Origin: Alphaproteobacteria bacterium
Lineage (GTDB): Bacteria; Pseudomonadota; Alphaproteobacteria; WRAU01; Hepatincolaceae
Reading direction: 5' to 3'
DNA: 64,000 bases
NCBI GenBank assembly: GCA_009780035.1
Contig: WRAU01000004.1
Location: forward strand, 62,001-126,000
The translations under genes and the position numbers were made by a program. A model generated the notes under the pieces. It was not told where the DNA came from and searched no databases. It was given only the letters and a program-made list of their open reading frames with translations. This document shows positions 1-64,000 of this stretch, in pieces. Positions within the stretch are counted from its first letter, which is position 1, and every line of letters begins with the position of its first letter.

Positions 1-101
1 AATATTAAGAAATTAAAATAAAAAAATTCTTTACAACAATTATAAATTGTATTAATATACATCTTATAATAATAAGAAACTAAGCAATAAAGCTAAGTTA
101 T

Positions 102-136
102 AAAAGGCAGATATAATTTTTCATATCTACCTTTTT
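102..136 (-). terminator. Hairpin terminator after mntH
   Basis: Imperfect inverted repeat: positions 102-114 pair with 123-134 with one mismatch. On the minus strand a run rich in T follows the stem. It lies about 50 bases past the stop of the Nramp gene. The rest of 1-182 shows no gene. Confidence 0.55.
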
Positions 137-182
137 CATAAAAATTCTGCTAAAATAAATGCTTGATTGTTGCGCCTTAGCT

Positions 183-1415
183 TTACCGATCTATAAACAT
201 ACTATAAAGCAATATTATATTTAATACCGATACAAAAACTCCACAGGATACTAGTAAAACATTTGTTAATAGTTTATTGGCATCAGCTCCCATAACTTTT
301 TTACTGCTTGTTAAATATATCTGCAAACCAATTGTAAAAGGCAACTGCATGCTAAGAAACATTTGTGAATAAAGCAATCCCATAAGCGTATCATTTATAA
401 ATAAAATAATAAGGCAAGTAAGGGTATGGGTAATAATTATTCCTGCTCTTGTATAATTACTTTTTTCATTATACTCTTTTTTAAAAACTGCGGAAAAAAT
501 AATACCGCCAGCTACTCCTGCAGTAATGGAAGAAGCAAAACTAGCGCATAATAAGCTGGCTGCAAAAACTAAAGCGGCTTTGCTTCCAAGAACTGGTTTT
601 AAAAGATCAGCAGCTTGCGATAAGTCATCCACTTGAATATTATTTTTAAAAAATACTTCAGCGGCTAAAATAATAATGGTGCAGTTAATAGCCCAACCAA
701 GTATCATTGAAAAAAGCGTATCTAAAAATTCATATTTTAAAAGTTTGGCTTTTATTTTAGGCTGTTCGCGAAACCAATTTTTAGTTTGAATTATCTCGGA
801 ATGTAAAAATAAATTATGAGGCATTACCACCGCCCCTAAAATACTTACAATAATAAGCATAGATCCTTGCGGAAAGGAAATAACTGTTGCAGATTTTGCA
901 GCCATCACCCAGTCAACATTTACAAGGGTCATTTCATAAAAAAAGCAAAAGCCGATAATTGCTACAAAACTTATGATAAATTTTTCCAGACGCTGATAAT
1001 CAGTAAGAAAAGTTACTAAGCATACGGTAATGAGCATGCACAAAACCCCTAATTTTAAGGGAATGCCTAATAACATATTTAAGGCAATAGCTCCGCCGAG
1101 AATTTCTGCTAAACTTGTGGATATGGCTGCAAGCAGGGCAGTTATTAAAAGCGGTTGGGCATATCTTGGGCGCAAGTGCAAAAAAGCATTTTCAGCCAGG
1201 CAATGACCGGTAGCAATTCCTAAATGTGCTACATTGTGCTGCAATAAAATTAGCATTAGCGTAGAAACACTAACAACCCACAATAAAGAATAGCCAAACA
1301 TAGAGCCGGCAGCTAAATTTGACGCCCAGTTGCCGGGGTCAATAAAACCTACGGCAACAAGCACGCCTGGTCCCATGTATTTAAAAAAAGTATATTTTCT
1401 GTTTGCTTGCTTCAT
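183..1415 (-). CDS. mntH: Nramp-family divalent metal (Mn2+/Fe2+) transporter
   Basis: 410-residue inner-membrane protein, the usual Nramp length, with about 11 hydrophobic segments. The two metal-site signatures are present: DPGN at residues 26-29 in TM1 and MPHN at 198-201 in TM6. Nramp proteins import Mn2+ or Fe2+ with protons. The ATG start has no strong Shine-Dalgarno sequence, but the N-terminus matches the family start just before TM1. It is the second gene of a minus-strand pair, 14 bases behind the S24 repressor gene, so it is probably co-transcribed with it; no MntR or Fur-type gene is adjacent. Whether Mn or Fe is the main substrate cannot be read from sequence alone. Confidence 0.9.
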   Translation of the reverse strand: MKQANRKYTFFKYMGPGVLVAVGFIDPGNWASNLAAGSMFGYSLLWVVSVSTLMLILLQHNVAHLGIATGHCLAENAFLHLRPRYAQPLLITALLAAISTSLAEILGGAIALNMLLGIPLKLGVLCMLITVCLVTFLTDYQRLEKFIISFVAIIGFCFFYEMTLVNVDWVMAAKSATVISFPQGSMLIIVSILGAVVMPHNLFLHSEIIQTKNWFREQPKIKAKLLKYEFLDTLFSMILGWAINCTIIILAAEVFFKNNIQVDDLSQAADLLKPVLGSKAALVFAASLLCASFASSITAGVAGGIIFSAVFKKEYNEKSNYTRAGIIITHTLTCLIILFINDTLMGLLYSQMFLSMQLPFTIGLQIYLTSSKKVMGADANKLLTNVLLVSCGVFVSVLNIILLYSMFIDR

Positions 1416-1429
1416 AGGTATTTTATTTT

Positions 1430-2119
1430 TTATAAAGCATGAGTGAAACTTTTTAAATTAATTCTGCCGATAACCTTAGCCACAATATCAAAAGAAGTGC
1501 TTTCGCTGGATAAATCAATTTCAATAGGATCGTATTCAGGATTTTGTGATATTAATTTCACAAGATCTTTCTGCTTAAATTGAATTTTTTTAATCAGATA
1601 ATCTGAATTATAGCAAACAATATAGATACCTTGATAATTTTGAGCATTATCAAATTTTCTTGCAAAAACAATATCGCCCTCTTGAATTAAAGGCTCCATA
1701 GAATCACCCTTAACTTTTAAAGAAAAAATATCTTCGAAATTTTTAACCATAAATTCGTTCTTTAACCAATTACTGTCAAAACTTAAGTAATCTGGAGATT
1801 CATCCAGCGAGCTTAATCCTTTGCCTGCCGAAACTTCTGAATAGAAAAAAGGAATTTTAACCATGCTGTTATCAGTTGGCGGTATCGTAGTATTGCTTTT
1901 ATTGTAAAGCAGAGGCAGATCAATATCTAAAACTTTAGACATTTTATGCAATATATGAAAGCTAGGAGTAGCAGTTTCACTTATGTATCTGGATACGGTT
2001 GCTTGTGTAACTCCAATAGCGTTAGCAAACTCTATTTGATTTTTATATTTTTTCTTGATAGCCTGCTCAAGAATTTCTCCAAATCCGTATTTTCCTTCTT
2101 TTATAGTTTTTCTTCTCAT
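1430..2119 (-). CDS. XRE-type HTH repressor with S24/LexA-like autoprotease domain
   Basis: 229 residues. A helix-turn-helix at about 28-47 is followed by an S24 peptidase domain. The catalytic Ser is in GDSME (Ser140), the likely catalytic Lys is at 177-178, and an Ala-Gly at 98-99 (SAGKG) sits where LexA/CI proteins cleave themselves. The start has a clear AAGGA six bases upstream. Proteins of this family act as dimers and are inactivated by RecA-promoted self-cleavage. Its place directly upstream of mntH suggests either co-regulation or simple read-through. It is not LexA itself: the N-terminal domain is XRE/Cro type. It may be a domesticated phage repressor. Confidence 0.85.
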   Translation of the reverse strand: MRRKTIKEGKYGFGEILEQAIKKKYKNQIEFANAIGVTQATVSRYISETATPSFHILHKMSKVLDIDLPLLYNKSNTTIPPTDNSMVKIPFFYSEVSAGKGLSSLDESPDYLSFDSNWLKNEFMVKNFEDIFSLKVKGDSMEPLIQEGDIVFARKFDNAQNYQGIYIVCYNSDYLIKKIQFKQKDLVKLISQNPEYDPIEIDLSSESTSFDIVAKVIGRINLKSFTHAL

Positions 2120-2145
2120 AATAATCCTTTTAAATATAGAATTTC

Positions 2146-2174
2146 TTGACTTTTAACAAAAATATTCTTATTAT
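2146..2174 (+). promoter_or_regulatory. Sigma-70-type promoter between divergent genes
   Basis: -35 TTGACT (2146-2151), 17-bp spacer, -10 TATTAT (2169-2174). It points at the small gene starting at 2281, giving a leader of about 100 nt. It overlaps the region upstream of the divergent repressor gene, so the repressor could act on both directions. Confidence 0.6.
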
Positions 2175-2280
2175 GTATTTACAATATTATATATTGAAAT
2201 GTTAATAAAAATAGTTTATTCAGTCAAGAAAATAAAGAAAATCAATATTTATGTAATGAATTTAATAAGGAGAAAATACA

Positions 2281-2582
2281 TGGCTAGTTTTAAAAAAGCA
2301 ATTGAAACAATATATTTAACAGAGCAGAAGGCAGATGAAGAAAGATATGGCAATAATAAATATGCAACTTTTAAGGAAGGAATTTATGGATATGTTTTTA
2401 ATTCCAGCACTGCAGACAAACTATTTGAAGATATTTGGCTGGCAAATAAATATTATGATATAATATCGCAAGAAGTTGCAAATAAGCTGCTAGAACTTAG
2501 CAGCACCTTAACAAATGCAATTGCTAAACAGATGCTTAAAATCAGTATGGAGCAGCTATGTAATGTCAATATATATTCTTGA
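2281..2582 (+). CDS. Small hypothetical protein, probably cut short by an in-frame TGA
   Basis: 100 codons from an ATG with a good AAGGAG seven bases upstream; the earlier in-frame start at 2199 has no ribosome site. The product is charged, helical and begins MASFKKAIET. I recognise no family. The reading frame stays open for 54 further codons after the TGA at 2580-2582, up to a TAA at 2745-2747, and the extension has the same helical, charged character. This looks like a gene of about 155 codons with a nonsense mutation. The remaining 2748-2862 holds no other gene. Confidence 0.55.
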
Positions 2583-2862
2583 CAAGATTTAATTGCCAAT
2601 CTTAATAAATTATGCGCAGCTGGCTTTGAAAAAAATATTATTGCCCTATTGCGGAATAAGCAAAGAGAATACTATATAAATATGATAAGAACTCGATCAG
2701 GTGATTCTATATATCTGTCTTTTTTATTAATAAAAACATATTTATAAAATTATTTCTTGATTTTATATTGCTGATATGTTAAATAATGAAAACAATTATT
2801 TAAAATGGTATATATTTATATTATATCCATAATAATAAAATTTAAATACTTAAGGAATAAAA

Positions 2863-3651
2863 ATGCTACCAGAAAAACGTAGACAAGAAATTGTAAGATT
2901 AAATAAAGAAAAACAAGGCATCAGCATCAAAGAATTAGCTGATTTTTTTAAAGTTTCTAATATGACAGTGTTGCGCGATATTAAATTATTAGAAAAACAA
3001 GGAAAATTAGAAATTGTTAGAGGCGGGGTAATTCCAATTGGCGCTGATGTTGATGGTTCTAATTTATCATCCAATATTTATGATAAAAAAAGACAAACCT
3101 CACTGTCTGAAAAACAGCAGATAGGAAAATATTGTGCGGAAAATCTTATTAAAGAAGGCAGCATAATTGCTTTAGAAGGCGGATCTACTGCGGGATCAAT
3201 CATTAAATTTTTAAGCAATAAGCAGAAAATTACAATTATGACTAATGGATTATTTGTAATTCAAGAGGCATCAGAAAAACTTGATGCTTCTTGCAGAATA
3301 ATCGGCAGTGGTGGACTTCTTGAAAGACCTTATTTAATGTTTTTAGGACCAGATGTTGAACAGTTTTTTAGCACAAAACATACGGATATAGCTTTTATAT
3401 CGTGTGTTGGTTTTGATTTTAATGTGGGACCGATGGATTCAGATCCTCTTGATATTCAAGCGAAAGTTGCCATATTTAAAAATGCTGAAAGAAAAGTTCT
3501 TGTGATAGATAAAAGTAAGTTTAATGTTAAATCTGTCCTAAAATCTGTTGCGGTTGAAGGTATTACTGATATTGTAACTAACTCGTCTATAGAGCCAGAA
3601 ATTTTAGAAAGTTTGAAGAAATTTAAGCATATTAGAATTCATTTAGCTTAA
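2863..3651 (+). CDS. DeoR-family transcriptional regulator
   Basis: 262 residues. N-terminal winged helix-turn-helix of DeoR type (about residues 5-57, containing the recognition segment SNMTVLRDIKLLEKQGK) and a C-terminal DeoRC sugar-phosphate sensing domain with ALEGGSTA and the late VLVIDKSKF segment. Such regulators sense phosphorylated sugars and usually repress sugar or nucleoside genes. AAGGAA lies seven bases before the ATG. No metabolic gene follows it: the next gene is convergent, so the target is elsewhere or unknown. Confidence 0.88.
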   Translation: MLPEKRRQEIVRLNKEKQGISIKELADFFKVSNMTVLRDIKLLEKQGKLEIVRGGVIPIGADVDGSNLSSNIYDKKRQTSLSEKQQIGKYCAENLIKEGSIIALEGGSTAGSIIKFLSNKQKITIMTNGLFVIQEASEKLDASCRIIGSGGLLERPYLMFLGPDVEQFFSTKHTDIAFISCVGFDFNVGPMDSDPLDIQAKVAIFKNAERKVLVIDKSKFNVKSVLKSVAVEGITDIVTNSSIEPEILESLKKFKHIRIHLA

Positions 3652-3696
3652 ACTTTTCTTCTCCTCTCCTAATAATACTAAAAAGAGGTTTTATAT

Positions 3697-3779
3697 AGTA
3701 GATGAAGAGAGCTGGTTTTAAATACTGATTCTTACAAGAGTAAGGTCAATGTATTTAAAACCAGCTCTCTTCATCTACT
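3697..3779. repeat. Exact 29-bp inverted repeat, bidirectional terminator
   Basis: Arms 3697-3725 and 3751-3779 are exact reverse complements with a 25-base spacer. The right arm contains the stop codon of the convergent M20 peptidase gene (3775-3777). It separates the convergent deoR-type gene from the peptidase gene. A 29-bp perfect arm is far longer than an ordinary intrinsic terminator and there is no long T tract. Confidence 0.85.
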
Positions 3780-4899
3780 TATTGCTTAGTTTAATCAAAA
3801 CATTCCTTAAAGTATTAATCTTTGGTTCAACACTATCTAAAAATAAAACCTCTTTTTCAGCATTATGCCAATATCCGCCTACTGGTCCTAACCCATCAAT
3901 TGTAGGCACTCCTAAATAAGAAGAAAAATTCCCATCACTTCCGCCGCCGCTAGCAATAACATTTAATTTATTTCCGGCATCAGCTGCTGCTTGCAACACT
4001 ATATCTTCCAGCCATTGGCTTTCAGCTCCGTTATTCATTGGCGGTTTGAATGATAGTTGTTCTATGGTAATTTCAATTCCTGTTATGCTTGGATTTTTAA
4101 TAAAATTTTCAATTTTTCCCATCATAGTTTTTTGAGAATCCATATCAAAATATCTAATTTCAAAATCTAATTCTGCAAACTCTGGAACAACATTACCAGC
4201 AATACCGCCACTAGCTTTTCCAACATTTACCGTAGTTTGTGCTGCCTCGTTATTAAACTCCTCTAATTTTAAAATAAAATTTGCCATTTCAATAACTGCC
4301 GATAACCCCTCTTTTGGAGTTGATCCATGAGCGGATTTTCCTTTGAAATTTACATGAAATCTTGAAATTCCCTTACGCTTATTAACAATTGCATCTGCCT
4401 TGCCTGCTGATTCTAAAATTAGGGCAGAGCGGGCTTTTTTAATATATTCACCCATGAAATCTTGTGAATAAACAGAGCTGATTTCTTCATCGGGATTGCA
4501 AATAAAACATAGAGACAGTTCATCTAAAATGTTTTTATCTAAAGTATAAATAGTATGCAGCGCGGTTAAAATCCCTGATTTCATATCTATGCTGCCGAGT
4601 CCATAAATATTATTGCCATCAATCCGCATAGGATGTTTAGCTACCATGCCTTCGTTATAGACTGTATCCATGTGTCCTATTAGCACGGCATCATAATAAT
4701 CAGCATTTTCTTTGTTGGTAGCAATTAATAAATTACCAACTTTGCTGCCAACATTAATTTGTTTTGTAAAAAAGCCGATTTCCTTAAAATACCCTTCAAT
4801 AATATTAGCAACTTTATTAACTCCGCTTGCAGTGTAAGTGCCGCAATCTATATTAATTAGTTCACTTAACTGGGCGACAAATTTATCTTTATTAAACAC
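3775..4899 (-). CDS. M20-family metallopeptidase (glutamate carboxypeptidase-like)
   Basis: 374 residues. Zinc-site elements in order: GHMDTV (His76, Asp78), SIDMKSG (bridging Asp105), NPDEE (general base Glu138 and ligand Glu139), and HNAEKE near the C-terminus. The dimerisation domain with SAHGS sits in the middle. The closest named relatives are carboxypeptidase G2 and ArgE/DapE-type hydrolases, which release glutamate or acyl groups from amino acids or small peptides. The start is GTG, chosen because GGAG lies seven bases upstream. No signal peptide, so cytoplasmic. A scavenging role for peptides is inferred. Confidence 0.85.
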   Translation of the reverse strand: MFNKDKFVAQLSELINIDCGTYTASGVNKVANIIEGYFKEIGFFTKQINVGSKVGNLLIATNKENADYYDAVLIGHMDTVYNEGMVAKHPMRIDGNNIYGLGSIDMKSGILTALHTIYTLDKNILDELSLCFICNPDEEISSVYSQDFMGEYIKKARSALILESAGKADAIVNKRKGISRFHVNFKGKSAHGSTPKEGLSAVIEMANFILKLEEFNNEAAQTTVNVGKASGGIAGNVVPEFAELDFEIRYFDMDSQKTMMGKIENFIKNPSITGIEITIEQLSFKPPMNNGAESQWLEDIVLQAAADAGNKLNVIASGGGSDGNFSSYLGVPTIDGLGPVGGYWHNAEKEVLFLDSVEPKINTLRNVLIKLSNK

Positions 4900-4957
4900 A
4901 ATTATCTCCTTATTAAAAACGATTTTTACAAAATCAAATAAAAATTAAATTATTTTG

Positions 4958-4986
4958 TTGATTCTCTAATTAATATTAATTATATT
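4958..4986 (+). promoter_or_regulatory. Promoter of rplU-rpmA
   Basis: -35 TTGATT (4958-4963), 17-bp spacer, -10 TATATT (4981-4986). The leader to the rplU start would be about 70 nt. Confidence 0.6.
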
Positions 4987-5020
4987 CTATTGTAGATAAA
5001 TATGTAATATTTTTATGCGT

Positions 5021-5048
5021 ATTATTTATGTATTTTTGCATAAATAAT
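5021..5048 (+). promoter_or_regulatory. Leader hairpin before rplU
   Basis: Perfect 10-bp arms (5021-5030 and 5039-5048) with an 8-base loop. It ends two bases before the AGAGGAAAGG ribosome-binding site of rplU, a place suited to translational control by a ribosomal protein. That function is inference. Confidence 0.5.
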
Positions 5049-5064
5049 CAGAGGAAAGGAAATA

Positions 5065-5373
5065 ATGTTAGCAGTAATTAAATTAGCCGGCACACAGTAT
5101 ATGGTTAAAAAAGGCGACTTTTTTAAAACTAATAAACTAGATTTTCAAGTAGGCGAAGAATTTGAAATCAAAGATGTTTTGTCTTTAATTAACGGAGCCG
5201 ATGTTAAAGTTGGTACTCCAAATCTTGAAAATGTTGTTGTGAAAGCTAAAATATTAGAACAAGGTAGAGATACCAAAGTTATCGTTTTCAAAAAAAGAAG
5301 AAGAAAACATCATAAAAGAAAAAACGGTCATAGACAATATATTTCTATGGTTGAAATTGTAGATATTCAATAA
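5065..5373 (+). CDS. rplU: Ribosomal protein bL21
   Basis: 102 residues, normal length. Starts MLAVIKLAGTQYMVKKGD and carries the basic KKRRRKHHKRKNGHRQ segment near the C-terminus that contacts 23S rRNA. A strong AGGAAAGG site precedes the ATG. First gene of rplU-rpmA, 15 bases apart, followed by obgE as in most proteobacteria. Confidence 0.97.
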   Translation: MLAVIKLAGTQYMVKKGDFFKTNKLDFQVGEEFEIKDVLSLINGADVKVGTPNLENVVVKAKILEQGRDTKVIVFKKRRRKHHKRKNGHRQYISMVEIVDIQ

Positions 5374-5388
5374 AATAAGGAAAATTCA

Positions 5389-5643
5389 ATGGCACATAAG
5401 AAAGCAGGCGGTAGTTCCCGTAATGGTCGTGATTCCGAAGGTCGCAGATTAGGCGTTAAAAAATTCGGCGGTGAACAAGTTATTACTGGAAATATTCTTG
5501 TAAGACAAAGAGGCACTAAATTCCATGCCGGTAAAAATGTAGGCATGGGCAGAGATCATACTCTTTTTGCTTTAGAAAACGGCAATGTTGCTTTTTCTAA
5601 ATTAAAAGGCAGAAGTATCGTTAGTATTATTCCTGTTATATAA
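5389..5643 (+). CDS. rpmA: Ribosomal protein bL27
   Basis: 84 residues. Begins [18 protein letters not shown], the flexible N-terminal tail that reaches the peptidyl-transferase centre, with no Firmicutes-type leader peptide. Ends the rplU-rpmA unit. A long inverted repeat follows before obgE. Confidence 0.97.
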
Positions 5644-5660
5644 ATTTTAAAATTTAGCAG

Positions 5661-5786
5661 ATAACAGTATAAAGAAATACACTTTAAGTCTTAGCTTTGC
5701 TTCGCATGATTACTTTCGTTTTAATCTAATGAATGTTTTAATGCTACGTAAAATACGTCTTAAAGTGTATTTCTTTATACTGTTAT
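5661..5786. repeat. Exact 28-bp inverted repeat between rpmA and obgE
   Basis: Arms 5661-5688 and 5759-5786 are exact reverse complements, with a 70-base spacer. It fills nearly the whole rpmA-obgE gap. It may act as a terminator or processing site for the ribosomal transcript, but has no T tract. Its size and spacer resemble the repeat at 55631-55762. Confidence 0.85.
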
Positions 5787-5821
5787 TATTTTATAATAAA
5801 CAAGAAATAATACATTGGTGA

Positions 5822-6886
<1,065 letters not shown>

Positions 6887-6893
6887 AGCATAT

Positions 6894-7205
6894 TTAATTA
6901 GAAAAATCATAAAGGTTTCTATTTTTAGAAAAATTAAAAGTAATATCTTTTTTTTCTGTAGTGTGTGCGGCTGGGTTTATTACCTCAAAAGTAAGATTCA
7001 TTTTAACAGCATAGTTTACAGCAGCATCCTTAGAATCAAAATCTATAACAATTTGGCTTTGGGTTTCAAAAGAAGATTCCCAACCCATTAAATGCTCTTG
7101 TTGGTTATCAACATTTTTAACAAAAACTAGCTTCCAGTTGTTTTTATTAGCAAGCCCAGATTGCATTAAGTTTCTAGTAGGGGCATAAATAATAGCTTTT
7201 CTCAT
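6894..7205 (-). CDS. NDUFS4-like accessory subunit of respiratory complex I
   Basis: 103 residues from the ATG at 7205. Begins MRKAIIYAPTRNLMQSG and contains LMGWESS, the typical start and core of the ETC complex I subunit family (mitochondrial NDUFS4/AQDQ type), which caps the matrix arm of NADH dehydrogenase. The frame extends 19 codons further upstream, but that part is hydrophobic and has no counterpart in the family, so I place the start at 7205. This family is confined to alphaproteobacteria and mitochondria, which supports the class assignment. Confidence 0.8.
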   Translation of the reverse strand: MRKAIIYAPTRNLMQSGLANKNNWKLVFVKNVDNQQEHLMGWESSFETQSQIVIDFDSKDAAVNYAVKMNLTFEVINPAAHTTEKKDITFNFSKNRNLYDFSN

Positions 7206-7313
7206 CTCGTAAATTCCATAACTAAATATACTAATAATAACATAAAAGATAATGTTATGCAATCATAAGAATATGAAGCCGTGCCTAACACTATAGCTAA
7301 ATAATATTACAGT

Positions 7314-7721
7314 TTAATTATTTTCCTTAGATAATTTGTAGCACAGGTAATAAACAACAACCTTTAAAGTCATAATTAAGGCAAAGCAAATATAGCCGGC
7401 GATATCTTTTATACTTAACAGATACATGGTTAAAATATAGCTGAGTCCTATAATAAAAACATAAAAATTAATAATACTACCGCGTTTTTGCATATCGGTT
7501 AAAATGCGTAGCACACCATTATAAACATGAAAAGAGATTTTATCTTTAGTGCTTTTAATAATAGCTTTGTCGATAAATAAATATAAAAATAATCCGATAA
7601 TTAAAGCTATCCTATTATTTTGTATGGCAAAGAAGAATAGTAAGAAATCCCAGAATATTACAATAAAAACACCGCCGAAACCTCTTAAGTTAGAAGTTCT
7701 CGTCTTGAAAAAACTGTTCAT
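7314..7721 (-). CDS. Hypothetical four-helix inner-membrane protein
   Basis: 135 residues with about four hydrophobic segments (near 17-34, 36-50, 83-100 and 108-125). No family recognised. Its start overlaps the end of dsbB by 32 bases, so the two are translationally linked. It closes a minus-strand run of DedA protein, small membrane protein, DsbB and this one; a role in envelope maintenance is only guilt by association. Confidence 0.65.
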   Translation of the reverse strand: MNSFFKTRTSNLRGFGGVFIVIFWDFLLFFFAIQNNRIALIIGLFLYLFIDKAIIKSTKDKISFHVYNGVLRILTDMQKRGSIINFYVFIIGLSYILTMYLLSIKDIAGYICFALIMTLKVVVYYLCYKLSKENN

Positions 7722-8136
7722 TTTTATTTTCCTTAATGGCGTTCATTTTTTTTGCCACAAAAATAAATAAAATAATATTAATCATAAAGTTATAAACTGA
7801 TAATGGCAGATAAAAAATCTCGAAATCTTTAATATTGCATGGTTTAGGAGCATTGCTGAAATCTAGGCTGATGGTGCAGACTTGCGAATCTGTAATAATA
7901 TTATATTGTAATAAAATATGATAGGCTGAAACTAAAATTGCTGCCAGAATTATTAGCAGAATAATACCTTTGTTTTTTAAGAAAGTAGTTGTGAATATTA
8001 AAAATACCCATAATCCTCTTTGAATTATACACAAATGACAAACTGCCACATTGAAGAAAAATTCTAAGGAAAATGATGTTAATAATACACCGCTGGCAAT
8101 AAATTGCACAAAACTTACAAACTTAGTTTTACTCAT
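7690..8136 (-). CDS. dsbB: DsbB-type disulfide oxidoreductase
   Basis: 148 residues, four predicted membrane helices. CHLC at 33-36 (within AVCHLCIIQRG) matches the first periplasmic redox pair of DsbB, and Cys87 and Cys100 are placed as the second pair. DsbB passes electrons from DsbA to quinone. Overlaps the upstream small membrane gene by 8 bases. No dsbA is in the window. Confidence 0.85.
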   Translation of the reverse strand: MSKTKFVSFVQFIASGVLLTSFSLEFFFNVAVCHLCIIQRGLWVFLIFTTTFLKNKGIILLIILAAILVSAYHILLQYNIITDSQVCTISLDFSNAPKPCNIKDFEIFYLPLSVYNFMINIILFIFVAKKMNAIKENKNEQFFQDENF

Positions 8137-8380
8137 TGTTAGTCCTAATTAGTCTTATTAAAATTCTACATAAAAACAAAGCAGCAACTATAAATAGCAG
8201 GAATATTAATGAATAAAAAGTTAGAATTACAGTTTTTATAGTTTCTTTAGAATTGGTAAAAACCCCAGCTTTTACTAAATAATTTAGAATTTCAGCACTT
8301 GTTGCAATCTGATAAACAACAAATAAGCAAAAGGCAACAATCATCGCTATAACAACTAAAAGATAATCCAGCTTCTTCAT
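8129..8380 (-). CDS. Small two-helix membrane protein
   Basis: 83 residues with two hydrophobic segments (about 6-26 and 51-72) and a charged C-terminus. Not recognised. It sits between the DedA-type gene (9 bases away) and dsbB (8-base overlap), so it is clearly part of that transcript. Confidence 0.6.
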   Translation of the reverse strand: MKKLDYLLVVIAMIVAFCLFVVYQIATSAEILNYLVKAGVFTNSKETIKTVILTFYSLIFLLFIVAALFLCRILIRLIRTNNE

Positions 8381-8389
8381 AAGCAGTCC

Positions 8390-9010
8390 CTAAATATAAT
8401 TTAGATTATATAAGACATACAAAATAATTGCAAAGAATATAATTAATGAAACTATCAGCGCAATTTTTCTAAAATGCCGCACTATAATATCTTTGCCAGA
8501 TTTATGGAAAAGCCTAATTAAATAAGCAAGAACAAAAAACCGCAATCCTCTGGCAGCAATAGATGCTATTATAAATCCAAATAAATTTGCCTGCAAAGCG
8601 CCGCTGGTAATTGTAGCTATTTTATAAGGAATGGGAGTAAATCCTCCGGCAATAAATGTAGCTATGGTTGCGTAAGCATCGTAATATTCTTTAAATTTTG
8701 TAAAAGCTGCAAGATAGCTCGGACGCGCTGCGATAAAATCGTAAATAAAAATATCAAAAAATAAATATCCTAATAAATAGCCGAATAATCCGCCAATTAC
8801 CGAAGCTACAGTAGTAACAAAAGCATAAAAAAAGGCTTTTTTAGGATGTGCCATTGCCATAGTGAATAGAAAAATATCAGGCGGAATTAAAAAGAAGGAG
8901 CTTTCTGTAAAAGCTACCACAATTAAAACCACAAGGGCATGTTTAGATTTTGAATAGACAATAATTTTATTTTGCAGATTCGCTATAAAGTTTTTTAATG
9001 ATAAAGGCAT
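8390..9010 (-). CDS. DedA/YqaA-family (VTT domain) membrane protein
   Basis: 206 residues. The VTT core includes FTESSFFLIPPD, the glycine-rich GGLFGYLLGY and FTPIPYKIATITSGA, the last typical of YqaA-type DedA proteins. The family includes lipid scramblases and undecaprenyl-phosphate translocases. The ATG at 9010 with GGA about eight bases upstream is preferred over a TTG eight codons earlier. Adjacent to dsbB, an arrangement also seen in other alphaproteobacteria. Confidence 0.8.
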   Translation of the reverse strand: MPLSLKNFIANLQNKIIVYSKSKHALVVLIVVAFTESSFFLIPPDIFLFTMAMAHPKKAFFYAFVTTVASVIGGLFGYLLGYLFFDIFIYDFIAARPSYLAAFTKFKEYYDAYATIATFIAGGFTPIPYKIATITSGALQANLFGFIIASIAARGLRFFVLAYLIRLFHKSGKDIIVRHFRKIALIVSLIIFFAIILYVLYNLNYI

Positions 9011-9030
9011 AAAATATCCAAAAAAGTCCA

Positions 9031-9135
9031 AATTTAAATAGTTTTGAATTTCTATTAGAAATTTTACCCACTCACATATATTTAATATGCTAAGGGGGTA
9101 AAATTCTCAATATAAACCTCAAACTATTTAAAATT
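9031..9135. repeat. Imperfect long inverted repeat between pgk and the DedA gene
   Basis: Region 9031-9070 is an imperfect reverse complement of 9095-9135, with the exact stretches at the outer ends (an ATTTAAATAGTTT block) and the inner ends (a GGGTAAAATT block). Both flanking genes are on the minus strand, so it probably ends the pgk transcript or is an eroded copy of the long-palindrome class seen at 3697 and 5661. Confidence 0.65.
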
Positions 9136-9162
9136 ACAAGGTTAATTTATAAGCAAAGCAAT

Positions 9163-10365
9163 CTACTTTTTAAGTAAGGCTACCACTCCTGGTAATTCTT
9201 TACCTTCCATCCACTCAAGGAAAGCACCGCCCGCTGTAGAAATATAAGTCAGCTTATCGGCTAAACCAAACTCATCTAAAGCTGCAACTGTATCACCGCC
9301 GCCGGCAATAGAAATAAGATTGCCTTTTTGAGTAGATTCAGCCACAAATTCTGCCAAGGCTTTCGTTGCTTTAGCAAAGTTTGGCATTTCAAAAGCCCCT
9401 AATGGACCATTCCAAATTAAAGTTTTAGATTTTTTCAAAACTTCGTTTATGAAATTTTCCACAGATTTCGGTCCAGCATCTAGTATCATATAATCAGCAG
9501 GAATTTCTTTAATGCCGCAAATTTTAATATTAGCATCGTTGCTGAATTTATCAGCAACTACCGCATCTACTGGTAAAACTAATTGCGAGTTATTTTCAGC
9601 AGCAGCTTTCATAATAGTGTTGCATTGCTCTACCATTTCTTTTTCTGCCAGCGATGTGCCGATATTGTGCCCCATAGCATAAAGGAAAGTATTAGCCATG
9701 CCTCCGCCGATAATTACATACTGCACTTTTTTTACAAGATTATTTAAAACATCTAATTTTGTTGATACTTTAGCGCCGCCAACAATTGCTGCTACCGGAG
9801 TGGCTGGATTGCCAAGTGCTTTTTCTAAGGCATCAAGTTCAGCTTCCATTAATCTGCCAGCAGCATAAGGCAATAAGTGTGCTAAACCTTCGGTAGAACT
9901 ATGAGCTCTATGAGCAGCTGAAAAAGCATCAGATACATATAAATCGCCTAATTCTGCTAATTGTTTTGTAAATTCAATATCATTTTTGGTTTCAGCTTTA
10001 TAGAATCTAACATTCTCTAGCATAATAATATCGCCGTCTTTCATGTTAGAAATAGCTTCTTTAGGAATATTACCAATGCAATCACTAACAAATGCAACAG
10101 GCTTAGCAAGAGCTTCTGCCAAGGCAGCTGCAATAGGTTTTAGAGTGAACTCTTCTTCAAAACCATCTCCTTTAGGGCGTCCTAAATGCGATAATACAAT
10201 AACTTTAGCACCTTTTTCAGCTAATTCTTTAATGGTTGGTGCAGATCTTATAATGCGCTCAGAGTTGGTAATTTTGCCGTCTTTCATAGGCACATTAAGA
10301 TCTACCCTAATTAAAACTTTCTTACCTTGCACTGATACATCATCTAGTGAAACAAACTTACTCAT
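9163..10365 (-). CDS. pgk: Phosphoglycerate kinase
   Basis: 400 residues from the ATG at 10365, chosen because GGAGA lies five bases upstream; an upstream in-frame start adds 14 residues with no homology. Motifs: RVDLNVP, SHLGRPKG (substrate-binding His and Arg), AKVSTKLDV, and the late GGGDTVAALDEF. Catalyses 1,3-bisphosphoglycerate + ADP to 3-phosphoglycerate + ATP in the cytoplasm. It lets the galacturonate genes at 36-45 kb feed lower glycolysis through glyceraldehyde 3-phosphate. No gap or fba gene is adjacent. Confidence 0.97.
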   Translation of the reverse strand: MSKFVSLDDVSVQGKKVLIRVDLNVPMKDGKITNSERIIRSAPTIKELAEKGAKVIVLSHLGRPKGDGFEEEFTLKPIAAALAEALAKPVAFVSDCIGNIPKEAISNMKDGDIIMLENVRFYKAETKNDIEFTKQLAELGDLYVSDAFSAAHRAHSSTEGLAHLLPYAAGRLMEAELDALEKALGNPATPVAAIVGGAKVSTKLDVLNNLVKKVQYVIIGGGMANTFLYAMGHNIGTSLAEKEMVEQCNTIMKAAAENNSQLVLPVDAVVADKFSNDANIKICGIKEIPADYMILDAGPKSVENFINEVLKKSKTLIWNGPLGAFEMPNFAKATKALAEFVAESTQKGNLISIAGGGDTVAALDEFGLADKLTYISTAGGAFLEWMEGKELPGVVALLKK

Positions 10366-10407
10366 AATATTCTCCAGTTTTGTTTTTACTAATAAATAAT
10401 ATAACAT

Positions 10408-11187
10408 TTAAGGGAGAATTTCAATCATAAATGGGGAAATGATTTCTATAAAAGCTCCATATTTAGGAGAGTATTTATCGATATAGCCGTGTGCACGAAT
10501 ATTCTTCCCCTTAATAGTTTTTAAATTAATAATTGAGGAAATATTTTCAAGGTTATCTTTAGAGATTCTCAAAGAAAATCCTTTTGACTGCTCAGCAGAC
10601 AGCTGCAGCCAAATAGCATTTTTGGTATCTAAAATATCAAATACAGCCGCCTCTACTACTTTATAATTGCCGATATTGTTTTCTGTGTCCTGTGCTTTAA
10701 TAACCTTATAGCTTAAGTTCTGCCAAAATGGCAGATTATTAGCAATAGCTTTATTTTCTAAGGCAATTAGATCTGTAATTCTAGGAATTGGATTTTTATT
10801 TATGATGTAAGTAAAGGCGAATCCTTTTTCAACCAAATAGCCGTTAATCCATAGGTTAGAATCAGCCTCATAAACATCAGCAAGGATTCTTTTGTATTTA
10901 TCTCGTTTGAATTTTGGATTGTATTCTAAGATAACTTTTTTATTCTTAAGAAGTTTTTCTACCTCTAGTTTAGCTGCAGGCCCAAAATCTTGAACTGGAT
11001 CGGTAAAAATCTCAGGAGCTTGAATGCCAATCAGCCTAACAGTTTCGTCTTTATTTTTAATTTTAACTGCAATAGTATCACCATCTATAACCCTTATAAC
11101 TTGAAAGCTCTCTTCTTTGCTAAAAGCTATTGAGGCAATACTAATGAGTAAAATAAAAAAAATAAAATTCTTGATTAGTTTAAACAC
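10408..11187 (-). CDS. Secreted thermonuclease-family (SNase) protein
   Basis: 259 residues with a signal peptide (about 1-23) and an SNase domain (about 28-140). Against staphylococcal nuclease, Asp37 matches Asp21, Arg51 matches Arg35, Glu59 matches Glu43 and Arg100 matches Arg87. The Ca2+ ligand Asp40 is replaced by Gln56 (GIQAPE). A C-terminal region of about 110 residues follows. Likely a periplasmic or secreted nuclease, but the missing ligand makes activity uncertain. The stop lies 42 bases from the pgk start on the same strand. Confidence 0.75.
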   Translation of the reverse strand: MFKLIKNFIFFILLISIASIAFSKEESFQVIRVIDGDTIAVKIKNKDETVRLIGIQAPEIFTDPVQDFGPAAKLEVEKLLKNKKVILEYNPKFKRDKYKRILADVYEADSNLWINGYLVEKGFAFTYIINKNPIPRITDLIALENKAIANNLPFWQNLSYKVIKAQDTENNIGNYKVVEAAVFDILDTKNAIWLQLSAEQSKGFSLRISKDNLENISSIINLKTIKGKNIRAHGYIDKYSPKYGAFIEIISPFMIEILP

Positions 11188-11189
11188 TT

Positions 11190-11360
11190 TTAATTAGATT
11201 TAACTTTAAAAATATTATCTTTATCGGTTAATGCGTTAGTTGCTTTAATTTTGCTGATAACTTCTTCTAGGTATTTCTTATTAGCATTAATATTATTCTG
11301 CGATTCTACTTTAGAATTTATGTGCTTGCTTAAAGATAATAGTCCGCTCATTTGCACCAT
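11190..11360 (-). CDS. Small conserved-looking protein, 56 residues
   Basis: 56 codons from ATG, with an excellent AAAGGAGTT site seven bases upstream. Charged and helical, beginning MVQMSGLLSLSKHINSK. No signal peptide or membrane segment. Not recognised. It ends two bases before the SNase gene start, so it is probably the first gene of that transcript. The ribosome site is the main evidence that it is real. Confidence 0.6.
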   Translation of the reverse strand: MVQMSGLLSLSKHINSKVESQNNINANKKYLEEVISKIKATNALTDKDNIFKVKSN

Positions 11361-11427
11361 TTTAATAACTCCTTTGTAATTTTTTTATTTATATAAAAAA
11401 TATAATTACAAAAAGTTAATAAATACT

Positions 11428-11916
11428 TTATTGAACATAATATATTTTACAATGCAGCTCTATGCCGTTAGAAGTTCTGATTTGAAAGTAATCAATAAAT
11501 ATTTTAGAGTTAACAGGCACCTTATATGCTTCCTCAGGAATTTTACCATCACCCTGCTTTGATAAGGTTTCAAAAACTCCTTTCACTTCTTCTTTACTAA
11601 GCAAATGAATAATATTAAGACAAGGAAGACTGTTTCTTGATGCTATTGAATCGTCTAAAACCATTATGCTTTCAATAGCATATTCTTCAAGAATATAAGT
11701 AATCTTTGATTTTAAAGATTTAACTTGTGTAATTCCAATAAGTTTGTTATCTTGCTCATGCCAATTAATATTAGTTTTAAACAGAGCCTGATTCCCAGAA
11801 GTTAAGTCTTGCTGAATTTTTATAATATCAAATTTATTTTCACTTGCAAAAAACATAAAATAACCTACGGTTATAAGTGAAGCTGCTGCTAATATAAATA
11901 TTATCTTTCTAATCAT
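11428..11916 (-). CDS. Hypothetical membrane-anchored or secreted protein
   Basis: 162 residues with an N-terminal hydrophobic segment (about 4-23) and a soluble remainder. One Cys pair region (CLN near residue 99, HCK near 155) could be structural. No family recognised. Divergent from trkH with 76 bases between starts, so the promoters probably overlap. Confidence 0.6.
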   Translation of the reverse strand: MIRKIIFILAAASLITVGYFMFFASENKFDIIKIQQDLTSGNQALFKTNINWHEQDNKLIGITQVKSLKSKITYILEEYAIESIMVLDDSIASRNSLPCLNIIHLLSKEEVKGVFETLSKQGDGKIPEEAYKVPVNSKIFIDYFQIRTSNGIELHCKIYYVQ

Positions 11917-11992
11917 TGTTATTACTACAATTTTTGTTATAATATTACATTATTACAAAATAATAATTAAAGTTCAACAACTTATTAATTTA

Positions 11993-13447
11993 ATGAATAT
12001 AAATTTTAGACTTATATTATCACTGCTGGGATATTTATTTACAACCATTGGTGTTTTAATGATTATTCCTGCCCTTATTGATTTTTTTATGGATCAAGAC
12101 GGCAGCAAGACTTTCTTTATTTTCTCGCTGATTATAACTTTCTTTGGTTTGCTGTTAGCTTTTTCTAATCGGCAAGAGCAGACAAAGCCTTTATCACCCA
12201 AAGACGGGTTGATTTTAACAGTGGTAGCTTGGGTTAGTATTGTAGGATTATCGGCGCTTCCTTTCAAATTTGGCTACCTGCAGCTTAGCTATACGGATGC
12301 TTATTTTGAAATGATGTCAGCCTTTTCTACCACAGGAGCAACAACTATCCCTAATTTAGATGTGCTGTCTTATGGTTTTCATTTTTGGCGGGCGCTTATG
12401 CAATGGATTGGCGGCTTGGGGATTATCGTAGCAGCAATTATTTTAATGCCTTCACTTCAAGGCGGCGGCATGCAGCTTTTTAAGATGGAATCTTTTGATA
12501 CCTTTGATAATGCCATTGATAAAGCTAAAAAAATTGCCTATGGCATGGTAAGTATTTATATCTGTATTACCATTATTGTTTTATTTGCTTTGCTTTACTT
12601 GGGAAATTTAAGTTTTTTTGATTCCCTAATCCATAGCTTAACCTCAGTTTCTACTGCTGGATTTTCAAATAAGAACTCTTCAGTAGCTTATTTTAATAGC
12701 CCTATAATGGAAGTAATTTTAATATTTGCTATGATAAGCGGAGCTTTGCCATATATTCTTCTATACAATCTATTCTTTTTAAGGAAAAGCAGCATTTTTA
12801 AAGACCAGCAAGTAATGGGATTCTTTAAAGTCATTATTTTTGTGATTGTAGTGCTGTCGGCTTGGCTTTATTTTAATAATGGCATTCATTATTTAACATC
12901 TCTAAGATACTCTACATTTACAGTGGTTAGTATAATTACTGGAACCGGCTTTGTTTCTTATAACTATAGTATTCTTGGGACTTTTCCTGTTATGCTATTA
13001 TTTATTTCTTCTTTTATTGGCGGATGCGCCGGCTCAACTGCTTGCGGTATAAAAATTTATCGGTTTCAGGTAGCTAATGCTTTAGGAGCATCTCATTTAG
13101 ATAAACTTTTCTTAAGAAAACATGTTTCAGTCCCATTTTATAATGGTAATCCTGTTAATTATGATATGGGATTAGGCGTTATGATATATTTATTTGTATT
13201 CTTTGTTATTTTAGGCGTAGGATCAGTTCTTTTATCAGCGCTAGATTTAGACTTCATAACTGCCCTCAGTGCAGTAGCTACCTGCCTTACAAATGTAGGT
13301 CCGGGATTAGGAGAAATAATCGGTCCTATCGGAACTTTTGCAGAAATCCCGCAAACAGGAAAATGGCTGTTATCCTTAATTATGCTGCTAGGAAGGTTAG
13401 AAATTTTTGGAGTTCTTATAATACTTAGCCGTAAATTTTGGTTATAG
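11993..13447 (+). CDS. trkH: TrkH-type potassium uptake channel subunit
   Basis: 484 residues, normal TrkH length. Four pore-loop repeats are visible, around STTGAT, SVSTAGFS, ITGTGFVS and TNVGPGLG, each with the selectivity Gly. Imports K+ across the inner membrane, normally with the NAD-binding TrkA regulator. No trkA lies in the window. Start is an ATG without a strong ribosome site. Confidence 0.93.
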   Translation: MNINFRLILSLLGYLFTTIGVLMIIPALIDFFMDQDGSKTFFIFSLIITFFGLLLAFSNRQEQTKPLSPKDGLILTVVAWVSIVGLSALPFKFGYLQLSYTDAYFEMMSAFSTTGATTIPNLDVLSYGFHFWRALMQWIGGLGIIVAAIILMPSLQGGGMQLFKMESFDTFDNAIDKAKKIAYGMVSIYICITIIVLFALLYLGNLSFFDSLIHSLTSVSTAGFSNKNSSVAYFNSPIMEVILIFAMISGALPYILLYNLFFLRKSSIFKDQQVMGFFKVIIFVIVVLSAWLYFNNGIHYLTSLRYSTFTVVSIITGTGFVSYNYSILGTFPVMLLFISSFIGGCAGSTACGIKIYRFQVANALGASHLDKLFLRKHVSVPFYNGNPVNYDMGLGVMIYLFVFFVILGVGSVLLSALDLDFITALSAVATCLTNVGPGLGEIIGPIGTFAEIPQTGKWLLSLIMLLGRLEIFGVLIILSRKFWL

Positions 13448-13589
13448 TTTGGATGTTTTAATTAAATGAATCTTGTAGTAAAGTTTTTAAAATCTGTAAA
13501 ATATATAAAAGTTTTGATTTTTTACGGTAGAATATAGTATAATAATGCTAAAAATCATCAATATAAAGAAGAGAAATACAGATTCTAAT

Positions 13590-14180
13590 ATGAAAAAAGC
13601 AGCACTTGTTATAGTTTTTTGTTTTTATAGCTTTTTTTCAATGGCACAAGAAGTGCCGGCTGATTTACAAGAACAAATAGATCAACTGCAAAAGCAGGCT
13701 CAGCAACTAGAAAAAAAATTACAGGAACAGGCGGAAGAACAGCGGCTGGCTCGTGAAAAAGAATTAGCTTTAGCCCAAGAAGAAGCAGAAAAACAAGCGC
13801 GGAAGAAAGAAGAGCTAGCAAAAGCAGAAGCTGATCGGCAGAATCAAGCAAAAGAAGCCTTAGAAAAAGCAGAAGCAGAACGATTAGCTCGTGAACAAGA
13901 AGCCTTAGCTCAAGCAGAAGAACAGCGAATTGCTCGTGAACAAGAAGAAATGGCAAAGGAAAAAGCGCAGAAGCTGCGAGAGCAAGTAGAAAAGCTGCAG
14001 CAGCAAGTTCAGTTATACGAGCAAGAGAAAGCAGATGTAAAAAGCAAAGAACTAGAAAAAGAATTAGCAAGGCTGCAGCTTGAGGTAAAACAGCAAGAGC
14101 AAGAACAAATAACATCGTTAAAGCAGCAGCAGGCAAGATCGGCTCCTAATCATTATTACTATAGAAATAAACAAAATTAA
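13590..14180 (+). CDS. Secreted coiled-coil protein rich in Glu, Gln, Ala and Lys
   Basis: 196 residues from an ATG at 13590 whose product starts with a clear signal peptide (MKKAALVIVF...SMAQ). The mature part is almost all coiled coil with repeated units such as EKAEAERLAREQE and QQLEKKLQEQ, and ends in a short basic Tyr-rich tail. The in-frame ATG at 13545 would bury the signal peptide. Low complexity prevents a family call; a periplasmic structural role is possible. The long open frame on the opposite strand is a composition shadow. Confidence 0.65.
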   Translation: MKKAALVIVFCFYSFFSMAQEVPADLQEQIDQLQKQAQQLEKKLQEQAEEQRLAREKELALAQEEAEKQARKKEELAKAEADRQNQAKEALEKAEAERLAREQEALAQAEEQRIAREQEEMAKEKAQKLREQVEKLQQQVQLYEQEKADVKSKELEKELARLQLEVKQQEQEQITSLKQQQARSAPNHYYYRNKQN

Positions 14181-14339
14181 CATAGAGGCGAAAGTTAATT
14201 TATTCTTTATATCTTATTTGCTTAAGTAATAATAGAATTAATATTTATTAGTTGTTTTGGATTCTAATATTATTTTGTGTTATAATAACAGCAACTTTTA
14301 ATTGAATATTTACTTTATAAATAATTAGGGGCAATCCTC

Positions 14340-15074
14340 ATGAGAAAAATAATATTTGCAATAGTTTTCAGTTTTTTTAGTGCTAATTTAATGGCGCAGG
14401 GCGACAATTCTATAATAGTAGGATTCGGCGGTGCTAATAATAAAGTTCAAGTCAGCCAAAGGTCAACAGCGGGGCAATTTCCTAATCTATCTTTTAGTCC
14501 TTTTACAGATGAACCAGGTTTTGATGCTACCAGCAATTTTAATCTTGCTTATTTAAAAAGCACCAATTATCTTAATGGCAAACTTTCTATAGGTGCAGAT
14601 TTTACCATGCTTTTCAATAAAGGACTAAATAATAAAGAAACATACATATTTAACACGGCAGGAACTGCTGAGAGTGTAATTAAGGATAAAAGTTCACTAT
14701 ACTCATATACGATAATGTTTTTAGCTAATTACGAACTGCTAAGCATTAGCGCTTTTGATGTATCAGCACAATTAGGGCTTGGTTTTATTTTAAATACTTT
14801 AGATCTAAATTTTACTAATACTGTTTATGATGGAAACGGAAATGTTAGCGACTCAGTTCATATTACAGGCAACGGCACTAGCGGTTCTGGAGCAGCAAGA
14901 ATTGGCTTAGTCGGCAACTATAACATGTTTGATAGACTAGCTATTGGGGCAGGGGCTTATTATTTATATGCCGGCGAAACAAAAAAATCTAACTTAGCAG
15001 GAACTGGCATGGATTATAAATTTAGAAATAATGGCACCGTGCTTTATAACATTCATGTAATATGGAGATTTTAA
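14340..15074 (+). CDS. Outer-membrane beta-barrel protein, copy 1
   Basis: 244 residues. Signal peptide about 1-19 (ending NLMAQ), alternating amphipathic strands and a C-terminal Phe (IHVIWRF), the usual BAM recognition signature. AGGGG lies eight bases before the ATG. Shares layout and segments with the next gene, for example a block near residues 120-160 (LGLGFILNTLDLNFT versus VGAGLASHVLDLDYT), so the pair is a tandem duplication. Porin or adhesin function not determinable. Confidence 0.75.
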   Translation: MRKIIFAIVFSFFSANLMAQGDNSIIVGFGGANNKVQVSQRSTAGQFPNLSFSPFTDEPGFDATSNFNLAYLKSTNYLNGKLSIGADFTMLFNKGLNNKETYIFNTAGTAESVIKDKSSLYSYTIMFLANYELLSISAFDVSAQLGLGFILNTLDLNFTNTVYDGNGNVSDSVHITGNGTSGSGAARIGLVGNYNMFDRLAIGAGAYYLYAGETKKSNLAGTGMDYKFRNNGTVLYNIHVIWRF

Positions 15075-15076
15075 CT

Positions 15077-15793
15077 ATGAAGAAAATAATTTTCATACTT
15101 GGCTTTTTATTTTTTAGTTTTAGTTTAATGGCATCAGACAGACCAAATTCATTAACATTTTTTGGAATATCTTCAGCTCATAACAATACTAAATGGGCAA
15201 CTAAGGCACCTGGGCAGAATGAATTTTCTCCTTATGAAAATGTATCAGAGTTCAACGCTAGAGTAAATCCTAGTATAAGTTTTTTAAGACAAGTAGATAA
15301 TAGACTATCTATGGGTTTTGAACTATCAGTTTTTGCAGGCTCTGGCATTAATAACAATGATATAGTTGTTGATCCAAATGCCGGAACAGCAGGATTAATA
15401 ACTACCAGCAGATTTAAAGCCAATTACGATTCGGCTATAATTATGCTTCTTGCGGACTATATGTTTTTAAGGCTTGATAGTTTTGACTTCTCTTTACAGG
15501 TTGGGGCTGGCTTAGCTTCGCATGTTTTAGATCTTGATTACACCATCAGAAAATATAATCTTAACGGCACGCTAGTTTCCAGCAACTCTTTTAAGGGAGA
15601 TGATGTTAGCTCTACCTATGCTTCTAAGGCTGGAATAATCGGCAGCTATAATTTTACCAGTTTCTTTGGTATAAGTTTAGGCGGTTATTATACTTATACA
15701 GGTCCGGCAAAATTTAAACTAGATAATACAAAATATAGAGTTAAAGATAGCGGCATTACCAGTGTAAATCTTAGCTTTAAGTGGATGTTTTAA
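15077..15793 (+). CDS. Outer-membrane beta-barrel protein, copy 2
   Basis: 238 residues from the ATG at 15077, two bases after the stop of copy 1; an ATG five codons earlier sits before the signal peptide. Signal peptide about 1-19 (ending LMAS), barrel strands, C-terminal WMF. Diverged paralogue of the preceding gene; the two form one operon. Confidence 0.75.
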   Translation: MKKIIFILGFLFFSFSLMASDRPNSLTFFGISSAHNNTKWATKAPGQNEFSPYENVSEFNARVNPSISFLRQVDNRLSMGFELSVFAGSGINNNDIVVDPNAGTAGLITTSRFKANYDSAIIMLLADYMFLRLDSFDFSLQVGAGLASHVLDLDYTIRKYNLNGTLVSSNSFKGDDVSSTYASKAGIIGSYNFTSFFGISLGGYYTYTGPAKFKLDNTKYRVKDSGITSVNLSFKWMF

Positions 15794-15825
15794 TTGAAAA
15801 CAAGAAAAGTTATTTAAACTAAAGC

Positions 15826-15899
15826 TGGAGCGGGTGAAGGGAATCGAACCCTCGTCGTAAGCTTGGAAGGCTTCTGCTCTACCATTGAGCTACACCCGC
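15826..15899 (-). tRNA. tRNA-Gly (anticodon TCC)
   Basis: Full cloverleaf: acceptor GCGGGTG pairing with CACCCGC, anticodon loop CTTCCAA, T arm GGGTTCGATTCCC, discriminator T as usual for tRNA-Gly, CCA encoded. Confidence 0.95.
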
Positions 15900-15966
15900 A
15901 AATGCCATATTTTAGTAAAATGCTTAATAAGCGATTCGCTAAAACATAAATACAAATTAATAAAAG

Positions 15967-16052
15967 TGGTGGATGGGGTAGGATTCGAACCTACGTAGGC
16001 GTTCGCCAACGGATTTACAGTCCGTCTCCTTTAGCCACTCGGACACCCATCC
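15967..16052 (-). tRNA. tRNA-Tyr (anticodon GTA)
   Basis: 86 nt with a long variable arm, acceptor GGATGGG/CCCATCC, anticodon loop CTGTAAA, discriminator A and encoded CCA. 67 bases from tRNA-Gly on the same strand. Confidence 0.95.
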
Positions 16053-16154
16053 AATCTACTAACTAATTTATAATAATATGTCATTAAATTTTTTACAAGA
16101 ACTTTTTTGTTTTTATTGTTATTATTTATTAATAAAATTAGTTTGGATATAATA

Positions 16155-16922
16155 GTGCAAATAGAAAATTCTCTTAAAAAACATAACTCTAATAAAGTTT
16201 GGCTTTACGGATTACACGCTTCTTTGTCTGCTCTTAGCAATGAAAATAGAAAAATCCATAGGATACTTGCCCTTAAAAAATATTACGATAACATTTTAGA
16301 TATTCTATCACAGAGAAATCTTTCAAAAAATCTTATTCACCTATGCGATAGGGCAGCGTTAGAAAAAGTTTTGCCTTTGGATGCTATTCATCAGGGTATT
16401 GCCATTGAGGTTGACTATCTCGAGACTGAAAATCTTAATGTTTTCACTGCAAATCTTAAGGAGCATCAGTATAGCTGCGTTCTGCTTTTAGATCAGGTTA
16501 ACGATAGCCGCAACATTGGCAGTATAATTCGTTCTGCCGTAGCTTTTGATGTTGCTGCTATTGTATTTACAAAAGCCAATTTTCCTAAAGAGAATGGTGC
16601 AATGGTTAAAGCAGCTGCCGGCGGGTTCGAAAAGATTAAACTTATTGAAGTTGCCAATTTATCTAACAGCATTATGCATTTAAAAAAGGAAGGTTTTTGG
16701 ATTATCGGTTTAGATGCTCATACCGATAGTAGTATTCATCAGCTGGATTTTTTCCCTAAAATTGCACTAATTTTAGGATCTGAGGGCGATGGCATGCGCG
16801 AATTGACTAAAAAATCCTGCGATTTTCTTGCTAAAATTCCGCAATCTCCTAATATGGAAAGCCTAAATATATCTAATGCTGCGGCTATTGCCTTATATGA
16901 AATTTACAAAAAATCTCTTTAA
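16155..16922 (+). CDS. rlmB: 23S rRNA (guanosine-2'-O)-methyltransferase RlmB (TrmH/SpoU family)
   Basis: 255 residues from GTG at 16155, where GGA lies seven bases upstream; a TTG at 16107 is also open but has no ribosome site. An L30e-like substrate-binding domain (WLYGLHASLSAL) is followed by the SPOUT domain with motif 1 DSRNIGSIIRSA, motif 2 LILGSEGDGM and motif 3 SLNISNAAAIALYE. Methylates G2251 of 23S rRNA. The gene lies divergent from the two upstream tRNA genes. Confidence 0.9.
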   Translation: MQIENSLKKHNSNKVWLYGLHASLSALSNENRKIHRILALKKYYDNILDILSQRNLSKNLIHLCDRAALEKVLPLDAIHQGIAIEVDYLETENLNVFTANLKEHQYSCVLLLDQVNDSRNIGSIIRSAVAFDVAAIVFTKANFPKENGAMVKAAAGGFEKIKLIEVANLSNSIMHLKKEGFWIIGLDAHTDSSIHQLDFFPKIALILGSEGDGMRELTKKSCDFLAKIPQSPNMESLNISNAAAIALYEIYKKSL

Positions 16923-16949
16923 TTTTACCTTTCCTTAGACAGAAAAATT

Positions 16950-17109
16950 ATGTAGGCAATAAAAACAAAAGCAATGCACGAACAGATAATATTTATAAAA
17001 CAGAGATATGAGTTAAAATAGGAGCGGTCAGTAAAGAATATCAAAAAGCCTAAAGGAGAAGAGAATACCGCATGATGATAACAAAGCCTCCTATACTATT
17101 TTACATCAC
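16950..17109 (-). ncRNA. Short transcript of unknown kind behind a consensus promoter
   Basis: A near-perfect promoter at 17116-17144 (minus strand) starts transcription at about 17109, but the gap to rlmB holds no clear gene. The predicted RNA has an AGGAGG and a stem in which ATAGGAG and GCGGT pair with ACCGCTCCTAT. A 7-codon ATG frame follows the AGGAGG, and a hydrophobic frame without a start codon runs to a TAA near 16929. It may be a small RNA or a frameshifted small membrane-protein gene. The 3' end given is a guess. Confidence 0.35.
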
Positions 17110-17115
17110 GACTAC

Positions 17116-17144
17116 ACTATACGCAAAATGTATATAATTGTCAA
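17116..17144 (-). promoter_or_regulatory. Consensus sigma-70 promoter
   Basis: Minus strand: -35 TTGACA (17139-17144), 17-bp spacer, -10 TATAGT (17116-17121). It is the best -35 box seen in the window, yet it does not precede an evident protein gene. Confidence 0.7.
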
Positions 17145-17161
17145 GAGAAAAATATAATTAT

Positions 17162-19498
17162 TTAATTGCTTCTGCCAATTAAATAATTATAAATTCTCTC
17201 TGAACATTTACCATCTCTAAATGAAAACTCATTTTTCATTTTATTTAAATAATTTCCTTTTACAACAAAATTATTATCTATTGTTTCTTGAATAGAATTT
17301 ATTAATTGATACTCTTCTAAGCAAACACCTCCAAAGCCATCTTTATCATAACTAAAATATCCTTTAGCATGAGCATGTTTTCCTGAAAAAATTTCTTCTT
17401 TATCAAATTGATAATATATAATATTTTTTAGTAAATAGGCTGCTTCAAAAGCTACAGAAGAATAATCTGTAATAAATATACTAGAACATACAAATAAGTC
17501 TTGCAGACTTATATTACTGGTAGAATCATAATAGGTAATGCCTGTAAAATTCTTAAATTGTTTCATATAAATTTCAGCATTGTCATGCGGCAAAAAAATT
17601 ACTTCTAAATTATTTTGCTCCTTAATTTTAGATAATTCTTTTGATTGTAAAAAACTTGTCCATTTTTTAATATAATCACTATTTAAAGTAGATTTTCTAA
17701 AGGTTCGGCTATTGCTATTTTTAGCTCTGCTTCCGGCTAAAGAAGATCTCCATGTTGGCATAATAACAATTGCTTTTTTATTACTATGGTAATTTTTTGC
17801 TTTTTGTAGTAGTGCATCATGTCTGGGAAGCCCTGTTAAAATAACTTCTTCTTTTGAATAATCATAGTTGTTTCCATCTAACACTATAGAATTGTATTCT
17901 TTTTGTGTGGAAGTTATAAAAACATCAATAGGCTCTTTATTAAGCCATTTAGAAAGATCATCTTTGATAATTCCATGCTGCAAGAATACAAATTTAAATT
18001 TTTGCTGCTGTTTTAAAGATTTTGACTTCAAAAAAGAATGTATATAACTATCTGCATTAGAAGAAATAAGATACTTACAATTTAGCAATGCTATCTTATG
18101 TTGTAATCCTCCAAAAGGTAAAAGATTAAAACTTTCTTGTTTTAATCTTTTATAATCTCGTAAGTTTTTTCTAATACAAAAGAAAATATTTTCTTTTGTA
18201 TTATCTCTAAGGTATCTATAAAAATGCTCAGCATTATCATCAGCTCTAATGTCTCTGTCTATAAGCACCCAAGAATCTTTGTATTTATTTTTAAAATATG
18301 GGATTTTAGATAAATAACTAATAAAATTTAACGAAATACAAGATGGAAAAATCATTTCTTTTATTTTATCTTTATTAGGAGCTGAAACTCTCTTCCAATT
18401 AATATGCCAATGCAGTTTAATAGGTTTGCCGTCTAAAGAAGAACTTATCTCTTGAGTATTTTCTATTTGTGATAAATCTATATATAAGATATGTTCATAA
18501 TAAAACTCTGTATCATAAAGTTTTATATATTTAATTTTATGAGTTCTTATTTGTAATTTTTTATCGCTAGAAAAGAATTCTAAATTTATTTTATCTGTAG
18601 ATGAACATATATGAGCTTTAATATAATCTTTTTCAACATTATACTTAGTTATATTAATATTATGATTAACTTCTTGTTTATTATAAAATAACTTTAATAA
18701 TCCTAAATTAAACTCCTTACGAAGAATAATTTTTTTGTATTGTTTTATTAATTTTTTCTTCTTATAAGGAAATAAATTTTTTGTTTTATATAACCATGAA
18801 GCAGGATAAATATATTTTTTATAAAAATTTTTAATTGCTAAATTGCCAAAAATTATTTCTTTTGTATAGCTATCTTTTTTATTCCATATACTATTATCGG
18901 TAATATCTTTATATAAACAAATAGAATTTGTTATAACCATAATCTTTTTTGCATTATGGAATATACGCTTTAATGAATTAATATTTGAAAAATTTTGATT
19001 TATTATTTCTTTTTTATAAAATAATGAGGTTAAAGAAAATTCTTTAAAATTACAACTAGGGAAAAATAAATCTATATATCCTTTTTTATTATAGAATCTT
19101 GCAGTTCTATCTTTTTGAAGTATTTCTTTAGTTTCAACAGAAAGATTTAATTTTGCAGCAATTAAATCAACATTATTACTTTCAATATTATCATCTAAAG
19201 ATATGGAGTTAATGTTAGTTAAACAAATTAAATCAGTTAAATCATCTGAATCTATAAAGGTTATCCACTCTCCAGTTATAAGGTTTAATAGTTCATTTTT
19301 TGATATTTTATTTTTTAAAATATATTTTATATTTTTAGGATATTTATCTTGTAATTCTTTGTATATAGGAGTGTGCCTATCTGAATGTGCCGTATCAAGT
19401 AAAATGATTTCTACATTACTTTTAAGAATTAATTTTATTGCTTCTTCTGCATAATTTTTAAAATTATGAGCTGAAATAACAATACTAAATTTAACCAT
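17162..19498 (-). CDS. Two-domain GT2 glycosyltransferase / TagF-like CDP-glycerol glycerophosphotransferase
   Basis: 778 residues from the ATG at 19498, which has GGGGAG six bases upstream. Residues about 1-110 are a GT-A fold of family 2 (FSIVISAHN start, FIDSDD as DxD). Residues about 420-770 match the CDP-glycerol glycerophosphotransferase family: LQHGIIKDD, GLPRHD, MPTWR, the ITDYSSVAFEA nucleotide-site motif and a late SFRDGKCSERI. Such enzymes build poly(glycerol phosphate)-type polymers, known from teichoic acids and from capsules of Gram-negative bacteria. It stands alone, is poorer in G+C than its neighbours and has no export genes nearby, so recent acquisition is likely. The polymer is unknown. 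Confidence 0.8.
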   Translation of the reverse strand: MVKFSIVISAHNFKNYAEEAIKLILKSNVEIILLDTAHSDRHTPIYKELQDKYPKNIKYILKNKISKNELLNLITGEWITFIDSDDLTDLICLTNINSISLDDNIESNNVDLIAAKLNLSVETKEILQKDRTARFYNKKGYIDLFFPSCNFKEFSLTSLFYKKEIINQNFSNINSLKRIFHNAKKIMVITNSICLYKDITDNSIWNKKDSYTKEIIFGNLAIKNFYKKYIYPASWLYKTKNLFPYKKKKLIKQYKKIILRKEFNLGLLKLFYNKQEVNHNINITKYNVEKDYIKAHICSSTDKINLEFFSSDKKLQIRTHKIKYIKLYDTEFYYEHILYIDLSQIENTQEISSSLDGKPIKLHWHINWKRVSAPNKDKIKEMIFPSCISLNFISYLSKIPYFKNKYKDSWVLIDRDIRADDNAEHFYRYLRDNTKENIFFCIRKNLRDYKRLKQESFNLLPFGGLQHKIALLNCKYLISSNADSYIHSFLKSKSLKQQQKFKFVFLQHGIIKDDLSKWLNKEPIDVFITSTQKEYNSIVLDGNNYDYSKEEVILTGLPRHDALLQKAKNYHSNKKAIVIMPTWRSSLAGSRAKNSNSRTFRKSTLNSDYIKKWTSFLQSKELSKIKEQNNLEVIFLPHDNAEIYMKQFKNFTGITYYDSTSNISLQDLFVCSSIFITDYSSVAFEAAYLLKNIIYYQFDKEEIFSGKHAHAKGYFSYDKDGFGGVCLEEYQLINSIQETIDNNFVVKGNYLNKMKNEFSFRDGKCSERIYNYLIGRSN

Positions 19499-19585
19499 GA
19501 TTCTCCCCATCAACATATTTTAAATTATATATTATTATAGAGATTTAATAAGATTTAATATTAAAAATTAAGAAAATTTACAAAT

Positions 19586-19616
19586 AAAAAAGACCTATTT
19601 TTAATAGGTCTTTTTA
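19586..19616. terminator. Intrinsic terminator
   Basis: Stem GACCTA/TAGGTC extended by A-T pairs (19586-19597 with 19605-19616), loop of 7 bases, T runs on both strands. Placed just after the stop of the lipoprotein gene at 19637. Confidence 0.85.
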
Positions 19617-19636
19617 TATAAACTATCAAAAACAAA

Positions 19637-19969
19637 TTAATTAGCAGTATTCATAGCTAATTTAACTTGATCTAAAGTTATATCATAGCCGTTAGCAACT
19701 AAGGCTTTTTGAATGCCTTCAGCTGAAGTATCATTCAGTGCATATTTTCCTTTTGGCAAGAATAAAGTTCCGTTGCTGTAGTCAACGGCAAAAGCGATAA
19801 TTCCCGGAATTAAAAAGAACAATAAGCCAATAGCATTCAGCACAACGATAGTTGTATCTAATCTGCCGCTGTGTGCACGATTAATTTGCTGAGGTTTTAA
19901 TAAAGTGCCACAAGCGGTTACAAAAAATACAGCAAAAGCTGCTGCTAAAAGGGAGAACTTTCTAATCAT
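19637..19969 (-). CDS. Small outer- or inner-membrane lipoprotein, copy A
   Basis: 110 residues. Signal peptide with lipobox FVTAC, Cys20 being the lipidated residue. Shares the motif LGxLxFxxPGIIAxxVDYxxGTLFL-like core (seen here as FLIPGIIAFAVDYSNGTLFL) with the next gene. The core is hydrophobic then ends in a short turn, suggesting a membrane-inserted hairpin. Function unknown. Ends at an intrinsic terminator. Confidence 0.75.
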   Translation of the reverse strand: MIRKFSLLAAAFAVFFVTACGTLLKPQQINRAHSGRLDTTIVVLNAIGLLFFLIPGIIAFAVDYSNGTLFLPKGKYALNDTSAEGIQKALVANGYDITLDQVKLAMNTAN

Positions 19970-20076
19970 GATATAATACCTATTTTATTTTTGATTAATA
20001 AATTTAAATACATTATTATGTATAGTCCTTTTATAAAGATTCGCAATATCTTTTTACTATTCAGCTATTAATTTCT

Positions 20077-20397
20077 TTAGCTGGAACTATTTTCTTTAAG
20101 ATATAAAGGGTCGTTATATAAAATTAAACTTCGCATCTTAGAAGGACTCATAGGATAGGCTCTAGTTTTCATCTGTTCTTCGGTTAAAAAGAGTGTGCCA
20201 GTAGCATAATCTACGCTTAGGGCAATAATTCCTGGAAAGACAAATACTAATATGCCAAGACTATCTAAAAAAACCACATAATAATCAGGCTCGCTGGTAT
20301 GTTTAACGAAATTTTTCTTATAAATAGAGCCGCAAGAAGATATTAATAATGATACGCTGAATAAAATTATTAAAAATATACTTTTCATTTTAATCAT
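20077..20397 (-). CDS. Small lipoprotein, copy B
   Basis: 106 residues. Lipobox LISSC near residue 22; an alternative start is the ATG three codons in. Core FVFPGIIALSVDYATGTLFL matches copy A, so the two are diverged paralogues about 107 bases apart. The C-terminal tails differ. Function unknown. Confidence 0.7.
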   Translation of the reverse strand: MIKMKSIFLIILFSVSLLISSCGSIYKKNFVKHTSEPDYYVVFLDSLGILVFVFPGIIALSVDYATGTLFLTEEQMKTRAYPMSPSKMRSLILYNDPLYLKENSSS

Positions 20398-20430
20398 AAA
20401 GATTTATTCCTATTTTATTATTTATTATGC

Positions 20431-21303
20431 CTACGGAGCTGCAGCTATTGGTGCAGCTGCCTGTGTATCGTTATTAGCAGCAGGGGCTTCTGCAGCATTT
20501 TGAGGGCTTTTATCAGCAATTGCTACATCAGATCTTCTTTTAAACATTCCGGGTTCTGCCGAAAGAGGAAGTCCAAGCCCAGTTAAAAAAGCTGTTTGAT
20601 TGCCAGGAATTGCCATAAAAGTATAAACATCCAGCCGCTCATCATACATTTCCATCATGCCGATATTGCTAGAATATTCCACATGCAAAGCAAGATAATT
20701 CATCATATTCAGTTTGTCATATAATCTATCAGACTGTGAATAGGTATTTTCATTGTCAGTAGGAATAGTACCGGGAGGAGCCGTTAAAACGCTTAAAGGA
20801 GTTTTAACATTTTTATCCATTGCTTGAAAAGCTAAAACTTTAATACTGCTAAGAGTATATTCTTTAAAATCGCCAGACGGAGAAATATAAAACTGCGGAG
20901 GCACTAAATAACCGACTAAAACCCTTCTGTAGGTTTTAAGCGTAGATTCTCCATAAATATCATTCAAGTATTCTATAGGGGAACGGTCGCTTGGCGGCTG
21001 AGCCGATTTGAACTTGCCTGGATTAACCCTATCTACACCGTAATCTAAATATAATATGGCGCGCTTAGTGGCAATGGCGCCATTTTGGTTAAGAAACGCC
21101 TCTACCTCTGCAAAAACATCAGTAAAGTCGTCTTCAATTGAGCCAAATGATTCCTTAAAAACAAAAGACTGCGTAGTAATCGGCACCTCTATCGGCGAGT
21201 AGGTAACAATACTGCTAGGAGCAGCATAAGCTGTGTTGCACGCCAGCAAAACGGCTGCAGCCGTAAAAATTATAGAGATTTTATTTAATAATTTTTTATT
21301 CAT
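20431..21303 (-). CDS. Secreted protein of unknown function
   Basis: 290 residues from the ATG at 21303. Signal peptide ends ACNTAYA; the mature part is soluble and ends in an Ala/Pro-rich low-complexity tail (AEAPAANN...AAAPIAAAP). The open frame reaches back through tRNA-Ala to 21396, which cannot be coding, so I use the start just before the signal peptide. An ATG four codons earlier is possible. No family recognised; a periplasmic place is likely. Confidence 0.65.
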   Translation of the reverse strand: MNKKLLNKISIIFTAAAVLLACNTAYAAPSSIVTYSPIEVPITTQSFVFKESFGSIEDDFTDVFAEVEAFLNQNGAIATKRAILYLDYGVDRVNPGKFKSAQPPSDRSPIEYLNDIYGESTLKTYRRVLVGYLVPPQFYISPSGDFKEYTLSSIKVLAFQAMDKNVKTPLSVLTAPPGTIPTDNENTYSQSDRLYDKLNMMNYLALHVEYSSNIGMMEMYDERLDVYTFMAIPGNQTAFLTGLGLPLSAEPGMFKRRSDVAIADKSPQNAAEAPAANNDTQAAAPIAAAP

Positions 21304-21335
21304 TATGAGTCTCATTTTTATTTTGTAAAATATCA

Positions 21336-21411
21336 TGGTGGAGCCTAGGGGGGTCGAACCCCTGACCTCTACAATGCCATTGTAGCACTCTACCAACTGA
21401 GCTAAGACCCC
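21336..21411 (-). tRNA. tRNA-Ala (anticodon GGC)
   Basis: Acceptor GGGGTCT/AGGCTCC containing the G3-U70 wobble pair that defines tRNA-Ala, anticodon stem CTACA/TGTAG with loop ATGGCAT, T arm GGGGTTCGACCCC, discriminator A and encoded CCA. Confidence 0.95.
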
Positions 21412-21512
21412 ATGTATAAACTTTACATTACTAATTATTATATATAAATATTACATAATTTAAAGAAAAATGTTAATATAGAAAAAATAATTGCAATTTT
21501 AAAGTAATTTTT

Positions 21513-22859
21513 ATGATTATGGTATCTAGTTTTAAGTCTTCGGCTATTGTTGGAGAGGTTTCTAATTTCGCCGATAAGTCTATATCGCACCGCAGTATTA
21601 TTTTAGCGTCTTTGGCTGTAGGAACCAGTAAAATCCATGGACTTTTAGAGTCAGATGATGTTTTTAATACCATTAGTTGCTTTAAAAAACTTGGTGTTAA
21701 AATTAATAAGACCGATGATTGTTATGTGGTAGAATCTAAAGGATTTCATAGTTTTTCTAAAAATGAAGATAGTTTTTATATGGGAAACTCAGGCACAAGC
21801 TGCCGCCTTATTTCTGGAGTTTTAGCCGGAATTCCTAACAAAAATTCGCACATATCCGGCGATTCTTCCCTTACAAAAAGACCGATGCGAAGAATTGTAG
21901 AACCATTGCAGCTAATGGGTGCAGATATTACAGGTGGTCAACTGCCGATGGCAATTTCTGGGAAAGTTCTTATGGGCATAAACTACGAACTGCCAGTTGC
22001 TTCGGCACAGGTGAAATCTTGCATTTTATTGGCAGGATTATTTGCTGCAGGACAAACGCAGGTAGCAGAAAAAGAATCCACCCGCGACCATACAGAAAAT
22101 ATGCTGAAGAATCTTGGGGTGGACATTAAAGTATCGGCAGGGGAATCGCAGAAAATTATTACATTAAATAATAATCAAAAAGATCTGCCTCCTACAGATT
22201 ATATTATTCCTAACGATTTTTCTTCGGCAAGTTTTTTTATAGTTTTGGCTTTAATTACGAAAGATAGTGAGATTCTTATTAAAAATGTTAATTTAAACCC
22301 CTTAAGAACAGGTTTTTTAACTGTTCTTCTTGAGATGGGGGCAGATATAAAAATTTTAAATCCTCATAATTTGCAAGGCGAAACGGTGGGTAATTTATTG
22401 GTAAAATCTTCACAGTTAAAAGGAATTAAAGTGAATCCTAGTTTAGTTCCAAGCATGATTGATGAATTTCCCATTGCCTCTATTGCGGCAGCTTTTGCAG
22501 AGGGAAAAACGGAATTTAGCGGTATTGGTGAACTGCGTCATAAAGAAAGTGATAGAATTAATGCTGTTGCTGCTAATTTTCAAAAATTAGGTGTGAAATT
22601 TGAGGTTGGTGAGGGTTTTCTTAGCATAGAAGGGTCTTCAAAAAAATTAGCAGGCGGTGCGGCTATAGAATCGTTCAAAGACCATCGTATTGCTATGGCT
22701 TTTTTAATTATGGGAGCGATGTGTGAAAATCCTATACAGGTGTTGGGGTGTGAAAGTATTAACACTTCATTTCCAAATTTTTTTGCAATTGCAAAAAGTG
22801 TGGGATTGAATATTTATACTCATCATACCGACGAAAGTCGGTATCCATTTGCAGATTAA
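21513..22859 (+). CDS. aroA: 3-phosphoshikimate 1-carboxyvinyltransferase (EPSP synthase)
   Basis: 448 residues. Motifs: DKSISHRSII (PEP and shikimate-3-P contacts), GNSGTSCRL, the LTKRPMRRI segment, DEFPIASIAAAF and LRHKESDRI, then KDHRIAMAF. Sixth step of the shikimate pathway. No strong ribosome site is seen; a second ATG two codons in is possible. The last residues (THHTDESRYPFAD) are encoded by a REP-like palindrome at 22823-22890, so the C-terminus was extended by a repeat. Followed by cmk and rpsA in the usual alphaproteobacterial order. Confidence 0.95.
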   Translation: MIMVSSFKSSAIVGEVSNFADKSISHRSIILASLAVGTSKIHGLLESDDVFNTISCFKKLGVKINKTDDCYVVESKGFHSFSKNEDSFYMGNSGTSCRLISGVLAGIPNKNSHISGDSSLTKRPMRRIVEPLQLMGADITGGQLPMAISGKVLMGINYELPVASAQVKSCILLAGLFAAGQTQVAEKESTRDHTENMLKNLGVDIKVSAGESQKIITLNNNQKDLPPTDYIIPNDFSSASFFIVLALITKDSEILIKNVNLNPLRTGFLTVLLEMGADIKILNPHNLQGETVGNLLVKSSQLKGIKVNPSLVPSMIDEFPIASIAAAFAEGKTEFSGIGELRHKESDRINAVAANFQKLGVKFEVGEGFLSIEGSSKKLAGGAAIESFKDHRIAMAFLIMGAMCENPIQVLGCESINTSFPNFFAIAKSVGLNIYTHHTDESRYPFAD

Positions 22860-22890
22860 TTTATATGGATACCGTTTTCAACGGTATGAC
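22823..22890. repeat. REP-like double palindrome overlapping the aroA end
   Basis: Two short palindromes: ATACCGAC/GTCGGTAT around 22826-22846 and ATACCGTT/AACGGTAT around 22867-22887. Together they form a larger inverted repeat, ATGGATAC facing GTATCCAT. Same family as 23529, 29390 and 61199. The first half lies inside the aroA coding region. Confidence 0.75.
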
Positions 22891-22915
22891 GAAATATTAA
22901 TTAAAGGAGTTAATC

Positions 22916-23548
22916 ATGATAATAGCAGTTGATGGAGAATCGGCTTCTGGCAAAGGCACGGTTTCAAAACTTTTAGCGAAGAAATTAGATTTTGCCTATC
23001 TTGATACCGGTTTGCTTTATCGGGCGGTGGCATATCTTGCGAAGCAGAAAAATGCTTTAGAAAATGAGGAGGCAGTAATTAATATTGCCAAAAATATTAC
23101 GGCAGCCGATTTAGAAATAAATGGCTTGCGAAGAGAGGATATTGGTGCGGCGGCATCAATTGTGGCAAAAATTCCAGAAGTGCGGCAGGCATTATTGCAG
23201 TTTCAGGTAGATTTTGCGAATTATCCTCCTAAACATAAAAAAGGAGCAGTTCTTGACGGGCGCGATATTGGCAGCGTAGTTTGTCCGCAAGCCGACATAA
23301 AATTCTATGTGTGTGCCTCGCTGCAGGTTAGAGCAGAGCGTAGGCATAAAGATTTACCTGATGCTAAATTTGAGGATATTTATAATTCCCTTCAGGCAAG
23401 GGACGAAAGCGATAAAAATAGAGCTGTAGGAGCTTTAAAAAAACTGGACGATGCCATTGAAATAGACAATACGCATCTTAGCATAGAAGAAACATTTAAT
23501 AAAATGTATAAATATATCGAGAAAAAGCTACCGTCATACCGTGCTTGA
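22916..23548 (+). CDS. cmk: Cytidylate kinase
   Basis: 210 residues. P-loop GESASGKGT at 7-15, LDTGLLYRA, VLDGRDIGSVV and the RAERRHKDL lid segment. Phosphorylates CMP and dCMP. AAAGGAG lies seven bases before the ATG. The last codons (LPSYRA) fall in a REP-like repeat (23529-23560), and the gene ends with TGA. Confidence 0.95.
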   Translation: MIIAVDGESASGKGTVSKLLAKKLDFAYLDTGLLYRAVAYLAKQKNALENEEAVINIAKNITAADLEINGLRREDIGAAASIVAKIPEVRQALLQFQVDFANYPPKHKKGAVLDGRDIGSVVCPQADIKFYVCASLQVRAERRHKDLPDAKFEDIYNSLQARDESDKNRAVGALKKLDDAIEIDNTHLSIEETFNKMYKYIEKKLPSYRA

Positions 23549-23560
23549 CATGGCGCTACA
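23529..23560. repeat. REP-like element at the end of cmk
   Basis: Contains ACCGTCATACCGTGCTTGAC, close to the half-element at 29498-29510 and to 61204-61250. It supplies the stop codon of cmk. Confidence 0.6.
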
Positions 23561-23633
23561 GCGAACAGAGCACTTCCGTAAAACTGCTTTATTACAATAA
23601 AGCTAATTTGTATTAGAGAAGTAAAAAAATCAT

Positions 23634-23662
23634 TTGAGATTTTTCAGTTTTTATTATAAAAT
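23634..23662 (+). promoter_or_regulatory. Promoter of rpsA
   Basis: -35 TTGAGA (23634-23639), 17-bp spacer, -10 TAAAAT (23657-23662). A small GCGT/ACGC hairpin (23671-23682) lies between start of transcription and the AAAGGAAA ribosome site. Confidence 0.55.
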
Positions 23663-23707
23663 CTAATTTGCGTTGCTACGCACTTAATATAAAGGAAACG
23701 AATTAAC

Positions 23708-25438
23708 ATGAATAAACCTAATTTTAACAATGAGAGTTTTGATGCTCTCTTTCAACAAAGCGTATCTGGTGTAAAAAACTTCGAGGGTCAAATCGTTAAA
23801 GGTGTGATTATCGGAATTGACAACTATTATTTAACTGTAGATGTGGGTCTAAAATCTGAAGGCAAAATTCTTTTATCAGAATTTAGAAAAGCCGATGGCA
23901 CTACTCCTACTTTTGAAATCGGTCAGGAAGTAGAAGTTTACATTGAAAGATACGAAGATTTAGCCGGAAATATTATGCTATCCCGCGAGAAAGCCAAAAG
24001 AGAAGAAGTTTGGCACGATCTTGAAAAACTTTATTTAGAAGGAACTCCAATTACTGGATATATTTCTAAAAGAGTTAAAGGCGGCTTTGCAGTCCTAATT
24101 GAAGACACTCTTGCATTCTTGCCGGGTTCGCAGCTAGATATTCGTCCTATTAAAAACATTAATTCTCTTGTGGGAACGAATCAGCTGTTGCAGATTTTAA
24201 AAATGGATAAAAAAAGATACAATATCGTTGTATCAAGAAAAGCGATTATTTCTAAATCTTATGTTGAAGGTAAACTTGAGGGTCAAGAACAGTTTGAAGA
24301 AGGTCAAATTGTTGAAGGTATCATTAAAAATATTACCGGCTACGGTGCATTCATAGATTTAGGCTATGTTGACGGCTTGCTGCATGTTACCGATATGTCT
24401 TGGAGCAGAATCAACCATCCTAGCGAAGTATTTACTGAGGAAGATTTAGCGCATTTGAAAGATGCTACAAAACAGCCGAAACCTATCAAACTTAAAATTG
24501 TTAAAATTAACCCAGAAAATAAAAGAATTTCTTTGGGTATTAAACAATTAACTGAAGATCCTTGGAGCGAGGTTGTTGAAAAATATACCGTTGGCAGTTC
24601 TTTTAAAGTTAAAATTACCAACACTACTGATTACGGTATATTCGTAGAATTAGCTAAAGGTGTTGAAGGCTTGGTGCACATTAGTGAAATGAGCTGGGTT
24701 AAAAAAGACATCAACCCTAAAGTTGACTACAAAGTTGATGAAGAAGTTGAGGTTAAAGTTCTTGATGTGGATATTAAAAAACGCAGAATTAACTTATCTA
24801 TTAAACAAACTACACAAAACCCATGGCAAGATTATGCTAATGCGAATCCAGAAGGCAATTTGGTTGATGTAGAAATTAAAGAAATTAATCCTAACGGCTT
24901 AGTGGTTAAACTTAATGACTCTATTGAAGGATTTATCCGCCTATCAGATTTATCTTGGGAAAATAACAAAGAAGATGTGCTGAATGAATACAAAGTTGGA
25001 GATAAAATTTCTGCAAAAATCATTAAACATAACTTAGAAAAAGATAAAGTATTGCTAAGTGTTAAGCATTTATCTGAAGATCCATACATGGGCGCTGTTG
25101 ATAATCTTAAAAAAGGTGATGTGGTTAATGCTAAAATTACCTCTATTAATGAAAACGGTGTTGAAGTTGAAATTAAATCCGGCGTAGTAGGATTTATTAA
25201 ACAGGCAGACTTATCAATGGATGCTGAAGACAGAAATATTGAAAACTATAAAGCCGGTGATTCTGTTGAAGCTATGGTTCTTTCTGTAAATTCTAATACT
25301 AGACTTGTATCGCTGTCGATTAAAAGTTTAGAATTAGCTGAACAGAAAAAAAATATGAGCACTGGAGATAATAGTTCTTCTTCGCTGGCTGATGTTTTTG
25401 CTGAAGCCATGAGCAAGAAAGAACAAGAAGGTAAGTAG
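23708..25438 (+). CDS. rpsA: Ribosomal protein bS1
   Basis: 576 residues with six consecutive S1 RNA-binding domains of about 70-85 residues each; domains three to six show the GYGAFIDLG / DYGIFVEL / GVEGLVHISEMSW type signatures. Brings mRNA to the 30S subunit. AAAGGAAA site nine bases before the ATG. It has its own promoter and terminator although it follows cmk. Confidence 0.96.
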   Translation: MNKPNFNNESFDALFQQSVSGVKNFEGQIVKGVIIGIDNYYLTVDVGLKSEGKILLSEFRKADGTTPTFEIGQEVEVYIERYEDLAGNIMLSREKAKREEVWHDLEKLYLEGTPITGYISKRVKGGFAVLIEDTLAFLPGSQLDIRPIKNINSLVGTNQLLQILKMDKKRYNIVVSRKAIISKSYVEGKLEGQEQFEEGQIVEGIIKNITGYGAFIDLGYVDGLLHVTDMSWSRINHPSEVFTEEDLAHLKDATKQPKPIKLKIVKINPENKRISLGIKQLTEDPWSEVVEKYTVGSSFKVKITNTTDYGIFVELAKGVEGLVHISEMSWVKKDINPKVDYKVDEEVEVKVLDVDIKKRRINLSIKQTTQNPWQDYANANPEGNLVDVEIKEINPNGLVVKLNDSIEGFIRLSDLSWENNKEDVLNEYKVGDKISAKIIKHNLEKDKVLLSVKHLSEDPYMGAVDNLKKGDVVNAKITSINENGVEVEIKSGVVGFIKQADLSMDAEDRNIENYKAGDSVEAMVLSVNSNTRLVSLSIKSLELAEQKKNMSTGDNSSSSLADVFAEAMSKKEQEGK

Positions 25439-25459
25439 TTTTATTAATTTTTAATAAAT

Positions 25460-25542
25460 AAAAAGATAGAAGAAGCATTTTTAAATCATAACTATTGCAA
25501 AAGCAAGGTTAGCTGTTTGAAAAATATTTTTTCTATCTTTTT
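25460..25542 (+). terminator. Long hairpin terminator of rpsA
   Basis: AAAAAGATAGAA (25460-25471) pairs with TTCTATCTTTTT (25531-25542), followed by T residues. The inner part pairs further with gaps (GCATTTTT with AAAAAT). Confidence 0.7.
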
Positions 25543-25662
25543 TATTATCCATAGCAGATTTAATTATTTATAAATAAGTTAATGTGTAATAAAAATGTTT
25601 TATACTATTTTTATGAAAATGTGATATTATTAACCTAAATTACTACGGGGAGTTAAGCATAT

Positions 25663-26538
25663 ATGAATTGGATTAACAAGTTAATAAATAAATCGCATGA
25701 AAAAGCGCCGGCTTCAGCTCCTGCGCAGCCTAAAGATATTCCTGATAATTTATGGCTTAAATGTCCAAACTGTTCAACTTTGCTTTTTAAAAAAGATTTA
25801 GAAAAAAACGAACAAGTCTGCACGAACTGCGATTATCATTTCTTTTTACCGGTAGAAAAACGGCTGGAAAGTTTATTTGATGATGGCAAATACATTAAAA
25901 TTGATCTGCCAAAAGGCTTAGAAGATCCACTGAAATTTAAAGATAAAGATAAATATATCGATAAAATTAAAATCTATCGCCAAAAAACTGGATTTAATGA
26001 TGCTTTCATCGCCGGCTATGGCAAAGTTAACGGGAATTTTGTGGTAATTGGCGTTATGAATTTTGCCTTTATGGGCGGGTCAATGGGCAGTGCTGTTGGC
26101 GAAGGTTTTTTATTTGCCGCCCAGTTTGCAATTACGAAAAATACTCCGTTTGTGGTTGTCTCTGCTTCTGGCGGTGCCAGAATGCAAGAGGGAATGATTT
26201 CTCTTATGCAGATGGCAAAAACTACTATTGCCGTTGAAATGCTATCTGAGAAAAAACTGCCTTATATCGTGGTGCTTACTAATCCAACTACTGGAGGTGT
26301 AACTGCGTCTCTTGCTATGCTGGGAGATATTCATATTGCCGAGCAGGGTTCTACTATAGGTTTTGCAGGGGCAAGAGTAATTGAGCAAACTATCCGCAAA
26401 AAACTTCCCGAAGGTTTTCAAACGGCTGAATATTTATTAGAGCATGGCATGGTTGATGTAGTAGTGCATAGAAGAGATCTGCAAACAACACTTGGCAATG
26501 TTATTGATGTTTTAGTTAATAAAACTAAGGTTGCTTAG
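25663..26538 (+). CDS. accD: Acetyl-CoA carboxylase, carboxyltransferase subunit beta
   Basis: 291 residues. N-terminal zinc ribbon with two CxxC pairs (CPNC, CTNC; about 36-58) and a crotonase-type carboxyltransferase core with SASGGARMQEG and NPTTGGVTASLAMLGD. Makes malonyl-CoA with AccA; no accA in the window. GGGGAG precedes the ATG by 11 bases. accD-folC order is typical for alphaproteobacteria, here without the usual trp genes upstream. Confidence 0.95.
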   Translation: MNWINKLINKSHEKAPASAPAQPKDIPDNLWLKCPNCSTLLFKKDLEKNEQVCTNCDYHFFLPVEKRLESLFDDGKYIKIDLPKGLEDPLKFKDKDKYIDKIKIYRQKTGFNDAFIAGYGKVNGNFVVIGVMNFAFMGGSMGSAVGEGFLFAAQFAITKNTPFVVVSASGGARMQEGMISLMQMAKTTIAVEMLSEKKLPYIVVLTNPTTGGVTASLAMLGDIHIAEQGSTIGFAGARVIEQTIRKKLPEGFQTAEYLLEHGMVDVVVHRRDLQTTLGNVIDVLVNKTKVA

Positions 26539-26577
26539 TAAGAGCTAATCAGAAAAATAATAGTTTTCTGGTTCTTA
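26539..26577 (+). terminator. Hairpin terminator after accD
   Basis: CAGAAAA (26550-26556) pairs with TTTTCTG (26564-26570), and TAAGA outside pairs with TCTTA. It starts right at the accD stop. Confidence 0.65.
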
Positions 26578-26603
26578 TAATGTGTAGGGTTTAATATTTT
26601 TAA

Positions 26604-26720
26604 CTAAAAATGCTTCTCATTAATTAAAGGCTGCTTATGTTTGCCTTCAATACTTGCTATGGAGCTGATTTTATCAAGAATATCTTTATTATCCTGTGCT
26701 GAAAATTTTACTAAACTCAT
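26604..26720 (-). CDS. Possible 38-residue protein
   Basis: Open frame from ATG to TAG in the accD-folC gap, product starting MSLVKFSAQDNKDILDKISS. A GGAAAA lies 12 bases upstream, a weak site. Charged and helical, like the small gene at 11190. Not recognised and could be chance. Confidence 0.3.
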   Translation of the reverse strand: MSLVKFSAQDNKDILDKISSIASIEGKHKQPLINEKHF

Positions 26721-26862
26721 TAATAATTTTCCATAATAAATATACTTTCAAACTATTATAGTATATTATCAAGATAAATCTTGATATATTATATCTTAAA
26801 TATCTTCCTAATTTTGTTAAAATTATTGTATTATTATATATTTACACTAGGAGGTATAATCA

Positions 26863-28143
26863 ATGCTTAATAATGTTTCTAGCAGCCATTTAACTTTTAT
26901 TGATTTATCTCTCTCAAGAATCCGTAATTTTTTAGAAAAAATCGGCAATCCGCAAGATAAAATCAGCAATATTATTCATGTGGCTGGAACTAATGGCAAA
27001 GGTTCAACCTGTGCGACGATTAGGGCAATTTTAGAAGGGCATGGCTATTCTGTTAATGTTTTTACTTCGCCGCATTTGGTAGCGTATAATGAAAGGTTTC
27101 GGATTCATGGCAAATTAATTACTAATGAATATCTTGAGGAAATTAAAAGCAGACTGGCAAAAATTGACGGATATGACAGCCTTAGCGTATTCGAGCTAAC
27201 GATGGCAATTGGCTTTGTGGCTTTTAAAGAACAAGAGGCAGATTTCACAATTATTGAGGTAGGGCTTGGCGGCAGGCTAGATGCCAGCAATGTTGTTAAA
27301 AGCCCTCTATTAAGTATTATTACAACCATAGATTACGATCATCAAAGTTTTTTAGGAAATACTCTTACCCAAATTGCTTATGAAAAAGCGGGAATTATTA
27401 AAAGAGGCAGCTTGGCAATTGCAGATTATCAAGATAAAAAGGTGAATAGGGCATTAAAAAAATATGCAGCGCACATGGGTTCTACATTAATTTGCGGCGG
27501 GGAAGATTATAAAATAACCTTTAGCAGCGGCAAAGTTTCTTTAGCATATAAGAACCAAGAAACTATTCTGCCTAAATTAGAACTAGCGGGGAATCATCAA
27601 TATTATAATGCCTCTCTGGCAATTATAAGCTGCATAAATATTTTAAAAGATAAATTCAATTATAATAATTTGCCCTTATATTTGTCGCAGGCTCAATGGG
27701 CAGGAAGATTGCAGAAAGTAGAAGCTCTTTACGGAGTAAAGTTTAGTAATGCTGAAGTATTTTTAGATGGTGCGCATAATATATCAGGAAGCCGAGTATT
27801 GTGTAATTTTATTGAAAGCAATTATGCCGATGCGGCAATCCATATTTTTTTAGGAATGCTGATAAAAAAAGATTTAGATGGTTTTCTGCAGAATATTGCA
27901 GCTTTGGCTGTTAAGTTTAATGCGGTGGTTTATCCTATGGAAATTACAGGGCATGAGGCTTATGAAAAAGAAGATATTTTAAATAAACTCCCTGCATATA
28001 ATCTGCAAGGAGGCACTTTTGCTAATTTTAAAGATAAACTGGCAGAAATTAATCAGCTAGATGGCAGAAATCTTATAGTTATTTGCGGTTCTTTGTATCT
28101 TTTAGGTGAAATTTTGGGTGATAATATAGAAGCAAGCTCTTAG
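26863..28143 (+). CDS. folC: Folylpolyglutamate synthase / dihydrofolate synthase
   Basis: 426 residues of the Mur ligase fold. P-loop AGTNGKGST, then VFTSPHL, the DYDHQSFLGNT segment and DGAHNISG. Adds glutamate to dihydropteroate and to folates. Strong AGGAGG nine bases before the ATG. The stop codon lies within the left arm of a 13-bp inverted repeat. Confidence 0.93.
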   Translation: MLNNVSSSHLTFIDLSLSRIRNFLEKIGNPQDKISNIIHVAGTNGKGSTCATIRAILEGHGYSVNVFTSPHLVAYNERFRIHGKLITNEYLEEIKSRLAKIDGYDSLSVFELTMAIGFVAFKEQEADFTIIEVGLGGRLDASNVVKSPLLSIITTIDYDHQSFLGNTLTQIAYEKAGIIKRGSLAIADYQDKKVNRALKKYAAHMGSTLICGGEDYKITFSSGKVSLAYKNQETILPKLELAGNHQYYNASLAIISCINILKDKFNYNNLPLYLSQAQWAGRLQKVEALYGVKFSNAEVFLDGAHNISGSRVLCNFIESNYADAAIHIFLGMLIKKDLDGFLQNIAALAVKFNAVVYPMEITGHEAYEKEDILNKLPAYNLQGGTFANFKDKLAEINQLDGRNLIVICGSLYLLGEILGDNIEASS

Positions 28144-28204
28144 GGAAAGATAATTTAAGCCTTCATATACCAGCTTAAGATTATATTTTTTCCTAAGAGC
28201 TTGC
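28132..28204. repeat. Inverted repeat, bidirectional terminator between folC and rodA
   Basis: Exact 13-bp arms 28132-28144 and 28192-28204, extended inward by TTAAGC/GCTTAA with a one-base slip. It covers the last codons and stop of folC and separates the convergent folC and rodA genes. Confidence 0.75.
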
Positions 28205-28258
28205 AATAAAAATATTCTTCAAATAATTATTGGGAGTAAAGGGTGGGGAAGTTAAGAG

Positions 28259-29365
28259 TTAAGCATAGTTCTTATGATTCTCAATATTTAAAATTAAGCC
28301 GAAGCTAGTCATAAGGGTAATCATTGAGGTGCCGCCGAAAGAAACTAAAGGCAGCGGGATTCCAACTACCGGCAAGATTCCGCTAACCATGCCGATATTT
28401 ACAAAAACATAAATAAACAGCATTGTGCCAATTCCCGCAATAATATACCTGCCATAGGCATAGCTGCAGCGGTAAGACATCATTAAAATAGTTATAATCA
28501 TTGCCGCATAAGTTATTATTAAAAAGAAACTGCCAAGGAAGCCAAATTCTTCAGCAAAAAGTGTAAAAATAAAATCTGTATGCTTTTCAGGCAGAAAATC
28601 CAGCTGAGCCTGCGTGCCTTGTAAAAAACCCTTGCCAAAAAATTCTCCCGATCCTATCGCAATTTTAGACTGAATTATATGATAGCCAGAACCAAGAGGA
28701 TCTCTATCGGGATTTAAAAAATTTAAAATTCTTTCTCTTTGGTAATTATGGAGGTTAAACCAAGATATTGGAAGAATTATCAGCATAGATAATCCCATAA
28801 TGGCAAAATACCGCAAGCGGAAACTTGATAAGAAAAATAAGACGGTTGAAATAACGGCTATCATTAAGGCAGTGCCGAGATCTGGCTGTTTTAAGATTAA
28901 TAAAAATGGAATAATTGAAATTATGGCAGGCATAAGATAATATTTAAGTTTTCCCGTTTGCAGTGATGAAAGTGAGTGAAAATACTTCGCCAGCATTAAA
29001 ATTAAGGCAATTTTCATAATTTCTGAGGGTTGAATCATAAAGATTCCTAGATTTAACCATCTTTGTGCGCCTAAACGAATATCGCCAAGAATTTCTACTA
29101 AAACTAATAGAAAAAGACTGAAATAATAAAAATAATCAGTTAAAAGGAAGATGATTTTTAAATCCAAGCGAAAAACAATAAATAAAACCACAAAACCTAA
29201 AAGTGCTTTAATTAAATAAGAAAAAGCATACTGATAAAAGTTTCCGCCGCCTGCACTATACTGCATGGTTAAGCCAACAATGCAGGTTAGCAGAATTAAG
29301 CCAAGCAATACTATGCTTAAAGGTGTAATTTTTATAAAAAACATGTTTGAAAATTTATTGCTCAT
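28259..29365 (-). CDS. rodA: Peptidoglycan glycosyltransferase RodA (SEDS family)
   Basis: 368 residues with about 10 membrane helices. SEDS features: a loop with FLPEKHTDFIFTLFAEEFG and the late GIPLPLVSFGGTSM. Polymerises lipid II during elongation together with PBP2 (mrdA). Last gene of mreB-mreC-mreD-mrdA-rodA, separated from mrdA by 151 bases that hold an eroded REP-like repeat. Confidence 0.95.
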   Translation of the reverse strand: MSNKFSNMFFIKITPLSIVLLGLILLTCIVGLTMQYSAGGGNFYQYAFSYLIKALLGFVVLFIVFRLDLKIIFLLTDYFYYFSLFLLVLVEILGDIRLGAQRWLNLGIFMIQPSEIMKIALILMLAKYFHSLSSLQTGKLKYYLMPAIISIIPFLLILKQPDLGTALMIAVISTVLFFLSSFRLRYFAIMGLSMLIILPISWFNLHNYQRERILNFLNPDRDPLGSGYHIIQSKIAIGSGEFFGKGFLQGTQAQLDFLPEKHTDFIFTLFAEEFGFLGSFFLIITYAAMIITILMMSYRCSYAYGRYIIAGIGTMLFIYVFVNIGMVSGILPVVGIPLPLVSFGGTSMITLMTSFGLILNIENHKNYA

Positions 29366-29389
29366 TAATTAATACCATAATTATTGGTT

Positions 29390-29515
29390 AGGTTAATTTT
29401 TTGTTATGCTAGAGTAAAATCGGCATTCATCTGCGGATAGATTAAGTATTAAAATTAATAATTTAAAGTTAATATAATCATCCAATAGATGCCTGTTAAG
29501 CACGGTATAACAATT
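29390..29515. repeat. Eroded REP-like palindrome between mrdA and rodA
   Basis: The right end carries TGTTAAGCACGGTATAACAA, the reverse complement of a unit like that at the cmk end (ATACCGTGCTT). The left end (29401-29440) pairs with it only partly (TTGTTAT, GGCATNNATCT blocks). Reads as an old, decayed copy. Confidence 0.5.
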
Positions 29516-29516
29516 C

Positions 29517-31364
29517 TTAGTTGTTTACCCCAGCTATGATTTTTGCTATCCTTTCGTGTTCAGCAACATAATAAGGATGCCTTTGCTTTAACAGCTTTGC
29601 AATTTCCCCGCCCATAGAAGCAGCAGTAGTGGCTGCGCTGCCGCCATGTTCAATAACAATAGAAATAGCGTAGGTAGGGTCGTGGGCAGGAACATAGCCG
29701 ATAAACAGTGCGTGGTCGCGGCGGTTCCAAGGAATCATATAATTTTGTAAAACTCCGGTTTCCCTTTCTTTCATAGAAATTCTCCGAACCTGCGAAGTTC
29801 CGGTTTTACCTGCCATCGCCCAGCTGCTATCATATGTTCTTGCCAGCATTGCAGTGCCTCCTTTGGCATTAACCGTATTAAAAAGAGCATTTTTAAGAAA
29901 CTCAAAGTTTTCTTTTTTTTGCGGCAGCTGTCTTTTTTTGATAGATTCTTTAGGATAAACAACTCTATCTTCATACTCAATATTTTTTAGCAAGGCATAA
30001 TCCATATCAACACCCGAGCTGGCTAATAGCGATACCATTTTATTAAGCTGAATAGGTGTTGTCAGCCAACGCCCCTGACCGATTACCCCAATAATTTTAT
30101 CACTGAATTTAGATTCACTATCCTCGGAAAGAATAGTTTTGCCTCTGGACTCATTAGATAATATAGGCAAATGCTTAGCCCCAAAACCGAAATCTTTTGC
30201 CGTATCGTTCATATCTTTTAAAGATAATAAATTCGCTAAATTATAGTAGTAAACATCACAAGACTGCACGATTGAGTTATGTAAATCTACTTTGCCATGT
30301 CCTCTATGCAACCAGCAGTGGAATCTTTCTTTACCAATATCTAAATAACCTTTACAGGTAAAAGTTGTATCTGGAGTGATTAAGCCTCTTTCTAAAGCTG
30401 CCATAGCAATAACCGGCTTAATGGTTGATCCCGGCGGATACATTCCCATTAAAGTTTTATTTGATAGAGGCGCTTTTTCGTTATTGGTAAGTTCGCTCCA
30501 TAGTTTATTAGAAATTCCCTCAGTGAAAAGATTCGGATTAAAGCTAGGGTAAGATGGCATTGCCAGAATTCTTCCAGTTTTAATTTCGCTTACTACAGCT
30601 GATGCGCTATTATATTGGCTTAACAATCTATATACTTCTTCCTGCAAGACTTGATCTATAGTAATTGCCACATTGTTTCCCGGAGTGGAGGGCTTTTGAT
30701 CGAGTTTTCTAATAATATTGCCATGGGCGTTAATTTCATATTTAGAATAGCCTACTGTGCCTTTCAAAAAAGGATCAAGTGATTCTTCTAAAGCATAGCG
30801 TCCAATTTGCCAATGCGGGATATTGTTGCTTTTAGCCAAATCGTTAGTAATGCTGGTATAGCCAATAACATGGGCGAAAGCATCGGCAAAGGGGTAATTA
30901 CGGCGAAAGAATGGTCTTATAAAAACGCCAGGTAAATTATAAGAAAAAGTTTCAATAGCGGCAATTTCACTTTGCGAGAGATTCTGCTTAATTAAAATAG
31001 GAAAATACGGAGGCTTGTTTTTGTAATCGTCAAGAATCCTCCGTTTCTCTTCTTCGGTTATTATAATAATGGAGGATATATTGTTAATAAATAAGTTGAT
31101 ATTATTTTCAATCTGTGATTTTAAAAATAATGCCTCCCACAAAAATACATTATTAGCTAAAGCAATATTGAAATTATCGTTAATCAGCCCGCGTTTAGGA
31201 ATTATTGGAACCAGATTAGTGCGGTTTTTATCGGATAGGGTATTAAAATAAAGCCCTTCTTTAATTTGCAGCTGAAATAGCCGCACTAATAAAACCGTAA
31301 ATAAAGACAGTTTTAAAATAAGCAGCACAAAGATTCTACGGCTAAAAGTTTTAATATTTTTCAT
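29517..31364 (-). CDS. mrdA: Penicillin-binding protein 2 (elongasome transpeptidase)
   Basis: 615 residues from the ATG at 31364. N-terminal membrane segment (about 10-30), pedestal domain with KRGLINDNF, then the transpeptidase: SxxK as GSTIKP, SxN as SCD in QSCDVYYYN, and KTGTS. Cross-links peptidoglycan with RodA. The start overlaps the end of mreD by 14 bases and has no separate ribosome site, so translation is coupled. Confidence 0.95.
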   Translation of the reverse strand: MKNIKTFSRRIFVLLILKLSLFTVLLVRLFQLQIKEGLYFNTLSDKNRTNLVPIIPKRGLINDNFNIALANNVFLWEALFLKSQIENNINLFINNISSIIIITEEEKRRILDDYKNKPPYFPILIKQNLSQSEIAAIETFSYNLPGVFIRPFFRRNYPFADAFAHVIGYTSITNDLAKSNNIPHWQIGRYALEESLDPFLKGTVGYSKYEINAHGNIIRKLDQKPSTPGNNVAITIDQVLQEEVYRLLSQYNSASAVVSEIKTGRILAMPSYPSFNPNLFTEGISNKLWSELTNNEKAPLSNKTLMGMYPPGSTIKPVIAMAALERGLITPDTTFTCKGYLDIGKERFHCWLHRGHGKVDLHNSIVQSCDVYYYNLANLLSLKDMNDTAKDFGFGAKHLPILSNESRGKTILSEDSESKFSDKIIGVIGQGRWLTTPIQLNKMVSLLASSGVDMDYALLKNIEYEDRVVYPKESIKKRQLPQKKENFEFLKNALFNTVNAKGGTAMLARTYDSSWAMAGKTGTSQVRRISMKERETGVLQNYMIPWNRRDHALFIGYVPAHDPTYAISIVIEHGGSAATTAASMGGEIAKLLKQRHPYYVAEHERIAKIIAGVNN

Positions 31365-31848
31365 AAGATTTAGGAGCAATCATTTTATATATTCTAACTC
31401 CATTATATACTAATGGAAAGATTATTAAAGATATAATTATAAATTCCGCAATGGGTGCGAAATTGGTATCTACCATAAGCGAAAAAATAACGACAAAAAC
31501 AATAGTAGCGACAATATTTATGGTATAGAATATATAAGTGCTTAGAAAATCTTTTATTTTTATGTATTTAATTTCAAATTTTGCCGCTAGATATACGGCT
31601 AAAAATATAAACGAGCTAAGCCCTAAGGCAATATCATTAACGCTGTCTAAAATAAGTCCGCTAATGAAAATAGCTACAATGTGGAAATATTTTTCATTAA
31701 TTAAAAAACTATAAAATACTAAACTATAAACTAAAATAAAAAGGAAAAGATTTAAGAATCCTGTAAAAATTCCTGCTAAAAATGATAGAAATATCAATAA
31801 AAGCGAAGGATAAGATTTAATTAAAATAAGTTTAATATTTTTATTCAT
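31351..31848 (-). CDS. mreD: Rod-shape protein MreD
   Basis: 165 residues, about five or six membrane helices, low sequence conservation as usual for MreD. Identified by length, topology and place between mreC and mrdA. 27 bases separate it from mreC. Confidence 0.88.
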   Translation of the reverse strand: MNKNIKLILIKSYPSLLLIFLSFLAGIFTGFLNLFLFILVYSLVFYSFLINEKYFHIVAIFISGLILDSVNDIALGLSSFIFLAVYLAAKFEIKYIKIKDFLSTYIFYTINIVATIVFVVIFSLMVDTNFAPIAEFIIISLIIFPLVYNGVRIYKMIAPKSYEKY

Positions 31849-31875
31849 TTTTATGCTTTATTACCTAATTTAGAA

Positions 31876-32694
31876 TTATCTTACCACATAAACATAATTC
31901 AAATTGCTAAGATCTTCAAAAAGTTTAACTTTCCAATTATCTTTGCTGCCATTAGTAGATGGAGCTTTTATTACAACCCCGATAGCTACAAATTTCGGGA
32001 AATTGCCTTCAAGTCCAGAAGTATAAACAACCTCGCCCTCTTGAATCTGAATATCTTGTGAATATAGGGTAACATCTGGATTTGTGGTTTTATTGCCAGC
32101 TATCACAATATTTACATTAGTTTTAGCCGTTGTTGCAGAAATTCTAAAGTTGCTGTCTAAAACACTAAGAATATTCGCGGAGTTTTTTTTCACATCAATA
32201 GTGTAGCCAACAACGCCGCGATTAGACACTACTAATTGATTATCACTGACGCCTTGATTGCTGCCAATGCCGATTGTTAAATTATTGCCGATGTTTCCTA
32301 AAGAATTAACCACAATGCCGGTAGTAATAATATTATTTAGGTTTTTATTATCAACAAAATTAATAGCAGAATTAAGAGCATTCAACTTATTTTGCAAATA
32401 TTTATTTTCTATTTCTATTCTGTCGGTATGAGCCAGCTGATTCCGCAATTCTGCATTTTCAGCGCGCAGATTGTCTATTATTTGCGATTTATTTAATGAA
32501 TCCATAAAATACGCAGATATACCTTGACTAAAAAATATCCGCACGCCCACTGCTTTTGATTTAATAGAATCGGCAATAGCATTGCTAGATTCTTTAGATA
32601 TGCCATTAAGCGACAACAAAACTAATGACAGCAGCATTAAAGCTATCCATAAAGCCCAATTGAAATGGTATTGCTTTGCGTTAATTAGAGACAT
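31876..32694 (-). CDS. mreC: Rod-shape protein MreC
   Basis: 272 residues: cytoplasmic start, membrane helix at about 12-29, coiled coil at about 68-110 (ENAELRNQLAHTDRIEIENK), then the beta-rich periplasmic domain with VVGYTIDV and VYTSGLEGNFPKFVAIG. Links MreB to PBP2. Starts 3 bases after mreB. Confidence 0.94.
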   Translation of the reverse strand: MSLINAKQYHFNWALWIALMLLSLVLLSLNGISKESSNAIADSIKSKAVGVRIFFSQGISAYFMDSLNKSQIIDNLRAENAELRNQLAHTDRIEIENKYLQNKLNALNSAINFVDNKNLNNIITTGIVVNSLGNIGNNLTIGIGSNQGVSDNQLVVSNRGVVGYTIDVKKNSANILSVLDSNFRISATTAKTNVNIVIAGNKTTNPDVTLYSQDIQIQEGEVVYTSGLEGNFPKFVAIGVVIKAPSTNGSKDNWKVKLFEDLSNLNYVYVVR

Positions 32695-32697
32695 GGT

Positions 32698-33732
32698 TTA
32701 ATAATAGGTAAACATAGTTTTAAATTTATCAAAGTTTTCAATCATCTTACCAGTGCCCCTAGCCACACACTCTAAAGGATTCGGTGCGATAATTACCGGA
32801 ACTCCGGTTTCTTGCGCAATATAAACATCAAGATTTTTTAACAGACTGCCGCCGCCAGCTAACACAATACCTTTTTCCATAATATCGCCAACTAATTCCG
32901 GCGGAGTTCTTTCTAAAGAATCTTTACAAATATCTAAAATTTCTTTAACACAATTGGCTAAGGCTTCTTGAATATGAAACTCATTGATAACAATTTCCTT
33001 AGGAACACCTGAAAGAAAATCCAACCCTTTGATAGTTAAATGATTATCGGGATTTTTATTAGTTATAATTGCATAGCCGATTTGTTCTTTAATTTTTTGG
33101 GCAGTGCTTTCGCCAATCATCATATTGTAGTTTTTACGAATATATTGAATGATTCCATCGTCCATTTTATCGCCGGCTATTTTAGCGCTTCGAGAATATA
33201 CAATACCGCCTAAGCTCATTACTGCAACCTCAGTTGTTCCGCCGCCAATATCTACAACCATTGAACCAACAGGATCTAGTATGGGCAAATCTGCACCGAT
33301 TGCCGCAGCGATTGGCTCTTCCACCAAATACACGGTATTGCCGCCGGCATTATAGGCAGAATCTTGAATTGCGCGTCTTTCAACGGGGGTAGATCCTGAG
33401 GGAACGCATACCAGAACTAAGGCTTTTTTCATATAAGAGTGCTGATAAATTTTCTTAATAAAATATTTTATCATTTGTTCGGCAACTTCAAAATCAGCTA
33501 TAACGCCGTCTTTTAATGGGCGGATAGCCGAAATATTTCCTGCGGTTCTGCCTAGCATTTTTTTTGCCTCATTCCCCACAGCCAATACCTTATTGGTGTT
33601 TCCAACTTTTTGAATAGCAACGACAGATGGCTCATTAAGAACAATTCCTTTGTTTTTAATGTATATTAGGGTATTAGCCGTGCCCAGATCTATTGCAAAG
33701 TCAACAAAAAACAAATCTCTGAATTTTACCAT
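32698..33732 (-). CDS. mreB: Actin-like cell-shape protein MreB
   Basis: 344 residues. Actin-fold motifs: AIDLGTANTLIY (phosphate 1), VDIGGGTTEVAVMS (phosphate 2) and LAGGGSLLKNL (adenosine). First gene of the rod-shape operon. The operon implies a rod or elongated cell with peptidoglycan, which separates this organism from wall-reduced relatives. Confidence 0.97.
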   Translation of the reverse strand: MVKFRDLFFVDFAIDLGTANTLIYIKNKGIVLNEPSVVAIQKVGNTNKVLAVGNEAKKMLGRTAGNISAIRPLKDGVIADFEVAEQMIKYFIKKIYQHSYMKKALVLVCVPSGSTPVERRAIQDSAYNAGGNTVYLVEEPIAAAIGADLPILDPVGSMVVDIGGGTTEVAVMSLGGIVYSRSAKIAGDKMDDGIIQYIRKNYNMMIGESTAQKIKEQIGYAIITNKNPDNHLTIKGLDFLSGVPKEIVINEFHIQEALANCVKEILDICKDSLERTPPELVGDIMEKGIVLAGGGSLLKNLDVYIAQETGVPVIIAPNPLECVARGTGKMIENFDKFKTMFTYY

Positions 33733-33835
33733 TTATTTCTCTATTTTTAATTGGTTATAGTAGCCGATTCGTAAAAAACATATTTTACGAAAAATTTCAC
33801 AAGTTTATTATAGCAAAATAAACTTTTTTTAATAA

Positions 33836-34738
33836 TTATTTTTTAATAAAAAATTCATCATACGCTTTTATCGTGATTTTTTCTGGAATTTGATGCTTAA
33901 ACCAAGTGATTTGCCTTTTTGCATAATTTCTAGTTTTCTGCTGAATTTTGGCTATAGTATCTGCAAGAGCTGCCTTGCCGTTAAGATGGCTGATAATTTC
34001 TTTTAAACCTAAGATTTTCTTAATATGAGTATCTGAAGTTGTTAATTTTAAAATATTTTTAGATTCACCTAAAACATTTTGGCGGAACATTTCCTCAGTT
34101 CGTAAATTAATGTTGCGGTAAAGTAAATCTCTTGGCGGGTTAAGAAAAACACTAATGAAATTGCCATCAATGTATTTTATTTTTGGCTGATTAATATAAA
34201 AAGAAAAAGGCTTGCCTGTAATTAAATACACTTCATAAGCCCTAATTAACCTTTGCTTATCGGCAGCCGCATAAAAGGGGTCAATTTTTTGCAGAAAGGC
34301 ATAAAATTTTTCATGTCCCATAGTGTTATAGGCGGCAATTGCTTCTTGCTTTCTTGTAGAATCTGCTGGAATATTAGAAATGCCATAAAGAAGGCTGGAT
34401 ATATACATACCGCTGCCGCCAGCTACAATCGGCAATTGCTGCGATTTTTGCGCTGCTTTTATTTCTTTTACGCACAAGTTCAGCCAAGCCAAAACGGAGG
34501 AATCTTGCATTATAGATAAATAGGCGAAAAGTTTATGCGGAGCGGCTGCAAAATCTGCAGCAGACGGTAGGTTAGAAAGAATAGGCATTTCTTTATAAAT
34601 CTGCGAGGCATCAGCATTAATAATTACTCCGCCTGTTTTTTTAGCCGCATATAAAGCTAAAGCTGATTTTCCCGAAGCTGTTGCTCCGAATATTACTAAA
34701 ATATCTTTTTGCGGATTTAGTTGTTTAATATCAATCAT
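33836..34738 (-). CDS. miaA: tRNA dimethylallyltransferase
   Basis: 300 residues. P-loop GATASGKS, INADASQIYKEM, and PIVAGGSGMYISSLLYG. Adds the isopentenyl group to A37 of tRNAs reading UNN codons. Divergent from trmL by 45 bases. Confidence 0.95.
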   Translation of the reverse strand: MIDIKQLNPQKDILVIFGATASGKSALALYAAKKTGGVIINADASQIYKEMPILSNLPSAADFAAAPHKLFAYLSIMQDSSVLAWLNLCVKEIKAAQKSQQLPIVAGGSGMYISSLLYGISNIPADSTRKQEAIAAYNTMGHEKFYAFLQKIDPFYAAADKQRLIRAYEVYLITGKPFSFYINQPKIKYIDGNFISVFLNPPRDLLYRNINLRTEEMFRQNVLGESKNILKLTTSDTHIKKILGLKEIISHLNGKAALADTIAKIQQKTRNYAKRQITWFKHQIPEKITIKAYDEFFIKK

Positions 34739-34783
34739 TATTTTATACTTAAATAAATTTATTAAAATTATAGGTTAAGTAGC

Positions 34784-35248
34784 ATGATTTCCCTAGCATT
34801 ATTTGAGCCTGATATTCCGCAGAATACGGGAACAATCCTTAGAATGGCAGATTGTTTTGGCATTCATGTTGATATTATAGAGCCCTGCGGTTTTATTTTC
34901 GGCGGATCGCACATGCGGCGGGCAGGCATGGATTACTTAAATACGGTTGATTATACTCTGCATCCTAACTTTGCTGAATTTCTGCAATATGTGGAACAAT
35001 CGCAGAAAAGGCTGATTCTTGCCACAACTAAAACTGATGCTAATTATACGGATTTTGCATTTAATGCTGAAGATATAATTATGTTCGGCAAAGAAAGTGC
35101 AGGTGTTAGTGCCGAAATTCACGATTTAATAAAACATAAAATTACCATAAAAATGGCAGCGGGCAAACGATCACTTAATTTGGCAGTATCGGCGGCAATT
35201 ATCGCCAGTGAAGCTATTCGCCAACTTGCAATTTATACGGTTAAATGA
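34784..35248 (+). CDS. trmL: tRNA (cytidine/uridine-34-2'-O)-methyltransferase TrmL
   Basis: 154 residues, a minimal SPOUT enzyme: LFEPDIPQNTGTILRM at the start, IIEPCGFIFGG, MFGKESAGV and RSLNLAVSAAIIASEA. Methylates the wobble base of tRNA-Leu. Its substrate must carry the i6A37 made by MiaA, whose gene is divergent next door. Ends with TGA. Confidence 0.93.
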   Translation: MISLALFEPDIPQNTGTILRMADCFGIHVDIIEPCGFIFGGSHMRRAGMDYLNTVDYTLHPNFAEFLQYVEQSQKRLILATTKTDANYTDFAFNAEDIIMFGKESAGVSAEIHDLIKHKITIKMAAGKRSLNLAVSAAIIASEAIRQLAIYTVK

Positions 35249-35275
35249 TATTAGTATATAGAAAAGGATAAATAA

Positions 35276-35878
35276 ATGTTTAAATCTTTAAAAATAATGC
35301 TGCTGGTTATAATGCTTAGCACCGGTGTGTATCAAGTGAAAGCTATATCCATATTAAAGCCGATTATAACTACAGGAGATAATCCTGTGTTAGAGACTGT
35401 GGGAAATTTAACAACTTATGCCGTTCCCTTAGCTGCCTTATCGGCATCTTTGGTTTTAAGAGATTGGCAGGGAGCCGGGCAGTTTTTAGCGGCTATAGCA
35501 GTTAGCGGCGCTACTGCGGGAATATTAAAAAATACAGTGCAGGAAAGGCGACCATGGCAGCCTGTAGGCGAAAAAGGCGTAGCTTTCCCTAGCGGACATG
35601 CGGTTGCAGCTTTTGCAGGCAGTTGGTTTTTCTGGCGGCGCTATGGCTGGCGCTATGGACTTTTTGCCAGCTTATTCGCTTTGTTCGTGGGATATTATCG
35701 GGTAGAAATGCAGGCGCATTGGGTTCATGATATTATCGGCTCGGCAGTTATCGCCTTTTTATCGGCATGGCTGTTTGTTTCTAAAAGAACTAAGCCAAAA
35801 CTGCCGCCTATAATTCAGTTTTTATTTAAACCATTAAGCATTAGATTTAATTTTAAGAAAGATAATATTAAGTGGTAG
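35276..35878 (+). CDS. PAP2-superfamily membrane phosphatase
   Basis: 200 residues. N-terminal hydrophobic signal or anchor (about 1-24). Three PAP2 motifs: KNTVQERRP, PSGH (AFPSGHAVAAF) and a YRxxxxxHWVHD motif ending in the catalytic His. Acts on lipid phosphates such as undecaprenyl pyrophosphate or phosphatidic acid; the substrate is open. AAAGGA nine bases upstream. Convergent with the riboflavin synthase remnant. Confidence 0.83.
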   Translation: MFKSLKIMLLVIMLSTGVYQVKAISILKPIITTGDNPVLETVGNLTTYAVPLAALSASLVLRDWQGAGQFLAAIAVSGATAGILKNTVQERRPWQPVGEKGVAFPSGHAVAAFAGSWFFWRRYGWRYGLFASLFALFVGYYRVEMQAHWVHDIIGSAVIAFLSAWLFVSKRTKPKLPPIIQFLFKPLSIRFNFKKDNIKW

Positions 35879-35983
35879 TAGGATTGCTAAATAGCATTTT
35901 CTGCCAGCTGCTGGATATTTTTAACGATCTGTATAGCAGTTTGCGCCCATTCTTTGCCTGATATGCTATGCTCGCCATTGGCT

Positions 35984-36394
35984 CTATTTATTAATAATAT
36001 CAATTTCCATATTAACTTTACTGCCAATCTGCCAGTTTTTAACGATGGTATTATTAAAGGTATGCGGAATTATCATAACCTTAAAAATATTATGAGATGT
36101 GCTTACAATGGTTAAGCTCATACCGTCTAAAGCGATATAGGCTTTTTCAACCAGCATAGCCATATAGTGCGGATTTCCTTCAAAAGTTATGTCAAGCGCA
36201 TCGCCGTTTTTCTGCATATCTTTAATTATCACTACATCATCTACATGCCCCTGAATTAAATGTCCGCCGATTTTATCTGCCAAAGTCAGAGATTCTTCAA
36301 TATTAATTTCATTCCCGATTTCTAAATTTCCTAAGGAGCTTTTTTTAATGGTTTCCGGCAGAATTTGACATAAAACTGAAGAATATACGAAAAT
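35984..36394 (-). pseudogene. ribE: Riboflavin synthase remnant, N-terminal part lost
   Basis: The open frame (no convincing start) encodes ILPETIKKSSLG, then GGHLIQGHVDDV and LDGMSLTIV, then IIPHTFNNT, which are the end of the first and most of the second lumazine-binding domain. Normal riboflavin synthase has about 200 residues. Here the first 45-50 residues are absent, with a TGA in frame at 36395-36397, and the end is short by several residues. A separate open stretch at 35887-35990 (same strand, other frame, containing ANGEHSISGKEW) looks like another gene scrap. Neither is likely to function. Confidence 0.8.
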
Positions 36395-36434
36395 TCATAG
36401 AAAAGTAAATTACTATCTTTTTTATAGTTTTGTT

Positions 36435-37190
36435 TTAGCTAGAACCTAATTTTTTTGATAATTCTTGAGTGTTTTCCTGCAGAAAGGGAAGAAAGCTCAA
36501 GAGTTTTTCCTTATAAGTGCTAAGATTGTTAATTAGCGGAAGGGTAATGCTAATGGCATATATTGCCTTATTATCAAGATTAAAAACAGGACATGAAATA
36601 CAGGCGATGCCTTCTTCATTTTCTTGATCGTCTATGGCGTAGCCTGCTGTCTTTACATTTTTAATTTCGGCAAGCATTTTGTTTTTGTTAATAATAGTAT
36701 TTTTAGTTTTAGGCTGTTTATCAAGCCTATCCCATGTTTCATTAAATTCAGCGTCGTTCATATAGCTTAAGAAAATTTTACCCGAAGCTGTAGAATACAA
36801 GGGCTGCATTTTACCAATGTAAGATGAAACAAGAATGCTTTTATTTTTAGCTTCAATTTTGTCTATATAAACAATGGAATCATTATTTATAGTTGTAAGA
36901 TGAATAGTTTCTCCGCATTGGTTTGAAATTTTTTCTAAATACTCCCGAGCATAGTGATTGATGTTAAAATTATTTATAAAATCACGGCTTAAGCTAACAA
37001 TCTTAAAGGTTAGATTGTAAGTTTCATCAATCTCGTTTTTATAAACATAGCCTTGATCGATTAAAGTTTTTAAAAATCTGTAGGCGGTGGATTTATTAAG
37101 TCCGCTGATTTTGGTAATATCTTTCAGTCTCTGATTAGAGTCTTTTGCTAGAATTTCCACAATGTCAAGTAGTCTATGAACAGTTTGCAT
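36435..37190 (-). CDS. IclR-family regulator, KdgR-like
   Basis: 251 residues. N-terminal winged helix (about 1-65, with LKDITKISGLNKSTAYRFL) and C-terminal effector domain with YIGKMQPLYSTASGKIFLSY, an IclR signature. Divergent from kdgA-kdgK. IclR proteins of the KdgR group repress uronate genes and release DNA on binding 2-keto-3-deoxygluconate. Palindromes downstream of both -10 boxes in this cluster (37254-37272, 38996-39026) fit that role. Assignment as KdgR is by context. Confidence 0.8.
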   Translation of the reverse strand: MQTVHRLLDIVEILAKDSNQRLKDITKISGLNKSTAYRFLKTLIDQGYVYKNEIDETYNLTFKIVSLSRDFINNFNINHYAREYLEKISNQCGETIHLTTINNDSIVYIDKIEAKNKSILVSSYIGKMQPLYSTASGKIFLSYMNDAEFNETWDRLDKQPKTKNTIINKNKMLAEIKNVKTAGYAIDDQENEEGIACISCPVFNLDNKAIYAISITLPLINNLSTYKEKLLSFLPFLQENTQELSKKLGSS

Positions 37191-37218
37191 AAGTTAATGT
37201 TATTATTTATTTTAACAC

Positions 37219-37272
37219 TTGTAAATAGAAATTTTATAAATTATAATGCAAATAATAAAACATAGTTTTGTA
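37219..37272 (+). promoter_or_regulatory. kdgA promoter with operator palindrome
   Basis: -35 TTGTAA (37219-37224), 17-bp spacer, -10 TATAAT (37242-37247). An imperfect palindrome, AAAACATAGTTTT at its core (37254-37272), covers the expected transcription start. Its centre matches the uxaC operator: 12 of 17 bases are identical. Confidence 0.6.
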
Positions 37273-37295
37273 TAGTGCAACAAAATAGAATTAAA

Positions 37296-37901
37296 ATGTC
37301 AATCATAGAAAAAATTAAAAAGCATAGAATCGTTGGAGTTTTTAGAGAAGACCCTAATACGATTCAACCAACTCTAACTGCCTCTTTTCAAGGAGGGCTG
37401 AGGGTTATGGAACTAACTTACAGTATTCCTGATGTCTGCAAGTATATTAAGCAGGCTAAGGCGGAATTTAAAGATGCAGTAATAGGGGCAGGGACGGTTT
37501 TAAATCATAAAGATGCGCTGAGTGCTATAGATGCAGGCGCTGATTTTATTGTATCGCCAATTTTTTTACCAGAGGTTAATGTTGTTTGTATAAAAAATAA
37601 CATAGATTACATTCCGGGAACCATGACCCTGCAAGAGATGTTTAATGCGTATAGTGCAGGATGCAGCCATTTAAAGCTGTTTCCTGCTAATAATTTTTCG
37701 CCTAGCTATTTAAAAACCTGCCTTTCTCTTTTTCCGCATTATGCAATTATGCCCACAGGCGGCGTTAATGCTTTAAACGCTAAAGACTGGTTAAAGGCTG
37801 GGGCTTTTGCTGTAGGAATTGGCAGTGAAATCAACAAACTTGCTTTGCAAAAAGATTTTGAAGGCATTACTCGCATGTTTGAAACTTTATCTAAGGAGTA
37901 G
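37296..37901 (+). CDS. kdgA: 2-keto-3-deoxy-6-phosphogluconate aldolase
   Basis: 201 residues from the ATG at 37296; a TTG seven codons earlier is also open. Class I aldolase with Schiff-base Lys127 (HLKLFPA), Glu39 (MELTY) and Arg17 (GVFRE). Splits KDPG into pyruvate and glyceraldehyde 3-phosphate. Last step of the galacturonate route encoded here. Three bases separate it from kdgK. No strong ribosome site. Confidence 0.93.
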   Translation: MSIIEKIKKHRIVGVFREDPNTIQPTLTASFQGGLRVMELTYSIPDVCKYIKQAKAEFKDAVIGAGTVLNHKDALSAIDAGADFIVSPIFLPEVNVVCIKNNIDYIPGTMTLQEMFNAYSAGCSHLKLFPANNFSPSYLKTCLSLFPHYAIMPTGGVNALNAKDWLKAGAFAVGIGSEINKLALQKDFEGITRMFETLSKE

Positions 37902-37904
37902 CAA

Positions 37905-38867
37905 GTGGTTGGCGTCTTAGCATTTGGTGAAATTTTAATAAGAATTCCCATAGATTTTGAAGGTTTTGATAATAAAAAACCCATATATTGGGGCGGAGCT
38001 GAGGCAAACGCATTATGTGCCATGTCTCGTCTTGGTAGTAAAACTAGGTTTATTAGTAAAGTTCCTAATAATAATATGGGTAATTTTGCTTTAAAAAATT
38101 TAGATAAATATAAAATAGATGCTTCGTTTATAGTTAAAGGCGGCGATAGAATCGGCTTGTATTATTATGCTCCTCCGCATAACTATATGCAGGGAGAGGT
38201 TATTTATGATAGAAAATACTCTGCGATTCATACTTTAAAAAAAATAGAAATAGATAAAAAGAAATTATTTGCAGATATGGATATTTTTTATGTTTCAGGA
38301 ATTTCCTTAGCTTTAGAGGGTTGCCGTGAGGCAGTTTTAGATTTATGGGATTATGCTAAGTCTCATAATATTAAAACGATGTTTGATGTAAACTATCGCT
38401 CGAAACTTTGGAGCATAAAGGAAGCAAAGCCTGTTATTGCGAAATTTATGGCGGAAAGTGATATTTTATTCGCTAATAGTTTTGATTTTAAGAATTTCTT
38501 AGATATTAGTAATAATAGTGAAGAAAATTTATATAAAGAGGCAGCTTCTAAATATGGCATATCTCATATTGCCTCGCTGCAGAGACAGAAAGTTTCTTAT
38601 AATGAGTATGAGATATCTGGAATTTTATGCAGTCCGCAAAATTTTATAAGAACACAGAACTATAAAACAACAATTATAGAGCGTATAGGCGGGGGAGATT
38701 GTTTCGTAGCAGGAATTTTGCATGGGATATTTAATAGTAGTGAAAATACTGCAGATGATGCTGTTAAATTAGTGTTAATGAAATATTCCATGCCTGGTGA
38801 TGTTTATTTAGGAAGCGCTGAGGATTACTCTGCTAATTTATCAGCTTCTAGTGATGTTAAAAGATAG
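37905..38867 (+). CDS. kdgK: 2-keto-3-deoxygluconate kinase (PfkB/ribokinase family)
   Basis: 320 residues. GTG start with AAGGAG nine bases upstream. Substrate motif WGGAEANALCAMSRLG near the N-terminus and the ATP-site GGGDCFVAGILHG with the catalytic Asp, where the family usually has GAGD. Phosphorylates KDG to KDPG. Ends the kdgA-kdgK operon at a terminator. Confidence 0.9.
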   Translation: MVGVLAFGEILIRIPIDFEGFDNKKPIYWGGAEANALCAMSRLGSKTRFISKVPNNNMGNFALKNLDKYKIDASFIVKGGDRIGLYYYAPPHNYMQGEVIYDRKYSAIHTLKKIEIDKKKLFADMDIFYVSGISLALEGCREAVLDLWDYAKSHNIKTMFDVNYRSKLWSIKEAKPVIAKFMAESDILFANSFDFKNFLDISNNSEENLYKEAASKYGISHIASLQRQKVSYNEYEISGILCSPQNFIRTQNYKTTIIERIGGGDCFVAGILHGIFNSSENTADDAVKLVLMKYSMPGDVYLGSAEDYSANLSASSDVKR

Positions 38868-38896
38868 CCATAGTTGTTAGTTTTGCTGTTATACCT

Positions 38897-38928
38897 AACC
38901 CTAATAAGTAATCTTATTAGGGTTTTTT
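38897..38928 (+). terminator. Intrinsic terminator after kdgK
   Basis: AACCCTAATAAG (38897-38908) pairs with CTTATTAGGGTT (38913-38924), 4-base loop, then a run of T. A classic rho-independent terminator, so kdgAK and uxaCBA are separate transcripts. Confidence 0.9.
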
Positions 38929-38965
38929 ATTAATAAAATAAGTTTAATTTTTATATACATTATTA

Positions 38966-39026
38966 TTTACAAATTAAAAGTTTAGCAATATAATTTTATT
39001 ACATGAAAAATAGTTTCATGTAATAA
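38966..39026 (+). promoter_or_regulatory. uxaC promoter with perfect operator palindrome
   Basis: -35 TTTACA (38966-38971), 17-bp spacer, -10 TATAAT (38989-38994). Directly downstream is an exact palindrome with 13-bp arms (38996-39008 and 39014-39026) and a 5-base centre, core ATGAAA...TTTCAT, close to the enterobacterial KdgR box (GAAA...TTTC halves). It would cover the start of transcription, as expected for a repressor. Confidence 0.75.
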
Positions 39027-39048
39027 AACACACTATTGTAGGCGAGAG

Positions 39049-40464
39049 ATGGCGAAAATGAAAAATTTTATGGATGAAGAATTTCTATTAGAAAATGAAA
39101 CAGCTAAAAAGCTGTATCATAATTATGCAGAAAAAATGCCGATTATTGACTATCACTGCCATATTTCTCCGCAGGAAATTGCTGAGAATCATCAATTTAA
39201 AAGCATTACCGAGGTATGGCTTGGCGGCGATCATTATAAATGGAGACAGATTCGCTCCAATGGCACGCCAGAAGAATTAATTACCGGCAATGCTGATGAT
39301 TTTGCTAAATTTAATGAATATGCCAAAGTTTTGCCAAAACTTATTGGCAATCCGCTTTACCATTGGAGTCATTTAGAATTAAAAAGATGTTTTAGCTGTG
39401 ATATTCCTTTAAGTGAAAAAACTGCCCGTGAGGTTTTTGATTTTACCAACAAAAAATTACAATCTCCAGAAATGTCGGCATTAGGATTAATTAAATCTGC
39501 TAATGTGAGCGTTATATGCACCACCGATGATCCAGCTGATTCCCTAGAATGGCATAAAAAAATCAAAGAAACCGGCAAATGCAGTGCTAAAGTTTTTCCA
39601 GCCATGCGTCCTGATAAAGCCTTAAATCTACAAGCAAAAGGCTTTGCTGAGTATATTAAAACATTAGGCGAAGCTGCAAGTATGAGTATTTCTAGCATGA
39701 AGGATCTTAACGCTGCCCTTAAAAAACGCATTGCTTTTTTCCATGAAATGGGCGGACGGGCAAGCGACCATGCCTTAGTGCATACTTTTTGGCGGGAAGT
39801 TAGTGAAAAGGAAGTGGAAGTTATCTTCCAAAAAGCCCTGCGTGGTGAAAGCATTTCACAAATGGAAGATGAAGCCTACAAAACCAGCTTATTTATTACT
39901 TTGGCAACAGAATATACTAAATATAATTGGGGCATGGAACTGCATTTTGCCGCTATTCGTAATCTTAATTCAAGCATGTTTGAAAAAATGGGACCAGATA
40001 CTGGTTTTGACGCAGTAGGCAGAAGTATGAATGCTGAAGGGTTGGCTAATTTCCTTAACGGCTTGCATAAACTGGGAATTTTACCAAAAACAATTATATT
40101 TTCCTTAAATCCTGCAGATAATGCCATTATTGGCACAGTTATCGGCTGTTTTCAAAGTCATGATACAAAAGGCAGAATTCAGCAAGGAGCAGCATGGTGG
40201 TTTAATGATACTAAAACTGGCATGATTGAGCAGATTGAAAGTATCGCTAACTTATCGGTTGTGGGTAATATTTTAGGAATGCTTACAGATTCCCGATCTT
40301 TCTTATCTTACGCTAGGCACGAATACTACCGCCGTATTTTATGTAATTGGATTGGCACACAGGTTGAGCGGGGTGAGTATCCTAATGATATAGAATATTT
40401 AGGTCAGCTGGTTGAAGATATTTGCTACAACAATGTGGCTAACTATTTTAACTTTGCATCATAG
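39049..40464 (+). CDS. uxaC: Uronate isomerase
   Basis: 471 residues, amidohydrolase-type barrel. IIDYHCHISPQEI carries the metal-binding HxH, TTDDPADSL and FSLNPADN follow family patterns. Converts D-galacturonate to D-tagaturonate (and glucuronate to fructuronate). Start taken at the first ATG after GGCGAGAG; a second ATG three codons in is possible. First gene of uxaC-uxaB-uxaA-transporter. Confidence 0.95.
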   Translation: MAKMKNFMDEEFLLENETAKKLYHNYAEKMPIIDYHCHISPQEIAENHQFKSITEVWLGGDHYKWRQIRSNGTPEELITGNADDFAKFNEYAKVLPKLIGNPLYHWSHLELKRCFSCDIPLSEKTAREVFDFTNKKLQSPEMSALGLIKSANVSVICTTDDPADSLEWHKKIKETGKCSAKVFPAMRPDKALNLQAKGFAEYIKTLGEAASMSISSMKDLNAALKKRIAFFHEMGGRASDHALVHTFWREVSEKEVEVIFQKALRGESISQMEDEAYKTSLFITLATEYTKYNWGMELHFAAIRNLNSSMFEKMGPDTGFDAVGRSMNAEGLANFLNGLHKLGILPKTIIFSLNPADNAIIGTVIGCFQSHDTKGRIQQGAAWWFNDTKTGMIEQIESIANLSVVGNILGMLTDSRSFLSYARHEYYRRILCNWIGTQVERGEYPNDIEYLGQLVEDICYNNVANYFNFAS

Positions 40465-40473
40465 GGGTTAATA

Positions 40474-41937
40474 ATGAAAGAAATAACTACTCTTTATAAA
40501 AAGTCTAGCAATCCTATTAAAGTAGTGCAGTTCGGTGAGGGTAATTTTCTGCGGGCATTTGTTGATTACGGTATTGATGTTGCCAATGAGCAGGGGAAAT
40601 TTAACGGTAATGTGGCGATAGTTATTCCTATTAAAGCAGCAGGGATTCGTCCATTTTTTGATAAACAAAATAATTTATATACAGTGTGTTTAAGGGGTAA
40701 AAAAAATGGTGCAGTTTATGAAGAAAACCGCGTAATTACCTGTATAGAAAAAGTGGTAAGCGCATATGATGATTATGATAGCTTTATGGAGTTATCTCAT
40801 TTAGATAGCCTAGAGTTTGTAGTTTCTAATACCACCGAAGCCGGCATTGTTTTTGATGAAGCTGATAAATTTGAAGCAGTGCCGCCAAATACTTTTCCTG
40901 GTAAATTAACAAAATTTTTATATGAGCGGTTTAATTTCTTTAAAGGACATGAAAGCAAGGCGCTTACTATGCTGCCGGTAGAATTAATTGAGAAAAACGG
41001 TGAAGTTTTAAAAGAATGTGTGCTTAAATATATTAATCTTTGGCAATTGCCTGCTGATTTTAAAACTTGGGTTGATAAAAACTGTAATTTTATCGGCACC
41101 CTTGTTGACCGTATTGTAACCGGCTTTCCTCGTGGCAGTGAACAGGAATATTGGCAGAATCTTGGCTATGAAGATAATCTGTTAAATGTGGCAGAGCCCT
41201 TTGGCTTATGGGTTATAGGTGATAAAAGAATTGAAGCTAAGCTCCCAATTAGCTCTCACAAATTAGCAGTTGAATTTACAAACGAATTAGAGTTATATAA
41301 AGAACGCAAAGTTCGTATTCTAAATGGCGCTCACACTTCTATGGTTTTGGGAGCTTATTTAAGCGGATTAGATTATGTTAGCCAATGTATGGCTGATAAC
41401 GATATACGCACCCAGTTAAATCAATCGGTGTATGAAGAAATTGTGCCGACAATCCACATGCCTATTGCAAAGGCAACAGAATTTGCCGACGCTGTTTTTG
41501 GGCGTTTTGAAAATCCGTATGTTTTGCATGCCTTGCTTTCTATTTCCTTAAATTCTATTTCTAAGTGGCGTGCCCGTGTGCTGCCGGCATTAAAAGATAG
41601 TTTGCAAGCTACAGGCAAACTGCCGAAATGGCTAACATATTCTTTAGCCGCTTTGCTGGCGTTCTACCGCACAACAGAACAGGGCAATGGCTGCCTAATT
41701 GGTTATAGAGACGGCAATCCCTATGAAATTCATGATGATGCCGATAAATTAACGGTTGTTAAAGGCTTAGCTGGAGAATCTACAAGGGTTTATGCTGCAG
41801 GAATATTGCACAGAGAAGATTTTTGGGGTGAAGATCTTACAAAAATTTCAGGGTTAGAAAAAGCTGTTATTGCTAATTTAGAAAGCATTGAGGCGATAGG
41901 CATTAAAAACCATATCCATGAGTTAGGGAAAAATTAA
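40474..41937 (+). CDS. uxaB: Tagaturonate reductase (altronate oxidoreductase)
   Basis: 487 residues of the mannitol dehydrogenase-type family. N-terminal nucleotide fold with VVQFGEGNFLRAFVDY; catalytic region with VEFTNELELYKERKVRILNGAHT. Reduces tagaturonate to altronate with NADH. Nine bases after uxaC, AGGGG upstream. Its presence rather than uxuB points to galacturonate as the main substrate. Confidence 0.93.
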   Translation: MKEITTLYKKSSNPIKVVQFGEGNFLRAFVDYGIDVANEQGKFNGNVAIVIPIKAAGIRPFFDKQNNLYTVCLRGKKNGAVYEENRVITCIEKVVSAYDDYDSFMELSHLDSLEFVVSNTTEAGIVFDEADKFEAVPPNTFPGKLTKFLYERFNFFKGHESKALTMLPVELIEKNGEVLKECVLKYINLWQLPADFKTWVDKNCNFIGTLVDRIVTGFPRGSEQEYWQNLGYEDNLLNVAEPFGLWVIGDKRIEAKLPISSHKLAVEFTNELELYKERKVRILNGAHTSMVLGAYLSGLDYVSQCMADNDIRTQLNQSVYEEIVPTIHMPIAKATEFADAVFGRFENPYVLHALLSISLNSISKWRARVLPALKDSLQATGKLPKWLTYSLAALLAFYRTTEQGNGCLIGYRDGNPYEIHDDADKLTVVKGLAGESTRVYAAGILHREDFWGEDLTKISGLEKAVIANLESIEAIGIKNHIHELGKN

Positions 41938-41956
41938 AAAATAATAAGGAGCTTGC

Positions 41957-43459
41957 ATGATAGAGGTTTTAAAAATTAATCCTAAAGATAATGTGGCGGT
42001 AGCAGTTAGTGCTCTTAAAAAAGGGGAAGTTGTTGCTGTTGATGGTTTTAGCATAACAGTAATTGCAGATATTCCAGTAGGTCATAAAATAGCAGTTGCT
42101 TCTATTGCTAAAGGAGAAGAAATTATCAAGTATGGCAATCCTATAGGAGTGGCAAAAGAAGATATTGCTGCCGGCAGCTGGGTGCATACGCATAATGTAG
42201 CAACAAAACTTGGTAAAATTCTTGATTACACTTATAAACCTACTAACTCTGCTAAAAAAGGGCAGGCTGATTTGCCAAAACCTAGCGGAAAAACTTTCTT
42301 AGGCTATAAAAGGCCAAACGGATATGTAGGCATTCGTAATGAGGTATGGATTATTCCTACTGTAGGCTGTGTAAATGGTATTGCTAAATTAATTGAACAG
42401 GAATCAGCGCAATTTAAAACAGCTAATATTGACAGCATTCAAGCCTATGCCCATCCGCATGGCTGCTCGCAATTAGGAGGCGACCATCTGCGGACACAGA
42501 AATATTTAAGCGCTTTGGTGAATCATTCTAATGCGGGGGCAGTTTTAGTGTTAGGATTGGGCTGTGAAAACAACCAAATAGATGAAATGAAGAAAGCTAT
42601 TGGCAGTTATAATCCCGATAGAGTTAAATTTTTGGTTAGTCAAGAAGTGGAAGATGAAGTATTGGCAGGCATTGCCTTAATGAAAGAGCTATGCTCCTAT
42701 GCTTCGCAGTTTTACAGAGAACCCTGCAGTGCGGCAAATTTAACTATCGGGTTAAAATGCGGGGGATCTGATGGGTTTTCTGGAATTACTGCTAATCCGC
42801 TAGTGGGGGCAGTTTCTAATAGAATTGTGGCAGAAGGAGGAACATCTCTTTTAACAGAAGTGCCAGAAATGTTTGGGGCAGAAACTATCCTAATGAACCG
42901 CTGCCGCAATAATGAAGTTTTTGAAAAGGTCGTAGCGCTTATCAATGATTTTAAAAAATATTTTATAAGCTATGGCGAAACCATTGACGAAAACCCTTCA
43001 CCAGGCAATAAAGCAGGAGGTATTACCACATTAGAAGATAAATCGCTGGGCTGCATTCAAAAGGCAGGAGACGCCATTATAGAAAATGTTTTGCACTATG
43101 GTGAAATAGTGCAGCAGAAGGGTTTGATATTAGTGCAGTCTCCAGGTAATGATTTAGTATCTACCAATGCTTTAGTGGCAGCAGGAGCACAGATGGTGCT
43201 GTTTACAACAGGACGCGGAACACCTTTTTCGGCGCCGGCTCCTACTATTAAAATTTCCAGTAATTCAAGTCTGGCAAATGTAAAAAATGCTTGGATTGAT
43301 TTTAATGCCGGAGTATTGCTAGATGGAAGAAATATTAATGAAGTTGCAGATGAGCTTTTTGATTATATTTTAGCGGTAGCTTCTGGGAAAGTTAAGGCAA
43401 AATCAGAGCGGCTAGATAAGACGGAATTGGTTATTTTTAAAGATGGAGTTACTTTATAG
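41957..43459 (+). CDS. uxaA: Altronate dehydratase
   Basis: 500 residues. N-terminal SAF-type domain (about 1-95, with SWVHTHNVATKL) and the main UxaA domain with HPHGCSQLGGDH and LKCGGSDGFSGITANP, Cys residues suited to a metal site. Converts altronate to 2-keto-3-deoxygluconate, the substrate of KdgK. AAGGAG site seven bases upstream. Confidence 0.95.
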   Translation: MIEVLKINPKDNVAVAVSALKKGEVVAVDGFSITVIADIPVGHKIAVASIAKGEEIIKYGNPIGVAKEDIAAGSWVHTHNVATKLGKILDYTYKPTNSAKKGQADLPKPSGKTFLGYKRPNGYVGIRNEVWIIPTVGCVNGIAKLIEQESAQFKTANIDSIQAYAHPHGCSQLGGDHLRTQKYLSALVNHSNAGAVLVLGLGCENNQIDEMKKAIGSYNPDRVKFLVSQEVEDEVLAGIALMKELCSYASQFYREPCSAANLTIGLKCGGSDGFSGITANPLVGAVSNRIVAEGGTSLLTEVPEMFGAETILMNRCRNNEVFEKVVALINDFKKYFISYGETIDENPSPGNKAGGITTLEDKSLGCIQKAGDAIIENVLHYGEIVQQKGLILVQSPGNDLVSTNALVAAGAQMVLFTTGRGTPFSAPAPTIKISSNSSLANVKNAWIDFNAGVLLDGRNINEVADELFDYILAVASGKVKAKSERLDKTELVIFKDGVTL

Positions 43460-43538
43460 CTTAGCAGATATTAGGCAGACGGCAGAAGTAATTTTAGTAT
43501 TTTTATATTATTAATTATTATAAGAAGAAGGAGTAATT

Positions 43539-44984
43539 ATGAGTGATGTTGAAATAAATGCAGAACAGATAGAATCTACAGCGGTGCCTTCAGTTTCCCC
43601 CGTTAAATTAAAAACATCTGAGAAAGTTGGCTATGGTTTCGGTGATTTAGGCAACGGTTTTATGTTTGACTTAGGACAAGCATATTTAACTAAATTTTGG
43701 ATTGATATTTGTTTAATTCCAGCTCAAGCCGTAGCTGGAATTTTTGCTTTTACAAAAATTTTCGATGCTTTTATGGATCCGGTTGCAGGAGCAGTTATTG
43801 ATAAAAGAAGGGCAGGACCGCGAGGCAAATTTCGTCCCGTAATGATGGTTTCTAGCATTTTACTGGCAATTTTAACTATTATTACTTTTACAATGCCTGT
43901 AGATTTAACCTTAACGCAAAAAATTCTCTTTGCCTATGCTGCTTATATGGCGTGGGGTTTGGTATATTCATTCACCAACATTCCATATGCCACGTTAGCC
44001 AGTGTAATGACCCGCGATAGTAAAGAAAGAAGCATACTGGCAACCTCCCGTCAGGCTGGCTCTATCGGCGCCCAGCTTATTACAGGGATTTGTTTTATAC
44101 CGGTGGTTTTGATGTTCTGTGAAGATATTACCAATCCGCATCAAGCCGAAAGAGGATTTATATGGGCAGCGGCAATTATGTCTATTGTTGGCGTATTAGG
44201 ATTTGCTGTTACATATTTTACTTGTAAAGAACATGTTCCGGTTATCCGTAATACCAAAAAAGAAAAAAAAGCAGGAGCAAAGGCTTATTTTAAAATTGTA
44301 TTTACCAATAAACCTTTGCTGGCGATTATTATCATGACCCTATTTACCATTTCTGCCATGAATACCAACATGATGATGATGATTTTTTTTGCCCAGTATA
44401 ATTTGGGTCAAATAGGCTATCAGCCGGTTATTAACGGTATTATGATGGGTGCGGCAGTTGTGGGCATTATGTTTATCCCTAAATTAGTAGGCAAATTTGG
44501 TAAGAAAAATACGGCAATTGGCGGGCTGCTTGTTGGTGCGGTTGCTAATCTTTTGAATTTTGTTATTCCTACTAATCTTTATTCTTTTATAGTGCTTGTA
44601 TCTATTGGCTATACAGCTTTGGCAATTTCTAATGGCATTACATGGGCTATGGTAAGTGATGCCATTGATTTTGGCGAATGGAAAAACGGTATGCGTAAAG
44701 AAGGTATTACCTATGCCGCTTTCAACTTCTCCCGAAAAATTTCGCAAGCCCTAGCGGCAATTGTTAGTGCTGGAATTTTAGGCATCACAGGCTATATTGC
44801 TAACGGCATTCAAAACACTGCAACTTTGCTTGGCATTAAAGCTGCTATGACTTTGTATCCAGGTATTGCCTTAGCTTGTGCCGCTCTTGTAATGTTTGGT
44901 TTCTATAGTTTATCAGAAAGAAAATTTGCCAGAATTGCCCAAGATTTAAATAATGGCCGCTGGGAAAAAGGTAAGATTGAATAA
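43539..44984 (+). CDS. GPH-family sugar:cation symporter, likely hexuronate importer
   Basis: 481 residues, 12 membrane helices of the glycoside-pentoside-hexuronide (MelB/UidB) type. Signatures: GYGFGDLGNGF, FDAFMDPVAGAVIDK and the central IDFGEWKNGMRKEGI. Position as fourth gene after uxaCBA makes galacturonate or a small glycoside of it the probable substrate. AGAAGGAG site seven bases upstream. Ends at an inverted repeat that lies beside the integrated element. Confidence 0.87.
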   Translation: MSDVEINAEQIESTAVPSVSPVKLKTSEKVGYGFGDLGNGFMFDLGQAYLTKFWIDICLIPAQAVAGIFAFTKIFDAFMDPVAGAVIDKRRAGPRGKFRPVMMVSSILLAILTIITFTMPVDLTLTQKILFAYAAYMAWGLVYSFTNIPYATLASVMTRDSKERSILATSRQAGSIGAQLITGICFIPVVLMFCEDITNPHQAERGFIWAAAIMSIVGVLGFAVTYFTCKEHVPVIRNTKKEKKAGAKAYFKIVFTNKPLLAIIIMTLFTISAMNTNMMMMIFFAQYNLGQIGYQPVINGIMMGAAVVGIMFIPKLVGKFGKKNTAIGGLLVGAVANLLNFVIPTNLYSFIVLVSIGYTALAISNGITWAMVSDAIDFGEWKNGMRKEGITYAAFNFSRKISQALAAIVSAGILGITGYIANGIQNTATLLGIKAAMTLYPGIALACAALVMFGFYSLSERKFARIAQDLNNGRWEKGKIE

Positions 44985-45000
44985 ATTTATATTTAAAAAA

Positions 45001-45072
45001 AGAAGCTAATAAGGAATTCCAAGCACTGACTCTGTTTTGCATGAATCAGCTTAGAATCCGTTTTTAGCTTCT
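45001..45072. terminator. Long imperfect inverted repeat after the uxa operon
   Basis: Arms 45001-45024 and 45049-45072 match at 20 of 24 positions around AGAAGCTAA at the outer ends. Loop of 24 bases. Probably terminates the uxa transcript. Confidence 0.7.
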
Positions 45073-45086
45073 TTCCCATTCTCAGC

Positions 45087-45135
45087 ACTGGTGCCACCAG
45101 CATGAATCGAACATGCGACCCCTTCATTACCAATG
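45087..45135 (-). repeat. attL-like 49-bp duplicate of the 3' part of tRNA-Thr
   Basis: Exact copy of 51035-51083. It contains the T arm, variable loop, 3' anticodon stem, anticodon loop and CCA end of tRNA-Thr(GGT) but no 5' half, so it is not a working tRNA. This is the left boundary expected when an element integrates into the 3' end of a tRNA gene. Confidence 0.93.
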
Positions 45136-45289
45136 TGTTATACCTATATACTTTTATCATGAATGGCAGGTAATTGCAAGGTTTATTATATTTCTGTTTT
45201 ATTAGTTTTTATATATTTTTAGCTATTTTTATTAATACTACGCCATAATTTCGCCACTAAAATATATATGTGGTATTGGCTATTTTATC

Positions 45290-45770
45290 TGTGGATAAAT
45301 TTGTAAAAAATGGTAGTTATTAACAGATAATTATAAGTTAATTTACGAATGAATGGAAATTTATAATGTTTTAGATGGGTTAAGATGATTTTTGATTTTA
45401 ATCAATTACGGGTAAGTGGTAAGAATTCTAAGCATAGATGGAATATTAAGGTATCTCTGGCCTAGAGAGGATAAAGGCTATAGAAATTTCCATAATAATA
45501 CATAAACATTATATATAATAGATTCTTTATTTACATAATATTACATTATTATAGATGGTGATTTTTGTGGATAGATTATGGAAGCAAGAAGAATGTGGAA
45601 ATGACACCTAAACTTGTGGACAGCAAGCTACCCACAAGCTGTGGAAAATAAATTTTATCTCACTTTGCTCGCTAGATATGAGTTTAGTCGTATTACCTTA
45701 TGGATAATACTCCAATTGAAATTTTGCATATTCCCCACATGGCTTGGATAACTCTAACGAGTTATCCACA
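45290..45770. other. Origin-like region rich in DnaA boxes
   Basis: Gene-free stretch (45136-45832), very AT-rich. Exact DnaA boxes TTATCCACA at 45762-45770 (plus) and 45290-45298 (minus); TTTTCCACA at 45640-45648 (minus). One-mismatch boxes: CTATCCACA 45566-45574 (minus) and TTCCCCACA 45731-45739 (plus). Further TGTGGA words near 45595 and 45615. The cluster between 45560 and 45770 is dense. With the RepA remnant in the same element, a plasmid origin is the likely reading; a chromosomal origin is the alternative. Confidence 0.6.
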
Positions 45771-45832
45771 TTACCACAATCTGTGCAACAAGAGATTAAA
45801 AAATGAAAAAATTATTAAAACAATCATTTAAC

Positions 45833-46459
45833 TTATATGGTTCTAAATTGAATATATTTTATTTGTTCATAAGGAATATATGTTATAAGGTTTTCCCATT
45901 CATTATTTTTATTGTATTCTTCTTTAATATATTCAATTTCTCCTAATGAAGAAACTATTTCATCCACATAAATCGCTAAATTTTTTTGAGGATCAGTCAT
46001 TAAATAACCAACAGGTAAATCTTTATAGTTAAATATATTATTACATTTTAAAATAGTGCCATCGTTTAAATAGATAAAAATCTGTATAATAGATATTCTG
46101 TTATCCTTAATTAATTCGTTGATAATAGGTAAGTGATTTTTATAATTAGATACCCCATTTATATTGTTATTTTTAAAATAAGTCTCTCTTCCTTTTGTTC
46201 TCCAATAATTACCAAATATTATGCTAATGATTAAACATGCAGAAAAAACAATAATATAATAGGTAATATCTATATTAGTAAATTTAGATATGAAGCTGAA
46301 TAATCCAAATGGCGGTAATGCGAATATTAATATTCTTACATACTTATCATCTTTTGATAAAGTATCCTCGTGATAAGCATGCCAATATCCTACATACCCT
46401 ATTATCAATGACAATAACGATAAAAAAGATATATTAATAATATTGATTAATTCAACCAT
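45833..46459 (-). CDS. Membrane protein of unknown family in the IetAS operon
   Basis: 208 residues. Three hydrophobic segments (about 8-26, 41-58 and 66-86), then a soluble domain of about 115 residues rich in Ile, Asn and Asp. Not recognised. It starts 73 bases after ietS on the same strand, with GAG ahead of the ATG. Position suggests a third, accessory part of the defence operon (a membrane effector or anchor), but it could be an unrelated plasmid gene. Confidence 0.6.
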   Translation of the reverse strand: MVELINIINISFLSLLSLIIGYVGYWHAYHEDTLSKDDKYVRILIFALPPFGLFSFISKFTNIDITYYIIVFSACLIISIIFGNYWRTKGRETYFKNNNINGVSNYKNHLPIINELIKDNRISIIQIFIYLNDGTILKCNNIFNYKDLPVGYLMTDPQKNLAIYVDEIVSSLGEIEYIKEEYNKNNEWENLITYIPYEQIKYIQFRTI

Positions 46460-46532
46460 TTATAACTCTTTATTAAGCTATTGTTTTTAGTTTAATAATA
46501 ACAATAGCTGTTCTTAGCAGGATTATTTCAAT

Positions 46533-48935
46533 TTACTTAATTGTTATAGGTGTAGTAGTCTCAATTATGGTTCTAACTTCGTTGTATAAATCAATATCTT
46601 CATTATCAGTTTCTATACTCATAATTAGACTAAATCTTGTTGAAACCTCTTTTGTTTTTTTATCTTCTTTCCACCAACCATATACAGGATATACTATTAG
46701 TTTATCCATATCCGCTAATTCTATAGCTTTTCCTTCCCATATATCTTTAGAAACACTGCCAGATATTTTGCTCCTACCTCTAATACCTATTTTCCAATTA
46801 TCAATACCTTGAGATTTTTCAATACCTTCTTTTTCTGAAATATGAGTTACTCTCTTAATAAATTGATCATATGTTTCTTCATGATTTTTTAAATCAAATC
46901 TAAAACCATGAGACTGATATTTAAACTTATTGATATTTAACTTTGTAGTAGATCCAGCCTTTGGCTTTATAAAATAACTAAGAGTAACTTTTAGAATAAT
47001 TGGTAAATTTCCTAATTCTCTTAAAACTTCTTGAGGCCAAGGTAAATCAAATAATATACTTTTATTTAATGTTTTTTCACTATTATTTTCTTTTACTTTT
47101 TTAAAAATCTCAAACTCTCTTTGAGAAACTAAGGTAACTAAATTATTAGCACTTTCTCTAGCTTTATCTAAATTAGGAATTCCATAAGAATATCTATGTA
47201 AAAACTCTAGATACTTTATTTTAGCTTTAGGTTCTCGATTTTTTATAAAATCTGTATACTCTGCAGAATGAATCATTAATGCCCTAATAGTTTCAGGCCA
47301 AAAATCCGGATATTCTTCCATTAGAATAGAGGCAAATCTTCCAGCTAAAGCTACAGAGGCACTTGTTCCATTAAAGTTTCTTAGTGAATGGTTATCTTCT
47401 GCAAAAGAGGCATTAGCTGTCAATAAATCAAGAGCATCATGAGTCAAAACTGTATTTTTTGAGTCATATGCTTTATTTCCACCTTCAAATAATATTTCTG
47501 GTTTCAATGGTAAATTACTATATTTATAGTTTTTATTTTTAAACCTAGTGTTAGGAGAAATATCACCATGTTCATAAAGCGGAGTATAATCATCTTCAAG
47601 CTTAGTATATTTTTCTGTATATGCTCCTATACTTAAACTATTCCAACTTTGAGAAGGGTCTTCAATATATGCCTTGCTATGATTAAGTTTATAAATATTT
47701 TTATCTATAAATGATTCATTATAATTACCAACAGAAATAAGAAAAAGTATTTTATTATCAAAAATATTAAAATCTAAATCTATTGAATAAGAACTTGGAT
47801 CTCCTAAGGTTTCTTGTGTTGTATTAGATGAGACATAGCATTTATTATAATTTACTAAACAATCAGTATGTTCTACCATCTGCATAGATTCTCTTACAAG
47901 AACTGAAGGTATAGTATATTCATCATCATTGTTATTGGGGTTATATACCTTTACAGAACAAACTTTATGAGATACATTTATAGGATTAGATTTATCAATT
48001 AAATCATGGAAATCACCAAATAAAACTAAACCCGCTACAGCTGTTCCATGAAAATCATTATCATAAGTTCCCCATTCTTTTTTTATACTTAAGGCAAACT
48101 CATTACTAATTATATCTTTCAAAAAGTGATTACTTAAATTAACTCCTGTATCTAATATTACAGCACAAGTTCTTGTTTCGGATTTTAAATTATAATTTAC
48201 AGATAAATCCATTTGCTGTTTTTCTTCAATATCTACATCTACATAATTAGTTTTGAGACGTTTAGCAAATTTAATTTCGGCTATATAATTACAATTATTT
48301 ATTATCATATCTTCTATGATTTTTTTACTAGTCTTTGCATAGACTAATCTTCTATCAATTAAGTCTAATGGATCTTTATTAAATAACAAGTTAGGTAACT
48401 GCTTTTTTAAAGCAGTTAGATATTCCAAAAAAATATCTACATAGTTCTCATTATCCTCATTAACTAACCAAAATTCAAACCAATATAAATTATCATCATT
48501 AAAATTTTTTGGATATATATCTGTAATTAGTGTATCTATTACACCATCTTCAATTTTGTCTATTTTGTAAGAAAAAGGTCTAGGTTTATTGCTGCTATAA
48601 TCATATAATTTATTTTTATAGAAATTAGTATATGATTTTTCATTTTTAAATTGAACATTAGCAATTAATTTAGAATTTTCATCTTCTTTTACTGATAGTA
48701 ATCTAATGTCACCAGTGCTTAACTTATCTATCATATCTGTATCAGATAAATGAAATGTTATAGAGGCTTTTATAGGCTTATTTCTATATTTTATTATATC
48801 TTCAAGTTCATTCTTTTTATGAAGATGCCAATCATCAGGACGAGAAATTTTGGGTTTTTCAACTGGTGTTGAGCCTGGCTTAAATTCTAATTCTTTATAT
48901 CTATTAAAATTTAAATGCTTATATTTTTTTACCAT
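46533..48935 (-). CDS. ietS: Subtilisin-like S8 protease of the IetAS anti-phage pair
   Basis: 800 residues, no signal peptide, so cytoplasmic. The S8 triad is visible: Asp262 (VILDTGVN), His296 (DFHGTAVAG) and Ser525 (FNGTSASVALAGR), with Asn404 (SVGNYNES) as oxyanion residue. About 250 residues precede the catalytic domain and 230 follow. It overlaps the upstream AAA+ ATPase gene by 17 bases. An AAA+ ATPase plus a large cytoplasmic S8 protease is the composition of the IetAS system, shown to restrict phages. Assignment rests on domain pairing and order; I could not run an HMM. Confidence 0.8.
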   Translation of the reverse strand: MVKKYKHLNFNRYKELEFKPGSTPVEKPKISRPDDWHLHKKNELEDIIKYRNKPIKASITFHLSDTDMIDKLSTGDIRLLSVKEDENSKLIANVQFKNEKSYTNFYKNKLYDYSSNKPRPFSYKIDKIEDGVIDTLITDIYPKNFNDDNLYWFEFWLVNEDNENYVDIFLEYLTALKKQLPNLLFNKDPLDLIDRRLVYAKTSKKIIEDMIINNCNYIAEIKFAKRLKTNYVDVDIEEKQQMDLSVNYNLKSETRTCAVILDTGVNLSNHFLKDIISNEFALSIKKEWGTYDNDFHGTAVAGLVLFGDFHDLIDKSNPINVSHKVCSVKVYNPNNNDDEYTIPSVLVRESMQMVEHTDCLVNYNKCYVSSNTTQETLGDPSSYSIDLDFNIFDNKILFLISVGNYNESFIDKNIYKLNHSKAYIEDPSQSWNSLSIGAYTEKYTKLEDDYTPLYEHGDISPNTRFKNKNYKYSNLPLKPEILFEGGNKAYDSKNTVLTHDALDLLTANASFAEDNHSLRNFNGTSASVALAGRFASILMEEYPDFWPETIRALMIHSAEYTDFIKNREPKAKIKYLEFLHRYSYGIPNLDKARESANNLVTLVSQREFEIFKKVKENNSEKTLNKSILFDLPWPQEVLRELGNLPIILKVTLSYFIKPKAGSTTKLNINKFKYQSHGFRFDLKNHEETYDQFIKRVTHISEKEGIEKSQGIDNWKIGIRGRSKISGSVSKDIWEGKAIELADMDKLIVYPVYGWWKEDKKTKEVSTRFSLIMSIETDNEDIDLYNEVRTIIETTTPITIK

Positions 48936-49902
48936 CTATATTACACTTTTTTTCATTAGTAATAGTTAGTATTAATTCTGTAGTGATACTTGCATTATAT
49001 AAAACATATTGTTTATTTATATCACTACAAATCTTTACAATATCATCAAAACTTAACCCTTTCGCCTCTTTACATATTTTTTCCCAATTTATTTTTGAAA
49101 TATCTAAAGGATGTAAATTAATTTTAAAAGCCTTTTCTATTAAGGAATCTTCAGGAAGATCATACTCTAATATATCATCAAATCTTCTAAATAAGGCTTT
49201 ATCTAACAGGTTAATATGGTTTGTTGCCGCTATTATTAAACTTTCAGACGGAGCTTGCTCTATAAATTGTAATAAAGTATTTAGAACTCTTCTTATTTCA
49301 CCAACATCGTTATCTAAACTACGGCTACTGCCAATAGCATCAAATTCATCAAAAAAATATACACCCCTATGTTTTCTTATATAATCAAAAATTAGGCGAA
49401 GTTTTGTAGAAGTTTCACCCATATATTTAGTTATAAGTTTATCTAATTGAATTGTAAAAATTGGGAGTTTTAAAGTTCCGGCAATTGCTTTTGCTGTTAG
49501 TGTTTTTCCAGTGCCGGGAAGACCTGCCAATAAAATCTTACTTCTTGGCAGCAAATTATGTTCTTTTAATTTATTAATAGAATTTTGCTCAGTTATAATT
49601 CTATTTAGACGATTTTTTAATTGATCATTTAAAATTAAATCATTTAATTTTTTTGATGGATATTCGGCTTCAAGTAATCCTTTTAAGTCGCCAGTAGGTT
49701 CAACAAAATTTATTACTTTCTTATCTTGATTAGGAGATTCTTCTCTAATAGAAGATATTATTTTTTTTAATTCTGCGGCATACTTTGTATTACCTTTACT
49801 CTCTTCCTTGAAAGCAATTTGTAGAGCTACCGTATAAAACTGCTCTTTATCTTGATCTTTTACACTATTTAACAAAGCCTTAATTTGTGCAGAAGTAGCC
49901 AT
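48919..49902 (-). CDS. ietA: AAA+ ATPase of the IetAS anti-phage pair
   Basis: 327 residues from the ATG at 49902, which has GGGGAA six bases upstream; 16 more codons are open upstream without a ribosome site. Walker A GLPGTGKT at 127-134, Walker B YFFDEFD at 182-188, sensor 1 AATNH at 225-229 and an arginine finger region RRFD at 239-242. N-terminal helical part about 1-85. By analogy with other ATPase-protease pairs it probably senses infection or feeds and gates the protease. First gene of the operon. Confidence 0.8.
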   Translation of the reverse strand: MATSAQIKALLNSVKDQDKEQFYTVALQIAFKEESKGNTKYAAELKKIISSIREESPNQDKKVINFVEPTGDLKGLLEAEYPSKKLNDLILNDQLKNRLNRIITEQNSINKLKEHNLLPRSKILLAGLPGTGKTLTAKAIAGTLKLPIFTIQLDKLITKYMGETSTKLRLIFDYIRKHRGVYFFDEFDAIGSSRSLDNDVGEIRRVLNTLLQFIEQAPSESLIIAATNHINLLDKALFRRFDDILEYDLPEDSLIEKAFKINLHPLDISKINWEKICKEAKGLSFDDIVKICSDINKQYVLYNASITTELILTITNEKKCNIDGKKI

Positions 49903-49962
49903 TAATATTCCCCTATTATATACTAATATAATATAAAAATTAAAAATCATAAAGATAATATT

Positions 49963-49999
49963 AATAACTATGGTTATTATTTTAATAACGATGGTTTTA
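49963..49999 (-). promoter_or_regulatory. Tandem palindromic motif upstream of ietA
   Basis: AATAACTATGGTTATT (49963-49978) is a palindrome with 6-bp arms; AATAACGATGGTTTTA (49984-49999) repeats it 21 bp further, two helical turns. It lies 60-97 bases before the ietA start. Looks like a paired repressor or activator site; the binding protein is unknown. Confidence 0.5.
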
Positions 50000-50144
50000 T
50001 TATTTTCGCTGGAGTCTAGGAATATTAATTACTACAATAGCATATACTGGTTCTCATTTTTAGTATTTATACTTAAAATGGCTTTATTTTTATATAGTTC
50101 TATGTAGTGTAAGCCTTGTATATTCTATCCTACAACCTAATTAA

Positions 50145-50944
50145 GTGGCTCTAAATAGTGGATTAAAAATGGTTTTTATTTTAAATTTAGAAAGCAAGGT
50201 AATTCCTAGTGTTGCAACATACAAAATCAGAGTGCAGGATAAGCATTTTGTCGGACAAAATGCTTGTAGCCTTGATAAATCAATAGCTATAGTTGGAAGC
50301 TCTTTTCTGCTTTCAGTTATAGCTTTTGCTAAGAATAACTTCCATCCGGTAGCAACAATGGTAATATTAAAAGATTTAAAGAACAGTGGAAAAGAATTTT
50401 ATCTTCAACATTCAAAATAGTAGATTTAGATGGTAGGGAAATAATATTCCGTTTTATTCAAGCTACGGATGAATTTGACGGCTATATAGAAGTTGATGAT
50501 ACTTTCTATAACCATTTATTAAAAAATAAAATCTATATTGAAGATAATGACATTAAAAAGCTCCAATACGGTAAGTATGGTAATCTTGCCATAGATGTAT
50601 ATTTTTGGTTAATTTATAGAAGATACACTCTTAGAAAATTCATTAATCTAAAGTATGAAGAGTTAATGAATCAATTTGGCACAGGTATTAAAGACAAAGC
50701 AGTTTTTAAAGCTAAATTAAGGCAAGTTTTTATTGTAATATCAGCAATATTTAAGATTCACACATCATTTAGTGATGAAACACTTAATGTCGTAGATTTT
50801 GCTATTAAAGGGGCTATATCTCATATTTACAAATTTCAAAAATTCTTAAAAAGTTTTACTATAAACAATCAATACAGAATATCTATTACTTTTCAAAAGG
50901 ACTCTTTGTTTTTAAGTCCTAAAATCAATAATCTTTTCGTCTAA
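50145..50944 (+). pseudogene. Frameshifted plasmid replication initiator RepA (RepA_C type)
   Basis: One frame is open from 50339 to the TAA at 50942 and reads PSGSNNGNIKRFKEQWKRI, then YGNLAIDVYFWLIYRR and KYEELMNQFGTG, matching the plasmid-encoded RepA family in order (TGG-NGTI-RL-EQ, DLY-WL-YR, W--L---FG). No usable start codon lies in that frame before 50666. The preceding 50145-50420 frame (ending near AKNN) seems to hold the upstream part, so a frameshift falls near 50340. The upstream portion is itself poorly conserved. The initiator is therefore probably dead. Confidence 0.75.
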
Positions 50945-51036
50945 AAAAATCTGCCTCATAGGATAGTTGCGTCTAGTTTATGCCATATTGTTATTTTTGA
51001 AAATTTTAAGAAACTTGCCAAACCCAAGCTAAGAAC

Positions 51037-51111
51037 TGGTGCCACCAGCATGAATCGAACATGCGACCCCTTCATTACCAATGAAGTGCTCTACCCCTGA
51101 GCTATGATGGC
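51037..51111 (-). tRNA. tRNA-Thr (anticodon GGT), integration target
   Basis: Acceptor GCCATCA/TGGTGGC, anticodon stem CTTCA/TGAAG with loop TTGGTAA, T arm GCATGTTCGATTCATGC, discriminator A and encoded CCA. Its 3' 47 bases lie within the 49-bp repeat also found at 45087. Confidence 0.95.
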
Positions 51112-51205
51112 ACAACATCTATAAATATATTAGATAAAAGTAATAATTGCAAAATATTTTTTTTAAACTAGAATTAACATTATGAGTTTACAGCGTTTAT
51201 AAAAA

Positions 51206-51346
51206 ATGAAAGATTTAAAATTATGTTCAAACCCTAAGGAAATAGCTATTGCAAAAGCCTTAAGGGAGAACTTGCGGAAAAGAAAAGCTCAGCAGAATAA
51301 GCGGAAAGAAAATACCGTAATCAAGGAAGATAAAACTAAAATATGA
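51206..51346 (+). CDS. Small basic protein upstream of murA
   Basis: 46 residues: MKDLKLCSNPKEIAIAKALR followed by a Lys/Arg-rich tail. The stop overlaps the murA start (ATGA). A short basic protein with a NPKEIAxAKALREN-type start is commonly found next to murA in alphaproteobacteria as far as I recall; function unknown. No clear ribosome site. Confidence 0.55.
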   Translation: MKDLKLCSNPKEIAIAKALRENLRKRKAQQNKRKENTVIKEDKTKI

Positions 51347-52620
51347 AAGATATAGATAAAATTAAAATTGTTGGCGGTAGAAAGCTCCATGGCAGCATTA
51401 AAATTACCGGTGCTAAAAATTCAGCTTTGCCGCTTGTTATAACCTCAATTCTAACTTCCAAGAAACTAACGCTTAGCAATGTGCCAGAATTAACGGATAT
51501 GGATACAATTTATGCTATTCTTAGTGAGTTAGGGGTAAAAATCATTAAAGAAAGCAGCAATACAATTTCTTTTGACGGCAGCGCTATTGCTAATTTTACC
51601 GCCAGCTACGATTTAGTTAGTTCTATGCGGGCAAGCGTGCTAATATTAGGTCCGCTATTAGCCAGATTCCATAAAGCCATTGTGCCGTTGCCAGGCGGAT
51701 GCTCCATAGGGTTAAGACCGGTAGATTTACATATTAATGCCTTAGAAAAAATGGGAGCTAATATCAAAGTAGATCATGGCAATATCGTAGCCGAAGCGCC
51801 AAATGGATTGGCAGGATCTGAAATAACTTTTGATAAAGTTTCCGTAGGGGCAACCGAAAATATTTTAATGGCAGCCACTTTGGCGAAAGGCAAAACTAAG
51901 CTCATTAATGTTGCCCGTGAACCAGAAATTGTAGATTTAGCCAATTGTCTTATTAAAATGGGGGCAAAAATAACTGGGGCAGGCAGCAGTGTTATTGAAA
52001 TTGAAGGGGTAAAAGAGCTAATAGCCGCAGAGCATCGGGTTATTGCCGATAGAATCCAAGCTGGCAGTTATGCCGTTGCTGCTCTTGCTACGGGCGGTGA
52101 AATTATTTTAGAAAATTTAGATGAAGGCATTTGGGGCAATTTTTTAGAAGTTCTTGCCTCTACGGGGGCCGAAATAAATAATCTAGGCGGCGGCAGATTG
52201 CACATAAAATCTACAGGAAAGATTAATGCTGTAGATATAACCACCGCACCTTTTCCATTGTTCCCTACCGATTTGCAATCGCCTTTTATGGCATTTATGA
52301 GTATTGCCAATGGAAAATCAGTTTTTAGTGAGAACATTTTTGAAAACAGATTTAGTATTGCTCCCGAGTTAAATCGCATGGGGGCAAATATTATTATTAA
52401 AGATAGTGCAACAGCGATTGTTGAGGGTGTAGATAAGCTATATTCAGCAGAGGTAAAAGCCACCGATTTGCGCTCGGCATTTTGCTTAATTGTTGCAGGG
52501 TTGGTAGCGCAGGGAGAAACCACCATAACTAAATTGCATCACCTAGATAGAGGTTATGTGAATGCGGTTGAAAATTTATTAAATTTAGGTGCAGATATTA
52601 AAAGAGGAGTAAACATTTGA
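51343..52620 (+). CDS. murA: UDP-N-acetylglucosamine 1-carboxyvinyltransferase
   Basis: 425 residues. Catalytic Cys in PLPGGCSIG (near residue 118, the fosfomycin-binding Cys), GAKNSALPL at the start, and RETDR-like DRIQAGSYAVAA later. First committed step of peptidoglycan synthesis. Overlaps the small gene before it and infA after it (4 bases). Confidence 0.96.
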   Translation: MKDIDKIKIVGGRKLHGSIKITGAKNSALPLVITSILTSKKLTLSNVPELTDMDTIYAILSELGVKIIKESSNTISFDGSAIANFTASYDLVSSMRASVLILGPLLARFHKAIVPLPGGCSIGLRPVDLHINALEKMGANIKVDHGNIVAEAPNGLAGSEITFDKVSVGATENILMAATLAKGKTKLINVAREPEIVDLANCLIKMGAKITGAGSSVIEIEGVKELIAAEHRVIADRIQAGSYAVAALATGGEIILENLDEGIWGNFLEVLASTGAEINNLGGGRLHIKSTGKINAVDITTAPFPLFPTDLQSPFMAFMSIANGKSVFSENIFENRFSIAPELNRMGANIIIKDSATAIVEGVDKLYSAEVKATDLRSAFCLIVAGLVAQGETTITKLHHLDRGYVNAVENLLNLGADIKRGVNI

Positions 52621-52937
52621 TAGATAATCTTGATATAAAACAAGACGAAAAAGGCATAACGGTAGTGGGCGAGGTAATAGAAATTTTACCGAATACCCAG
52701 TTTAAAGTTAAGTTGCCTAATGGGGCAATAGTTTTAGCACATACTGCCGGTAAAATGCGGAAGCATAAAATTAGAATCATTCTTTATGATACAGTAACCG
52801 TCCGGATAAGCCCGACTGATATTGAGAATCTTAAAAAAAGCGATAGATTGGTTAATGCTAGGCTAGAGTATCGTTTTAAAGCCGGCGATAAGGTTAAAAC
52901 CGATTCAGCTGAAGCTAAAGAGCCTAAAAGTGAGTAA
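52617..52937 (+). CDS. infA: Translation initiation factor IF-1, extended
   Basis: 106 residues against the usual 72. The S1-like core is clear (VVGEVIEILPNTQFKVKLPN, AHTAGKMRKHKIRI, DTVTVRISPTD). Extra residues: about 10 at the N-terminus and a charged C-terminal tail of about 25. TTG start overlapping the murA stop. Part of murA-infA-maf-rng-yacG with overlaps throughout. Confidence 0.93.
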   Translation: MIDNLDIKQDEKGITVVGEVIEILPNTQFKVKLPNGAIVLAHTAGKMRKHKIRIILYDTVTVRISPTDIENLKKSDRLVNARLEYRFKAGDKVKTDSAEAKEPKSE

Positions 52938-53532
52938 AGATCAACATCTTATATTAGCATCATCTTCACCAAGACGGTTGGAGCTGCTTAAAAAAATTAA
53001 TATCATTCCCGATTTAGTAATAGCTGCAGATATAAACGAAACCCCTCTTAAAGCTGAAAAACCCTATGAATATGTAAAACGGGTTGCTAAAGAAAAAGCA
53101 GGAGTTATTCAGGAAAAATATAAGGATTCTTATATAATTGCGGCAGATACTTCGGTTGTGCGCGGAAAAACTATTTTAGGTAAGCCTGCGGATAGGGCGC
53201 AAGCGGAATCTTTTTTAAAATTATTAAGCAGCAGAAAGCATAATGTTTTAACGGCTTTTAGTATCGCTTTGCCGCAAAGCAAAATTATTACGCATGTGGT
53301 GAAAACCACTATTACACTTAAAAGACTATCAGCTTCAGAAATAAACTGGTATTTAGATTCTAATGAATGGCAGGGAAAATCTGGCGGATACGGCATACAA
53401 GGGAAATTTGAAGTTTTTGTTAAGCAAATAAATGGTTCAGTTTCTAATGTAGTTGGGCTGCCGCTTTTTAATGTTTATAATACGCTTGTTGGTGCTGGCT
53501 ATAAATTTAACTATCAAGAAAATTATGAGTAA
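52930..53532 (+). CDS. maf: Maf-type nucleoside triphosphate pyrophosphatase
   Basis: 200 residues. LASSSPRRLELL at the start, IIAADTSVV with the catalytic Asp, and GYGIQGK. Cleaves non-standard or excess nucleotides such as dTTP, UTP or modified forms. GTG start within the infA tail, 8-base overlap. Confidence 0.92.
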   Translation: MSKDQHLILASSSPRRLELLKKINIIPDLVIAADINETPLKAEKPYEYVKRVAKEKAGVIQEKYKDSYIIAADTSVVRGKTILGKPADRAQAESFLKLLSSRKHNVLTAFSIALPQSKIITHVVKTTITLKRLSASEINWYLDSNEWQGKSGGYGIQGKFEVFVKQINGSVSNVVGLPLFNVYNTLVGAGYKFNYQENYE

Positions 53533-54679
53533 TATCCAGCTAATTTTTCAGTCCAGCAGTTTTTATCAAGAAGTTTTTCAACTTAAAGAGAATATTCTGC
53601 AGAATGTTTTATATCAAAATCAAAACACTCCTAAAGTTAACAGCATTTATTTGGCAAGGGTAGATAAAATAGTAGATAGTCTTGGCGGAGCTTTTGTTAG
53701 CTTAGGCAAGGAAGACGCTTTTTTAAAGCTCAATAAAAATAAAGATTCAGCAAAAGTTGGCGAAAAATTTCTCGTTCAAGTTGTTAAAACGGCTACTAAC
53801 CCTAATAAACTGGCAGTTGTTTCAAAAGATATTTCTCTTCAGGGCGGCTTAATAATTTTAAAGCCATTTAGTAAAAATATTATTTTTTCTAAAAAACTTA
53901 CGGAAGATGATAAACAAAATGTTTTAAAACATACTGATTTAGGATATGGATTTATTGTTAGAAGTTTGTATAAACATAGTTTTTTAACTGATTTATTGGC
54001 TGAGGTTAACCGCCTTAAAAATTTATGGGAAAGCATTAAAACTAAAACTAAAATTGGCTTAGTTTATGAAAGCAATTTTTTAGAAAACATTATTGTAGAT
54101 TCTGCCAAAAGTTCTTCTCTTGAGGTTATTACCAATACGGTGGAAGATAATAATCTGGTGCATAATATTTTGGCTGATTATAAGTATTTAAATATTCAAT
54201 CTAAAATTTATGCTGGTAAAGAGAATATTTTAGATAAATACAATATTGCAGAACAACTTATAGATGTAGCTAGTTCTTCATTGCAGTTAAATGATTCACT
54301 AAATTTATTATTTTTTGAAAGGGAAGCCTTCAACTATATTGATGTAAACTTTGCCGGCGAGGTATCTTTTACTTCTCGTGAAGATGTGGCTTATAAGGTT
54401 AATATGGAAATTATGCCGATTATTGTGCGGCAAATTTTATTAAGAAACTTATCTGGACAAATTCTTATAGATATACTGAAAATTACTAATAAGCTATATC
54501 GTAATAACATTTTAGACAAAGCTAAAAAACTATTTGCCGATGATAATAATAAAGCTACAGTGCTAGGTTTTTCTAATTTAGGCATACTGGAGGTATCGCG
54601 GCAAAAACGGCAGGATAGCTTTAATTTGGTTAATAAAAGTAAAGAATATCAATCACATATTGCTGCAATAAGAGGTTAA
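53525..54679 (+). CDS. rng: Ribonuclease E/G family protein, short form
   Basis: 384 residues from the ATG at 53525, which overlaps the maf stop. S1-like region near the N-terminus ([20 protein letters not shown]), then the catalytic fold with Asp in [15 protein letters not shown] and Asp in [10 protein letters not shown], matching the two catalytic Asp residues of RNase E. The Zn-link CxxC and the C-terminal small domain of RNase G are missing, and overall conservation is low. Probably still an endonuclease, perhaps of altered oligomeric state. Confidence 0.8.
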
Positions 54680-54680
54680 A

Positions 54681-54875
54681 ATGCGCTGCCCTATTTGTAA
54701 AAAACCTTCCGCCGCTGATAAAAAAATTCTGCCTTTTTGTTCCGCCAGATGTCGTGATGTAGATTTATATAAATGGTTTAGTGGCAGCTATAGTATTCCA
54801 GTAGTGGAGTATGATGATATTGATGAAGAAGAGCTTGAAAAATTAAATGGGGTTATAGAGGAAAAAGATGATTAG
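54681..54875 (+). CDS. yacG: DNA gyrase inhibitor YacG (zinc-binding)
   Basis: 64 residues with the Zn site CPIC at 3-6 and CSARC at 20-24, then [10 protein letters not shown]. Binds GyrB in Escherichia coli. One base after rng. Its C-terminus is acidic. Confidence 0.9.
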
Positions 54876-55234
54876 TTTTTAGAGTTATTTTTTTGTTTCA
54901 AGTGTTGTTCTATTATGCTTAAAGCCTGCTGCTCTGTTTCGCTGAATTTTCTATTAAATAGTTTGCCTATATAATACAGTTTATCAAATCTATCAAACTG
55001 CTGTCCCATTTTTGCAATAGTTTTCTTTTGGTTTTCTATTTTCATATCATACTTATCAACCATATAATAAAATGTAAGCTGGGTTGAAATATCTAGGGTA
55101 TCTATAAATTCTTGAATTTCCAGCAGTAAATTATCATATTGGCTGGTTAGTCCCATAGAATTAAACAAAAGATTTTTGAATTCTTCTTTAATATCGTAAT
55201 CGTCTAATTCTGGTTTTTGTTTTGAATCTGCCAT
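54872..55234 (-). CDS. Hypothetical helical protein
   Basis: 120 residues, charged and mostly helical with coiled-coil tendency around 68-85 ([17 protein letters not shown]). No signal peptide. Not recognised. Its stop overlaps the yacG stop from the other strand (4 bases). Downstream of the candidate RNA gene on the same strand. The ribosome site is weak. Confidence 0.55.
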
Positions 55235-55265
55235 AGAGAGTGCCTTTTTCTAATATAATTATTTC

Positions 55266-55428
55266 AGGGCGGGAGATTAGAACCTCTACACACGGAGAGC
55301 GAGATTATTTCCCTTGCGGGTATTTTATTCTCTGCTCTCCCGCCCATACATAATATATGAGAAAAAACATATATTAACATACTTAGGCTAATATATGTGT
55401 GTGTAGCAACATGGGGTTCTACGCCCAC
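55266..55428 (-). ncRNA. Candidate structured RNA of about 163 nt (6S-like layout?)
   Basis: The ends pair: GGGCG (55422-55426) with CGCCC (55267-55271), TAGAACC with GGTTCTA, and CTACACAC with GTGTGTAG. Inside are two hairpins: GGAGAGC/GCTCTCC containing CCC-GCAA-GGG, a GNRA tetraloop, and CATATATTA/TAATATATG. A promoter sits exactly ahead of it. Rod with closing stem and internal loops recalls 6S RNA, but I see no motif that proves this. It lacks SRP RNA and tmRNA hallmarks. Coding frames through it have no ribosome site. Confidence 0.55.
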
Positions 55429-55434
55429 GCTTAA

Positions 55435-55463
55435 ATTATTCAACAATTACAAATTATTGTCAA
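55435..55463 (-). promoter_or_regulatory. Promoter of the candidate RNA
   Basis: Minus strand: -35 TTGACA (55458-55463), 17-bp spacer, -10 AATAAT (55435-55440). Predicted start at about 55428, one or two bases before the closing stem. Confidence 0.65.
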
Positions 55464-55540
55464 TTTATTTTAGATAATTATTTAAAATACTAGACAACAA
55501 ATAATTTTTAGTATATGATGTTATAGTTAAAAAGTTTCTT

Positions 55541-55616
55541 GCCCAAGTAGCTCAGATGGTAGAGCGGAGGACTGAAAATCCTTGTGTCGGTGGTTCGATT
55601 CCGCCCTTGGGCACCA
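55541..55616 (+). tRNA. tRNA-Phe (anticodon GAA)
   Basis: Acceptor GCCCAAG/CTTGGGC, anticodon loop CTGAAAA, T arm GGTTCGATTCC, discriminator A, CCA encoded. Confidence 0.96.
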
Positions 55617-55630
55617 CATATTTCTATATA

Positions 55631-55762
55631 CCCATTCAGCAAAACCAACAGATACTATTTTTCGTTTAACATGCTCGCTAAACATCCTATTAAATACTAC
55701 ATTTTTAATTATGGTGAGCAAGATGCACTCAAAATAGTATCTGTTGGTTTTGCTGAATGGGC
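55631..55762. repeat. Exact 31-bp inverted repeat downstream of tRNA-Phe
   Basis: Arms 55631-55661 and 55732-55762 are exact reverse complements around a 70-base spacer. The arms give the same short peptide in opposite frames, which explains the open frames seen here. Same architecture as 5661-5786 but different arm sequence. Confidence 0.88.
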
Positions 55763-55806
55763 AATATCTTCATTTAAGAGAGTTTTTTAATTTAATATTT
55801 TTAAAA

Positions 55807-55841
55807 GAAGATGGCATATAATATTATTATATGCCATCTTC
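55807..55841. terminator. Perfect 17-bp hairpin before the lyase gene end
   Basis: Arms 55807-55823 and 55825-55841 with one central base. It follows the minus-strand lyase gene and probably terminates the PTS-lyase transcript. Confidence 0.75.
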
Positions 55842-55878
55842 CCATTTTCCACTCACCACTAATGATTGCGATAAATAT

Positions 55879-57237
55879 TTAAACTAACAACTTTGCAATT
55901 CTTAAAGCCTCATTTGCCATTTTATTTGCAAGTTCACTCCCGATTCCTACATAATTTTCGGGCTTTAGCATATTTTCAATTTCTTCCTTGCTAAACAGGG
56001 CACTAATTTCAGAATTTTCTAGCAGGGCAGTTAAGTAGTCTTTTCCCTCTAAGGTTTGCATAACTGTATCATACACAAGCGTATGTGCTTTATCTTTGCC
56101 AAGTTTAGAAGCGATGCACATCATTACATATTCACTGTTGTCTAAGCCGCCACTCAATAATATATTTTGATACATTCTTCCTCTATTAACTCCTAATGTT
56201 CTGCTAAGCTCTTCTGCACGCATTAATACTTCGCGAGTCAGCTCAACAGCCTCTTCTAGTAAGGCATCAAATAGCATATAGGAAGAACTATCACCCTCAA
56301 ACAATCTTACTGAAGAAAATAACCCAGAGGTAATAGTAGAATACAATTTTTGAGAATTAGCAATAATTCCTTTAGCGTTTTTAGGGTTAATTTTCTGCGG
56401 CATGGTAGAACTGCCAATCGTGCCTTTTTTAAAGCCCTCGCTTAATTCGCCAAATTCTTCAATTCCCGTATAATATACCTCTTCTGCCATTTTATGAAGG
56501 GCATTGCATAATAGGGCTAAATTCATTATATACTCTTGTTTGTGAGACTGTATATTCCTTGATGGCACAGGCATGGAAGACATATTAAGTTTTTCGGCAA
56601 CCATATCCTGCACTTTAATGCCTAACTCTCCCATAGAGTTAAAAGACCCAACTGCTCCGCCCATCATAACTGAAAAAACTCTTTTTTCGGATTCTTGCAG
56701 TCTTTCTACGCTTTGTAGTATCTCACTAATCCAAACAGAAACCTTATAGCCAAAAGTAATAGGAATAGCATGTTTGCCATGCGTTCTGCCTGCCATTACA
56801 GTATTTGCATGCTCGTGGGCTAATTTAGCCAAATTAGTTAAAATATCAGCAATGAAACTTTTGAAAATATCGTTTACTTGTTTTAATATATATAGCTGAC
56901 CAGTTTGCTGAATATTTTGCGTAGTTATGCCGTAATGAACATATTTTCCGCCTGCTGGACTACATTGGCTGATTAAAACTTTTAGAAAGGGAACGAATCC
57001 ATGACCAATATTTGCCATGATTCTATCCATTTCTGCAAAATCTATTTGTTCAATATTGCAGTTTGCCGCAATATTTTCAGCTGCTGCGGTAGGAATTATT
57101 CCCAGCTCTGCTTGAGCTAAAGCCAAAGCTGCTTCTACCTTGAGCCAAGATTCTACTTTAGCTTTTTTTGTAAGCAGCAAAGATATGCCTCTGTCATTAA
57201 GGGCTTTGCTTTGTGAATCGTATAGTGCTCTTGGCAT
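55879..57237 (-). CDS. Fumarase/aspartase-superfamily lyase (adenylosuccinate lyase-like), catabolic context
   Basis: 452 residues, all-helical lyase fold. Superfamily signature GSSTMPQKINPKNAK, the HYGITTQNIQQTGQ helix and AGRTHGKHAIPITFG, the last with a catalytic His as in PurB. Superfamily members remove fumarate or similar groups from N- or C-linked adducts. The gene is one base from a sugar PTS gene and there are no purine genes near, so I read it as catabolic rather than as purB. Substrate unknown; true PurB is the alternative. Confidence 0.75.
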   Translation of the reverse strand: MPRALYDSQSKALNDRGISLLLTKKAKVESWLKVEAALALAQAELGIIPTAAAENIAANCNIEQIDFAEMDRIMANIGHGFVPFLKVLISQCSPAGGKYVHYGITTQNIQQTGQLYILKQVNDIFKSFIADILTNLAKLAHEHANTVMAGRTHGKHAIPITFGYKVSVWISEILQSVERLQESEKRVFSVMMGGAVGSFNSMGELGIKVQDMVAEKLNMSSMPVPSRNIQSHKQEYIMNLALLCNALHKMAEEVYYTGIEEFGELSEGFKKGTIGSSTMPQKINPKNAKGIIANSQKLYSTITSGLFSSVRLFEGDSSSYMLFDALLEEAVELTREVLMRAEELSRTLGVNRGRMYQNILLSGGLDNSEYVMMCIASKLGKDKAHTLVYDTVMQTLEGKDYLTALLENSEISALFSKEEIENMLKPENYVGIGSELANKMANEALRIAKLLV

Positions 57238-57238
57238 A

Positions 57239-58831
57239 TTAATCTCCTTTTTTTAACTTATCGGTAATGGCATTTTTAACAAACTCTACATGAGGACCAA
57301 AAACGATATGAATATGTTTTTCGCTGGGAAAGAATATTCCCATGCAGCCGGAATCTTTAAGACGCATTTTGTCTGCTTTTGCAGGGTCTTGCAAATCTAT
57401 ACGCAGTCTTGAAACACAATTTTCTACTTTAGCTAAATTTTTGGCACCGCCTAAGCCTTCAATTACAATAGATGCTATCTCAGTCCATTTCTTTTGTTTT
57501 AATAATTCATCAGCTCCCTCTGCTAATTCAAAAGATTCGCGTCCAGGCGTTTCAAGATTAAATTTAGTTATAATGAACTTAAACACAAAGTAGAATACTG
57601 CAAAATTAATTGCCCCTAATAAAATTAAATTATACCAGTGAGTGTTGTCATACAGCAATCCAAAAATGGCAAAGTCAAAAATAGTGCCGCGTATATAGCC
57701 AACGCTGATGCCAAGCAAAGGATATGCCATTGCTCCAAGTCCAGCCATTAGGCAGTATAGTATAAATAAGGGCGGAGAGATAAATAGGAATAAAAACTCC
57801 ATAGGTTCAGTAATATTGCCTAAAAATGCAGTAAGAACACAAGTTATAACCACGCTTTTGGCAATTTTTTTGTTTTTTAAGAAAGCTGTATGATACATTG
57901 CCAAACCAATAGCAGGAATACGGAACAGGGTAGTAAGCATTTGTCCGCCGCCAAGATAGCTGGTTAGGGTGGGCATTAATTTTTCCCAATAGGGACTGTC
58001 TGGACCTAATATAAACAAAAGCTGATTAACCGCCGGAAGAATACCCACATACTTAACACCGTCTATTATATAAACCCCGCCGGCTTCAGTAAAGCGAATC
58101 ATTGATGCCAAAACATGATGCAAGCCAAAAGGTATTAAGGCTCTATGCAAGGTCCAGTAAATTCCAGTGCCAATAACTGGCGTTGTGAAAATAAAAGATA
58201 TTGAGATTAAAAATTTTGTGAAAATGCTCCAAATAATTGGAATTATAAAGCCAACTGGTATAGTTAGACCGATAGTAATAATCGGGACAGATTTCTTGCC
58301 GCCAAAAAAGGCAAAAGCAAGGGGCAATTCTAAACGATAAAATCTATCGCATATTTTTGCTGCCAGCAGTCCTGCAATAATACCGCCCATAGCTTCTATT
58401 TTTAAAGTTTGAATTCCTAACACCATGCCTTGACCTACTTGAGCCATCTCGCTTGTTGCCGCCAAAGTGCCGGTAATGCTTAAAAAAACATTCATGCTAA
58501 CCATTAATGTAAGATAGCTGACGGTTGATGCAAATACAGCAATTCCTTTTTCATTTTTTGCCATGCCGTAAGCCACGCCCATAGCAAACAGTAAGGGAAT
58601 GTTAGCAAAAATCATGCTTGTAATTGTTTGCAGGCTTTGAATGATTGTTTGGATAATTTCGTTAGATAAAAAAGGGAACCTTAAGAGCATATAGTTTTGG
58701 CTTAATGCGCCGGCAATACCCATTATCATTCCTACCGGAGCTAAAACGGCAATTGGCAATAGTAAAGATCGTCCAAAGGTTTGGATTCCAGATTTCCACG
58801 ATGGCGGAATTTTTGGCAGTCTTAATTTCAT
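57239..58831 (-). CDS. PTS sugar permease EIICB, glucose/MalX family
   Basis: 530 residues. EIIC membrane domain (about 20-420) with GLHHVLASMIRF and GNITEPMEFLFLF, the latter the conserved GITEP-type loop, followed by an EIIB domain with phosphorylated Cys near 472 (VENCVSRLRIDL). Imports and phosphorylates a hexose or hexose derivative using HPr and a separate EIIA. No EIIA, HPr or EI lies in the window. TAGGAG ahead of the ATG, and its own promoter at 58872-58900. Confidence 0.9.
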   Translation of the reverse strand: MKLRLPKIPPSWKSGIQTFGRSLLLPIAVLAPVGMIMGIAGALSQNYMLLRFPFLSNEIIQTIIQSLQTITSMIFANIPLLFAMGVAYGMAKNEKGIAVFASTVSYLTLMVSMNVFLSITGTLAATSEMAQVGQGMVLGIQTLKIEAMGGIIAGLLAAKICDRFYRLELPLAFAFFGGKKSVPIITIGLTIPVGFIIPIIWSIFTKFLISISFIFTTPVIGTGIYWTLHRALIPFGLHHVLASMIRFTEAGGVYIIDGVKYVGILPAVNQLLFILGPDSPYWEKLMPTLTSYLGGGQMLTTLFRIPAIGLAMYHTAFLKNKKIAKSVVITCVLTAFLGNITEPMEFLFLFISPPLFILYCLMAGLGAMAYPLLGISVGYIRGTIFDFAIFGLLYDNTHWYNLILLGAINFAVFYFVFKFIITKFNLETPGRESFELAEGADELLKQKKWTEIASIVIEGLGGAKNLAKVENCVSRLRIDLQDPAKADKMRLKDSGCMGIFFPSEKHIHIVFGPHVEFVKNAITDKLKKGD

Positions 58832-58871
58832 TATGTTTTCTCCTAATTTATGAAGATAATTATGTGTATGA

Positions 58872-58913
58872 ACTATATGCTGATTTTAAGTAGTAAACAA
58901 GAACATAGTATGT
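58872..58913 (-). promoter_or_regulatory. PTS-lyase promoter with upstream palindrome
   Basis: Minus strand: -35 TTGTTT (58895-58900), 17-bp spacer, -10 TATAGT (58872-58877), leader of about 35 nt. The palindrome ACATAGTATGT (58903-58913) sits just upstream of the -35, a usual place for an activator. The leader is too short for a BglG-type antiterminator hairpin pair. Confidence 0.6.
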
Positions 58914-58972
58914 GAAAAAATCTTCGCATTTAGTTGTTGTAAAGAAGTGTTTTGTTTATAATCATTATTATG

Positions 58973-59001
58973 TTGATTTCGCAATGCGAATAGGATATAT
59001 T
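58973..59001 (+). promoter_or_regulatory. higBA promoter with operator in the spacer
   Basis: -35 TTGATT (58973-58978), 17-bp spacer, -10 TATATT (58996-59001). The palindrome TTCGCAATGCGAA (58978-58990) fills the spacer, typical for antitoxin autorepression. A half-site TTCGCA recurs at 58923-58928, nearer the divergent PTS promoter. Confidence 0.7.
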
Positions 59002-59036
59002 ACAAGCTATAGTAAAAGGTATTTGACTGGAAAGAA

Positions 59037-59315
59037 ATGATTCAGAGTTTTAAAGATAAAGAAACAGAAAAAATATGGAATCATCAATTTTCAAAGAACA
59101 TACCTAGCAATCTAGTTAAAAGAGCATTGGATAGATTATATAGAATACATACATCTGCCTCGCTAGAAGATTTAAGAACTCCGCCCTCAAATCATTTAGA
59201 AAAATTACAGAGTGATAGAGAGGGGCAATATAGCATAAGAATTAATCAACAATATAGAATTTGCTTTTATTGGACCAAAGACAACAATGCTATAGAGGTA
59301 GAAATAATAGACTAG
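59037..59315 (+). CDS. higB: HigB-type toxin (RelE superfamily)
   Basis: 92 residues, normal length. Core LEKLQSDREGQYSIRINQQY and CFYWTKDNNAIEVEIID match the HigB/plasmid maintenance killer family; the Arg and Tyr residues of that stretch form the mRNA-cleaving site at the ribosome. Toxin gene first, then antitoxin, the characteristic HigBA order. GGAAAG precedes the ATG. Confidence 0.88.
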   Translation: MIQSFKDKETEKIWNHQFSKNIPSNLVKRALDRLYRIHTSASLEDLRTPPSNHLEKLQSDREGQYSIRINQQYRICFYWTKDNNAIEVEIID

Positions 59316-59345
59316 CATTAAAATATAAAATAGGTGAGCATGCAA

Positions 59346-59648
59346 ATGAATATAGAATTTACAATTGGCGATTTTTTACAAGGGTTTCTTGAAGATTATG
59401 AATTAAGTCAAATTAAATTAGCAAAGCTAATTAATGTAGATAGTTCAAGGATTAATCTTATTATTAATAATAAAAGGAATATATCGGTAGATACTGATTT
59501 TAGATTGTGTAAACTTTTTGGATTATCTGAAGGATATTTTTTAAGGGTGCAAGAGGAAATTGAAAGAAAGAAGCTAAAAATTCAAAAAGCAATAGATTTT
59601 GAAACTATTATACCGTTAAAAAAATGCCTATTAAGTAAGGCTGGATAA
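59346..59648 (+). CDS. higA: HigA-type antitoxin (XRE helix-turn-helix)
   Basis: 100 residues from the ATG at 59346, which lies eight bases after AGGTGAG; a GTG at 59334 and an ATG at 59340 are also in frame. HTH at about 21-42 (LSQIKLAKLINVDSSRINLII). Neutralises HigB and represses the shared promoter. Its stop overlaps the start of the next regulator gene by one base. Confidence 0.87.
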   Translation: MNIEFTIGDFLQGFLEDYELSQIKLAKLINVDSSRINLIINNKRNISVDTDFRLCKLFGLSEGYFLRVQEEIERKKLKIQKAIDFETIIPLKKCLLSKAG

Positions 59649-61198
59649 TGGCACTAAGCGGATTATACTTAAATCTTTTAAAATATCTCCACAAGAACCG
59701 AAAATGCAGTCTGCATGATGCAGCAAAAAAGTTTATGGTGAATCCAGCAACTATCCGCAGGCATATAGATAATTTAAATTTATATTTACCAAAGGAAGAC
59801 AGAATTGCCATTAAAAATGGGTATATTTATTTATCTATAGATTACGATGTATATATTGCCTTTATTAATAATATCCCTCTTAACCAATATGCCACAACGC
59901 AAGAGGAGCGGATAAACTTTATATTAATAAAATCATTTTTCAATAATGTTGTTAATGCCTCTGCCGAATATAACAAGATGTGCTTTTCCTTAACTACTAA
60001 AGTAAAAGATTTAAAATTATTGCGTTTGCTTATTAAACCCAAAGGGCTTAATCTTAAAATACATCACAGACGGGGAGTTGAAGTTGTTGGTAATGAATTA
60101 AGATATCGCTTAAAGGTTTTAGAAATACTGCTTAAACTAACTGAGCTGAATTCACAATTTCACATTGAAAATCGACGCGCCAATACTCCTATAGAAAATT
60201 TAATAGTTGATGAGTTTTTCCAGCATTATAACCCTATTCGTGAGGTTTGCTGCAAACAAATTATTGATTTTTGCGATAAAATTGATAATAAAATTACATA
60301 CAACTCTAAGAAAATTCTTCTACTTTATATTGCTTTCATAAATATAAGGAAAAAAACGATATTAGATGCGGCTATCAGTAATATGCCGATTTTGCCTTTG
60401 GATTTTAATTTTCACTCAAACAAGAATGAAAATATTGCCTTCAATTGTGTTGCCTCAATGCTTGATTTCCAAAAACCCTTGAATTTTTTAAAGAATAATG
60501 AATTAATGCAGCTATGCATAAGGTTTGTTGAAAATACATCAAAGCAATTAAATGCGGAGCTTTACACCAAAAAATCAGCCTCTTTAGAAATATATCATTT
60601 TATATATAGAAGTTTGTTCAGCATATACCTTGGTTTTTATTATAAAGATAAAATAAGTATAGACACCAAAGAAAAATTTGAGGAATTATTTAATGTGCTA
60701 AGCAGAGAGATGAAAGAAATAGAAGCTGCCTACGGCATTAAATTTACCGAAGAATATGGCATTACTGCTACGCTTATTATAAAAAAATGGCTAAGCAAAA
60801 ATGAAATATCAAGGTTTAACAGAAAGAAAATAGTTATGCTTAGCAACACTACTAGCGAACATATTGCGTTTTTTGTAGAATCTTTAGCAAATTTGGTAGA
60901 GGTTGATTTTGTAGGATACTATAACATTCATGAATTAGATGCAGTTAAAGATGTTAATTTTGATTTTATTATTACTGTTTCTGAAAGAACTTATAACATA
61001 GTGCGCAGTATGAATCTACCTTCTATCCAGGTTAATTTTTTTCTGGAGGACGCCGATATTGAGCGTCTTTTAAAGAATGGGTTTTCACTTAAGCGGCATA
61101 GGTGTTTAGCTGAAAAATTTTTACTTGAAATTGAAGATAAATCAACGGAAGATATAAAAAAGATTTTAGCAGATAAATATGGGGATATTTTTATCTAA
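59648..61198 (+). CDS. PRD-type transcriptional activator (LicR/MtlR/Mga group)
   Basis: 516 residues. N-terminal HTH (about 5-45, SLHDAAKKFMVNPATIRRHI), central PRD-like helical regions (about 180-400) and a C-terminal EIIB-like fold (about 400-470), where the usual phospho-Cys position reads MLSNTTSEH, with no Cys. These regulators are phosphorylated by PTS proteins and activate PTS genes. It is translationally coupled to higBA (TAATG) and divergent from the PTS-lyase operon, its likely target. Confidence 0.8.
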   Translation: MALSGLYLNLLKYLHKNRKCSLHDAAKKFMVNPATIRRHIDNLNLYLPKEDRIAIKNGYIYLSIDYDVYIAFINNIPLNQYATTQEERINFILIKSFFNNVVNASAEYNKMCFSLTTKVKDLKLLRLLIKPKGLNLKIHHRRGVEVVGNELRYRLKVLEILLKLTELNSQFHIENRRANTPIENLIVDEFFQHYNPIREVCCKQIIDFCDKIDNKITYNSKKILLLYIAFINIRKKTILDAAISNMPILPLDFNFHSNKNENIAFNCVASMLDFQKPLNFLKNNELMQLCIRFVENTSKQLNAELYTKKSASLEIYHFIYRSLFSIYLGFYYKDKISIDTKEKFEELFNVLSREMKEIEAAYGIKFTEEYGITATLIIKKWLSKNEISRFNRKKIVMLSNTTSEHIAFFVESLANLVEVDFVGYYNIHELDAVKDVNFDFIITVSERTYNIVRSMNLPSIQVNFFLEDADIERLLKNGFSLKRHRCLAEKFLLEIEDKSTEDIKKILADKYGDIFI

Positions 61199-61360
61199 TC
61201 TCGTTATACCGTGTGGCTATTGCCGTCATACCAGCGAAAGCTGGTATCAATTTTCAGATTGATTAAACAATTAAGTAGCATCTTGTTAAAACATCATGAA
61301 ATTGGATACTATCTTTTGCTGGTATGATGGCGGATTTATTTACATTATGACGGTAGAGCA
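61199..61360. repeat. REP-like composite palindrome between the PRD regulator and hslO
   Basis: CATACCAGCGAAAGCTGGTA at 61230-61249 is a compact palindrome; the stretch GCTGGTATGATGGCGG near 61318-61333 pairs with CCGTCATACCAGC, giving a larger inverted repeat. A half-unit TTATACCGTGT lies at 61204-61214. Largest copy of the family in this window. Confidence 0.75.
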
Positions 61361-61364
61361 ACTA

Positions 61365-62210
61365 CTAAACCAAATACTCTTTTCCGCAGAAAGAGCAGGT
61401 TATTTTAATAGCGCCGTTATTTTCTTGGCGCAAATCTTCTTGTTCGCTGGCACTCATGCTGGCGGCAACCTCTTTAATCTTTTTTAAAGAACAGCTGCAT
61501 TTGTAAGAGATTTTTGTTTTATCGTATAGCATTACATCAAACTCATTGTAAAGTTTATACAAAACATCTTCCAAACTATCCTCAAGAATTTCATTTTCTT
61601 TAAGAGTTTCACTAAGAATTTTTAGGGTGCTGAAAATTTCTTCCTCTTGTTCAATCTGTTCATCATTAGCATATTGATTAGGAATTTTTTGCAGAAAAAG
61701 TCCAGCTGCTGATTTTTTTTCTGCATTAGAAAATATTTTTATATAAGTTTTTATCTGCTCTGATTGTTTAAACCAATTATAAGCAGAATCTGATAGACTA
61801 TCGCCGCTTAATTCTACGATTGCCTGGTAAGGCTTTAAAGAGTTTGGCAAATGCAGATGGAAAATCATTACTCCGCTGCCGATAGTATCTTTAAATGTAA
61901 GAGGCTGCCCCTTGCAATCCTCATGCAAACTCATATATGCCCGCATATTGCCGTTAATTTTATTATCGCAAAGAATCATTTTAACAATGCCTCCGTCTCC
62001 ATTAACCTGTAGTTTAAAAGTTCCGTCAAACTTAAAATTGCTGGAAATTAATTGCGATAATATAAGGGAATCTAAGAAAATTTTATCGGCTTCTTTTATG
62101 CCAGTAGTAAAGCGGTTAAGCAATTTACTAGAGGTTTTATGTAAACGAACAATTTTCCCTTTAATATTGGTGTTGCTTAAACTAAAGGGCAGTAAAATAT
62201 CTTTTTCCAT
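61365..62210 (-). CDS. hslO: Redox-regulated chaperone Hsp33
   Basis: 281 residues. C-terminal redox switch with zinc ligands CSC (Cys238, Cys240) and CSFC (Cys272, Cys275), the Hsp33 pattern CxC...CxxC. Becomes an active holdase on oxidation. Starts three bases after the ABC permease gene. Confidence 0.93.
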   Translation of the reverse strand: MEKDILLPFSLSNTNIKGKIVRLHKTSSKLLNRFTTGIKEADKIFLDSLILSQLISSNFKFDGTFKLQVNGDGGIVKMILCDNKINGNMRAYMSLHEDCKGQPLTFKDTIGSGVMIFHLHLPNSLKPYQAIVELSGDSLSDSAYNWFKQSEQIKTYIKIFSNAEKKSAAGLFLQKIPNQYANDEQIEQEEEIFSTLKILSETLKENEILEDSLEDVLYKLYNEFDVMLYDKTKISYKCSCSLKKIKEVAASMSASEQEDLRQENNGAIKITCSFCGKEYLV

Positions 62211-62213
62211 AAC

Positions 62214-62990
62214 TTATTCTTTTATTCTATATCCGGTTTTCCACATTAAATAGGCGATTAAATACACCGCTATATTAAGCAATAGCATAAATGCCGCACC
62301 AATGGTAATACTGCTGTCGGCTACACCAATAAAGCCATAGCGGAAGCCGTCTATCATGTAAAAAAACGGATTGTAATGAATAATGTGCTGCAGAAATAAA
62401 GGCAGTTTAGCGATGGAATAAAATGTTCCCGATAAAAAAGATAAAGGAGTTATTACGATGTTGGTAAAATTTGCCAGCTGATCGAACTTTATGCTGATAA
62501 TGCCGGCAATTAACCCTAAAAGTCCTAGCAGGCTGCAGGTGGTTATGGCGAAAAATAAAATCCAGAAAATGCTATGAATATGAATTTTCACAAAAATACT
62601 TACATATAAAAGGGTTAAAACTCCCACAATCAATCCTCTGATAACTGAGCCTAAGGTTAAGGCTAAAACTGTGTTGCCGGCGGTAATCGGCGACATAAGA
62701 ATATCAACAATATTGCCGTTAATCTTAGCAATTAAAATGCTTGATGAGGTATTGGCAAATGAATTTTGAATCAGCGCCATCATAATTAGTCCCGGAACTA
62801 AAAATTCTGCGTAAGAAATACCGCTTGATGTGCCTATTCTATCGCCGATGGCTACGCTGAATACTCCTAAATAAAGGGAGGTGGTAATAATAGGACCTAA
62901 TAAAGTCTGCCCCCAAACTTTTAAAAACCTACGCACCTCTTTACCTAAAAAAGACTTAAAACTTATAAACGAACTATATTCTTTTTGCAT
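62214..62990 (-). CDS. ABC-2 type transporter permease
   Basis: 258 residues from the ATG at 62990 (a GTG three codons earlier is possible). Six membrane helices; FLVPGLIMMALIQNSFANTSSS and FYMIDGFRYGFIG follow the ABC-2 permease pattern (YadH/NodJ-type exporters). No ATPase gene is next to it in the window, so the partner must be encoded elsewhere. Substrate unknown. Confidence 0.85.
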   Translation of the reverse strand: MQKEYSSFISFKSFLGKEVRRFLKVWGQTLLGPIITTSLYLGVFSVAIGDRIGTSSGISYAEFLVPGLIMMALIQNSFANTSSSILIAKINGNIVDILMSPITAGNTVLALTLGSVIRGLIVGVLTLLYVSIFVKIHIHSIFWILFFAITTCSLLGLLGLIAGIISIKFDQLANFTNIVITPLSFLSGTFYSIAKLPLFLQHIIHYNPFFYMIDGFRYGFIGVADSSITIGAAFMLLLNIAVYLIAYLMWKTGYRIKE

Positions 62991-63044
62991 TTTTACCACG
63001 ATGTTAGTATATTATTTATAACTCTATAATAATATTAAACTACA

Positions 63045-63638
63045 ATGAAAAACACAAGAACTATTAGTAAAGAGACGCTAACCAGCCGCCTTAAAAATAT
63101 GGCGGTGCACTATTTGCAAAGATATTCCAGCAGCTCTGCCAATTTAGAAAAATATCTGCGGAAGAAAGTCCTTCAGTATAATAAAGAAGCCTTGTCAGAA
63201 AATCCTGATTTAATGCTTATGTTTAATGAAGCTATTGCCGAAACCATTAGCTTTTTAGAAAAATTAGGCTATTTAAACGATAAACTTTACAGCAAAACTC
63301 AGCTGAGAAGCCTTTTAAACAAAGGAAAATCGCCCATTGCTATTAATTACAAGCTGATGGAAAAGGGGCTTTCTAAAGAAGATATTGCTGAGGCAGTAAA
63401 AGCAAAAGATTCGCATAGATTAGAACTATACGCCCTTGCAAAATTTATTAAAAGAAAATCTTTTGGAATGTATCGCAAGCCTATTGACAGCGATATGCTT
63501 TCTAAAAAAATTGAAAAAGAAACTGCCTCGCTCATGCGCGGCGGCTTTTCTTATGAAAAAATAAAAAGCGTTATTAATATGGAAAAAGAGGCAATAGAAG
63601 ACTTATTGTTTAGTTTAGAAAGGGAGCTAGATTTATAA
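63045..63638 (+). CDS. recX: RecX-family protein
   Basis: 197 residues, helical three-helix repeats: YLQRYSSSSANLEKYLRKKV near the start, FLEKLGYLND and LMEKGLSKEDI. RecX proteins limit RecA filaments. Divergent from the ABC permease gene by 54 bases; no recA nearby. The stop overlaps the next start by one base. Confidence 0.85.
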   Translation: MKNTRTISKETLTSRLKNMAVHYLQRYSSSSANLEKYLRKKVLQYNKEALSENPDLMLMFNEAIAETISFLEKLGYLNDKLYSKTQLRSLLNKGKSPIAINYKLMEKGLSKEDIAEAVKAKDSHRLELYALAKFIKRKSFGMYRKPIDSDMLSKKIEKETASLMRGGFSYEKIKSVINMEKEAIEDLLFSLERELDL

Positions 63639-64000
63639 TGAATCCGCAAAAATATCTGCTAGATAAACTTCCAATTGCTATTGCCTTATTTAATAATGAC
63701 GCCGAACTGATATTTTATAATAAGGCTTTGCTTGAGCTATGGAAATTAGATGAATATTTTGTTAAAGAACAGCCCAATATTATAGAATTTTTTGAGGTTG
63801 TGCGTGAAAAAGATGTTGCAGGAGAGCGCATTAATTTTCGGGAATTTGTGAATTCTATGTATAAAATTGCCATCTCAGGAGGACCTTATTATAAAAAAGA
63901 TAGTCTAATTCTGCCGAATGGCTTGCATCTTCAAGAAATTCTTAGTAAGGAAGGGGAATATTTAAGTATTTCTTGGGAAGATGTCAGCGAAACTTTTGAT
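63638..64000 (+). CDS. PAS-domain sensor (histidine kinase type), cut by the window edge
   Basis: 121 codons visible, no stop. The start reads KLPIAIALFNNDAELIFYNKA and ELWKLDEYF, then LILPNGLHLQEI and ISWEDVSETFD, the order of the PAS module at the N-terminus of a common alphaproteobacterial sensor kinase. The kinase part lies outside the window. Coupled to recX by TAATG. Confidence 0.7.
   Translation, partial: MNPQKYLLDKLPIAIALFNNDAELIFYNKALLELWKLDEYFVKEQPNIIEFFEVVREKDVAGERINFREFVNSMYKIAISGGPYYKKDSLILPNGLHLQEILSKEGEYLSISWEDVSETFD

Follow-up and report, generated by a model that had tools for sequence, protein, structure and literature searches.

The minus strand of the window (the whole 64,000-nt stretch of DNA analyzed) carries a consensus-like promoter followed by a structured RNA, and the locus raises the question of which family this RNA belongs to and what it controls. 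The promoter, TTGACA-17-AATAAT (55463-55435), was the best site in the region, matching 11 of 12 consensus bases, and it recurs before most copies of the element (12 of 13 in the genome, A5 with one change in TTGACA); its perfect spacing had been described in an earlier note on this DNA. The note's proposal of a structured RNA also held, since folding of the 198-nt minus-strand segment 55463-55266 gave -66.8 kcal/mol (z = -5.9) and no shuffled sequence did as well. In this fold, the ends are joined by three helices, i.e., a1/a' (UAGAACC with GGUUCUA), b1/b' (CUACACAC with GUGUGUAG), and GGGCG with CGCCC, and the CCC-GCAA-GGG hairpin is present as described. No coding frame fits the RNA itself, as had been stated, but a conserved 120-aa ORF on the same minus strand (54872-55234), beginning 26 nt 3' of the RNA, had been missed.

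The RNA had been put forward as new, with a layout suggestive of 6S RNA and otherwise as a lineage-specific RNA. An Rfam scan showed instead that its 3' half (55260-55344) is a full-length match to RF02221, sRNA-Xcc1 (model positions 1-87 of 87; 60.5 bits against an Rfam cut-off of 53 bits), and, judged by its sequence, the window RNA is a member of the sRNA-Xcc1 family, neither 6S RNA nor an RNA of an unknown family. To the extent that its model can show, the 6S RNA candidate was rejected, as the scan gave no such match here and the RF00013 model found nothing genome-wide, a model that matched five of 14 controls. Many genomes carry an annotated sRNA-Xcc1, which is known mainly as a virulence-linked small RNA. 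Thirteen copies occur in the present genome (1.42 Mb, 17 contigs), all at E values of about 1e-4 or better. Two of them exceeded the RF02221 cut-off end to end and the others scored 35-51 bits; a newly built covariance model, whose building set included the copies from this genome that it then scored, confirmed all 13 and gave those below the Rfam cut-off 63-82 bits. Among 299 genomes sampled from the phylum, in a survey whose stricter filters drop some weak family matches, the family was found in 51, none with as many as 13 copies. Considering that this RNA family is widespread across Pseudomonadota and their phages, the RNA itself is not lineage-specific; what was found in this genome only, in searches of related genomes, plasmids, and viral contigs, is a 12-copy version joined to a family of orphan ORFs. 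At the DNA level, phage records gave no meaningful match to the element.

The repeat unit, ~500 bp long, runs from the promoter through to the stop codon and is dispersed in the genome, its copies sitting between housekeeping genes with flanks that are unrelated among units (neighbors include putative secD/secF, tgt/queA, and murA-maf-purB, as named from their sequences). Being a dispersed repeat, the unit might be thought a DNA-level repeat or palindrome with no RNA function, an explanation of the pairings that the earlier note had raised against its own proposal. Covariation argues otherwise. In an alignment of 33 diverse cores, which includes the 13 copies from this genome, the four helices (P1, P2 in two parts, and P3) were paired in 93% of cells and 18 of the 19 core pairs showed changes on both sides, with no comparable result in 500 shuffles; the covariation score was 0.58, compared with 0.20 for shuffles, and did not exceed 0.15 once the partners were slid. 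In the window, the core occupies 55260-55345. The P1 5' strand (55336-55345) pairs with the 3' strand at 55267-55276 through nine pairs that have changed on both sides plus one G-C, the P2 tip CCC-GCAA-GGG (55311-55320) is surrounded by a conserved AATAAAATA/AAATAAT internal loop, and the P3 hairpin lies at 55284-55299. These compensatory changes contradict a purely DNA-level origin, as do the locus-private complementarity and the selected ORFs described below, and we regard it as extremely improbable.

The three end helices are real, but the end-to-end pairing competes with a second fold, the three-helix P1/P2/P3 core, and it is the latter that covaries. The leader-paired fold is predicted to be clearly more stable than separate folds in nearly all copies (for copy A1, -62.8 vs. 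-47.6 kcal/mol for leader and core folded apart), and the predicted energies fit two exclusive states, in which the core either stands alone or is tied to the leader. Both this predicted stability and the position of the RNA, almost always immediately upstream of an ORF, would suit a cis-acting attenuator, i.e., a 200-nt 5' UTR that toggles between the end-paired and three-helix folds and yields no free small RNA. However, for sRNA-Xcc1 of Xanthomonas, Northern blot and end mapping defined an RNA of 88 nt (PMC2996969), and relatives retain a separate target copy at the start site that would be superfluous for a pure attenuator, making this explanation unlikely.

Approximately 100 relatives share one order of parts: promoter, leader with a1 and b1, terminator-like hairpin, three-helix RNA with a' and b', and a target copy located at the Shine-Dalgarno of the next gene, which in prophages is mostly an antirepressor. 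The a' strand precedes the 3' arm of P1 and b' lies in the P3 loop, and each has one complement in the leader (a1 and b1, respectively) and another where the next gene begins (a2 and b2). In the window, a' (GGTTCTA, 55278-55284) is the strand between P3 and the P1 3' strand, with its complement a1 (TAGAACC) at 55415-55421; b' (GTGTGTAG, 55286-55293) has its complement b1 (CTACACAC) at 55399-55406. The terminator-like hairpin, ACATATATTA/TAATATATGT with a run of six T behind it, occupies 55362-55398, and a2 (ATTAGAA, 55248-55254), the complement of TTCTAAT in a', overlaps the Shine-Dalgarno AAAAAGG (55243-55249). A stem with a T-run was present in all 13 leaders of this genome vs. 10 of 13 shuffles, and a stem of at least 7 in 12 vs. 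7; these AT-rich stems are thus modestly above shuffles, and T-rich leaders yield many false matches.

Complementarity was scored as the longest run exactly complementary to the b'-a' segment, with swapped partners and shuffles as controls; comparing duplex energies over whole segments, again with partners swapped, proved too coarse, since the copies share the anti-Shine-Dalgarno part, and this exact-match test took its place. A complement of at least 7 nt was found between the 13 leaders of this genome and their own RNA in 92% of cases vs. 9% with swapped partners and 18% with shuffles, and among 90 relatives in 87% vs. 24% for the leader and 83% vs. 20% downstream (control regions, 11% vs. 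10%), figures that kinship among copies inflates somewhat and for which the partner swap is the sturdier control. The a'/b' pairing is private to each locus. Over the 13 copies of this genome, combined P values against shuffles that preserve base composition only were 1e-9 for a1, 1e-6 for b1, 0.003 for a2, and 0.004 for b2, and the window copy's own a2 gave P = 0.066. Before the ATG, a match of at least 7 nt occurs in only about half of the copies in this genome, and copy A1 has an a2 and no clear match for b2. Since the downstream pairing is weaker here than in phages, the claim for the window copy is less strong than that for the family.

The position of the RNA relative to coding sequence is one-sided among the 90 relatives, of which 76 have an ORF with a Shine-Dalgarno at most 130 nt downstream (median 40) and three have one on the opposite side. 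By Pfam and PHROGs, these next genes are mostly P22_AR, Bro-N, KilA-N, Rha, AntA, and ORF6N, that is, mostly predicted antirepressors and related regulators. An antirepressor is annotated behind the RNA in phage Rac-SA53 and in Vibrio phages, a plasmid copy of the RNA stands before a BRO protein gene, and copy A6 of this genome stands before a phage-type Bro-N antirepressor. The gene run around A6 (L278:1-10143) is prophage-like, with the Bro-N antirepressor, a PNKP-type phosphatase, and a ParB_N protein; structural-looking genes around it matched no Pfam or PHROG family. The remaining 12 copies precede one paralogous orphan ORF family, in which the ORFs of A5 and A9 are broken and that of A3 is truncated, and all ten family members that retain an N-terminal part directly follow an RNA copy. 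At A9 (L027:3881-4015), the ORF is internally deleted and what is left is homologous only to the C-terminal part of the window ORF, and a remnant of the family (40 aa matched) lies at L277 ~930-1050 (G000:C1:181529-181648) with no recognized RNA.

The orphan family is under purifying selection (pairwise dN 0.22-0.53, dS 0.8-3.3), and its member in the window, a 120-aa protein and the presumed target, is predicted to form a long two-helix hairpin (pLDDT 86). No relatives of the protein were found in plasmids, viral contigs, or 57 related genomes, and fold searches returned generic helical hairpins only, with E values above 0.5. To our knowledge, discussion of sRNA-Xcc1 has treated it as a trans-acting virulence RNA, with no settled target. 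Target predictions published for sRNA-Xcc1 (PMC2996969) and for its Xylella relatives (PMC12189769) would accord with a trans-acting small RNA that regulates distant host mRNAs, the downstream ORF being incidental. This is very unlikely, however, considering that the ten orphan ORFs with an N-terminal part are all behind the RNA, with the 40-aa remnant as the sole other match, and that the variable a' and b' follow the local leader rather than a common target.

Phages shut off the start signal of an adjoining downstream gene with RNA of the C4 type. The locus resembles that of phage P1/P7 C4 (RF01695; c4-2, RF02944) in having a1 and b1, a terminator hairpin, a three-helix RNA, and candidate a2/b2 sites at the next start, as well as in the placement of b' within P3 and a' beside P1, in a core 5' end that begins GG, and in complementarity that is likewise locus-private. 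As a positive control, C4 loci that the Rfam C4 model detected in other genomes gave, for own vs. swapped partners, 89% vs. 16% upstream and 89% vs. 15% downstream. However, the RNA matches neither C4 model, P2 being different and containing the conserved internal loop. Neither RF01695, which matches 20 of 150 other genomes, nor RF02944, whose null result had no positive control, matched anywhere in the whole genome, and the link to C4 is therefore one of anatomy and not of sequence family. The three helices are shared with sRNA-Xcc1, as is the conserved AAUACAA...ACC/GG.AAUAA internal loop, although the Rfam model comprises the 87-nt core only, leaving the leader targets, terminator-like hairpin, and start-site target outside, and the next gene is an orphan ORF here, whereas a 2025 study found sRNA-Xcc1 upstream of symE in Xanthomonas integrons (PMC12444791). 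The best explanation is that the window RNA works like C4 and belongs to sRNA-Xcc1. C4 RNA is released by RNase P, with b' lying over the ribosome-binding site and a' conferring specificity (PMC5320573); c4 and c4-a1b1 are both in the motif list of Weinberg 2010 (PMC2864571). Most phage copies have an RCC-like tail after P1 that is missing in the copies of this genome, so processing may differ.

Two further systems show related arrangements. Group 1 sRNAs of Acinetobacter baumannii are likewise many chromosomal C4-type copies within one genome, cut from longer transcripts (PMC5320573), but they are of the C4 family and not the Xcc1 family. Compared by layout, the IsrK-STnc1160-orf45-anrP region of Gifsy-1 in Salmonella has a promoter, a short terminated RNA, read-through, a processed downstream RNA complementary to IsrK, and ORFs (PMC4825925); there, in contrast, IsrK activates the downstream operon (PMC12197685). 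In Xylella, sRNA-Xcc1, isrK, and C4 are given as separate entries close together (PMC12189769); in strain De Donno, all three fall within 400 bp on one strand (1,323,982-1,324,381; PMC12189769, table 4), a clustering that suggests isrK to be the leader-terminator half of a C4-type locus.

We consider it likely that the locus is a C4-like antisense unit silencing translation of the downstream ORF (54872-55234), a reading that draws together computed observations, i.e., the RNA family, its conserved structure, the private a1/b1 complementarity, its position before the ORF, and the excess complementarity at the start site. Transcription would begin at the constitutive-looking promoter and yield a leader carrying a1 and b1, being partly halted at the terminator-like hairpin. 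The 85-nt three-helix RNA may be released from a precursor made by read-through, and its a' strand and b' loop would pair at the Shine-Dalgarno region of the ORF and block translation. Either by itself or as part of one transcript with the core, the a1/b1 leader may act as a sponge that competes for a' and b', so that the block could be lifted.

More tentatively, and with somewhat less than an even chance, a phage C4/Xcc1-type antirepressor switch may have been domesticated here and multiplied into 12 mutually insulated chromosomal units, each using its own RNA to silence one orphan protein, with a putative role in addiction or phage sensing, and the entire sRNA-Xcc1 family, including its virulence-linked founder, may be a C4-type cis/trans antisense system. 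As a special case of the C4-like reading, the 12 units could be toxin-antitoxin-like, with the RNA as antitoxin and the orphan helical protein as toxin. Units of ~500 bp between housekeeping genes with unrelated flanks, and the occurrence of sRNA-Xcc1 upstream of a toxin gene, symE (PMC12444791), are consistent with this, but the orphan protein has no recognizable toxin relative by sequence or fold, and we regard it as possible but rather doubtful.

In the open-access literature searched, we found no report linking sRNA-Xcc1 to C4 or antirepressors; with the search confined to that literature, priority for a C4-type reading of sRNA-Xcc1 is uncertain. The C4-like anatomy points the search for sRNA-Xcc1 targets to the gene directly behind the RNA and to exact pairing sites, giving the family a role that can be tested, and it places Xcc1 and C4, probably together with IsrK, in a single mechanistic class. 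The chromosomal expansion, with 13 diverged RNA-target pairs in one small genome, also provides a natural set for studies of antisense specificity.

Two other repeats lie nearby in the window. Directly behind tRNA-Phe, a long, near-perfect inverted repeat (55626-55767) consists of CATTCAGCAAAACCAACAGATACTATTTT and its complement around a ~60-nt spacer, and its arm has no other occurrence in the genome; Rfam microRNA matches beside the tRNA were below cut-off and were rejected, the site being a long DNA hairpin. Between purB and the tRNA side, a second palindrome, AGATGGCATATAATA/TATTATATGCCATCT (55803-55850), is probably a terminator.
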